A stretch of DNA of 35,510 nucleotides, from the NCBI GenBank assembly GCA_019456305.1, contig VRUD01000045.1, positions 1 through 35,510 on the forward strand, given 5' to 3'. Source of the stretch: Cytophagales bacterium (lineage in GTDB: Bacteria; Bacteroidota; Bacteroidia; Cytophagales; VRUD01). The notes under the pieces were generated by a model. It was not told the DNA's origin and searched no databases. It saw only the letters and a list, made by a program, of their open reading frames with translations. This document shows, piece by piece, positions 1 through 35,510 of this stretch; the stretch's first letter is position 1, and each line of letters opens with the position of its first letter. A program made the translations under genes and the position numbers.

Positions 1-53
1 ACTTGCTGACATGCAAGTCGCATGTTCTTACGGTTAATTACTTTCTCAATCAT
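1..53 (-). CDS. Group II intron reverse transcriptase/maturase, N-terminal 17 residues (partial)
   Basis: Only the start of the intron-encoded protein is present: MIEKVINRKNMRLACQQV, reading off the left edge. It matches the opening of bacterial group II intron reverse transcriptases, in which a short helix precedes the NKG(A/S)xGVDG motif. An in-frame TGA lies 15 nt upstream, so the ATG at 53 is the first usable start. The full protein would have reverse transcriptase and maturase domains and would splice and mobilise the intron. Function is inferred from this short match and from the intron RNA in front of it. Confidence 0.65.
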   Translation of the reverse strand, partial: MIEKVINRKNMRLACQQ

Positions 54-585
54 CTCGTTTACTATTCATTGTATTCCTGTTCCGCTTATCGCAAGGCTGG
101 TCACTCCTCACATAACTTATGTGCGGAGTGAAGCCTCCTTACAGCATTTGGAACAACTTAACGTTCAGTCCTTCGTTGGTTTGTGAGACTTCCACCTATC
201 TTTTGGTGGCTCGTTGCTACAACTACTATGACCTCTGCTGACTTCTTGGCGCATAGAAACCGAATCTATTCCAAGACCTCCCCAGGTAAGGGCATTATCT
301 TTCACCCGATGCCTGGTACATCTACATACTGCCATCTTTGGTAGTGGTCGGGCGTTGCAAAGATGTGCTTGCTTACCCATGACAGTATGCCTCTTATGTA
401 CTTCCTGTTCGTCAGTACCGGGTTTTGCAGTCTCGCTTCCTTCAGTGTAACCCTCACGGGAAACCACCTTGCGACTTGCTAATGCTTCCGGGCGTTACCC
501 CAGCGCATAAGGGACTTGCACCCTCAAGATAATTCAAAGAACTTTCGTACCTTTGCGGTACGTGTTCTGCCCATGCTGGGCACAC
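1..585 (-). mobile_element. Group II intron, 5' part (runs off left edge)
   Basis: Read on the minus strand, the segment begins GTGTGCCCAGCATGGGC, matching the GUGYG 5' end of group II introns followed by a GCCC/GGGC hairpin. It continues with the GGGTGCAAGTCCC block and the GAGGTCATAGTAG-type block that are typical upstream of bacterial intron-encoded proteins. About 530 nt separate this end from the reverse transcriptase start, a normal spacing. The first base could be 585 or 587, because GTGTG occurs twice in overlap. Domains after the protein start lie outside the window, so the intron class cannot be fixed. Short reading frames inside this RNA are not genes. Confidence 0.75.
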
Positions 586-706
586 ACATTGTGCAAAGCA
601 AATTGGGCGGAAAGGTTCGTCATTAAAGGGTTTTAGTTTTCTTGAGGGTTTGTTTCGGGGGAAAGTGACAAAGCAGTAAAAGCCCAACTTGCTTTGCACC
701 TAGCCG
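586..706 (+). repeat. attC-like palindrome A (18-bp arms, 72-nt loop)
   Basis: Arms 591-608 and 681-698 are inverted copies (17 of 18 match), starting GTGCAAAGCAA on the left. The loop is 72 nt, nearly the same as in elements D (69) and E (71). Near the right arm it has GTGACAAAGCAGTA, comparable to the GACAA/AACAA block of D and E. The right end CTAGCCGTT resembles TGTCCGTTA of D. The left end reads ACATTGTGC directly against the intron boundary, where D has TATAACATGCGC. The right end runs into a GC palindrome at 709-728. It is unlikely to be a simple terminator, because the loop is long and there is no U tract. Confidence 0.6.
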
Positions 707-708
707 TT

Positions 709-728
709 CCCCCCGAGTACTCGGGGGG
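709..728. repeat. Perfect 20-bp GC palindrome, core CCCGAGTACTCGGG
   Basis: CCCCCCGAGTAC and its mirror form a perfect palindrome 20 nt before the glycosyltransferase start. The same 14-bp core CCCGAGTACTCGGG recurs in the centre of the nested palindrome at 15521-15593. It interrupts the right end of palindrome A. On the plus strand it is followed by ATTAACTTTTTT, so it might also act as a terminator, but the repeated core argues for a dispersed repeat unit. Confidence 0.7.
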
Positions 729-748
729 ATTAACTTTTTTATCACTTC

Positions 749-2029
749 ATGAAAAAATCGGATACAAAATTAATCATTTTATTTTTTGCTATTGCTTTCA
801 CGATACTATTCAGGGTTTTTGTGGAAGAAACGGGTTACATAAGCCCGGATTCTGAATATTATTTAGAGTGCGCGCAGAACTTGGTAGATGGGGTAGGGTT
901 TTATATGTCTTTTGAGGATAGAAAAGTGTTTTTTTCTGCCTGGCCTGTAGGGTATCCGGTTATGATTTTCCTCTTTTCAAAACTGACAGGCTTAAATGTT
1001 TTTTGGAGTTCAAAATGTCTTAACATCTTTTTTATTGGCCTTTGCTTTTTATTTTTCAGAAAACTTTTTAAGGAAAAGTCATGGTTTATAGGATTAATTT
1101 TCTGTGCTTTTACATTTATGGAAATATTTTCATACACATGGTCGGAAGCGCCATTTATATTTGGCTTGCTGTGGCTGTGTGTATCCATAGATAGAGTGCA
1201 TGGCCCCGCCACAATTGGCGGGGCTGTACCCTTTGTACCTTGCGCATGGTACAAAAATTATTGGCTTTTTAGTATCTTTTTTTCCTGTACATTTTTATTT
1301 CTCTGCCGATATATAGGGATTTTTAGTTTTGGGGTAGTTGGATCAATAGGTATTTATTTTATAATTAAAAAGCAGTATAAGGCCTCATTACAGTTGATTG
1401 CTGTATGTCTCCTGTTAATTATGCTAACATCTTTGTATTTATATAACAATTATTTACATACCGGGCATTTATTTGGAGCAGAGAGGATAGCGCCAACGGA
1501 AAGTAACCTGGAATTAACGTTAATGCTGCTCAAAGCTCAGATAAACGAGTTTTTCATAATAAGAAATTATTACTTTAAAGATTATTTCGATATAATTTTT
1601 ATTATTACGGCATTATTTCAAATAACTTTATTTGTATTTATTTTTTTGAAATATATATTTAAAAAAGAAACAAAATTTAAATTAAATAAAAACGATCATT
1701 TAACGATTACCTTTTTTCTTGTTGGTTGCAGCTATTGGGTCATAGTAGTAATTCTGAGATGGTTTATGCCTTTTGATCAGTTTAATTATAGAATCCTGGG
1801 ACCTGCTACTTTTATGTTTTTGTTAACAATTATAAGTTACTTGATAAATGGGCAAAGAAAGGCTTTATATTCTAAGATCAGTAAATATATCGTATTGCTC
1901 TTTATAATCTCATTACTACACAGCCTTCCTAAGATGTATATCTATAAAAAAATAGTAACAAAAGTTTATAATTGTCAAGGAAAAAGTAAAAAGGAAAAAG
2001 TAAAAAGTGAATTTATACTTTTTTTTTAA
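749..2029 (+). CDS. GT-C/PMT-like integral membrane glycosyltransferase
   Basis: A 426-residue polytopic membrane protein with about ten hydrophobic segments. The first loop carries PDSEYY (about residues 33-38), a position where GT-C enzymes of the PMT/ArnT type have an acidic catalytic motif before SAWPVGYP. Such enzymes use polyprenyl-phosphate sugars outside the inner membrane; the acceptor is unknown. Two oddities: residues about 150-168 (HGPATIGGAVPFVP...) are encoded by a GC palindrome insertion at 1196-1251, and the tail (GKSKKEKVKSE) is encoded by a heptamer array, so the natural stop may have been lost. Its end overlaps by 4 bp the end of the converging glycosyltransferase. Confidence 0.75.
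   Translation: MKKSDTKLIILFFAIAFTILFRVFVEETGYISPDSEYYLECAQNLVDGVGFYMSFEDRKVFFSAWPVGYPVMIFLFSKLTGLNVFWSSKCLNIFFIGLCFLFFRKLFKEKSWFIGLIFCAFTFMEIFSYTWSEAPFIFGLLWLCVSIDRVHGPATIGGAVPFVPCAWYKNYWLFSIFFSCTFLFLCRYIGIFSFGVVGSIGIYFIIKKQYKASLQLIAVCLLLIMLTSLYLYNNYLHTGHLFGAERIAPTESNLELTLMLLKAQINEFFIIRNYYFKDYFDIIFIITALFQITLFVFIFLKYIFKKETKFKLNKNDHLTITFFLVGCSYWVIVVILRWFMPFDQFNYRILGPATFMFLLTIISYLINGQRKALYSKISKYIVLLFIISLLHSLPKMYIYKKIVTKVYNCQGKSKKEKVKSEFILFF
1196..1251. repeat. In-frame palindrome insertion CCCCGCCA-caat-TGGCGGGG
   Basis: Arms 1203-1211 and 1216-1224 are perfect inverted copies with a 4-nt loop, directly after GCATGG, the same left context as the copy at 31393-31412. A second inverted pair GTACC...GGTAC follows. 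It keeps the reading frame of the glycosyltransferase and adds a Gly/Ala/Pro-rich stretch between VSIDR and KNYWLF, which read as continuous membrane-protein sequence without it. Confidence 0.7.
1977..2011. repeat. Heptamer array (AAGTAAA/AAGGAAA), 5 units
   Basis: Five exact 7-nt steps: AAGGAAA, AAGTAAA, AAGGAAA, AAGTAAA, AAGTGAA. It forms the last coding stretch of the glycosyltransferase and gives the lysine-rich tail. Confidence 0.75.
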
Positions 2030-3840
2030 TTTAGATTTTTAGGTTTAACTCTTTCATACACTTTTTCAGAAATTTGAAAAACTGTATGTGTGTACTCAAA
2101 GACCAATTTATAATTTGCCGAATCAATCCCGAGTGCCTCCCGATAGGACCGGGATGGGCGGGATGAAGTATTTGATATCACAAAATCATATAATACTTCA
2201 CCCTGAGGCGTGTGTGTGTCAATCCTTAAATTTTGATCTTCTTCTATGTATTTAAGCCTGGTATAAAAATCAAAAAAACACTCGTCATTTTGTATAAAAA
2301 CAGAGGTTGGTTTTTGATTAAAAATATACTCAATGCTCTCATTCAAGGCAGCAAGAAAGGCTGAACTTTCTTTATCATTCTTGATTTTGATACTGTACTG
2401 TATAAAACCGATGACCGGGATAGAGATAAGCGTGCATATAAAAAGCATTTTATATATTAATTTATTGTGAAATGCTTTTTTGAGCAGCCATACAAGTATG
2501 AGAGCGACTGAAATGTAATTGATGAACGTGAGATATGTCCAAACACGATAGGGCGGGAACGATCTTTTCAGTAATAATACCAATAAAGTGGTTATAATGA
2601 AAATTAGAAACAATATAAGCCACCTTTTTTGAAAAAAAAGCCTCTTATCTTTTTCAAATAAAATATAAAAACCGGGAATTACCAGTATGCCTGCAATTAT
2701 ATACCCCTTTTTTGAAACCCCAAATATGTAATTTATTGATTCTGCTGATTCAACTTCCAGGATTTTGAGGAATTTTGTAAATTCTGTTGGCATTATCCAA
2801 CTGTTGTTTATCACAGCATCAATACCGCTTATTAAAAAGACGGGCAAGTAAACGATAAAAACACCCAAAGAAATAGCCAGAGCAGAAAGCAACATCTTTT
2901 TCTGCAAATTTAAGCCCTTCTCCAAAAATCCAATAAACAAACCATAAGCTATCAGACCTGTAAAAGGAATGATAAAAACGGGTATGGTGTATGCTGCGAA
3001 AATAGATGAAACAACAAAAATATAGAGGTAAATCAGTTTTTTCCGGTTGGTGGTAAATTTAAATAGTGTAAATGCAGAGATCAGGGTGAATAAGCTCATT
3101 AACATATATCCCCTTCCCTGAAGGGCATGATAGCTTGGGGAAAACAGAAATGCCAATAAAGTAACGGAAAGGAAAGCCGGGTCAAAGCCAAAAAGATGTT
3201 TAACAAATATGAAAATTATAATTAGTAAAATAATATTACTGATCAATGATGGTGCACGCACAGCCCACATCGGTTCCGGTATGATGAGATCAAAAAAACC
3301 GCTGATCATATTAAAGAATATATGATTATTTGGTTCGGGATAATAACTACATGTTACAAAAAATTCCTGGTGTGAAAAAAACACATAAGAAAAAACCTCA
3401 TCAATGCCAAAAGGGAATTTATAAAAATAAAAACAACGATGAAAAATAGTTGCAGCCAATATAATCCCTAAAAGAAATTTCTGATTTTTATTCAATGAAG
3501 CTATCGTTTGATAAGCTTTTCGGATTAGCTCCCGGAACTCATTCCAGGTATACTGAATAAATATTGATATTTGATCAGCATACTTCCATATAAAATACAA
3601 ACAACAAAAATATAAAGTAGATAAGCCGATCAGTACAGATCTTAAAATCAAAAAGCGATCAAAGGTGAGATAGTTTTTGTCAAAATCACGAATTTTGTAA
3701 ATGTCCGAATAATTGGTTTTTATTAGTTTTATTAATAGCAGGTAATCAGTAAAACAAACCAGGGCGGAAACAATTAATAATGTTAAGAATACAGCTATTC
3801 CTATTACCCGGGTTATAAAAATCTGTTTTTTTTTTGACAT
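2026..3840 (-). CDS. GT-C family membrane glycosyltransferase
   Basis: A 604-residue polytopic membrane protein with about eleven to thirteen transmembrane helices. The first large extracytoplasmic loop has FGIDEVFSYVFFSH (about residue 145), the acidic motif expected in GT-C glycosyltransferases of the PMT/RgtA type. The C-terminal soluble part (about 490-604) probably faces the periplasm. The likely reaction is transfer of a sugar from a polyprenyl-phosphate donor; substrate unknown. It starts with MSKKKQ. Residues about 560-572 (SSRPSRSYREALG) are encoded by a nested TCCCG/CGGGA palindrome at 2126-2164. It is preceded by a 32-bp-arm palindrome rather than an obvious promoter. Pairing with the convergent 749-2029 gene suggests envelope glycan work. 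Confidence 0.8.
   Translation of the reverse strand: MSKKKQIFITRVIGIAVFLTLLIVSALVCFTDYLLLIKLIKTNYSDIYKIRDFDKNYLTFDRFLILRSVLIGLSTLYFCCLYFIWKYADQISIFIQYTWNEFRELIRKAYQTIASLNKNQKFLLGIILAATIFHRCFYFYKFPFGIDEVFSYVFFSHQEFFVTCSYYPEPNNHIFFNMISGFFDLIIPEPMWAVRAPSLISNIILLIIIFIFVKHLFGFDPAFLSVTLLAFLFSPSYHALQGRGYMLMSLFTLISAFTLFKFTTNRKKLIYLYIFVVSSIFAAYTIPVFIIPFTGLIAYGLFIGFLEKGLNLQKKMLLSALAISLGVFIVYLPVFLISGIDAVINNSWIMPTEFTKFLKILEVESAESINYIFGVSKKGYIIAGILVIPGFYILFEKDKRLFFQKRWLILFLIFIITTLLVLLLKRSFPPYRVWTYLTFINYISVALILVWLLKKAFHNKLIYKMLFICTLISIPVIGFIQYSIKIKNDKESSAFLAALNESIEYIFNQKPTSVFIQNDECFFDFYTRLKYIEEDQNLRIDTHTPQGEVLYDFVISNTSSRPSRSYREALGIDSANYKLVFEYTHTVFQISEKVYERVKPKNLN
2126..2164. repeat. In-frame nested TCCCG...CGGGA palindrome
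   Basis: The outer ATCCCG (2126-2131) pairs with CGGGAT (2159-2164), and an inner TCCCG (2139) pairs with CGGGA (2150). It lies in frame in the C-terminal domain of the glycosyltransferase. The unit shares the TCCCG/CGGGA design with those at 5546-5576 and 15553-15568. Confidence 0.6.
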
Positions 3841-3873
3841 TCAATATATGAGTCCACTCTAAAAAGTCTTTTT

Positions 3874-3968
3874 TGCCACAAAAGCACAAAAACACAAAAT
3901 CCCACTAAAAATTAACTAATTGATTTTCAGGGTTTTGTGGGATTTAGTGCTTTGGTGTTTTAGTGGCA
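3874..3968. repeat. Intergenic palindrome made of inverted octamer repeats
   Basis: Arms 3874-3905 and 3937-3968 are 32 nt each with 27 matches, enclosing a 31-nt loop. Each arm is itself a tandem array with 8-nt period (CACAAAA units on the left, TTTAGTGC/TTTGGTGT/TTTAGTGG on the right). It fills the gap between two minus-strand genes. It could fold in RNA and separate their transcripts, but no U tract follows. Confidence 0.75.
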
Positions 3969-3977
3969 TTTTTATTT

Positions 3978-4646
3978 TTATAGTAACGTAAAACTATACC
4001 CCATCCCGATCACATGGTCTAATGCCGGATTATTTACATTTATCTCCCTTTGATATAAATAAAAAAGGGTTAAATCACTTTTTTTGTTTAACCTGAAATC
4101 CAGGCCCAAAAATAAACGATATTTTTGAAACTCATTCGGTTTATTGCGAATGCGGTAATACAATTCACCAGCAACGAATGGATCAACTAGCCTTGAAGCA
4201 TTATAGGATACAGCCAATTTATTTCTGAGAAATTTTCTGGGATTTCTTCCCTGCCCAGGGTAGAGGACCTGATAACGGAGCCTGTAATTAAGTCTGACGG
4301 GAAATTTTTTCTTCCGGTATCTGGCAAGCAGGTCACCAGCAATTCTTTGACGTATCCTAATATTTCCAGCGTTAGTTTGCCTGATAATGAATCTATAGTT
4401 TGCCCGAATACGAATGTATTTGCTAATACGATACCTTAGCGCCAAATTGGTGAATGTAGTTTTAAAACGTAAATTGTTTTGATTTAATTGATCTAAGCGC
4501 AGTTGTTGTTCACCACTAATACGGAACTCTTTTGAAAGGTTATAATTCAATTGAGCGCTGGGCCAAAATTCAAGATCCTGGGTTTGGGCAAGAATTTTGA
4601 AGGAATATAGGATCGCTAAAAAAAATACAAATGTAAGTTTGGTCAT
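3978..4646 (-). CDS. DUF2490 family outer-membrane beta-barrel protein
   Basis: A 222-residue protein with a Sec signal peptide (MTKLTFVFFLAILYSFKILAQ) and a barrel made of alternating strands rich in Arg and Tyr, such as LALRYRISKYIRIRANYRF. It ends in a C-terminal hydrophobic strand (GMGYSFTLL). The pattern fits DUF2490, a family of predicted outer-membrane proteins of unknown role. It lies 25 nt downstream of the DUF4956 gene and two genes after the VTC protein, an association often seen in Bacteroidota. It may form the outer-membrane partner of that system; this is inference. Confidence 0.75.
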   Translation of the reverse strand: MTKLTFVFFLAILYSFKILAQTQDLEFWPSAQLNYNLSKEFRISGEQQLRLDQLNQNNLRFKTTFTNLALRYRISKYIRIRANYRFIIRQTNAGNIRIRQRIAGDLLARYRKKKFPVRLNYRLRYQVLYPGQGRNPRKFLRNKLAVSYNASRLVDPFVAGELYYRIRNKPNEFQKYRLFLGLDFRLNKKSDLTLFYLYQREINVNNPALDHVIGMGYSFTLL

Positions 4647-4671
4647 TTGTCATGGTTATAGTAATTCAATA

Positions 4672-5331
4672 TTAATTTTGAGTTACTATTTTTTCGTAAT
4701 AATAAATCTTCAGCCTGGCAGTATCTCTTAAAAAATTGATGCTCACAATATCAACTCTGTGAATATCAAGCCCTGTGCGTTCTCTCAGATCTTTAATGAG
4801 CTGATCATATTTTTCAGGATTGATCAATTCGATTTTTTCGTAGTTGATGTCTTTAATAAGTTCTTTTTTCTGGAACCATATTCTTTCAAGCCCATAAATA
4901 GTAAATACGATGACAACGTTGGTAAATAGCAGCTCAGCATAGCTTACTTTTTTACTTGAAAGTGCGTTTATCACTCCCATCGTTATGATCACAAACAAAT
5001 AGGTCATCTCTCTGATAGGTATTGTTTCTGTACGATACCTGAGTATAGAAAAAACAGCAAAAAGTCCGAAAGCAAAACCAATCTTTAGTTTTACGTTACT
5101 GAGTAAGATACATACCAGGAATATCGTAATATTGAAAAGAAAGTAAGTAAACAAGTACTGCTTCTGTTTATATATCGGATAAAAGATCAACCTGATGATG
5201 ATAAAAACAAACAACAGGTTTATGGCAAATCTGAACACCAGCTCTCCAAGATCGTTTACATCTATAAGCTGGCTACCGAAAAATTTTATTTTTTCCAGCG
5301 CTCCAATATCAAACAATAGTAATGTTTTCAT
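4672..5331 (-). CDS. DUF4956 domain membrane protein
   Basis: A 219-residue protein with four hydrophobic helices (about residues 30-50, 57-77, 84-98, 105-150) and a soluble C-terminal third. The core FGLFAVFSILRYRTETIPIREMTYLFVIITMG is the conserved DUF4956 region. DUF4956 proteins typically sit beside VTC-domain proteins and CotH kinases, as here. The start overlaps the end of the VTC gene by 23 bp, indicating translational coupling. The biochemical role is unknown; a membrane anchor or transport role for a polyphosphate-like system is possible. Confidence 0.8.
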   Translation of the reverse strand: MKTLLLFDIGALEKIKFFGSQLIDVNDLGELVFRFAINLLFVFIIIRLIFYPIYKQKQYLFTYFLFNITIFLVCILLSNVKLKIGFAFGLFAVFSILRYRTETIPIREMTYLFVIITMGVINALSSKKVSYAELLFTNVVIVFTIYGLERIWFQKKELIKDINYEKIELINPEKYDQLIKDLRERTGLDIHRVDIVSINFLRDTARLKIYYYEKIVTQN

Positions 5332-6124
5332 GGCCTAGTTTTTTGAGTGTTAATAATTTAGGTTTGAACAAATTATATTTCAGGTCCTTAAACAATAAAA
5401 CCGAACCAATACAGTATTTACTTATGCGCATAGGATAAATACGGGTCTTGCGCATTAGCTGAATAAAATCAGAGCTGATTGTATATTTTTCCTGTTTTAC
5501 TTCTGCAATAACCAAATTAGATAAATCTACCGTGCCGCCATGCCTATCCCGTAGGGAAGAATGACCGTATCGGGATGTTTCTGTCTGAGAGACTGAATAT
5601 TTCAGATTGTAGTCAATAGTTATCCGTTCTTTCGTTTGCACTTCTACCAACGTTAAGCGGGTGAATTTATTCCACAATTTCGGAACCAATTCATCAGGAC
5701 TTATTGTAGAATTTTCTACAATAAACTTTTTGCTTTTTTGGGACAAAACAGGGTTCATTTTAGTTTTTCTCACCCTTTTTTTCATAGTTCTACCCTTGTT
5801 GTTTTTGTATTTTATTTCCAGAAAGCATAGATCAGAATCAATGTATTGTCTGTACCTGACTTTATAGCGGTTTAATTTACCATTGTGGTGTTTGGTATAA
5901 AGCAAAAAGTCCTGGTTATCAAAATAGAGTGTATGATAATTTTGTGAGCGGGTTTTAGCTATTTGCAGTATCCGGTATTTGTCACTGAGTTTTCCCAGGA
6001 TCAATGGCAATAAGTCTCTTTTAAAAACAAACTTCGTGTCCCTTCTGTCCATAAGCTTTACAGCATCCATTTCATCAAGATTTATGGGATGGAATTGAGC
6101 TAATTGTGTAGAAATTGATTCCAA
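5309..6124 (-). CDS. VTC-domain protein (polyphosphate polymerase-like, TTM fold)
   Basis: A 271-residue protein of the VTC/TTM tunnel fold. It has the N-terminal DRRDTKFVFKRDLL, then YHTLYFDN, KVRYRQY, FLEIKYKNNKGRTMKKR and a late EVKQEKY: alternating Lys/Arg and Glu that line a phosphate tunnel and bind metal. In yeast this domain makes polyphosphate; bacterial members next to CotH and DUF4956 are uncharacterised. Residues about 185-198 (SRYGHSSLRDRHGG) come from a palindromic insertion at 5546-5576, just before the conserved EVKQ strand, so activity could be affected. It is the first of a tightly coupled trio with DUF4956 and DUF2490. Confidence 0.8.
   Translation of the reverse strand: MESISTQLAQFHPINLDEMDAVKLMDRRDTKFVFKRDLLPLILGKLSDKYRILQIAKTRSQNYHTLYFDNQDFLLYTKHHNGKLNRYKVRYRQYIDSDLCFLEIKYKNNKGRTMKKRVRKTKMNPVLSQKSKKFIVENSTISPDELVPKLWNKFTRLTLVEVQTKERITIDYNLKYSVSQTETSRYGHSSLRDRHGGTVDLSNLVIAEVKQEKYTISSDFIQLMRKTRIYPMRISKYCIGSVLLFKDLKYNLFKPKLLTLKKLGHENITIV
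5546..5576. repeat. In-frame ATCCCG...CGGGAT palindrome in the VTC gene
   Basis: ATCCCG (5546-5551) pairs with CGGGAT (5571-5576) across a 19-nt loop. The encoded peptide SRYGHSSLRDRHGG is unlike the rest of the VTC fold and lies between two recognisable strands. It belongs to the TCCCG/CGGGA group of dispersed units. Confidence 0.55.
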
Positions 6125-6133
6125 TTTTAGTTT

Positions 6134-6307
6134 TTAGTTTAAAATAAATTGTTCTAAAACTTCCATAAAATCTTTCATATTTTTAAACATTTCCAATACC
6201 TTTTTTTTAGTAAAAGTTACGAAAGGTTTATAATCACCTTCACAGCGATTTTTAAATGCATCATCGATAATTGTAAAATATTTATATTCTATGAGTTTAT
6301 TTTTCAT
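6134..6307 (-). CDS. Small hypothetical protein, possibly a gene remnant
   Basis: 57 residues from ATG 6307 (MKNKLIEYKYFTIIDDAF...EQFILN). The frame is open upstream to 6373, but that part is encoded by the palindrome 6314-6334 and overlaps the end of the lipoprotein gene, so the internal start is preferred. It is charged, soluble and mostly helical. I do not recognise it. It sits 9 nt before the VTC gene in the same direction and may be a leftover of a larger gene whose front was replaced by repeat sequence. Confidence 0.4.
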   Translation of the reverse strand: MKNKLIEYKYFTIIDDAFKNRCEGDYKPFVTFTKKKVLEMFKNMKDFMEVLEQFILN

Positions 6308-6313
6308 ATTAAG

Positions 6314-6334
6314 AGACGCCCAAATTGGGCGTCT
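6314..6334. repeat. Perfect palindrome AGACGCCCAA-a-TTGGGCGTCT
   Basis: Ten-bp perfect arms with a 1-nt loop, between the lipoprotein gene and the 57-residue frame. Read in the minus frame it yields YRRPIWAS. It is another unit of the short palindrome class. Confidence 0.7.
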
Positions 6335-6353
6335 GTACATTCCATTAGGTTCG

Positions 6354-7166
6354 TTAACAGTTTCCACATTCAATAATTACGATGTCTGGCGCTGTAAGTT
6401 CCTGGTAGTCTATTGTAATTTCGACTCCAATTTTAACAGGAAGTTCAACAATATTAAATAAGTTACTTTTAGTAGTATCAATTGAATAAGCAAAAAGGGT
6501 ATAGGTGTTTTTTCTCAATCCTTGAAATTGATAATATCCATTCGGATCTGTTCTAAAATCATCAGTGTAAATATCATCATTTCCATAGATTAAATATACC
6601 CGTTCTTTAGCCACATAATATTCTTTTACAAATACCCAACTTCCATCAATTGGATTATAATCATAAACTTTGGCTTTTACTCTTCCGCTAATAGTTGAAA
6701 ACCCTGTGGCATCTTCTTTAATAATAACAATGTCAGGGGCATTTACAGTCTGTTTATTTTTTGTTATTTCCAACTTAATTTCGACAGGATAAATACCACT
6801 CACATAGTTGCCGGTAGTGTCTTGTGAATAAGCAAATAAGGTATAAGTCCCTTTTCTCAACCACTGGAAACGGTAATAACCGTCCGGGTCGGTTCTAAAG
6901 TCGGTACTATAAATATTATCATCACCATAAATGATATAAACCCGTTCTTCAGCGACATAATACTCATCTTTTTTTACCCATTTCCATTCTCCATTGATTA
7001 AGCTATGATGGTAGTCCAGCACTTTCACCCTACCTTGTATCATAGAGGTGCCGCCCTCGCCTGGTTCTTTTTTGCAGGAATTGAAGACAAACAATGCTGC
7101 TATTATTAATAAGAGTGATAGTATTTCAACGTATCTGAATTTCAATGTTTTTTTCAATTTTTTCAT
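6354..7166 (-). CDS. Lipoprotein with two tandem carboxypeptidase-regulatory-like domains
   Basis: 270 residues with a lipoprotein signal (LLLIIAALFVFNSC, Cys about 31). Two copies of a roughly 110-residue beta-sandwich-like module follow. Each opens (I)xGRVK, has YYVA(E/K)ERVY(I/L)IYG(D/N)D, then FRTDP(D/N)GYY(R/Q)FQ and LRK(G/N)TYTLFAYS, and closes with APDIVII. The motif DPxGYYxFxxLRxGTYTLFA is typical of carboxypeptidase-regulatory-like/SdrD-B-like folds that decorate cell-surface proteins. The two copies are very alike, pointing to an internal duplication. It probably sits on the periplasmic or outer surface; ligand unknown. It is separated by 9 nt from the upstream phosphatase gene, so likely cotranscribed. 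Confidence 0.7.
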   Translation of the reverse strand: MKKLKKTLKFRYVEILSLLLIIAALFVFNSCKKEPGEGGTSMIQGRVKVLDYHHSLINGEWKWVKKDEYYVAEERVYIIYGDDNIYSTDFRTDPDGYYRFQWLRKGTYTLFAYSQDTTGNYVSGIYPVEIKLEITKNKQTVNAPDIVIIKEDATGFSTISGRVKAKVYDYNPIDGSWVFVKEYYVAKERVYLIYGNDDIYTDDFRTDPNGYYQFQGLRKNTYTLFAYSIDTTKSNLFNIVELPVKIGVEITIDYQELTAPDIVIIECGNC

Positions 7167-7175
7167 TGTTCATTT

Positions 7176-7793
7176 TTATTCTTTATACTTTTTAGGATAC
7201 TCAAAGAAAATCACTTTTCCGCTGTTTTTTTTAATCTTATTCCATCCTGACACATCAAAACCAATAGCTACAACACCTGTAGTAGGTACATTATCAAAAT
7301 AGTGTTTGGTAAGATAATTTGCTAAACTTGTAAAACCTGGGTTATGTCCAACAAGCATAACGCTCTTTAAAGAATCATTTAGCTGCTCAATAATGTCACG
7401 AAGATCTGATACACTTGCCATATAGATTTCTTCATTAGTAACTATTTTATCTATAGGATATTTTATTTCTTTAGCTAAGATATGAGCTGTAGTAATAGCT
7501 CTTTTTGCCGGGCTTGAAATGATCAGTTCCGGCTTAACACCTTTGGAAGCAAGTATTTTACCCATCATGGGCGCATCTTTTTCGCCTCTTTTTTTTAACG
7601 GGCGCTCAAAATCAGATAAATCAGGGTCAGTCCAACTGGATTTAGCATGACGGGCGATATACAATGTCTTGGGAATCGCAGCGATGCCATCCCTCAAAGG
7701 GATGGCATCGCTTGTTGAATGAATTTTACTATCGCATTTAGCGCCCATAAACAGACATAGTATCACAATAGCAGTATATGGTATGATTTTCAT
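7176..7793 (-). CDS. SixA-like histidine phosphatase with an N-terminal extension
   Basis: 205 residues. The phosphatase begins at about residue 42 with PKTLYIARHAKSSW, the RHA variant of the catalytic RHG typical of the SixA branch. It continues with SPAKRAITTAHILA and MLVGHNPGFTSL, carrying the second catalytic His. SixA removes phosphate from phosphohistidine proteins in the cytosol and normally starts close to this motif. Here about 40 residues precede it: a hydrophobic segment (IVILCLFMGAKC) that could be a signal anchor or poor lipobox, and SDAIPLRDGIAAI encoded by a perfect 14-bp-arm palindrome. Whether the protein is exported or simply has a scrambled N-terminus is open. Confidence 0.75.
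   Translation of the reverse strand: MKIIPYTAIVILCLFMGAKCDSKIHSTSDAIPLRDGIAAIPKTLYIARHAKSSWTDPDLSDFERPLKKRGEKDAPMMGKILASKGVKPELIISSPAKRAITTAHILAKEIKYPIDKIVTNEEIYMASVSDLRDIIEQLNDSLKSVMLVGHNPGFTSLANYLTKHYFDNVPTTGVVAIGFDVSGWNKIKKNSGKVIFFEYPKKYKE
7681..7711. repeat. Perfect 14-bp-arm hairpin inside the SixA-like gene
   Basis: GCGATGCCATCCCT (7681-7694) and its exact mirror (7698-7711) flank a 3-nt loop. It encodes SDAIPLRDGIA immediately before the conserved phosphatase start. It is a strong hairpin near the 5' end of the mRNA and a clear in-frame insertion. Confidence 0.8.
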
Positions 7794-7811
7794 TCTTGAT
7801 TTATATTAAAG

Positions 7812-7958
7812 CTAAACCGCAAGCTCTATCTTTTCATTTCTTTGAAGATTATTAATCACTTCGTTACTTAACAGCTTCTTTTTAACAGAAGAATTAAGTT
7901 TATATTCTTGACTCTCAGATATCAAACTACTGTAAGGAATTTTTAAATATTTACTCAA
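7812..7958 (-). CDS. Possible 48-residue ORF (TTG start)
   Basis: A frame from TTG 7958, overlapping the stop of the large CotH gene, to TAG 7812-7814. It encodes a polar, lysine-rich peptide (SKYLKIPYSSLISES...). There is no recognisable family and the start is non-standard. It may be chance or a gene remnant; it fills the otherwise empty gap before the phosphatase gene. Confidence 0.2.
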   Translation of the reverse strand: MSKYLKIPYSSLISESQEYKLNSSVKKKLLSNEVINNLQRNEKIELAV

Positions 7959-10900
7959 ACACCAATTTACCCCTGTTCAAATATCCATCACCTGAAAATA
8001 CTTTATAAATATAAATACCTGACGGAAATTGATTTTGAATAATTATTTCCTCCTCTTTTATATTATCTCTACGAAAAACTTCTCTGCCGGTTATATCCAT
8101 TAATAAAAAAGTAAAAGTAGCAGCAGTTCCCTCCCCGCCTTTGGCGGGGTTCGGGACAAGCTTTTCAGGATTGATTTCCAGCACAAGATAATCCTGAACG
8201 GGATTAGGATAAACTGCAACCACATCGTCAACAAAGATATTATCTGATTCAGGCACGCTGGTAGTAGCACAAGGAATGAAAGCCGTGCCCGGTGATCCTC
8301 GATAACAACCGGCAAACCAGCTTGATGGATTATTCAAATCTACGGTAGGGTCTAAAAGTTCCAACGTCCATCCCAGGCCGTTTGGCTCATTGGGCCATGG
8401 TGGAGTGGTACCGTATGTTGCTGACAGATAAAGGTTCATTTGCTGATTGTATAGACGAAGTGGCTCCCCGTAAATGCTCAATCCAAAGTTAAAAGGTCCG
8501 ATGACATTGCTTACATTGGGAAACCGGTTAAAAAACTTAGCCGTATCGGCACAAAGCACCAAATATTCATCCGGGCTTAATATCGTACTATCTGGAATAA
8601 TAAAACTATTCTGCTCGTTGCCATCTTTGAAAACCCAGCCGGAGATATCCATTGCCTCGGTGCTATAGTTATGCAACTCAATCCAATCGCCTGGATTTGT
8701 CCCGGCAAAAGAGCGGTAATTGATCTCGCTGATAGTGACTCTCGGTGTATCCGGTGCGCCAAAGAAATAGGCGGTGAATACATCATTGGTATCAGGATTG
8801 AATGTTAAAGAAATATTATTATCAGGTGCAGGATACTTGATATTGGATTGCCAGAAAGAAAAGGTAAAACCCGGATTGGGAATGGCAGTAATGGTTATAG
8901 GGACACTGTCAAAGTAAATGCCCGCCCAGGGAAATTGCTCAATATCAACGGTATTGATCCTGATCTTTCCGGCATTGGGAGGATTGACATTCAGGGTAAC
9001 GGGAACTTGTTGTTTTAAGTTAAATACCTGTTGAATATGCTGCCTGGCAAAAATTTGCCTGTTATTATTATTTGAGATCAGGTCAGGAATATTAAAATTT
9101 ATCCAATCGTCATAACTTCCTCTTCCAGGGGTGCCAAATTCATATTCATAAAATCCCCCTCCCCATCTTTCAAATTGCCGGGGCATTTCGGCATCCAGCG
9201 TATCGCGAAACTGATAAACCAGTGTTGAAAAATATTGTGGAGTGAAAATAGTGTTTATCAGGTCGGCAGACCTGTTAATAAACGCATTTCTAAAACTGAG
9301 ATTTTCTAATAAAAGCTTGGCGAAAATCTCAGCATGAAAATCAAAAAAAAGGCCATTCTCAATGCAATACCATGGATTGCTGACGCTGTCACAGGCCTTG
9401 TCAATAGTCCACTGTAAACCGTTAAAAGAGGGAGGATTCCAATTAGAAAATCCAAAATCCAGGTCCCATAATATGTACCTCCATTTCGCACCGTCTTTCC
9501 TTTCCCTCCAGTACCTGACATTATTACCTAACCAGTCACCGTTGTTGGTATGAATTTCTACAGCGAAATAATCAATGAAATTGTCAATGTCGAGCCAGGA
9601 TTTTACGGTTTCATAATTTACAGAGTCATTAAGGTCATTTAAAAACATAAATATTAAAAATTCATACCATTTTTCCTGATCTCCTACCATCACCGCTCCA
9701 CCATATTCCAGCAGATCAATGCTATCCGGGTCTACACCGTGATTACTAGCAATGAAGTGCTCGTTAATTTTTTCCCGAATGTTATACACCCCCCAGTATT
9801 TGCCATTGAGATAAACAACGCAGGGTTGATAGGATTCCGCGTCAATATCGGTATTGGTAATAGCTAACTTTTGAATGATCGCATCTCTAAAATGTGGGAT
9901 ATTAAAATCGTTTCCGGCATTTCTGAGCACAAATTGCTTAAAGCTGTATATCTCCTTGTCAGGAAAAAGTTTGTAATTGATTCTTGAAACACCATAATCT
10001 TCCCTGGCAATGATCTTAAAGCTCTTTTGTGGGTTAGACCTCGACCAGTTGCCAAATATTTTCAGCCCCACATCCTGTTCAAAGCCCTGGCTGCGTTGTT
10101 TGTCATAATATTCAATATGAACAGGGATTTCTGTACGCTTCCAGAAGTTAGCATTGAAAAACGGAACTCCGTCTGCAGAATCTACATTAGGGCCTTTAAT
10201 ATAAATTCCCTTGATCGGATCCCAGAGATTTTCAGGATTGGTGGTGATGGATATTACAGGCAAGGTGGGCGATGTGGGATCGTTATGAAAATAAGTGTTT
10301 GATACGATATTGCTTGTGAGCAGTGTATCATGATAAGATCGTGCACGGATAACCATTGTTGAATCAATATTAATGGGGACTGTATAAGGGATGGAAGTGG
10401 AATCGGGGATGCTGCCATCAGTCGTGTACCGGGTATAAGCGCCCTGTATTGAGTTAGAGATGCTCAGTATCTGCACAGTAGAGTAAAAACCACCATCAAC
10501 AGAAAAGGACGGGTCTGCAACATAACCGGTAAATCCTGCAGAATTATTGTTTGTAGAATCTGGTGTTGGTTTTCCAAAAAACACCGTAGTTGAACTCCCA
10601 TCTGGTAAACGACCTATGGAATTGTCAATTTGCATGGTGTCAATGACTATTTGATCGAGAATTAAGCCCATTGAGTCGGATAAGGAGAGAATTTCTCCTG
10701 CCTGTTCTAATTTGAAATTGGTATGCATCCTCGCTACCCCGATATTAAACCATTGCGGAGTGGGATCATAATTGGCAGAATTATCTTTGATCGCTAATGA
10801 AAGAAAAGGTATGGCAGACAGGTCAGAGGAAAAAGGCCCTATGTTGTGTACCTGTATGGCTAAAACATTATTCCCATTAATGAATACTGACTCGTCAACA

Positions 10901-11610
10901 AAGTATGTTTCTGGCAGCCCACCGGAATACATTGCGGCTTCATGGTCTTCGAAAGCAGTGAAGTTAAAAGGCGTAGGAGTGCCGTTTTCTCCGATATTAG
11001 ACCTTGCTATTTCTACCCCATTGAGATAGGCAACAAAAGCATCATCGTAGTCAATATGCAAAACCGCGCTTGCAATCATACTTGTATCCACAATATTGAA
11101 CACGTTTCGCATATAAACCGAAATAACAGGAGGAATTAACAAAGTGCTGTCATCTCCATCACCATAACCAATGCCACCCTGTCCCTGCTGCCATGTGGAA
11201 TCATAGATAAAGAAAGAAGAAATACGCCAGGTGCTATCAGGTTCTGATGTGGGAACTGTATACCACCAGACATCATTTGGAAGTACTGCTGTTTCCCAGT
11301 GATCAAAAAACGTAACGCGATTTTTCCCGGAGGCAAAGAGCGTGAGATAATCATTCGGGCCAATTATTACGTCAGGGAATGTCCATTTATTTAATTGCCA
11401 TGTATTATCACTGATAATATACCCCTCCAGATTAACCGGGCTGCTATCTGTATTGTAAAGTTCTATCCAGTCGGTAGCTTCTCCATCTTCGTCAAAAATA
11501 GTGGTAGCATTGGCTGAGGATACTTCGTTTATGACAATTTGTGCTTTAAGCAATTTAAAATGCAATAACACTAAAAACAATACAATTACATATGTATTAG
11601 TTCGCTTCAT
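7951..11610 (-). CDS. CotH kinase family protein with lamin-tail domains and T9SS sorting tail
   Basis: 1219 residues, secreted. In order: Sec signal (1-23); lamin-tail domain (about 24-110, INEVSSAN...DWIELYN); a jelly-roll region; a chitobiase-type domain (about 370-440, YTTDGSIP); the CotH core (about 450-720) with GLKIFGNWSRSNPQKSFK, YWGVYNIREKINEHF, NNGDWLGNNVRYW and LWDLDFGF; an InlB-B-like repeat (about 880-940); a second lamin-tail domain (about 960-1070); and a type A T9SS sorting domain from VYPNP. CotH proteins are atypical secreted kinases, known to phosphorylate spore coat proteins in Bacillus. Here the tail predicts export by T9SS to the cell surface. A CCCCGCC palindrome inside the sorting domain adds PNPAKGGEG. 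Confidence 0.85.
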   Translation of the reverse strand: MKRTNTYVIVLFLVLLHFKLLKAQIVINEVSSANATTIFDEDGEATDWIELYNTDSSPVNLEGYIISDNTWQLNKWTFPDVIIGPNDYLTLFASGKNRVTFFDHWETAVLPNDVWWYTVPTSEPDSTWRISSFFIYDSTWQQGQGGIGYGDGDDSTLLIPPVISVYMRNVFNIVDTSMIASAVLHIDYDDAFVAYLNGVEIARSNIGENGTPTPFNFTAFEDHEAAMYSGGLPETYFVDESVFINGNNVLAIQVHNIGPFSSDLSAIPFLSLAIKDNSANYDPTPQWFNIGVARMHTNFKLEQAGEILSLSDSMGLILDQIVIDTMQIDNSIGRLPDGSSTTVFFGKPTPDSTNNNSAGFTGYVADPSFSVDGGFYSTVQILSISNSIQGAYTRYTTDGSIPDSTSIPYTVPINIDSTMVIRARSYHDTLLTSNIVSNTYFHNDPTSPTLPVISITTNPENLWDPIKGIYIKGPNVDSADGVPFFNANFWKRTEIPVHIEYYDKQRSQGFEQDVGLKIFGNWSRSNPQKSFKIIAREDYGVSRINYKLFPDKEIYSFKQFVLRNAGNDFNIPHFRDAIIQKLAITNTDIDAESYQPCVVYLNGKYWGVYNIREKINEHFIASNHGVDPDSIDLLEYGGAVMVGDQEKWYEFLIFMFLNDLNDSVNYETVKSWLDIDNFIDYFAVEIHTNNGDWLGNNVRYWRERKDGAKWRYILWDLDFGFSNWNPPSFNGLQWTIDKACDSVSNPWYCIENGLFFDFHAEIFAKLLLENLSFRNAFINRSADLINTIFTPQYFSTLVYQFRDTLDAEMPRQFERWGGGFYEYEFGTPGRGSYDDWINFNIPDLISNNNNRQIFARQHIQQVFNLKQQVPVTLNVNPPNAGKIRINTVDIEQFPWAGIYFDSVPITITAIPNPGFTFSFWQSNIKYPAPDNNISLTFNPDTNDVFTAYFFGAPDTPRVTISEINYRSFAGTNPGDWIELHNYSTEAMDISGWVFKDGNEQNSFIIPDSTILSPDEYLVLCADTAKFFNRFPNVSNVIGPFNFGLSIYGEPLRLYNQQMNLYLSATYGTTPPWPNEPNGLGWTLELLDPTVDLNNPSSWFAGCYRGSPGTAFIPCATTSVPESDNIFVDDVVAVYPNPVQDYLVLEINPEKLVPNPAKGGEGTAATFTFLLMDITGREVFRRDNIKEEEIIIQNQFPSGIYIYKVFSGDGYLNRGKLVFE
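8133..8149. repeat. In-frame palindrome CCCCGCC-ttt-GGCGGGG in the T9SS tail
   Basis: Seven-bp perfect arms, a unit of the CCCCGCCA/TGGCGGGG group. It encodes NPAKGGEG in the middle of the C-terminal sorting domain, between two strands that are adjacent in ordinary type A tails. Confidence 0.65.
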
Positions 11611-11625
11611 GATGCTTACAGGAGA

Positions 11626-11805
11626 TTAAAATAATCGGACTATTTTAGGGTGTTTGCCTTCATCAAAATGACATATGATAGCATCTTTGATCATATCTTT
11701 TAATTCAGGCACAGTATCAGCTTCTGTAAATATACTCTCACCCAGTGCTTTTGCTGCGTATCCACCTTCAGGGGATTCTTCTATAATAAAAATTATTTCG
11801 TTCAT
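11626..11805 (-). CDS. HicB-like antitoxin-family protein, orphan
   Basis: 59 residues from ATG 11805: MNEIIFIIEESPEGGYAAKA, then LGESIFTEADTVPEL and a C-terminal KIVRLF. This is the small HicB/DUF1902-type fold (beta strand, EGGY turn, helix), usually the antitoxin of a HicA RNase. No HicA-like double-stranded-RNA-binding fold is seen next to it; the upstream neighbour is a BRO/antirepressor fragment and the downstream neighbour the large CotH gene (15 nt away). It is likely a solitary regulator or a leftover of a toxin-antitoxin pair. The assignment rests on whole-length resemblance. Confidence 0.65.
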   Translation of the reverse strand: MNEIIFIIEESPEGGYAAKALGESIFTEADTVPELKDMIKDAIICHFDEGKHPKIVRLF

Positions 11806-11810
11806 ATTTC

Positions 11811-11995
11811 TTAATTTTTTGTTTTCAACAAATATAACGTATTTATTCTGATCATGTTTAGTTTTTGATTTATTCTTAATAGCCCTTCAGTATCTGTACA
11901 ATCTGTTTCGTATTTTTTACCATCAGATGCTTCTAATTGCAGTTGTACGATAATTTCGTACAACTGATAAAAGCCCTCATTAATGAGCTTTCTTT
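11811..11995 (-). pseudogene. BRO/phage-antirepressor-like gene fragment
   Basis: The minus frame contains LQLEASDGKKYETDCTDTEG followed by LLRI, matching the conserved block L(A)ADGKxYETDCANTEGxFRI of Bacteroidota Bro-N/antirepressor-type proteins. The usual continuation (IQSIPSPKAEPFKRWLA) is missing and the frame ends after about 20 unrelated residues. The N-terminal DNA-binding part is absent. It carries an 11-bp-arm palindrome at 11940-11966. It is best read as a decayed fragment; the 5' limit is uncertain. Confidence 0.5.
11940..11966. repeat. Perfect palindrome CAGTTGTACGA-taatt-TCGTACAACTG
   Basis: Eleven-bp perfect arms and a 5-nt loop inside the antirepressor remnant, just before the conserved block. 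It could be an inserted unit or a remnant operator. Confidence 0.6.
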
Positions 11996-12015
11996 TTAAA
12001 CAATAGATTAACCAT

Positions 12016-13704
12016 CTACATTTTAACCCATTTCCGCTGATAATTAACCCCATCAATATTTAATCGTACAATATAAATACCGGCAGCAAAATCACCGGAT
12101 CCAATATAAAATTTATGAGCACCGCTTGTCATTTCGGTTTTTCCGCCAAAGGCAAATCCACCTTTGGCGGAATTTACAATTACCTGCTTTCTGCCATACA
12201 AATCAACAACCGAAAGTTCAACAGGGGCGTTATCATTTAAATAAAAACTGATAAAAACATTGTCCCTTCCGGGATTGGGATAAACTTGAAACCTGAAACT
12301 TGAAACCTGAAACTTTTCCAGACCTGTTGCAACAATTACTGTATAGAAAGTATCAACAGAACAAGGATTTGAAGCAATCAGCATAACGTCTTTCGTTCCG
12401 GGTGTTGAATAAAGATGTCTTGGATTCTCTTCAGCGCTTGTTCCATTTACAGGGTCATCAAAATCCCAGAAATAACCTATGGCTCCGGTAGAAGTATTTA
12501 CAAATAACACCGAATCGGAAAGCGTATTGGGGTCAACCCAAAATCCTGCCTGCACATCTTCATATACCTTTACTTCAATACTTGCCAGCTCCCAGCAAGA
12601 AGATGTATCGCTTAAGTAAACACTATAGACGCTTGTAATATCAGGAGTGACTAAAATAGAGTTTGTTGTATCTCCTGTTGACCAAAGATGGGTAGTGCCG
12701 CCTGTTACTGTTAAAGCAATGGTATCTCCGGTACAAATGTTAGTATCGGGTGTAATGGTATATGAAATAGGGCTGCAATAAATACAACTACCGTCATCCT
12801 GGTTGGCTAATGGGTTGTAATTATTAGCTGTTGTATCGGTACATCCGTACATAACAAGTGGAACGTTCAGGATTTCAAAGTAACCAATTGTGTCAAACAT
12901 ATCTGTATGGGCAATTATGACAGGATGTCTTACATTCTTTACATAATAATGGTAATAATAGAGTGTATCCAAACCACCGGAATCGAAATTTCCATTTATG
13001 AAAACACTGTCATACTTATATTCAACATATTTTACTCTGAGCACGTTATTATAAAAGTTGAATGGAGTAGATAATGTGCCCCATCCGTCCACAACAATAT
13101 TTTTAAAAGTATGATAATATATATCTATGGCGGTAGCTCCAACAAAAAAATTAATTATACCAAGTGAGTATTCTGTTTCTGAATAGCCGTAGGTATATTG
13201 ATTTGAAAGCAGGGTATCCACAACAGATGGTAAATATTTTATATGAAGTGTGTCAACCTGGATGGTATCGGTAAAATAACCTATCCATGTCATACCATTT
13301 TTCCACCAGGCATTATTATCAGATGTGTAATAAATGTATTGTTCTAGATCTCCCGGAAAGTGCTGTGCAACATTTGTACCCGGATGCTCACCGGCAAATG
13401 GTGTTGTACCAGGGTCTGAATAATTAATTGTATCGGGATTGGTGGTACCTAAGTATTGCTCCGCAACCCAGTTAGGTATTACCCAAACATTGGAGAAATT
13501 ATATTCCTGACCTGCACCCGGCCCGCCCAGGTTGTTTATTACACCCTCAGCTACGGCATAATAACGGGTGAATGAAGAGCCGGGAACAGGAAAGTTATTG
13601 CTGTCAAGTGTAATTTGGGCAATGCCGGTGACCTGGAATAAAAACAGGTAAAAAAACATAAACCCCCACACTAAAACTCTGCAAAATGAAATTGATTTCA
13701 TCAT
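12016..13704 (-). CDS. Secreted PKD-domain protein with T9SS sorting tail
   Basis: 562 residues. A signal peptide (MMKSISFCRVLVWGFMFFYL...GIAQ) precedes a large unassigned beta-rich N-terminal part (about 30-285). Then come the Asp/Asn-rich calcium-type motif GCTDTTANNYNPLANQDDGS (about 286-306), an Ig-like region with LWSTGDTTNSILVTP (about 340-390), and a PKD-like domain (FWDFDDPVNGTS). The type A sorting tail (VYPNPGRDN) ends YQRKWVKM. It should be exported by T9SS and attached to the surface. Two repeats interrupt the C-terminal part in frame: a heptamer array giving KFQVSSFRFQV and a 12-bp-arm palindrome giving NSAKGGFAFGG. Function beyond surface display is unknown. Confidence 0.75.
   Translation of the reverse strand: MMKSISFCRVLVWGFMFFYLFLFQVTGIAQITLDSNNFPVPGSSFTRYYAVAEGVINNLGGPGAGQEYNFSNVWVIPNWVAEQYLGTTNPDTINYSDPGTTPFAGEHPGTNVAQHFPGDLEQYIYYTSDNNAWWKNGMTWIGYFTDTIQVDTLHIKYLPSVVDTLLSNQYTYGYSETEYSLGIINFFVGATAIDIYYHTFKNIVVDGWGTLSTPFNFYNNVLRVKYVEYKYDSVFINGNFDSGGLDTLYYYHYYVKNVRHPVIIAHTDMFDTIGYFEILNVPLVMYGCTDTTANNYNPLANQDDGSCIYCSPISYTITPDTNICTGDTIALTVTGGTTHLWSTGDTTNSILVTPDITSVYSVYLSDTSSCWELASIEVKVYEDVQAGFWVDPNTLSDSVLFVNTSTGAIGYFWDFDDPVNGTSAEENPRHLYSTPGTKDVMLIASNPCSVDTFYTVIVATGLEKFQVSSFRFQVYPNPGRDNVFISFYLNDNAPVELSVVDLYGRKQVIVNSAKGGFAFGGKTEMTSGAHKFYIGSGDFAAGIYIVRLNIDGVNYQRKWVKM
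12141..12172. repeat. In-frame palindrome TTCCGCCAAAGG-8-CCTTTGGCGGAA
   Basis: Perfect 12-bp arms around CAAATCCA, coding for SAKGGFAFGGK within the sorting domain of the PKD-domain protein. A member of the CCGCCA/TGGCGG family. Confidence 0.75.
12282..12316. repeat. Heptamer array (AAACTTG/AAACCTG), 5 units
   Basis: AAACTTG, AAACCTG, AAACTTG, AAACCTG, AAACTTT in exact 7-nt steps. It is in frame, coding KFQVSSFRFQV between the PKD region and the PNP motif of the sorting tail. Confidence 0.8.
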
Positions 13705-13716
13705 GGAAAGCGCTTA

Positions 13717-13909
13717 TTAAGACCTTTCTTTGTGCTGTGCTGCTTTGTTTTCGTCAATAGTATCTTTAATTGTAACTATCAGCATTATGGTCGCCATGGT
13801 AAGGATAATTACTCCCGTAATAATAACAAATATCATTTTTTTAAAAAGAATATATCCTAAAAAATTCTATTTCTATCTTTATTTTTCTGTCAATCGTTTC
13901 TTTGTCCAT
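13717..13909 (-). CDS. Small membrane protein split by a one-base shift
   Basis: Two frames abut. The first (ATG 13909 to TAA 13841-13843, 22 residues) opens MDKETIDRKIKIEIEFF. The second (ATG 13836 to TAA 13717-13719, 39 residues) opens MIFVIITGVIILTMATIMLI, one transmembrane helix, then a charged tail KDTIDENKAAQHKERS. They meet at CTTTTTAAAAAAATG; a single base less in the T run would fuse them into one roughly 62-residue one-helix protein. Spacing supports a real gene: the start lies 1 nt after the CotH stop at 13911 and the end 12 nt before the next gene. It is either a genuine frameshift, slippage, or a homopolymer error. No family recognised. Confidence 0.45.
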
Positions 13910-13910
13910 T

Positions 13911-15503
13911 TTATTGAATAATAACTTTCCCCGTTGCTAATATACGTCTTTTATCCATTAATTTGTAAAAATACAACCCGTCCGCCAAATTACCTCTATG
14001 AATTTTCACTTTATTCCCACTTACTTTTACTTGTTTCATTTTTCGTCCTGTTAAATCATACAACACAAAACTCAAATCTTTGAATTGCATCTTTGAGGGA
14101 TACTGAATAAAGATGGTTGTAAATGTGTTAAAGGGATTTGGGAAAATCGTAAATCCTAAATCATAAGTCGTAAATCCTGAATTGCCCACTACACAGCTAA
14201 TTTCATTAGATACATTATTAATCCTTTCTGCAATAAATGGTTTAAGCCCTGCAAGCTGTTTGTTGAGTCCAATGGATACTGCAAAATTGATATTATTTTC
14301 AAAATCCTGGTTGGTGTACAACTTATTGGTATCGGCATAGACAAGTGGTTTGATCCGGTTGTACAAACTATCAATAAGGTTGTATAAATATTGGGTAGTG
14401 AAGTCACCTTGCAGGTAACTACATATAGTATTTAAGTATTTTTCAGTGTAATAGCTATTTTGAAGCAAGCTATCAGTAAGCGGAACATTGTCAGTAAGCG
14501 GGAACGGAGGAGGGTCGGGCAAATAATAGACAGAGAGATTTTGCTTTTGGGCTACTGACATATTCCACCACCCCCCGCCAAATGCCGAATTTACATCCCA
14601 GGCAATCCAGTAGAATTTGTTGTCAAACGGGTTATCATAGAGATAGTAATTATTTGCTGCATATTCATAGACATCAAAATTGACAAAAAGATTATTAGCA
14701 GCCCATAAGCCGATATAGTGATCTGTGGCCAATACGGTTTCTAACAGATCCTGAAACTGCGCGTCAGGCGTGTTGTTGATAACATCACACAAATGAACCA
14801 GGTCAGACCAGTCGTTAATAGTCTCATTAGTCTTTAAATCAAAATTATCATAATAACCGGACTGGTTGCTGCCCTCCCATGCCAGGCTGGCGTTACCGTA
14901 TGTTGCTTTAAAAAGATTACCCGTATTATCACCGAATTTTGTATTCAGGAAGGTGGGATCCACTTGCTCTACAAGTGTGTAAAAACCCCAGTAAGCGCCA
15001 TTAATATATAATTCTGTGTATGTGCATCTGGGAGCAAACATACCCTGCCTGTTGAGAAAATCCAGAAAGATCTTTTCACGCATGAGTGTAGGGTCATTGT
15101 AGCCATTATGCAGGTTGATTTTTCTTAGCCCGTCAAAATTCTGACCCGGTATATACTGGTTGAAATCAATTTTAAAAGATACTTTCTTGCCGCCATTATT
15201 TACAACCTGGTAATAAGAAGAAAGCCCTTTGAGGCGTATCCCAACATAATTTAATTGCAACGCATCTAATTTTACATCAGCATTGAGATACTGTATATTA
15301 CCACCAGTCAGATAATTTTCGTGATAGATCTTTAGCGAATCCCACCAGTTAAGCTGGAGAAAAGTGATCTCTATTTTGTGGATGCTATCAGACGGGAAAA
15401 GATAATCACCGGGGATTTGTGCAAGTATCTCAACTTGAAAGTTGAAATATAAAATAGCAGGTGCAATTAATATAAGGGATCTTTGAGTTACCTTTTTAAA
15501 CAT
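13911..15503 (-). CDS. CotH kinase family protein with T9SS sorting tail
   Basis: 530 residues from ATG 15503 (MFKKVTQRS); a longer frame exists upstream but only with a TTG inside palindrome sequence. Signal peptide to about residue 29 (EILAQ). The CotH core includes VGIRLKGLSSY, RKINLHNGYNDPTLMREK, LYINGAYWGFYTLVEQVD and a late WIAWDVNSAFGG, the kinase-like active-site regions of CotH. A type A T9SS tail from FPNPFN follows; its lead-in TTYDLGFTI is coded by a heptamer array. It begins the long minus-strand train. A -7-like box (15617-15624) and a large hairpin (15521-15593) lie between promoter and start, so the leader RNA may be structured. Role: probable surface protein kinase; substrates unknown. 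Confidence 0.82.
   Translation of the reverse strand: MFKKVTQRSLILIAPAILYFNFQVEILAQIPGDYLFPSDSIHKIEITFLQLNWWDSLKIYHENYLTGGNIQYLNADVKLDALQLNYVGIRLKGLSSYYQVVNNGGKKVSFKIDFNQYIPGQNFDGLRKINLHNGYNDPTLMREKIFLDFLNRQGMFAPRCTYTELYINGAYWGFYTLVEQVDPTFLNTKFGDNTGNLFKATYGNASLAWEGSNQSGYYDNFDLKTNETINDWSDLVHLCDVINNTPDAQFQDLLETVLATDHYIGLWAANNLFVNFDVYEYAANNYYLYDNPFDNKFYWIAWDVNSAFGGGWWNMSVAQKQNLSVYYLPDPPPFPLTDNVPLTDSLLQNSYYTEKYLNTICSYLQGDFTTQYLYNLIDSLYNRIKPLVYADTNKLYTNQDFENNINFAVSIGLNKQLAGLKPFIAERINNVSNEISCVVGNSGFTTYDLGFTIFPNPFNTFTTIFIQYPSKMQFKDLSFVLYDLTGRKMKQVKVSGNKVKIHRGNLADGLYFYKLMDKRRILATGKVIIQ
14148..14182. repeat. Heptamer array (CGTAAAT/CCTAAAT), 5 units
   Basis: CGTAAAT, CCTAAAT, CATAAGT, CGTAAAT, CCTGAAT in exact 7-nt steps, in frame just before the PNP motif of the CotH sorting domain. 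It yields SGFTTYDLGFT. Confidence 0.75.
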
Positions 15504-15520
15504 AAGAAATTTATGCCACA

Positions 15521-15593
15521 AAAACAGTCGACAGTCGGCAGTCCACAGTCGGTCCCGAGTACTCGGGATGGACTGCCGACTGTCGACTGTTTT
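15521..15593. repeat. Nested palindrome: inverted heptamer arrays around CCCGAGTACTCGGG
   Basis: Arms 15521-15544 and 15570-15593 are perfect 24-nt inverted copies. The left arm is built of heptamers CAGTCGA, CAGTCGG, CAGTCCA, CAGTCGG (15525-15552) and the right arm of their mirror images. The centre 15553-15568 is TCCCGAGTACTCGGGA, the unit also seen at 709-728. It lies 18 nt before the CotH start in the probable 5' leader, where it would form a strong hairpin. Confidence 0.85.
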
Positions 15594-15616
15594 GTGTGAT
15601 TTTGTTTTTTTTGTTT

Positions 15617-15624
15617 CAAATGTA
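15617..15624 (-). promoter_or_regulatory. Possible Bacteroidota -7 box (TACATTTG)
   Basis: On the minus strand TACATTTG matches the TAnnTTTG consensus exactly, about 110 nt before the CotH start. A TTG lies upstream at a shorter distance than the usual 19-21 nt, so the -33 element is not convincing. It would drive the train from 15503 downwards. Confidence 0.4.
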
Positions 15625-15720
15625 CCTTAATTTCGCAACAAAAATATAAAAAAGGATATAAATACTACGTTACTACAAGACCTGCGATCATATTCTAAAA
15701 TTATTTTTCTATATTTACAA

Positions 15721-15849
15721 TTAATTACGCAAAGCCCTTGAAAAACTATTGACATTATGTACACCTTTAAAATCGAACAAAGTAATTATATCCACCTCTT
15801 TTTTGGGGGATATGTTTACCTTTTTTCGGAAAAGGTGAAGATATAACAT
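15721..15849 (-). CDS. Possible 42-residue ORF truncated at the island edge
   Basis: The frame from ATG 15849 reads MLYLHLFRKKVNISPKKEVD and ends FSRALRN. It looks protein-like (hydrophobic start, basic middle) but I do not recognise it. Its ATG lies inside the TATAACAT left end of palindrome F, so it may be the 3' remainder of a gene cut by arrival of the island. The surrounding 15625-16018 region otherwise holds only an ATATCC/GGATAT inverted pair (15787-15812), an ACCTTTT/AAAAGGT hairpin and palindrome F. Confidence 0.25.
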   Translation of the reverse strand: MLYLHLFRKKVNISPKKEVDIITLFDFKGVHNVNSFSRALRN

Positions 15850-15966
15850 AGTTGTGCGGCATACTAAAAAAGAGCCCAACGCACAAATAGCACATTTGGT
15901 TTTTGCCGACACACAAGCAAACCCTGAAAAAACCAAAAGAGCTATTTTTTAGCCAACGCTCGGTAG
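15842..15966 (+). repeat. attC-like palindrome F (20-bp arms, 23-nt loop) at the left island edge
   Basis: Begins TATAACAT, identical to the left end of palindrome D. A small hairpin GTTGTGCG/CGCACAA (15851-15886) precedes the main arms 15885-15904 and 15928-15947 (18 of 20 match). The loop carries ACACAAGCAAACCCTGAAAA, comparable to CCACAAGCCCTAAAA in palindrome C. The small-hairpin-plus-main-hairpin layout is the same as in C. It stands 53 nt before hsdM. Confidence 0.55.
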
Positions 15967-15984
15967 AAATGACAGAAGAAAAAG

Positions 15985-15992
15985 TAACTTTG
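15985..15992 (+). promoter_or_regulatory. Possible -7 box TAACTTTG for hsdM
   Basis: Exact TAnnTTTG match 26 nt before the hsdM ATG and just after palindrome F. The same octamer precedes the PIN gene after palindrome D. No good -33 TTG at the expected distance. Confidence 0.4.
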
Positions 15993-16018
15993 AAAACGAA
16001 TAAAGGAATCTAAAATAT

Positions 16019-17569
16019 ATGGCAAAAAAGAACGGAAACGGAACAGACGAACCATTAGAAAAACAGCTTTGGAAATCGGCTGACAAACTGAGAAAAAATA
16101 TTGATGCAGCGGAATACAAACACGTTGTCCTTGGGCTAATATTTCTTAAATACATCTCTGACGCTTTTGAAGAATTGTACGACAAATTAAAAGAAGGAGA
16201 AGGCGAATACGCAGAAGCCGACCCTGAAGATAAAGACGAGTACAAAGCCGAAAATGTTTTCTTTGTACCAACTGATGCTCGTTGGGATTATCTTTTATCC
16301 AAAGCCAAACAACCGACTATTGGAAAAACGGTTGATGATGCAATGGACGCTATCGAAAAAGAAAACACATCTTTGAAAGGAGTATTGCCAAAGGTATATG
16401 CACGACAAAATCTTGACCCAACCAGTTTGGGCGAACTTATTGACCTTGTTGGGAATATTGCCCTTGGTGATGCTAAATCAAGAAGTGCCGATGTGCTTGG
16501 TCACGTTTTTGAATATTTTTTGGGAGAATTTGCATTGGCTGAAGGAAAACAAGGAGGGCAATTTTATACCCCTAGAAGTATTGTAGAATTATTGGTTGAA
16601 ATGCTTGAACCATATAAAGGACGAGTATTTGACCCTTGCTGTGGTAGCGGTGGAATGTTCGTGCAATCGGAAAAATTTGTAGATAAACACAAAGGGAAAA
16701 TAAACGACATTCCCATTTACGGACAAGAGAGCAATCAAACAACGTGGCGACTGGCAAAAATGAACCTTGCCATTAGAAGATTAGACAGCTCACAAGTAAA
16801 GTGGAACAACGAAGGCTCGTTTTTGAATAATGCTCATAAAGATTTAAAATCTGCTTACATCATTGCCAACCCACCGTTTAATGTAAGCGATTGGAGTGGT
16901 GATTTACTGCGTAAAGATGGGCGTTGGCAATATGGAACGCCACCCACAGGAAATGCAAACTATGCGTGGATACAGCATTTTATATATCACCTTGCACCAA
17001 GTGGGCAAGCGGGTTTTGTTTTGGCAAAAGGTTCGTTGACTTCCAAAACTTCTGGAGAAGGTGAGATAAGAAAAAACCTGATTGAAGCGGGTTTGGTTGA
17101 TTGTATCGTAAACCTGCCTGCCAAACTGTTTTTAAATACTCAAATTCCTGCTTCCTTATGGTTTATGAGCCGTAACCGTACAAACGGAAAATACAGAGAC
17201 CGAAGCAAAGAGATACTTTTTATTGATGCCCGCCACTTAGGACATTTAATAAACAGACGAACACTCGTACTTTCAGATGAAGATATACAAAATGTTGCCA
17301 ACACCTACCACAACTGGAGAAATCCTGACGGTAATTATGAAGATATAAAAGGTTTTTGCAGTGCTGCAAGTATTGAAAGAGTTAAAGAACTCGATTATGT
17401 TTTAACGCCCGGTAGATATGTTGGCTTGGCTGATGAAGAAGACGATTTTGATTTTAACGAACGCTTTACAAGTTTAAAAGCAGAGTTTGAAGAACAGTTG
17501 AAAGAAGAAGCTATTTTGAATAAACGTATTTCTGAAAACCTTGCTAAAATTGAGTTAAAGGATGAATAA
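16019..17569 (+). CDS. hsdM: Type I restriction-modification N6-adenine methylase (HsdM)
   Basis: 516 residues, the usual size. An N-terminal helical HsdM domain (about 10-140, [26 protein letters not shown]) precedes the methylase fold. The AdoMet motif [11 protein letters not shown] lies at about 203-213, the catalytic NPPF at 283-286, and [18 protein letters not shown] is the typical lead-in. The C-terminal tail has a coiled-coil-prone segment ([23 protein letters not shown]). HsdM methylates adenine as an M2S1 complex, using HsdS for sequence choice. Here hsdS is only a 62-residue stump and hsdR is absent, so the enzyme is probably orphaned unless a specificity subunit is supplied elsewhere. 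It overlaps the next gene by 8 bp. Confidence 0.93.
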
Positions 17570-18455
17570 AAAAAACCAAATAGTGCCATTGGAAAATATT
17601 CAAAACCTAATATTCACTATTCGTGACATTCAGGTGATGATAGATAGAGACCTAGCTGATATGTACAGCGTAGAAACGAAAGTTTTAAATCAAGCTGTAA
17701 AAAGAAATTTAAATCGTTTTCCTGAATTATTTAGATTTCAATTAACCGAAAAAGAAAAAATAGAACTGGTCACAAATTGTGACCGGTTCAAAAAACTTAA
17801 ACATTCTTCTGTTAATCCATATGCTTTTACTGAACAAGGCGTATCGATGCTGTCAGCAGTTTTATATAGTGATACTGCTGTAAATATTTCCATTCAAATT
17901 ATTCAGGCATTTGTTGAAATGAAAAAATTTATCTCCACAAATGCAAGTATTTTTCAACGACTTGATAAAGTTGAACTAAAACAAATTAAAACCGACCAAA
18001 AATTTGAAGAAATCTTTAAAGCCCTTGAAGATAAAAGTATAAAACCCAAACAAGGTATTTTTTATGACGGACAAATATTTGACGCTTATGTTTTTGTTTC
18101 CGATTTAATTAAATCTGCCCAAAAATCTATTTTGCTTATTGATAATTATGTAGATGAAACTGTTTTGCAACTCTTTACCAAACGAAATAAAAATGTATCT
18201 GTAAGTATTTACACAAAAAATATTACTGAAACTTTAAAACAAGATTTAGCAAAACACAATAGCCAATACCCGAAAATTGAAATAAAAGAATTCGCAAAAT
18301 CTCACGACCGTTTTCTTATTATAGATGATAAGGAATTATACCATTTTGGAGCAAGCCTAAAAGATTTGGGCAAAAAATGGTTTGCTTTTTCTAAAATGGA
18401 TGCCGATGCCTTTAATCTGATTGCTAACTTGAAAAAGGTAAATATCGATGAGTAA
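17562..18455 (+). CDS. ORF6N-domain protein fused to a phospholipase D-like domain
   Basis: 297 residues. Residues about 8-115 are an ORF6N DNA-binding domain ([58 protein letters not shown]). A short coiled-coil linker ([22 protein letters not shown]) leads to a C-terminal PLD-like fold (about 165-290, [21 protein letters not shown]...) with HDRFLIIDD at about 247, a degenerate HKD motif in which Lys is replaced by Arg. ORF6N proteins are frequent between hsdM and hsdS in Bacteroidota type I loci. It overlaps hsdM by 8 bp and the hsdS stump by 8 bp, so translation is coupled. It may regulate or restrict; the missing Lys suggests binding rather than classic nuclease chemistry. Confidence 0.85.
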
Positions 18456-18636
18456 AGTAGTAGAGAGAAAATTGAGAGATATAGGCTGTGATTTTATTTC
18501 TGGGTATGGCTTTAAAAGTTCAGATTATACAGACAATGGCATCCCTTTAATTAAAATTGAAAAGAGTTTGCCCGCCAACGCTCAAAAGAAAATGAGTAAC
18601 GATTTGACACTTTCGTTTCAACAGAAAATTTCATAG
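18448..18636 (+). pseudogene. hsdS: HsdS specificity subunit, N-terminal stump
   Basis: 62 residues ([20 protein letters not shown] then GFKSSDYTDNGIPLIKI) matching the opening of the first target-recognition domain of type I specificity subunits. An intact HsdS has about 400 residues with two recognition domains and conserved helical spacers; none of that follows. After the TAG the same frame reads PIDTEKESNNYKIITE to a TAA at 18687, with no HsdS character. The gene is therefore 3'-truncated, with the break close to 18600. It overlaps the ORF6N-PLD gene by 8 bp, keeping the normal hsdM-accessory-hsdS order. Loss of hsdS and hsdR disables the type I system here. Confidence 0.75.
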
Positions 18637-18763
18637 CCCATTGACACAGAAAAAGAATCAAATAACTATAAAATCATAACCGAATAATGATTAGTTTTGC
18701 GGTCGATGATTAAAAATTCCTTTATAGGTAAATATAAAATTGTAAAAGGTTGAGATTTGTGAA

Positions 18764-18791
18764 GGGGTCTGTATTATTCAGACCTTTTTTT
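18764..18791 (+). terminator. Rho-independent terminator before res
   Basis: GGTCTG (about 18766-18771) pairs with CAGACC (18779-18784) over a TATTATT loop, followed by seven T. It ends the hsd transcript 11 nt before the res start codon. The close position could also make it a leader attenuator. The 18637-18800 gap shows no other gene. Confidence 0.7.
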
Positions 18792-18801
18792 CATAAATAA
18801 T

Positions 18802-21687
18802 ATGATTCAAAACATCATACATCATAAAAAAAATGAGTGGCTCGCTTCCAAAGATTGCACCATTCATTCATTGATAGAATACATAAGAGAAAAGGGAGAA
18901 CTGCGCAACACACAAATTGACGCAATTGAAACTTATCTTTTCCTTAAAACCGCTGGTGAAAACAAACCCCTTTGGCAATTATTTTCCGAAGGGTTTTTTA
19001 TCCATCAAACACCCGATCTATCAAAAGCCAATATCAACCAACAGGCAAGAAATATTTTGGAAAAGAATGTTTCTGCAATGGCATTGTATGATTATTCAAG
19101 ACAAAATATAAATGGCAAAACCTTATTACCAGAACTGGAAAAACTCATCATATCTCAACCGGATAAATTAGACTATGAAGCAATTATTAAATCCATTTTC
19201 TATAAGGTAAACTACCCAGATTACTTATTTAGCTTGCCAATGGGTGCAGGGAAAACATTCCTGATGGCTGCCTTTATTTATCTTGACCTCTATTTTGCTC
19301 AAAACGAAACTGAAAACAAATCTTTTGCCCATAATTTCCTTGTACTTGTTCCTTCCGGCTTGAAATCATCCATTATTCCCAGCTTAAAGACCATTGAAAA
19401 CTTTGACCCTACATGGCTTTTACCCGAACCGGCTGCAAGCAACATCAAAAAAATATTACGCTTTGAAGTGCTTGACCAGCCAAAAACCGGAAAAAAGAGC
19501 AATAAAGCCCGAAACCCTAATGCGAAAAAAGTAAATGATTACATCAAAGAGCAGGACTTAACCGGATTGATACTTGTAGTCAATGCCGAAAAAGTCATCC
19601 TCAACCGGCTTGAACTGACCGAACAATACAAGCTCATTGAAAGAACCGAAGATGAAGAAGATAGATTTGCAAATGAACTCCGAAACCTTGTAGGGAAAAT
19701 TCCAAATCTTGAAATCCTTATTGACGAAGTACATCACGCTGCAACAGATGATGTAAAGCTCCGGCAGGTCGTAAACAAATGGAACAACAAGGGTAACATA
19801 ACCACCGTTCTTGGTTTTTCAGGAACGCCATACCTGTCAAAAGCAGACAAAATACCCTTAACTGAAAATATTAACATCAAATTCTCTCAAATCACCAACA
19901 CAATTTATTACTACCCCCTTATTTCAGGAATTAAATCCTTTCTGAAAAAACCAACAGTAAGAATGGCTGAAAATCTTAATCCGCTTGAAATCATTGAGAA
20001 AGGGCTTACTGAATTTTATGAGCTTTACAAAAACAAGATTTATTACAATGACTGCATTCCCAAAATCGCTATTTACTGTGGAAAGATTGAACGGCTCGAA
20101 ACTGAAATTTACCCCTTCGTTGCTCAAATAGCCAAAAAATTCGGAGACAGCGAAATCAATATCCTGAAATACCATAAAGGAAACAAGGACTTCAAACTTC
20201 CCAAAGAAAACGAACTGGAATACAATTCCCTTGACCTACCCATTTCCAAAAAACGCATCATATTACTGGTACAGGTTGGCAAAGAAGGTTGGGACTGCCG
20301 AAGTTTAACAAGCATCATATTGGCTCAAAAAGGCGACAGCCCCAAAAACATGGTACTCCAAACCTCATGCAGATGCCTTCGACAAGTGGAAAAAGATAAA
20401 GATGAAACCGCCCTCGTTTGGCTAAATGAATACAATGCCAAAACCCTGAATGCACAATTAAAGGAAGAACAGCATACCAGCATTGAAGAAATCAATCGCC
20501 TTGCTAAAGACCCGAAAGGAGAAACCGCAGAACGCCATCCACGAATTGAATACCTAAACCTGCCGGCAGTAGAATTGTACCAGCTAAAAATTGATTACCA
20601 CACGCTGATTGTGGAAAAGAAAGCAAATACCGAACAGAAGCTAAACTTGCTTACAAAAAATATTGACGAGTACATGACTAGCGCAATTGTCCGTACTAAA
20701 AAGGACTTCAAAGAAGATAAAGGGACAGAAGTGTTAACCGAAACCGGTTACGAAATAGCCAATTACAACCTTTGGCTGGCTAACATAGCAAAACAAAGTT
20801 TCAACTACATTACAATAACTGAACTGAAATCTTTTGAAATGCATCTAAAAAAATTATTTCAGGAAATAACCTACACACCAAACGGACAAACTATTTTCAA
20901 TGAACGGTATGATTTAGATACCATCCATTCAAAAATTCGGCTGGCATTCAACCCAAAACGTTCTCTGGAAATTAAAGAAGAAACCGTAAAGGAAAATGCA
21001 GAACTGCTATTAATTGACCAACTCAAACCTGCAAAGAAAAACAACAAGCTATACCCCAATGAAGAAGAAACAATCCAAATTCTGAAATATGACAAAACAG
21101 GCAAACCATTGGATGAAGCTGAAAAGGTGCTTCAGAAAGAATACGAGAAAATGAAAAAGAAATTGGAAGAACAAGGAATTGCAAATATGCTTCCCCCTGC
21201 TCCTTCACTTTCCCTTGCCGTTAAATCAAAAGACCGCACATTTCATTACCTGCCTTACAATTTTTGGCAAAGTAGATTTGAGAGAGATATGCTGAAAGAA
21301 GTGCTGAATTTGAAAGATTTTAAAGAACGTAACCTTGAAATCTATTACAACGGAGAAAGAGGGCTAACCGGCTTTGTCATTAACTGCTTTGCGAAAAATG
21401 GCAAGAACTGGAAACCAATTGGTCATTACACGCCCGACTTTTTGATTGTGAAACGGAAAGACGATGAACTCCGAAAAATCCTAATCATTGAAACCAAAGG
21501 AAGCGGATTTGCCGACCAAAAAGCATTTCTGTTGCGAAAGCAATATGTTTCATCCGACTTTTTAAAATTGAATAACGATAAATTCGGTTACAAACGTTTT
21601 GACTTTCTCTATTTGCAGGACAGCGATGGAGTAACTCCAAACCTGACAAAGCTGAAAGAAAAAATTATGAACTTTTTTAACGATTAA
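18802..21687 (+). CDS. res: Type III-like restriction endonuclease/helicase subunit (Res)
   Basis: 961 residues with an SF2 helicase core. Walker A PMGAGKTFLM (about 146-155), Walker B IDEVHHA (about 306), motif III SGTPYLSK (about 339), motif V QVGKEGWDCRSL (about 490) and motif VI LQTSCRCLRQ. The C-terminal nuclease has the PD-(D/E)xK layout YTPDFLIVKRK (about 876) and ILIIETKGSGF (about 893). This is the Res architecture: ATP-driven translocation and cutting of unmodified DNA in complex with Mod. mod follows after only 4 nt. The order res-mod is the reverse of classic type III operons such as EcoP15I. Codons are richer in AAC, CTC and CCC than in the flanking AT-rich genes, consistent with transfer. 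Confidence 0.88.
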   Translation: MIQNIIHHKKNEWLASKDCTIHSLIEYIREKGELRNTQIDAIETYLFLKTAGENKPLWQLFSEGFFIHQTPDLSKANINQQARNILEKNVSAMALYDYSRQNINGKTLLPELEKLIISQPDKLDYEAIIKSIFYKVNYPDYLFSLPMGAGKTFLMAAFIYLDLYFAQNETENKSFAHNFLVLVPSGLKSSIIPSLKTIENFDPTWLLPEPAASNIKKILRFEVLDQPKTGKKSNKARNPNAKKVNDYIKEQDLTGLILVVNAEKVILNRLELTEQYKLIERTEDEEDRFANELRNLVGKIPNLEILIDEVHHAATDDVKLRQVVNKWNNKGNITTVLGFSGTPYLSKADKIPLTENINIKFSQITNTIYYYPLISGIKSFLKKPTVRMAENLNPLEIIEKGLTEFYELYKNKIYYNDCIPKIAIYCGKIERLETEIYPFVAQIAKKFGDSEINILKYHKGNKDFKLPKENELEYNSLDLPISKKRIILLVQVGKEGWDCRSLTSIILAQKGDSPKNMVLQTSCRCLRQVEKDKDETALVWLNEYNAKTLNAQLKEEQHTSIEEINRLAKDPKGETAERHPRIEYLNLPAVELYQLKIDYHTLIVEKKANTEQKLNLLTKNIDEYMTSAIVRTKKDFKEDKGTEVLTETGYEIANYNLWLANIAKQSFNYITITELKSFEMHLKKLFQEITYTPNGQTIFNERYDLDTIHSKIRLAFNPKRSLEIKEETVKENAELLLIDQLKPAKKNNKLYPNEEETIQILKYDKTGKPLDEAEKVLQKEYEKMKKKLEEQGIANMLPPAPSLSLAVKSKDRTFHYLPYNFWQSRFERDMLKEVLNLKDFKERNLEIYYNGERGLTGFVINCFAKNGKNWKPIGHYTPDFLIVKRKDDELRKILIIETKGSGFADQKAFLLRKQYVSSDFLKLNNDKFGYKRFDFLYLQDSDGVTPNLTKLKEKIMNFFND

Positions 21688-21691
21688 AACT

Positions 21692-23647
21692 ATGCCTGTA
21701 AAATACATACCCTATTACCCCGACACCGTTGAAGGTCAAGCCATCCTCAACAACTTTGTGAGAACGCGCAGAGCATTGAAATACCGCGATAACGGAAAAG
21801 TGTACGAAAAAATTAAACGGGGTATGCCTTATTACGAAGTGGAAAAAGCCGAAAGCATTGGCAACAACCCCAACAACATGCTCATAAGAGGCGAATGTGT
21901 CTCCGCCTGTGCCTACCTCAAAGACAGGGGCATCAAGATTGACCTCGTTTACATTGACCCGCCCTTTGCTTCCGGTGCCGATTATGCCAAAAAGGTTTAC
22001 ATCCGTAGAAATCCTAAAGTAGCCGAAGCAATAAAAAAAGCAGAAGAAAAAATGGACATTGATGAACTACAGGCATTTGAAGAAAAAATGTATGGTGACA
22101 TCTGGAATAAAGAGGCATATCTCAACTGGATGTACGAAAACTTATTGGCTATAAAAAATGTGATGAGTGTAACTGCAAGTATTTATGTGCATCTGGACTG
22201 GCATATCGGGCATTATGTTAAAATATTGATGGATGAAGTGTTTGGGGAGGATAATTTCATCAATGAAATTGTTTGGGTTTATCACGGTCCTGGTTCTCCA
22301 AATCAACAAGTTTTTACCCGAAAACATGATACAATTTTCTGGTATTCAATAAATGAAGAATATATATTCAATTCAGACGAAATAAGAATACCCTACCATA
22401 GTACCACGGCAAATAAATTTGAAAGTAAAGGAACAGGATTTGCTGGTGGTGCAGGTTTTAAAGATGGTGGAAAAATACCCGAAGATTGGTGGAATTTCCC
22501 TGTAGTTTCTCGTATTAGGACAGAAATTACTGGATATAATACCCAAAAACCCGAAAAATTATTAGACCGCATCATCAAAGCCAGCAGCAACGAATTTCGG
22601 GATGAACGCACAAAAGAACGAATGATAGTAGCTGACTTTTTTGGAGGAAGCGGAGTAGCGGCAAAAGTGGCGAATGACCAAAAAAGGAACTTCATCCACG
22701 TTGACGTAGGCATCAACAGCATCCAAACCACAAGAGACCGCCTCATTGAAGCCAAAGCAGAGTTTGACATACTGGAAATCAAGGACGGAGTAAACCTGTT
22801 CCGCAATCCCACCCAAACCATGGACAAGCTGGCAAAACTAATACCCGGCTTGCAGAAAAATAATAACAAAAATAGCAATGGTATCTCAAAATTCTGGTTC
22901 GGTTACATATCCGACAGCAAACTCGGCACCGTTCCGGTTTACGTTCCCGATTTAACCGACCACACCCAAAAAGTGCTGGACATTCCTATTGCCAATCAAC
23001 TCGTTAATCTTGAACTCCCTGAATTGGTGAATGTAAAAAAGGCAGTGGTCTATTACATTGACATTGATAAACCGAAAGAAATTGAAAAATTTATCCAAAC
23101 AAACAACATGACGGAAGTCAAAGTAGAATTGCGAGACCTAAAACAATTACTGGATGAAACCGTTGTGGATGATGTTGCTGAATACAAGCTAACAGAAAAA
23201 GACGGAACATACACTATTGAGTATACGAAATTCATCAGCGACCGCCTTCGCCAGAAAATTGACGAATACAACCAAAAAGGAATGTTGCAACCATTGACAC
23301 GAGGTGATGAAAATGAAGAAGAAGAAAAGCCAGCCAAGAAAAAGAAGAAATTCACCCCCATTGAAATCAGCAAGGAAGGACTGGAACTCATTGAACTAAT
23401 CAGTTTGGACTGTAAAAACAAAGACGGTAATGTTTGGCACAGCGACCACGAAATTAAAATTGACAAGCTCGGCTACGTAATTGAGGACGGCAAAAAGACC
23501 AAAAACTTCTGGGATGCTAAAATCACCTGCAACAAAAAACCCTTGCGAATAAAAGTGCGGAACATTGCAGGGGATGAAATAATAATTTCTCTGACCGAAG
23601 AAAAGCAAGAAAGAAAATTGGAAACTGAAAACAAAGGGGCAGTTTAG
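21692..23647 (+). CDS. mod: Type III-like DNA methyltransferase (Mod)
   Basis: 651 residues, beta-class order. Motif IV IDPPFASGADY lies at about 87, FXGXG-type motif I ADFFGGSGVAAKVA at about 313, and TQKPEKLLDRIIKASS is the conserved segment before motif I. The central part (about 150-290: VWVYHGPGSPNQQVF, FPVVSRIRTEI) is probably the recognition region. An acidic-then-lysine linker (EEEEKPAKKKKKF) leads to a C-terminal domain of about 100 residues (GNVWHSDHEIKIDKLG) likely contacting Res. It should methylate adenine on one strand and set specificity for both functions. Start MPVKYIPYYPDT, directly behind res. It appears intact. Confidence 0.88.
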   Translation: MPVKYIPYYPDTVEGQAILNNFVRTRRALKYRDNGKVYEKIKRGMPYYEVEKAESIGNNPNNMLIRGECVSACAYLKDRGIKIDLVYIDPPFASGADYAKKVYIRRNPKVAEAIKKAEEKMDIDELQAFEEKMYGDIWNKEAYLNWMYENLLAIKNVMSVTASIYVHLDWHIGHYVKILMDEVFGEDNFINEIVWVYHGPGSPNQQVFTRKHDTIFWYSINEEYIFNSDEIRIPYHSTTANKFESKGTGFAGGAGFKDGGKIPEDWWNFPVVSRIRTEITGYNTQKPEKLLDRIIKASSNEFRDERTKERMIVADFFGGSGVAAKVANDQKRNFIHVDVGINSIQTTRDRLIEAKAEFDILEIKDGVNLFRNPTQTMDKLAKLIPGLQKNNNKNSNGISKFWFGYISDSKLGTVPVYVPDLTDHTQKVLDIPIANQLVNLELPELVNVKKAVVYYIDIDKPKEIEKFIQTNNMTEVKVELRDLKQLLDETVVDDVAEYKLTEKDGTYTIEYTKFISDRLRQKIDEYNQKGMLQPLTRGDENEEEEKPAKKKKKFTPIEISKEGLELIELISLDCKNKDGNVWHSDHEIKIDKLGYVIEDGKKTKNFWDAKITCNKKPLRIKVRNIAGDEIIISLTEEKQERKLETENKGAV

Positions 23648-23704
23648 ATTTGTTTTATTGAGCAGGGGAAACAGGAAAAGATAGATTTTAAAAAAGAAAA
23701 ACAA

Positions 23705-24049
23705 ATGTTCATTAAGAGTTTATATATAGAAAACTTTAGATGTTTTAAAGAAGTCGAACTCGATTTTGAAACATTAACTATTCTGGTTGGTGAAAATGGT
23801 ACGGGAAAAACATCGGTTTTGGAAGCTATAAATTATGCCCTTACACCCGGATTTTTATCAAACAGGATTAGCGAGGAGGATTTTTGCAATACAAGTGATG
23901 GTGAAATAAAGATTGAGGTAGTATTCAACGAAAGTTTTAAAACAAAGCTGCCTGATGGATTTAGCACAAAGGAAATACCTTGTGATAGGGTATTATTGCA
24001 AGTTAAGAGAAGGGAAAAAGCTGCACCGAATAAAGCGTTATCTATCTAA
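23705..24049 (+). pseudogene. OLD-family/RecF-like ATPase, N-terminal fragment
   Basis: 114 residues: MFIKSLYIENFRCFKEVELD, then Walker A VGENGTGKTSVLEAIN (about 29-43), LNFxxx-like strands and VLLQVKRREKAAPNKALS. This is the first Walker half of the OLD-family/AAA_21 ATP-dependent nucleases. Full proteins have about 550-700 residues with a signature motif, Walker B and a Toprim nuclease; all are missing. The frame ends with SI* and the next gene starts 13 nt later, so the 3' part was deleted. It lies 57 nt after mod, as expected of a former anti-phage accessory. It is unlikely to be active as an ATPase. Confidence 0.7.
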
Positions 24050-24061
24050 AAATCAATAAAA

Positions 24062-24397
24062 ATGAAAAACTTTAAAATATCAATAATTAGCTTGATACTA
24101 TTAGTAGGTGCAACTTTTTTTCTTGCCTTTAGTTCAGTACAAGATTCAAAAGACAAAAGTCTTGCAAGAGTCCAAAAAATGTCAGGGAAATATGTATTTA
24201 TTAATGCTGAACCTGTACAAGAATACGATGTAACCTTTGAACTTAAAATAGTTGCAATGGGTTTTGATAGTCCTGATGATATGTCAAGTAAAGTAATGAA
24301 GAAAGCACTCAAAATTGCAGAAAAGAAAAATATAGATTTTGATGGAGTTGTACTCGGTTCAGGCAAGATTGATGTGGCTATTAAGTTTAAAGATTAG
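24062..24397 (+). CDS. Small exported protein of unknown function
   Basis: 111 residues with a hydrophobic signal segment (FKISIISLILLVGATFFLAF, about 3-22) followed by a polar domain: SLARVQKMSGKYVFINAEPV, EYDVTFELK, then a helix KVMKKALKIAEKKNIDFDG and a final strand KIDVAIKFKD. The alternation suggests a small alpha/beta domain in the periplasm or on the surface. I do not recognise a named family, though similar short exported proteins occur in Bacteroidota. It begins 13 nt behind the truncated ATPase and ends in a clear terminator. Confidence 0.65.
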   Translation: MKNFKISIISLILLVGATFFLAFSSVQDSKDKSLARVQKMSGKYVFINAEPVQEYDVTFELKIVAMGFDSPDDMSSKVMKKALKIAEKKNIDFDGVVLGSGKIDVAIKFKD

Positions 24398-24420
24398 AAA
24401 ATAATCCTTTGATAATATTA

Positions 24421-24448
24421 AAAGCCCTTTCGTTTGAGAGGGCTTTTT
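24421..24448 (+). terminator. Rho-independent terminator
   Basis: AAAGCCCT (24421-24428) and AGGGCTTT (24439-24446) form a perfect 8-bp stem with a 10-nt loop, followed by TT. It closes the transcript of the 24062-24397 gene. Confidence 0.75.
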
Positions 24449-24449
24449 G

Positions 24450-24457
24450 TATATTTG
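24450..24457 (+). promoter_or_regulatory. -7 box TATATTTG for the membrane-protein cassette
   Basis: Exact TAnnTTTG match 33 nt before the ATG at 24490, between the terminator and the cassette core GTTAGCGATAA (24470-24480). The -33 element is not clear. Confidence 0.45.
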
Positions 24458-24469
24458 CACAAGGCATTT

Positions 24470-24480
24470 GTTAGCGATAA
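24470..24480 (+). repeat. Cassette core GTTAGCGATAA (left side)
   Basis: This 11-mer precedes the membrane-protein gene; its inverted partner CTACCGCTAAC (25108-25118) follows that gene. The palindrome expected to its left is missing, replaced by the terminator, so this may be the cut end of an element. Confidence 0.45.
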
Positions 24481-24489
24481 TTAAAAAAA

Positions 24490-25107
24490 ATGGAAGGTTT
24501 AAAGAAATATATATTCTGTATAGTAATCGGAATTTCAGTTGTTGTTTTTGTTGTATGGCTTTCTTTTTATTTCTGCAAGTTTCACGGAGAACTGTCACCA
24601 AAACAATCAGACTGGGGTGACTTTTCTAACTATGTGTCTGCTGTTACTGGATTGATTAGCTTATTTATTTTGTCCTTTCTCACTTACCTAATTCATAAAG
24701 AATCAGCGGCATTAAAAATAAAATTGGAAAGACCTGTTCTAACGTTCTCCTTTGATGGAAAAACCGGACATTACTATTGCACCAACATTGGAAAGGGTTC
24801 GGCTATGAACGTAATAATTATACATAAACTGAAAGAAGGACAAAATCACTATGATTTGGCTGTTCAGTGTTTTTCTATACCAATGAATAAAAAAGTAGAT
24901 ATTACATGGATAAAGGGAACATTTGAATTCATTACCCTATACGATGACATATCAAAATTGCAGCATATGGGAAAATTCGTACACGGTAGATTGGAAGAGT
25001 TGAGGTTTGATGCAACATTTGACAAAGAATGGAAGGTTGATAAAGTGTTAGGACAGAAAGTTTCAGAAACTATTCCTCTGTATGATGCGATTAATAGAAC
25101 AGCATAA
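24490..25107 (+). CDS. Two-helix membrane protein, possible abortive-infection type
   Basis: 205 residues. Two transmembrane helices (about 7-29 and 47-70) flank a short loop with SDWGDFSNYVSAVTGLISLF, then a soluble C-terminal domain (about 80-205) with beta strands (RPVLTFSFDGK, HYYCTNIGKGSAMNVIII). The (W)GDFxxYVxxxxGLISLFxLSFL pattern resembles the N-terminal membrane region of putative phage abortive-infection proteins, but the resemblance is short and I do not claim the function. The gene is a self-contained cassette: own -7 box, core 24470-24480 in front, and its stop codon TAA reads into palindrome C. Confidence 0.6.
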   Translation: MEGLKKYIFCIVIGISVVVFVVWLSFYFCKFHGELSPKQSDWGDFSNYVSAVTGLISLFILSFLTYLIHKESAALKIKLERPVLTFSFDGKTGHYYCTNIGKGSAMNVIIIHKLKEGQNHYDLAVQCFSIPMNKKVDITWIKGTFEFITLYDDISKLQHMGKFVHGRLEELRFDATFDKEWKVDKVLGQKVSETIPLYDAINRTA

Positions 25108-25215
25108 CTACCGCTAACAGGCTTGCAAAGAAAAGCCACCGCAGCAGCCGCATACATTTGCAATTTTCGCTTATCCTACCCCACAAGCCCTAAAATTGCA
25201 AAAGAATGCGGCTGC
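25105..25215 (+). repeat. attC-like palindrome C (24-bp arms, 24-nt loop)
   Basis: Starts TAACTACCGCTAAC, whose first TAA is the stop codon of the preceding gene. A small hairpin GGCTT/AAGCC (25120-25137) is followed by main arms 25144-25167 and 25192-25215 (22 of 24 match, GCAGCCGCAT start). Loop motif CCACAAGCCCTAAAA, as in F. The following 25216-25317 segment holds no gene, only an AGACC/GGTCT pair. Confidence 0.6.
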
Positions 25216-25317
25216 CCTACCAAAAAAAGAAAAAAGACCCCCTAAAAAAACAAAACATTTTTGGTCTGTAGCATTAAAATACCGTCATTACGTTGGACAG
25301 AAATTTGCCCTACTGTT

Positions 25318-25450
25318 TATAACATGCGCTAAATTCAATGCGGGTGAAGTGGTAGTTTGAAAGGTCTGTGCTTTCTTCTATCTTTGTTGTCGTGGGACAA
25401 GTACGATACTTTTAACCCGCACTGAATTTAGCGCTGTCCGTTATCGGTAA
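25318..25450 (+). repeat. attC-like palindrome D (20-bp arms, 69-nt loop)
   Basis: Left end TATAACAT, arms 25326-25345 and 25415-25434 (19 of 20 match, GCGCTAAATTCA), right end GTCCGTTATCGGTAA. The loop has TTTGAAAGGTCTGTGC (25356-25371) and CGTGGGACAAGTACGATA (25391-25408), both found with few changes and at nearly the same spacing in E. Confidence 0.65.
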
Positions 25451-25493
25451 GCGTAAAAGTGACATCCAAATTTCAATTGTCACGACTTTTTTG

Positions 25494-25501
25494 TAACTTT
25501 G
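25494..25501 (+). promoter_or_regulatory. -7 box TAACTTTG before the PIN gene
   Basis: Exact TAnnTTTG match 16 nt before the PIN start codon, implying a very short leader. Same octamer as before hsdM. A TTG at 25477 is 14 nt upstream, shorter than ideal. Confidence 0.45.
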
Positions 25502-25516
25502 GAACGACAAATAATT

Positions 25517-25969
25517 ATGAAACAACGAATTTACATTGACACTTCAGTAATTGGCGGTTGTTTTGACATTGAATTTAAAGAGTGGTCGAACAAATTATTT
25601 GACGACTTTCGGGACGGAAAAAAAAATGCTGTAATTTCCGACATCACACTTGACGAACTTTCTTTTTCAAGACCAGAAGTTCGCAATCATCTTGACACTA
25701 TCCCGAACGATTACAAAGAATATGTTTTGAATGACGAACAAACTGAAGAACTTGCGGACAAATACATCAAAGAAAAAGTGGTGACACAAAAATCTCACGA
25801 AGACGCTTTGCATATTGCTATTGCGACAGTGAATAAGGTTGATGTTTTGGTAAGTTGGAACTTTAAACATATTGTGAACCTTGACCGTATCAGAAAATAC
25901 AACGCTGTAAATTTGATGAACGGTTATCCGATGCTTGAAATTCGTAACCCAAGAGAAATCTTAAAATAG
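25517..25969 (+). CDS. PIN-domain ribonuclease (VapC-like toxin)
   Basis: 150 residues from ATG 25517; a TTG 18 nt upstream is in frame but falls in the -7 box. PIN fold: YIDTSVIGGCFD (first catalytic Asp about 6), ISDITLDEL (Glu about 45), a helical middle, and HEDALHIAIATVNKVDVLVSWNFKHI with the Asp of EDALH and W(N)F block conserved in PIN nucleases. Such toxins cut tRNA or other RNA and are held by an antitoxin. The small 50-residue gene 7 nt downstream is the candidate partner, in reversed toxin-first order. The pair is framed by palindromes D and E with inverted cores GTTATCGGT, so it forms one cassette. Confidence 0.82.
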   Translation: MKQRIYIDTSVIGGCFDIEFKEWSNKLFDDFRDGKKNAVISDITLDELSFSRPEVRNHLDTIPNDYKEYVLNDEQTEELADKYIKEKVVTQKSHEDALHIAIATVNKVDVLVSWNFKHIVNLDRIRKYNAVNLMNGYPMLEIRNPREILK

Positions 25970-25976
25970 ACAGACA

Positions 25977-26129
25977 ATGGAAAAAAAATTTGATGCAGTG
26001 AAGGAAATGCGTTCCATTAGGGAAAAACTGCAAAAAGAATATGAGAAAAACCCTGCGTTGAGACACAAACGCTTGGTACAAATCCGTAAGAAATATCGGC
26101 TGACAAAGCGAACGAAAGAGAACGCCTAA
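25977..26129 (+). CDS. Small basic partner of the PIN toxin (candidate antitoxin)
   Basis: 50 residues: MEKKFDAVKEMRSIREKLQK, then YEKNPALRHKRLVQIRKKY and RLTKRTKENA. Highly charged, strongly basic and helical, starting 7 nt after the PIN stop, so cotranslated. Short helical proteins next to PIN genes commonly act as antitoxins, some with DNA-binding ends; this is inferred from position and size, not from a recognised motif. Its stop TAA is the first part of palindrome E (TAACCGATAAC), so gene and repeat are joined without any spacer. Confidence 0.6.
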   Translation: MEKKFDAVKEMRSIREKLQKEYEKNPALRHKRLVQIRKKYRLTKRTKENA

Positions 26130-26255
26130 CCGATAACACGGGGCTTGGCGTAAGCGGGGTTGACGAGCAATTTGAAAGTGTGTGCCTCGCATTTAGTTCG
26201 GTAGCGTGGAACAAGTTAGTAGCCCGTAATCCCCGCCTACGCAAGCCCCGAAACC
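26127..26255 (+). repeat. attC-like palindrome E (20-bp arms, 71-nt loop) at the right island edge
   Basis: Left end TAACCGATAAC, arms 26140-26159 and 26231-26250 (CGGGGCTTG, one bulge), right end AAACCGTCAG. Loop motifs TTTGAAAGTGTGTGC (26171-26185) and CGTGGAACAAGTTAGTA (26205-26221) match those in D. Immediately afterwards the sequence returns to minus-strand AT-rich genes that carry GC palindromes. Confidence 0.65.
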
Positions 26256-26289
26256 GTCAGACTGTCTAAAAACTATCATAAAAACTAAA

Positions 26290-27204
26290 TTATTTCCTCC
26301 CATATTTTCTTTCCGCCAAAAACAACCTCCCTCTTTCATTACTAAACACAAAATCAGTATCATTAATAAAAACCAATCCCTCAGCTTGCCCGCCTTTAGG
26401 TATTTTGAAGCAATAATGTTTACAATCAAAAACAGATTTTTCATTTTCCACATCAAACAGATAAATTTTACCATATCCTAAAAGTGCAACTAATTTCCCA
26501 TCAGGGCTGATGTCTGCCGCGGTGATCATTGTATTGATGTGTATGCTGTCTATCAGCTCAGCGATATAAAACCCCGGCTTATCAGGCAACACATACATTT
26601 TTACATATTTGTTTCCCCTGTTTTTGGTAAACAAAAAAAGCTTTTGCCGGTGCCAGAAAAAAGCTTCACAATCATAATTTCGGAATTTTTTTTGAGGAGG
26701 AAATGTTTTCTGGTCTGCATAATAGAAACTAATGGTATCTACTTTTAAATTACTGAGTTGTTGGCCGGGTTGGATCTCTTTAAACTTATAAATTCGCAGG
26801 TTTTTTCTTTGATTATTGTTGTTTCCAAAATCCCCAATGTAAATATACCCGTTATCATCCTTAGCCAGGTCTTCCCAATCTATGTTTGTAGTGTTGGGTA
26901 TGGCAATTACCTCTTGTGTTTTTCCCTTCATATCAATTTTTAACAACACATTTTTGCCACCTCCATCATTATGCGTCCATAGAGAAGCCCCCCCCACCCC
27001 CCCCGGAGGAGGGGCTTTTCCATTGCTTTTGTCAGCTAATTCCAATCCGGATGGCTCATCGCCTTTTTTCAAAAAAACAGCAATTTTCTTAATTTTGTAC
27101 AGGTCGTTGTCAATAATAAAACCGGCTTTTCTTTTGTCTTCATGGCAGCCACAAAAAAGGCTTTTAAAACTGATGTAGAGGATAAAAAGTTTTATTTTTA
27201 GCAT
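26290..27204 (-). CDS. Beta-propeller lipoprotein
   Basis: 304 residues with a lipoprotein signal (LFILYISFKSLFCGC). Propeller-like repeats follow: EPSGLELADKSNG...SLWTHNDGG, NIDWEDLAKDDNGYIYIGDFGNN, NYDCEAFFWHRQKLFLFTKNRG, ITAADISPDGKLVALLGYGKIYLFD and QAEGLVFINDTDFVFSNERG. The WTHND and DWEDLA motifs recall SdiA-regulated/phytase-like propellers on bacterial surfaces. Substrate not evident. GKAPPPGGVGG is coded by a palindrome at 26985-27017, interrupting the first blade between ADKSN and SLWTHND. It faces the island from outside and is probably part of the original chromosome. Confidence 0.7.
   Translation of the reverse strand: MLKIKLFILYISFKSLFCGCHEDKRKAGFIIDNDLYKIKKIAVFLKKGDEPSGLELADKSNGKAPPPGGVGGASLWTHNDGGGKNVLLKIDMKGKTQEVIAIPNTTNIDWEDLAKDDNGYIYIGDFGNNNNQRKNLRIYKFKEIQPGQQLSNLKVDTISFYYADQKTFPPQKKFRNYDCEAFFWHRQKLFLFTKNRGNKYVKMYVLPDKPGFYIAELIDSIHINTMITAADISPDGKLVALLGYGKIYLFDVENEKSVFDCKHYCFKIPKGGQAEGLVFINDTDFVFSNERGRLFLAERKYGRK
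26985..27017. repeat. In-frame palindrome AAGCCCC...GGGGCTT
   Basis: AAGCCCC (26985-26991) pairs with GGGGCTT (27011-27017) around a very C-rich centre. It codes for KAPPPGGVGGA inside the propeller lipoprotein. The design differs from the CCCCGCCA and TCCCG groups. Confidence 0.65.
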
Positions 27205-27218
27205 AATCCAATTCGATG

Positions 27219-27260
27219 GTAACTCAATGGTAATTTACAACTGAATTACAATTGAGTTAC
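27219..27260. repeat. AT-rich nested palindrome over the helicase stop codon
   Basis: GTAACTCAAT (27219-27228) pairs with ATTGAGTTAC (27251-27260), with a nested GTAATT/AATTAC pair inside. The helicase TAA lies within the right arm. It may separate helicase and lipoprotein transcripts, though no U tract follows on the minus strand. Confidence 0.6.
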
Positions 27261-30200
27261 AACCGAAATAGCATATTTGCTACTTCTTTCTGGTTTTTCC
27301 AAAACTCCCTGCTGTAAACCCGTACGTATTTCCAGTTTTTATTTATCATATTCATTGGCACATAAGCGTGGGCATCTTTTACCGAGACGCTTTGGTGGTA
27401 GAGCGTATCATCGGTCAGTATCAGGGCTTTATAATCTTTTTTATCCTTGATGGTAATGTCTGCAAAAGGTAATTCTTCTATAAATTGGTGATTCTTTGCC
27501 TCTTCTTTAGTTTTTTGTTCCCTATACCTTGCCTCTTGTCCCGCGTCCTTATTTATATTAATCAGCTTATTTTTAAGAAACCACGAAGTGTTAAAATCAT
27601 CTTTTCTTACAGGTGTGGGCTTATATTTGCCATCTGAAACATCACGGGCGTATTGGAGGTAAGCTTTTAACAGTTTAGGCCCCTGGTGTTTTGAATCTTC
27701 TACTTTTAGCTGCTGGGGTAAAATACTGCTAACAATAATAACCCTTTCCTTTGCTCTTGTAACGGCTACGTTCAGCCTGTTTTCACCTTTCGGTGCATTA
27801 AGGCTGCCAAAATGCATGATCAATCTTCCTTTTGGGTCAGGGGCATAGCCAATTGAGAAAATGATGATATCCTTTTCATCACCTTGTACATTTTCAATAT
27901 TTTTAACAAGCAATGATTTTGGTATTACAAAATTCTTTTCAACAGACGCTTCTTCAAGCAAGTCTAAAATAAGATGCTGCTGCTTGAAATTAAAGGTAAT
28001 GATACCTATTTCGGATTTGGGATTTGGGATTTGGGATTTGGGATTTAGATTTTTGGATTCCTTCAACAATTGTTCAACCAATTCAACAACTTTCTTTGCT
28101 TCTTCAACATTGGTATTATCCTGCCAGGTACCATCAACCTTTAAATAGTTAATGGCCGGCTGATGTTTGTTAATTAAATTAAAATCAGGCAACAACTGGA
28201 GCCGCTGTTCATAAAAGTGTTTGTTAGAAAAATCTATCAGGTCTAATGATTTGCTTCTATAATGACTCAATAGCTTAAAGTTTGGTAAACTAATAGCCCC
28301 CAGGTCTAATAAAGAATCAATTTCCAGTTCAGGCATATCTTCGTCCTCTTCCTCTTCCCACCTTACCTGGTACAGGTCACTAGGTGAAAGCTGCATTTCA
28401 TCACCGGCTATTACCACCTGTCTGCCTCTATACATAGCAGGGATGCCTTTCTCCGCAAAGCATTGTGAAGCTTCATCAAAAATTACAAGGTCAAACAGTT
28501 CCATCATTGGAAAGATGGCAGAAACTGCCTCGGGAGAGGCCATCCAGCAAGGTATCAGGTTAAAAAGTTCTACTGAGAAATTTGAGATCAGTTTTCTGAT
28601 CGGCCAGATCTTTCTTTTTTTGGTCACCTGATGTTTCAGGTCGCGGTAGGTAACCATATTATTGAGCCGGTTATACTGCAGGTCATAATATACTTTTTCA
28701 CGGGCCTTTAACAGCACTATTTCGTTATTACAAACTTCAAATTTTTCCTTAATACAGCTTTGCAGCTCTTTTTCTAATTGTGCGATTTTCTGTGAAGATA
28801 CTGCACGGAGTATGGGATACTTTAGTTCAATCGGCTCGATCCAGGCTAAGCTCAGAGAGTTATAAAAAAGCTTCAATACTGTATCTTCGTTCACTTTATC
28901 GGCTTTGTTAAGGAGCTTATTTACAACAGAACGTTCATAGGGTTTAAATGAATCTTTAATTTTATCATACTCCGTTAAAGAATCGAAATCATTTTTGATG
29001 GCGCTTGCTACAGATTCTAAATATTTTTTATCAGTCAAGACCCGGTTGATCTGGTTGGTAGTTAAATAGCGCTGCCATTCTCCTAATTTTTCAGGTACAG
29101 TTGCAATTTCTTTATACAACTGCTCAATTTGTTTTTTAAACTCTCTATAAGAAAGGTCTTTGAAATTGATATGATCTTTAAAGCTTCTTAATGATGAGAA
29201 AAGCTCCTTTGCCTGAAGTCCTTTCTTTAGTTGGTCAATCCACCCGGAAATTTCATCATAGCTACAGGATTCCGGAATATCATTAATCCAGGGTGTTTCT
29301 AACAATGTGGTGATATTATGCTCTAAGTTCATCCGGTTGTCAAGGCGTGCTTCAAGAATTTTCAGGTCTTTTCTTGTTACCCTTAATCCATTGGCAACCA
29401 ATACTCTTGTGATCAATATTTTATCCTTGGAAAACAATTTCCATTTCAGCCATTTCCTCAAACTTTTTCTTGCCTGCGAGATTTTTTGTACAGTTTTCTG
29501 AAACTTACCTAAATTTTTAGTTGGGACACTGATTTCTATACCTTCTTTAGAATAACAACCCAGCATTAAACCGGCTTGCTGATCAAACCATTGTTGGTTG
29601 GTAGGTTGGTCTAATAAATAAACAAATCTATCATAGAGCTTATCTGTCTGGAGGATATTAAATAATTGCGGGAACACTTCTTTTCTTGAAATCACCCATT
29701 GGCATTCTTCAAGCATAAGTTTATTACCGATGATAGACGTGGTTTTCTCAAATATTTTTTGCTGGTATTGAGGAATTACTTTTAGTAACTGAAGAATTTC
29801 TTGCAGGTCAGAGACGGAATGATCTTTAAAGGATATTCGCTCTTTCAGGGGATAACCTTCCTCTTCAAAGCGTTCTGCATAGGCAACATAATTCCTTAGT
29901 TTTTGTACGAAACCCGTTATTTCCCTGAAATTGAAGTTTTTATATTCTTCTTTGAGATTTACAGATGGTTCTTCCATGGAGCTGTTGAGGTATAATTCCT
30001 TGATAGAAATACCACATTCACTTTCGTCAAACAGGGCATGCTTGAATTCTTCCAGTTCTTCTGTGATCTGGTCAATTCTACGGCTGGTATGTAAAAATTC
30101 CCGTTCAAGAAGAATGGCGTCTAAGCTGTTGTTGATATTACGGTATTCATCTAATTTATCAATTTGCGTATTGATCTTTTCATAGATGCGTTTGCGGTCA

Positions 30201-31384
30201 TTTTTGAAATCATGAACTAATGCTATAAAATTCTCAAAACCCTTGGTTTTCATCCTTCGAAAAGCAACATCAAGGGCAGCCCGTTTCTGGCATACTAATA
30301 ATACATTTTTCCCCTTTGCAATATAATCACAGATTAGGTTGCAGATTAATTGAGATTTGCCGGTTCCGGGAGGTCCGTGTACAACAATGGAGTTTCCGTG
30401 TTTGACAGCTTTCAAAGCATTCTCCTGGGACGCATCCATTTCAAAAGCAGTGACGGTCTTTTCTTCTTTTACTTTTGAAAGATAGTGTTGGGCGCTGGGT
30501 ACTGGGGGCTGGTCTTTATTTGTATCATTAGCCCCGCCAATGGCGGGATTTGCATTATACATATTAGCATCATCGGGGAGGAGTTTTGATAAGAAGAACT
30601 CTTCAATATCCTTGAAATCATTATTTTCTATCAGCTCTGCATAATCAGGCATAAGATACGAGCCAGCAAGAGGGAAAATACCCAGTATAGCTTCAGGGAA
30701 TAATTTTATCTGACCGGCTTGATGTTTTTTTTCAAATTCATCTTTTCTGAAATTTTTGAAAGGTTCAATTTTATCAATAAAAAGATCCTGGTTGAAATTG
30801 ATTTCAAAAGGCTTCAGCAATTCATAAAGCAGGGTACGAAATATACGGCTATCCACACTGAAATCTTCAAATGTGTGATCAATGAATTCTTCCCGGAGTG
30901 CAACCTTGTTAAAGTGGGAAAAAGCGAGCAAAAAACTTTTATTAAACGAGATAGTAAGCTCTTTATGGTTATTTAGCTCCCATTGGTTTTTTTTATTTAT
31001 GCTTAATTCAACAGGGAAAAACAGCAGCGGGCATCTCACCAAGGTTCCATCTAAAAATCTGCCTTTTGCAAACGGCCATCCTACATATAGATCCCTGGCT
31101 CCTCTTTCTTCATAAATAAATTTATCCCTGCGCTGTATTGTTTTTAGTCGTTTGCTTAATTCATTGATTTGCTTGTCGCGGCTATCAAGCCAACGACACA
31201 ATGGAATACTTTTTTTGCGGGCAATCAACTGCGAGATTATATCAAAGGTACCTCCCGTGAGTTCCTGGTCAAATTCAGTCAGGTCTATATCTTGTATTAC
31301 AGATAATCTTAACAGGAGCAACGACCGGTTCCTGCCGCTAAGGTTTGTGAGGCGTCTTGCGTATGCTTGTAGTAGTTTTTGCAT
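27257..31384 (-). CDS. DUF4011/SF1 superfamily helicase (large, 1375 residues)
   Basis: Start chosen at ATG 31384 (MQKLLQAYARRLTNLSGRNR); the open frame upstream is repeat sequence. N-terminal DUF4011-type region (about 1-270, ARDLYVGWPFAKGRFLDGTLVRCPL). SF1 Walker A VVHGPPGTGKSQLI at about 336, a long coiled-coil insertion (about 400-850), Walker B VIFDEASQCF with VVIAGDEMQLSP at about 970, and motif VI AVTRAKERVIIVSS at about 1200. The tail (about 1290-1375) has a short nuclease-like or Vsr-like strand-helix pattern (KDYKALILTDD...VRVYSREFWKN). Such proteins occur in defence loci and in general repair. Two in-frame repeat blocks lie at 28013-28061 and 30486-30547. recQ lies upstream in the same direction. 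Confidence 0.8.
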   Translation of the reverse strand: MQKLLQAYARRLTNLSGRNRSLLLLRLSVIQDIDLTEFDQELTGGTFDIISQLIARKKSIPLCRWLDSRDKQINELSKRLKTIQRRDKFIYEERGARDLYVGWPFAKGRFLDGTLVRCPLLFFPVELSINKKNQWELNNHKELTISFNKSFLLAFSHFNKVALREEFIDHTFEDFSVDSRIFRTLLYELLKPFEINFNQDLFIDKIEPFKNFRKDEFEKKHQAGQIKLFPEAILGIFPLAGSYLMPDYAELIENNDFKDIEEFFLSKLLPDDANMYNANPAIGGANDTNKDQPPVPSAQHYLSKVKEEKTVTAFEMDASQENALKAVKHGNSIVVHGPPGTGKSQLICNLICDYIAKGKNVLLVCQKRAALDVAFRRMKTKGFENFIALVHDFKNDRKRIYEKINTQIDKLDEYRNINNSLDAILLEREFLHTSRRIDQITEELEEFKHALFDESECGISIKELYLNSSMEEPSVNLKEEYKNFNFREITGFVQKLRNYVAYAERFEEEGYPLKERISFKDHSVSDLQEILQLLKVIPQYQQKIFEKTTSIIGNKLMLEECQWVISRKEVFPQLFNILQTDKLYDRFVYLLDQPTNQQWFDQQAGLMLGCYSKEGIEISVPTKNLGKFQKTVQKISQARKSLRKWLKWKLFSKDKILITRVLVANGLRVTRKDLKILEARLDNRMNLEHNITTLLETPWINDIPESCSYDEISGWIDQLKKGLQAKELFSSLRSFKDHINFKDLSYREFKKQIEQLYKEIATVPEKLGEWQRYLTTNQINRVLTDKKYLESVASAIKNDFDSLTEYDKIKDSFKPYERSVVNKLLNKADKVNEDTVLKLFYNSLSLAWIEPIELKYPILRAVSSQKIAQLEKELQSCIKEKFEVCNNEIVLLKAREKVYYDLQYNRLNNMVTYRDLKHQVTKKRKIWPIRKLISNFSVELFNLIPCWMASPEAVSAIFPMMELFDLVIFDEASQCFAEKGIPAMYRGRQVVIAGDEMQLSPSDLYQVRWEEEEDEDMPELEIDSLLDLGAISLPNFKLLSHYRSKSLDLIDFSNKHFYEQRLQLLPDFNLINKHQPAINYLKVDGTWQDNTNVEEAKKVVELVEQLLKESKNLNPKSQIPNPKSEIGIITFNFKQQHLILDLLEEASVEKNFVIPKSLLVKNIENVQGDEKDIIIFSIGYAPDPKGRLIMHFGSLNAPKGENRLNVAVTRAKERVIIVSSILPQQLKVEDSKHQGPKLLKAYLQYARDVSDGKYKPTPVRKDDFNTSWFLKNKLININKDAGQEARYREQKTKEEAKNHQFIEELPFADITIKDKKDYKALILTDDTLYHQSVSVKDAHAYVPMNMINKNWKYVRVYSREFWKNQKEVANMLFRL
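28013..28061. repeat. Heptamer array (GGATTTG), 7 units
   Basis: Four exact GGATTTG units, then GGATTTA, GATTTTT and GGATTCC, all in 7-nt register. In frame in the helicase, coding NPKSQIPNPKSE just before the strand IGIITF. It is the cleanest heptamer array in the window. Confidence 0.9.
30486..30547. repeat. Composite insertion: heptamers plus CCCGCCA-a-TGGCGGG palindrome
   Basis: Heptamers TGTTGGG, CGCTGGG, TACTGGG, GGCTGGT (30486-30513) followed by a palindrome (30533-30547). In frame, coding about ANPAIGGANDTNKDQPPVPSAQ in the linker between the DUF4011-like region and the helicase Walker A domain. Confidence 0.7.
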
Positions 31385-31528
31385 AGGCGCATGGCCCCGC
31401 CAACTGGCGGGGCAAAGAGCAATGCGCATAGCGCATAGAGCATGGCGCATGGCGTTCAACGCCTTTGCCCTATGCACTTCGCTATCCGCCATGCGCTATG
31501 CGCTATGCTCTTTGCGCCATGCGCATTA
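31385..31528. repeat. Composite inverted heptamer repeat filling the recQ-helicase gap
   Basis: Left array GAGCAAT, GCGCATA, GCGCATA, GAGCATG, GCGCATG (31417-31451); right array ATGCGCT, ATGCGCT, ATGCTCT, TTGCGCC, ATGCGCA (31491-31525), its mirror image. The left half also contains CCCCGCCAactGGCGGGG (about 31394-31412), absent at the matching place in the right half. It occupies the whole gap between the helicase start and the recQ stop and keeps an open frame through it. Confidence 0.85.
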
Positions 31529-31529
31529 A

Positions 31530-33716
31530 TCAGTTTCCCATCTCAGAGATAAATTTTATTCTCATAAGACGTAGTTCTTCTTCGGTCAATGTTTCATCGT
31601 CAAGCTCTTCAATGGCTGTGGGAATATCATCGGTTTCGGAAGACCTAAAGTAATCATATATTTCTTCCTGTTTTTCATGGTCTAATATCTGATCTACGTA
31701 GTAACTAATATTTAATTTGGTTCCGGAGAAACAGATCTGTTCTATATTTTGAGTAAGTTCAGCCATTGTCATTTTATTTGTTTTAATAATTTCATCAAGG
31801 CTTATTTTCTTATCTATCTGCTGAATGATAAATATTTTATTTTTTGATTTTTTAGCAGCAGACTTTACCACTACATCAGAGGCAGTGACAATCTCATTTT
31901 CTTTTACATAACGGATAATTAGCTTAATAAAAGGCTCGCCAAATTTTACTACTTTTCCTCTTCCTACCCCTGTGACCTGGCTAAGCTCCTCTACATTAAC
32001 AGGATACGTTGTAGCCATTTCTTCTAATGATGGGTCCTGGAAAACCACATAAGGAGGAACATTTCTTTCTTTTGCGATTTTCTTTCTTAATCCCCTGAGC
32101 ATTTCATATAGCGTTTTATCATAGGCTTTGGAAACCAATGTGGCTCGCCCAAATTCTTCATCCTGTTGGTCAATCCCTGAAAAGTCATGATCTTTTGTAA
32201 AAGTGATCGAATATGGTTTTTTAAGAAATTTAGTAGCCTCTGGGGTAATCTTAATAACACCAAAATTGTTAATATCTTTTCGTAAATATCCTCTTATCAT
32301 GATCTGCCGGAGAACTGATCCCCATAATTCTTTATTTTCATCTTTTCCTTTAGCAAATACCTCAATCTTATTATGGCTGTAACTTTTCACATACTGGCTT
32401 TCCTTGCCTATCAAAACATCAATAATATGATCCATTTTAAACCGTTGTTCGGTCTGAATAACAGCTTTCAAAACTAAAGTCGCATGACGTTTTCCCTCAA
32501 ATTTTTCTTTAGGATGCCTGCAATTATCACAAAAGTCGCAATTGTTTTCATATTTCTCCCCAAAATAATGGAGCAATTGCTTTCTTCTGCACATGGCTGA
32601 TTCTGCAAAAGCAGTTATTTCATCAATTAAATATTTGGCGTTTTCTTTTTCAGTAATAGGTTTGTCTTTATTATACTTTTCAAGTCTTAATATATCATTA
32701 TAACTGTAAAACATCAGGCAGTTCCCTTCCATGCCATCTCTGCCTGCTCTGCCGGTTTCCTGGTAGTAGCCTTCCAGTGATTTAGGTGCATTATAATGAA
32801 CTATGAATCTGACATCGGGCTTATCAATGCCCATCCCAAAAGCAATGGTAGCCACGATAACCTCCATATCATCATTGAGGAATGCATCCTGGTTTTTTAC
32901 ACGTTCTCTGGCTTCCATTCCTGCATGGTATGGGCGGGCTTTTATGTCATTGACACTCAGGAGTTCGGCTATTTCTTCTGTCTTTTTGCGGCTTGAGCAG
33001 TATACTATACCTGATTTTCCTTGATGCTCTTTTATATATTTTATTAATTGTTTTTTAGCATTGATTTTAGGTCTTACCTCATAGTACAGATTTTCCCTGT
33101 TAAATGATGACTGAAAAATGGTGGCATGTTCGATACAGAGGTTTTTTACAATATCCTGCTGTACCTTTGGAGTGGCAGTGGCAGTGAGCGCCATCACTGG
33201 CAGGTTGCCTCCTAAAAGATCTAATATATACCTGATCCTTCTATATTCTGGTCTGAAATCATGGCCCCACTCAGAAATACAATGGGCTTCATCAACAGCA
33301 ACAAAGTTGATTTTAGCATTTTTTAGAAATTCAATATTATCCTCTTTTGTTAAGGATTCAGGGGCAACGTAAAGTAATTTGACTTTTCCATCGATGGTAT
33401 CATTTTTTACTTTATTAATTTCTTTTTTTGATAAAGTTGAGTTCAAAACCCGGGCATTTATATTGAATGCTCTGAGTTGATCAACCTGGTTTTTCATAAG
33501 TGCGATAAGGGGGGATATCACAATTGCAGTACCTTCAATTAACAAAGAAGGCAATTGATAGCAAAGTGATTTTCCTGAGCCTGTCGGCATTATCACAAAT
33601 GTGTCTTTGCTATTAAGCACATTTTTAATTATTTCTTCCTGCCCGGTCTTGAAATAATGGTAGCCAAATATTTCCTTTAAGCTGTTTTTTAATTCCGGTA
33701 GTTTTACTATTGACAT
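31530..33716 (-). CDS. recQ: ATP-dependent DNA helicase RecQ
   Basis: 728 residues. Motif I MPTGSGKSLCYQLP (about 43), motif II VDEAHCISEWGHDFRPEY (about 140), motif III ALTATATPKV (about 175), motif V/VI VATIAFGMGIDKPDVRFIVHY and QETGRAGRDG. The zinc site CRRKQLL...CDFCDNC (about 370-393) and the winged-helix RQC domain follow. An HRDC domain comes next (about 530-610, YEMLRGLRKKIAKERNVPPYVVFQDPSLEEMA), then a C-terminal extension of about 115 residues found in Bacteroidota RecQ. It unwinds 3'-5' for recombination and repair. It looks complete; no inserted repeats are visible in the gene itself, only at its 3' flank. Confidence 0.95.
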   Translation of the reverse strand: MSIVKLPELKNSLKEIFGYHYFKTGQEEIIKNVLNSKDTFVIMPTGSGKSLCYQLPSLLIEGTAIVISPLIALMKNQVDQLRAFNINARVLNSTLSKKEINKVKNDTIDGKVKLLYVAPESLTKEDNIEFLKNAKINFVAVDEAHCISEWGHDFRPEYRRIRYILDLLGGNLPVMALTATATPKVQQDIVKNLCIEHATIFQSSFNRENLYYEVRPKINAKKQLIKYIKEHQGKSGIVYCSSRKKTEEIAELLSVNDIKARPYHAGMEARERVKNQDAFLNDDMEVIVATIAFGMGIDKPDVRFIVHYNAPKSLEGYYQETGRAGRDGMEGNCLMFYSYNDILRLEKYNKDKPITEKENAKYLIDEITAFAESAMCRRKQLLHYFGEKYENNCDFCDNCRHPKEKFEGKRHATLVLKAVIQTEQRFKMDHIIDVLIGKESQYVKSYSHNKIEVFAKGKDENKELWGSVLRQIMIRGYLRKDINNFGVIKITPEATKFLKKPYSITFTKDHDFSGIDQQDEEFGRATLVSKAYDKTLYEMLRGLRKKIAKERNVPPYVVFQDPSLEEMATTYPVNVEELSQVTGVGRGKVVKFGEPFIKLIIRYVKENEIVTASDVVVKSAAKKSKNKIFIIQQIDKKISLDEIIKTNKMTMAELTQNIEQICFSGTKLNISYYVDQILDHEKQEEIYDYFRSSETDDIPTAIEELDDETLTEEELRLMRIKFISEMGN

Positions 33717-33822
33717 AAGAGATTAGAAATTTTAAATGCCTAATTTGGTTATTTGTTATTAAAAAGGATATAAAAGTATAAAAAAATAACAATAAAACAA
33801 TTTTTTTTACATTAATTTTATC

Positions 33823-33830
33823 TACATTTG
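33823..33830 (+). promoter_or_regulatory. Possible -7 box TACATTTG before kdsD
   Basis: Exact TAnnTTTG match on the plus strand in the recQ-kdsD gap. It would give a leader of about 230 nt that runs through the palindrome 33886-34037. No -33 TTG at the expected distance. Confidence 0.35.
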
Positions 33831-33885
33831 TTCAACATTCGAGGTTGAGTAAAAAATTGACCCGATGCCAATATACGAATAATAA

Positions 33886-34037
33886 AATGCTAATATACGA
33901 ATGAATACTAATGATACTAATAAAGAAATCTATATTAAGAAGCAGAGTAAAAATATTCGTATCATTAGTCCCGCATATTTGCGGGATTAGCATTATACCC
34001 TATTCGTATCATTAATATCAATTCGTATATTAGCATT
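33886..34037. repeat. Large nested palindrome (32-bp arms, GC palindrome in the centre)
   Basis: Arms 33886-33917 and 34006-34037 match at 29 of 32 positions (AATGCTAATATACGAAT start). Near the centre CCCGCA-tatt-TGCGGG (33970-33985) is a short GC palindrome. Words such as ATTCGTA and TATTAGC recur around it. It occupies most of the gap between recQ and kdsD (33717-34069), where no gene is visible. Confidence 0.8.
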
Positions 34038-34069
34038 GGAGTATTAGTATCAGTAAAGCTAAAAAAAAA

Positions 34070-35038
34070 TTGAAGGTAATAAAAAATATCAGATTAATTG
34101 CAAGAAAAGTTTTAATAAATGAAGCCGAGTCGATAAAAAAAATGGCTGATCGCCTGGAAGAGGGTTTTGAATCGTGCATTAATATTATTTTATCTTGTAA
34201 GGGCAGAGTAGTGATTACGGGTATAGGTAAAAGTGCGATCATAGCAAACAAGATCGTAGCCACACTGAATTCAACAGGTACCCCTGCATTATTTATGCAT
34301 GCTGCTGACGCCATTCATGGCGACCTGGGGATGATACAACCTGAAGATATTGTCATTTGCATTTCAAAAAGTGGTAATACTCCAGAGGTAAAAGTATTGG
34401 TTCCATTATTAAAAAGAAAAGGCTCCAAATTAATAGCCTTGGTAGGCAATACTTCTTCATACCTGGCAAAGCAGGCAGATTATGTACTAAATGCTTCTAT
34501 TGAAACGGAAGCTTGTCCGCATAATCTGGCACCTACTACCAGCACCACGGTTGCAATGGCATTAGGAGACGCGCTGGCAGTGTGCCTGCTTGAATCAAGA
34601 AATTTTGACAGTGAAGACTTTGCACGACTTCATCCGGGAGGTACCTTAGGCAAGAGATTATTTTTGGGAGTGTCAGACATCTATCCAAATAATGAACTCC
34701 CAAAAGTTAAAAAAGATACCCACATACATGAAATAATTATTGAGATCACTTCAAAACGATTAGGTGTCACCTCGGTTGTAAATGATAAAAATGAATTGCT
34801 CGGGATAATCACTGACGGAGACCTGAGAAGAATGCTTAATAAATATGATGATATCAGTAAAATAAAAGCCAAAGATATAATGACCAAATCCCCTAAAACC
34901 ATTGAGCATGATGCTTACGCAGTAAAGGCAACCAATATAATGCAGCAAAATAATATAACACAGATTGTAGTAATAAAAAACGGGAAGGTAGAGGGGTTTG
35001 TGCATTTGCATGATCTGCTGAAAGAAGGGTTGGTTTAA
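34070..35038 (+). CDS. kdsD: Arabinose-5-phosphate isomerase (KpsF/GutQ family)
   Basis: 322 residues, normal length. SIS domain (about 35-170) with VVITGIGKSAIIANKIVATLNSTGTPALFMHAADAIHGDLGM and the phosphosugar-binding CISKSGNTPEVK. LHPGGTLGKRL leads to two CBS domains (about 205-322, RLGVTSVVNDKNELLGIITDGDLRRML and NITQIVVIKNGKVEGFVHLHDLL). It converts ribulose-5-phosphate to arabinose-5-phosphate for Kdo synthesis. The start is TTG 34070 (KVIKNIRLIARKV); no ATG lies between the in-frame TAG at 34031 and ATG 34142, which is too late. The large palindrome ends 33 nt upstream, so the original start may have been disturbed. manC follows after 26 nt. Confidence 0.9.
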   Translation: MKVIKNIRLIARKVLINEAESIKKMADRLEEGFESCINIILSCKGRVVITGIGKSAIIANKIVATLNSTGTPALFMHAADAIHGDLGMIQPEDIVICISKSGNTPEVKVLVPLLKRKGSKLIALVGNTSSYLAKQADYVLNASIETEACPHNLAPTTSTTVAMALGDALAVCLLESRNFDSEDFARLHPGGTLGKRLFLGVSDIYPNNELPKVKKDTHIHEIIIEITSKRLGVTSVVNDKNELLGIITDGDLRRMLNKYDDISKIKAKDIMTKSPKTIEHDAYAVKATNIMQQNNITQIVVIKNGKVEGFVHLHDLLKEGLV

Positions 35039-35064
35039 GATATAAATGTTAAGTGAGAAAATAA

Positions 35065-35510
35065 ATGAAACACAACTATGTAGTAATAATGGCAGGCGGT
35101 GTAGGAACCAGATTTTGGCCTTTGAGCAGGTCTGTATTGCCGAAACAATTTCAGGATTTTTTACGAACAGGTAAAACGTTGTTACAACAAACAGCTGATA
35201 GATTTAATAAAATCTGCCCGAAAGAAAATTTATACATTGTAACAAATCAAAGCTATCTGGGATTGGTTAAAGATCAATTGCCCTGGCTCAGGGATGATCA
35301 AATCTTGTTAGAGCCTGTTGGAAGAAATACTGCCCCCTGCATTGCCTATGCCTGTTATAAAATATCAACGATTGATGAGCAAGCCAACCTGGTGGTATCT
35401 CCAGCAGATCATGTGATACTAAATGAAAAAAAGTTTACCAGTACCATTCAATCAGCTTTAGGACAAACTAAAGACAAAGATATATTGGTTACTATTGGGA
35501 TCAAACCTGA
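35065..35510 (+). CDS. manC: Mannose-1-phosphate guanylyltransferase, N-terminal part
   Basis: About 148 residues to the window edge. The nucleotidyltransferase signature MAGGVGTRFWPLSR lies at about 9-22, with LPKQF following, LEPVGRNTAPCIAYA at about 84, and VSPADHVI at about 113. These define GDP-mannose pyrophosphorylases of the ManC/CpsB type, which make GDP-mannose from mannose-1-phosphate and GTP for LPS, capsule or exopolysaccharide. It follows kdsD by 26 nt in the same direction and is probably cotranscribed, which fits a surface-polysaccharide role. The C-terminal part, including any fused isomerase domain, is outside the window. Confidence 0.92.
   Translation, partial: MKHNYVVIMAGGVGTRFWPLSRSVLPKQFQDFLRTGKTLLQQTADRFNKICPKENLYIVTNQSYLGLVKDQLPWLRDDQILLEPVGRNTAPCIAYACYKISTIDEQANLVVSPADHVILNEKKFTSTIQSALGQTKDKDILVTIGIKP

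Follow-up and report, generated by a model that had tools for sequence, protein, structure and literature searches.

The window, by which we mean the whole 35,510-nucleotide contig of a Cytophagales bacterium that was analysed, very probably holds a stranded array of gene cassettes of the integron type, part of a system in which an insertion-less recombinase of the IntI lineage would perform exchange at G^TT. In the mechanism that we propose, a tyrosine recombinase of approximately 275-390 amino acids, which belongs to the IntI lineage, lacks the IntI-specific insertion and often has an N-terminal HARP-like domain, would excise and insert cassettes; the partners in the exchange, which would take place at G^TT, would be an attI-like site that adjoins the recombinase gene and attC-like sites, mostly of about 124 nt, whose folded form would be an imperfect hairpin of 16 bp. 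A cassette would consist of G^TT(core), a gene, a complementary core ending in AAC, the hairpin body and a G. The comparisons on which this reading is built are those of sequences, and they point to a defined site architecture, to covariation within it, to GTT junctions, to a shifted pairing of cores, to arrays that read away from the integrase, and to a linkage between sites and integrase.

All features of the array lie on the plus strand. The first junction is the 5' core of cassette 1, G^TTAGCGATAA (GTTAGCGATAA, 24470-24480), which is followed by a gene for a predicted membrane protein of 205 amino acids (24490-25107) without a family match (SLATT_4 reached E 0.08) and by the 3' core (R''), CTACCGCTAAC (25108-25118). 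These two cores agree at 9 of 11 positions, or at 12 of 14 when the stop codon TAA (25105-25107), which adjoins the 3' core and extends its pairing, is counted; the cassette thus defined runs from G^TTAGCGATAA to TAACTACCGCTAAC (25105-25118). Its own 3' palindrome is not intact: the core is followed directly by a dispersed repeat of about 200 bp with a strong internal hairpin (25119-25320), which fills the place of the remaining cassette 1 site and has copies on three contigs of the same genome (C1, C80 and C75), and a complete attC-like site (AACA ... TGTCCGTT) occupies 25321-25442. The repeat measures about 190-200 bp, its hairpin is formed by GCAGCCGCAT...ATGCGGCTGC, and in several loci its end coincides exactly with the left core of an attC-like site.

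The second cassette opens with G^TTATCGGTAA (GTTATCGGTAA, 25440-25450) and holds two genes, the first encoding a PIN-like protein of 150 amino acids (25517-25969), whose match to PIN_3 (PF13470, E 3e-4) scores 22 bits and lies under the curated cut-off of 27, and the second encoding a 50-residue partner, possibly an antitoxin (25977-26129). The 3' core (R''), TAACCGATAAC (26127-26137), contains the stop codon of the partner gene (26127-26129) and agrees with the 5' core at 10 of 11 positions; the attC-like site (AACACGGGGCTTG ... CAAGCCCCGAAACCG) extends from 26135 to 26256. This site ends in ...CCG^TCAGACTG, and the position expected for the next TT is taken from 26257 by the left end (26257-26282) of a recurrent element of about 130 bp with terminal inverted repeats, further copies of which lie on C102, C8, C38, C57 and C3. 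The element, whose ends are GTCAGACTGTCTAAAAACT and AGTTTTTAGACGGACTGCC, recurs in other loci as well (L041, near 4065-4190; L043, L044, L045 and L039), flanked by the last G of an attC-like site and the TT of the following cassette, and it may be either a MITE that targets attC-like sites or a cassette without a gene. A third attC-like site is found at the opposite end of the contig (575-717; 41.9 bits, E 4e-8, with the model described below). Directly upstream of the cassettes are genes of restriction-modification type, including an N6_N4 methylase (16019-24049), after which a truncated AAA_15 gene (23705-24049) precedes the array.

The original prediction had placed four core strings at these positions, and all four were recovered there; its statements that cores agree within a cassette and that the stop codons form part of the sites likewise hold. 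It had also assigned large palindromes to the flanks of both genes, which folding and the covariance model bear out around the PIN pair; the 3' palindrome of the membrane-protein cassette is damaged. Of the -7 boxes that it had given to each gene, that of the PIN pair (TAACTTTG) lies inside the cassette, while that of the membrane-protein gene (TATATTTG) is upstream of the GTT boundary and outside the cassette.

To describe the sites, we used a covariance model (R1) derived from 33 integrase-adjacent sites of relatives, from which all sites of this genome were left out. R1 matches 25312-25451 with 68.9 bits (E 1e-14) and 26126-26267 with 38.6 bits (E 2.7e-7), and it detects no site at the 3' end of cassette 1, none in 40 kb of E. 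coli and none around 20 IntI genes; a search of Rfam for a family matching the sites was negative. Typical sites are mostly about 124 nt long, with an imperfect hairpin of 16 bp, and in the R1 alignment 15 of the 16 stem pairs show compensatory changes, with a covariation score of 0.692 as compared with 0.04-0.13 for controls in which the partners were slid. Relative to shuffled sequences, the palindrome preceding the PIN pair folds better by 5.9 s.d. and the palindrome after it by 3.1 s.d., and a simple site scan found one site in the cassette region against about 0.17 per strand in shuffled windows. Among 35 further sites, the positions after AAC are near-invariant (A1 in 35, T7 in 34 and A15 in 34), although these sites were picked by R1 itself, so that this invariance is not fully independent of the model.

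A15 mostly stands opposite C on the top strand and would form a T-G wobble on the bottom strand. When the stem was folded in isolation, the bottom strand was the more stable in 26 of the 33 sites (p 4e-4). The folding energy of the whole site did not separate the strands of these 33 sites and was dropped as a discriminator. A folded single strand would be the substrate, as suggested by the retention of structure without conservation of sequence, by analogy with attC sites and by this modest strand bias. Site dimensions differ among subfamilies: at L110 and L116, integrases of 512-517 amino acids precede hairpin sites that are shorter, about 60 nt, and that also show the shifted core pairing, and at L179 and L189 the sites measure about 200 nt. 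R1 covers these two classes in part only.

Within this genome, R1 matches the window sites and about 20 more in the selected stretches that were read. Near-copies of the site at 25321-25442 occur on four other contigs and continue, after GTT, with a different sequence in each case; copies of the cassette 2 site lie behind different genes on C102 (two copies), C25 and C8. On C102, too, the cassette cores are complementary, GTTGTGTGCAATAC to GCACTGCACACAAC and GTTGTGCTTCATGC to GCACGAAAGCACAAC.

The PIN gene pair allowed a comparison across species of the order, since it occurs, in the same gene order, in homologous cassettes of two others. In one (G018) it lies between GTTGTAGGCAAG and CCTGCCTACAAC and in the other (G057) between GTTGGGTGCAAT and CACTGCACCCAAC, in each case followed by a hairpin that R1 detects; near the PIN homologue of a further genome (G035) no site was found. 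In all three species, our own included, the pair is thus a cassette with different hairpins and cores, and every junction falls at GTT. Gene, hairpin and core therefore vary independently, whereas the original prediction would have been undone by genes and palindromes that always stay together or by junctions away from the GTT cores. A search with the window DNA recovered no empty version of the cassette locus among relatives, the closest of those compared belonging to the same order.

Cassettes exchanged at G^TT would take the bases after GTT at one site as part of the following cassette, and these bases should then pair with the left core of the next site. In the named loci, the 5' core pairs with the 3' core of its own cassette at five or more of six positions in 47 of 51 consecutive site pairs, whereas the alternative, pairing of the bases after GTT with the left core of the same site, is seen in 5 of 51 (Wilcoxon p 2.5e-9); in other genomes the corresponding numbers are 18 of 24 for the shifted pairing and 4 for the own core. 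This shift is probably the signature of exchange at G^TT. It also bears on the view that the palindromes are simply repetitive elements (REP-like sequences, terminators or MITEs) between horizontally acquired genes that never recombined as cassettes. The palindromes are indeed dispersed and repeated in the genome, and a MITE-like element sits at the end of the array; however, the hairpins vary in sequence while structure and length are kept, the core at a junction predicts that of the next site and not its own, and the PIN pair carries different hairpins in three species, so that we regard this view as barely credible.

Cassette recombination at G^TT would call for an enzyme. The window contains no integrase, as had been stated, and the search for a co-occurring tyrosine recombinase, which had been suggested as a check, located one in relatives, where tandem arrays of hairpin sites adjoin its gene. 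In 80 named loci, kept from at least 522 relatives, 111 of 112 sites are oriented away from the integrase gene, and the array lies downstream on the same strand in 20 and upstream on the opposite strand in 26, with none having both. In 29 of 30 cassettes the longest open reading frame shares its strand with the array, and the median spacing of sites is about 680 bp. A plasmid of Chryseobacterium sp. SNU WT5 (NZ_CP041688; L223) encodes the integrase, downstream of which six attC-like sites follow on the same strand, and the interior of this array includes IS110, other transposases and a group II intron.

Relatives of the integrase remnant described below are encoded by 125 of 291 genomes of the order, and a profile finds the family in 108 of 395 genomes of a sample of the phylum; named hosts include Runella, Spirosoma, Flavobacterium, Chryseobacterium, Maribacter, Pedobacter, Odoribacter and Chitinophagaceae. 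Aligned with V. cholerae IntI (2a3v), the family integrase forms two blocks, between which 65 IntI residues at the IntI-specific domain stand opposite 22, and the distance between catalytic motifs is 63-68 amino acids, as compared with 69 in Xer and about 107 in IntI. With TIGR02249 the family scores 158-196 bits in two separate stretches (cut-off 265); its best-scoring NCBIfam model is NF040815, a XerA-type 'site-specific tyrosine recombinase/integron integrase' (197-210 bits, cut-off 220). In a tree that calls for caution on account of its long branches, a fully supported branch sets Xer apart from the family and IntI together, IntI is one clade (100/100), and the family forms one side of a weakly supported branch (63/79). 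By this tree the family is the nearest relative of IntI, as either its sister or its stem group, and the family enzyme would be the one that catalyses the exchange.

An AlphaFold model of the family integrase (mean pLDDT 88.7) resembles structures of archaeal Xer (VIA Z 23.8) and IntI (20.5). Many members have one to three N-terminal repeats with weak similarity to HARP: the N-terminal domain reaches 24.7 bits with PF07443 (cut-off 25), and HARP of SMARCAL1 (4o66) ranks first in Foldseek at E 0.14 and is absent among the VIA matches listed for this domain. We had considered that the HARP-like domain might replace I2 as the reader of structure, an idea that is weakened both by the weakness of this structural match and by integrases of 273 and 306 amino acids that lack the domain, as several members do, and also adjoin arrays; the domain is therefore not essential. 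Acinetobacter plasmids (e.g., NZ_CP104735 and NZ_CP041297) encode tyrosine recombinases about 48% identical to the catalytic part of the family, and one gene of this type is annotated as TnpF on FJ012881.

We determined that the sites go with the family integrase and not with IntI alone. In the order, R1 sites are present in 109 of 125 integrase-positive genomes and in 74 of 166 others (OR 8.5, p 2e-14); at the strict cut-off used, 74 genomes thus have sites without integrase and 16 have integrase without sites, mismatches for which the shorter sites of some subfamilies are at least partly responsible. Sites occur in 183 of 395 genomes of the phylum sample, and in 93 of the 108 with the family integrase (OR 13.6, p 2e-23). 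Divided by enzyme, the frequencies are 68 of 80 for the family integrase only, 25 of 28 for both enzymes, 14 of 79 for IntI only, and 76 of 208 for neither, the last figure including stranded arrays and reflecting the strict integrase cut-off. We had expected the sites to be confined to the class Bacteroidia; this was disproved. Their link is to the integrase and not to the class.

These figures weigh against the proposal that the cassettes are ordinary ones served in trans by a classical IntI, with site differences due only to drift within the lineage. In favour of it, the cassette logic and the plan of the hairpin match those of integrons, and bona fide IntI was identified in 105 of the 395 phylum genomes. 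Only one of these genomes, however, belongs to the class of our bacterium, R1 is blank around 20 IntI genes, and of the 20 sites listed for genomes that hold IntI, 12 have the family integrase within 10 kb and none has IntI within that distance. Given also the low frequency of sites in IntI-only as opposed to family-only genomes, we consider service by IntI very unlikely, and retain the family integrase as the probable enzyme.

Of tyrosine recombinases our own genome retains several fragments of the 3' end. Two of them, on C6 and C102, resemble each other and both terminate in SPLD; the fragments on C9, C42 and C24 have diverged further. No intact family integrase was detected by profile in this fragmented MAG, and in the named genomes the remnant sequence by itself gave no match, in contrast to an alignment of full-length relatives. 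Downstream of the remnants, C6 and C102 share their sequence until ...TTTACAA|GTT, and C42 and C24 until ...AAGTAA|GTT, each pair diverging beyond. In these two contig pairs, which make up the whole comparison, the GTT junctions resemble attI sites that are followed by different first cassettes. Since only remnants are found beside attI-like junctions in this genome, the window array looks stranded, and an active integrase has presumably been lost.

The intact Xer genes (C15 and C41), set against the broken family integrase, would fit a scenario in which chromosomal XerC/XerD moves the cassettes of this genome today and the family integrase is a passenger. Elsewhere, however, arrays are found beside the family integrase and directed away from it, and Xer is near-universal whereas the sites follow the family integrase; this scenario is therefore highly improbable, and we favour past recombination by an integrase that would since have been lost.

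The I2 helix has been described as the innovation that enabled single-strand recombination by IntI, with the lack of intermediates named as a limit (eLife 2020, PMC7790495). We hold at even odds a broader proposal: that a sister or stem lineage of the integron integrases, spread through the phylum and devoid of the insertion, recombines attC-like hairpins in folded form without I2, that such exchange either predates I2 or arose twice, and that integrons of Bacteroidia were overlooked because the tools rely on IntI and canonical attC. If so, the origin of integrons would become open to direct test through a natural family without I2, next to IntI and associated with hairpin arrays. There would also be a large and apparently uncatalogued cassette pool, reaching into Flavobacterium and Chryseobacterium and including a plasmid-borne example, as judged from the number of order genomes with the integrase and of phylum-sample genomes with sites. 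The open-access literature that we searched yielded no description of an insertion-less integrase tied to cassette arrays.

How, then, does the system compare with those already known? The cassettes are of the integron type by core pairing, hairpin sites and GTT junctions, as originally predicted; the accompanying phrase "without integron hallmarks" was mistaken or incomplete, as hallmarks are present in the shifted core pairing, the compensated stem (15 of 16 pairs), the cognate integrase and, probably, the attI-like junctions, here beside integrase remnants. The suggestion of a separate Bacteroidota system is correct insofar as the recombinase is not IntI by the domain test, but IntI has no nearer relative than this enzyme, and the system is therefore integron-type rather than something unrelated.

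With integrons (IntI/attI/attC, including those with inverted integrase) it shares (i) one gene or operon per cassette, all on the same strand, with imperfect hairpin sites; (ii) exchange at G^TT, here read as a footprint, with core pairing that is complete only in the circular cassette; and (iii) an integrase beside the array, as well as CALIN-like arrays without one. It differs in that the recombinase has no IntI-specific insertion (the I2 helix region), in that the array may lie on either side of the integrase, in a site length mostly near 124 nt with near-invariant T7 and A15 after AAC, and in cores of GTTR plus cassette-specific bases (GTTAGCG and GTTATCG in the window); of the canonical RYYYAAC/GTTRRRY, whose absence had been pointed out, GTTRRRY fits only 2 of 35 sites. 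Bacteroidetes were previously credited only with In0 elements (integrases without attC sites) and with one complete integron, that of Salinibacter ruber (IntegronFinder 2.0, PMC9024848), which is likewise a complete integron in this phylum and, by contrast, was found with IntI-based models. An integron-like subgroup of simple tyrosine recombinases, in which the insertion is not fully conserved, has been delineated (Smyshlyaev et al. 2021, PMC8138268); in the parts of that article that we consulted, insertion-less members are not tied to cassette arrays or attC-like sites. Finally, XerC, XerD and XerA have in common with the family the spacing of catalytic motifs and the lack of an insertion, but they form a tree group of their own (100/100), and it is with the family that arrays, hairpin sites and the N-terminal extension go.
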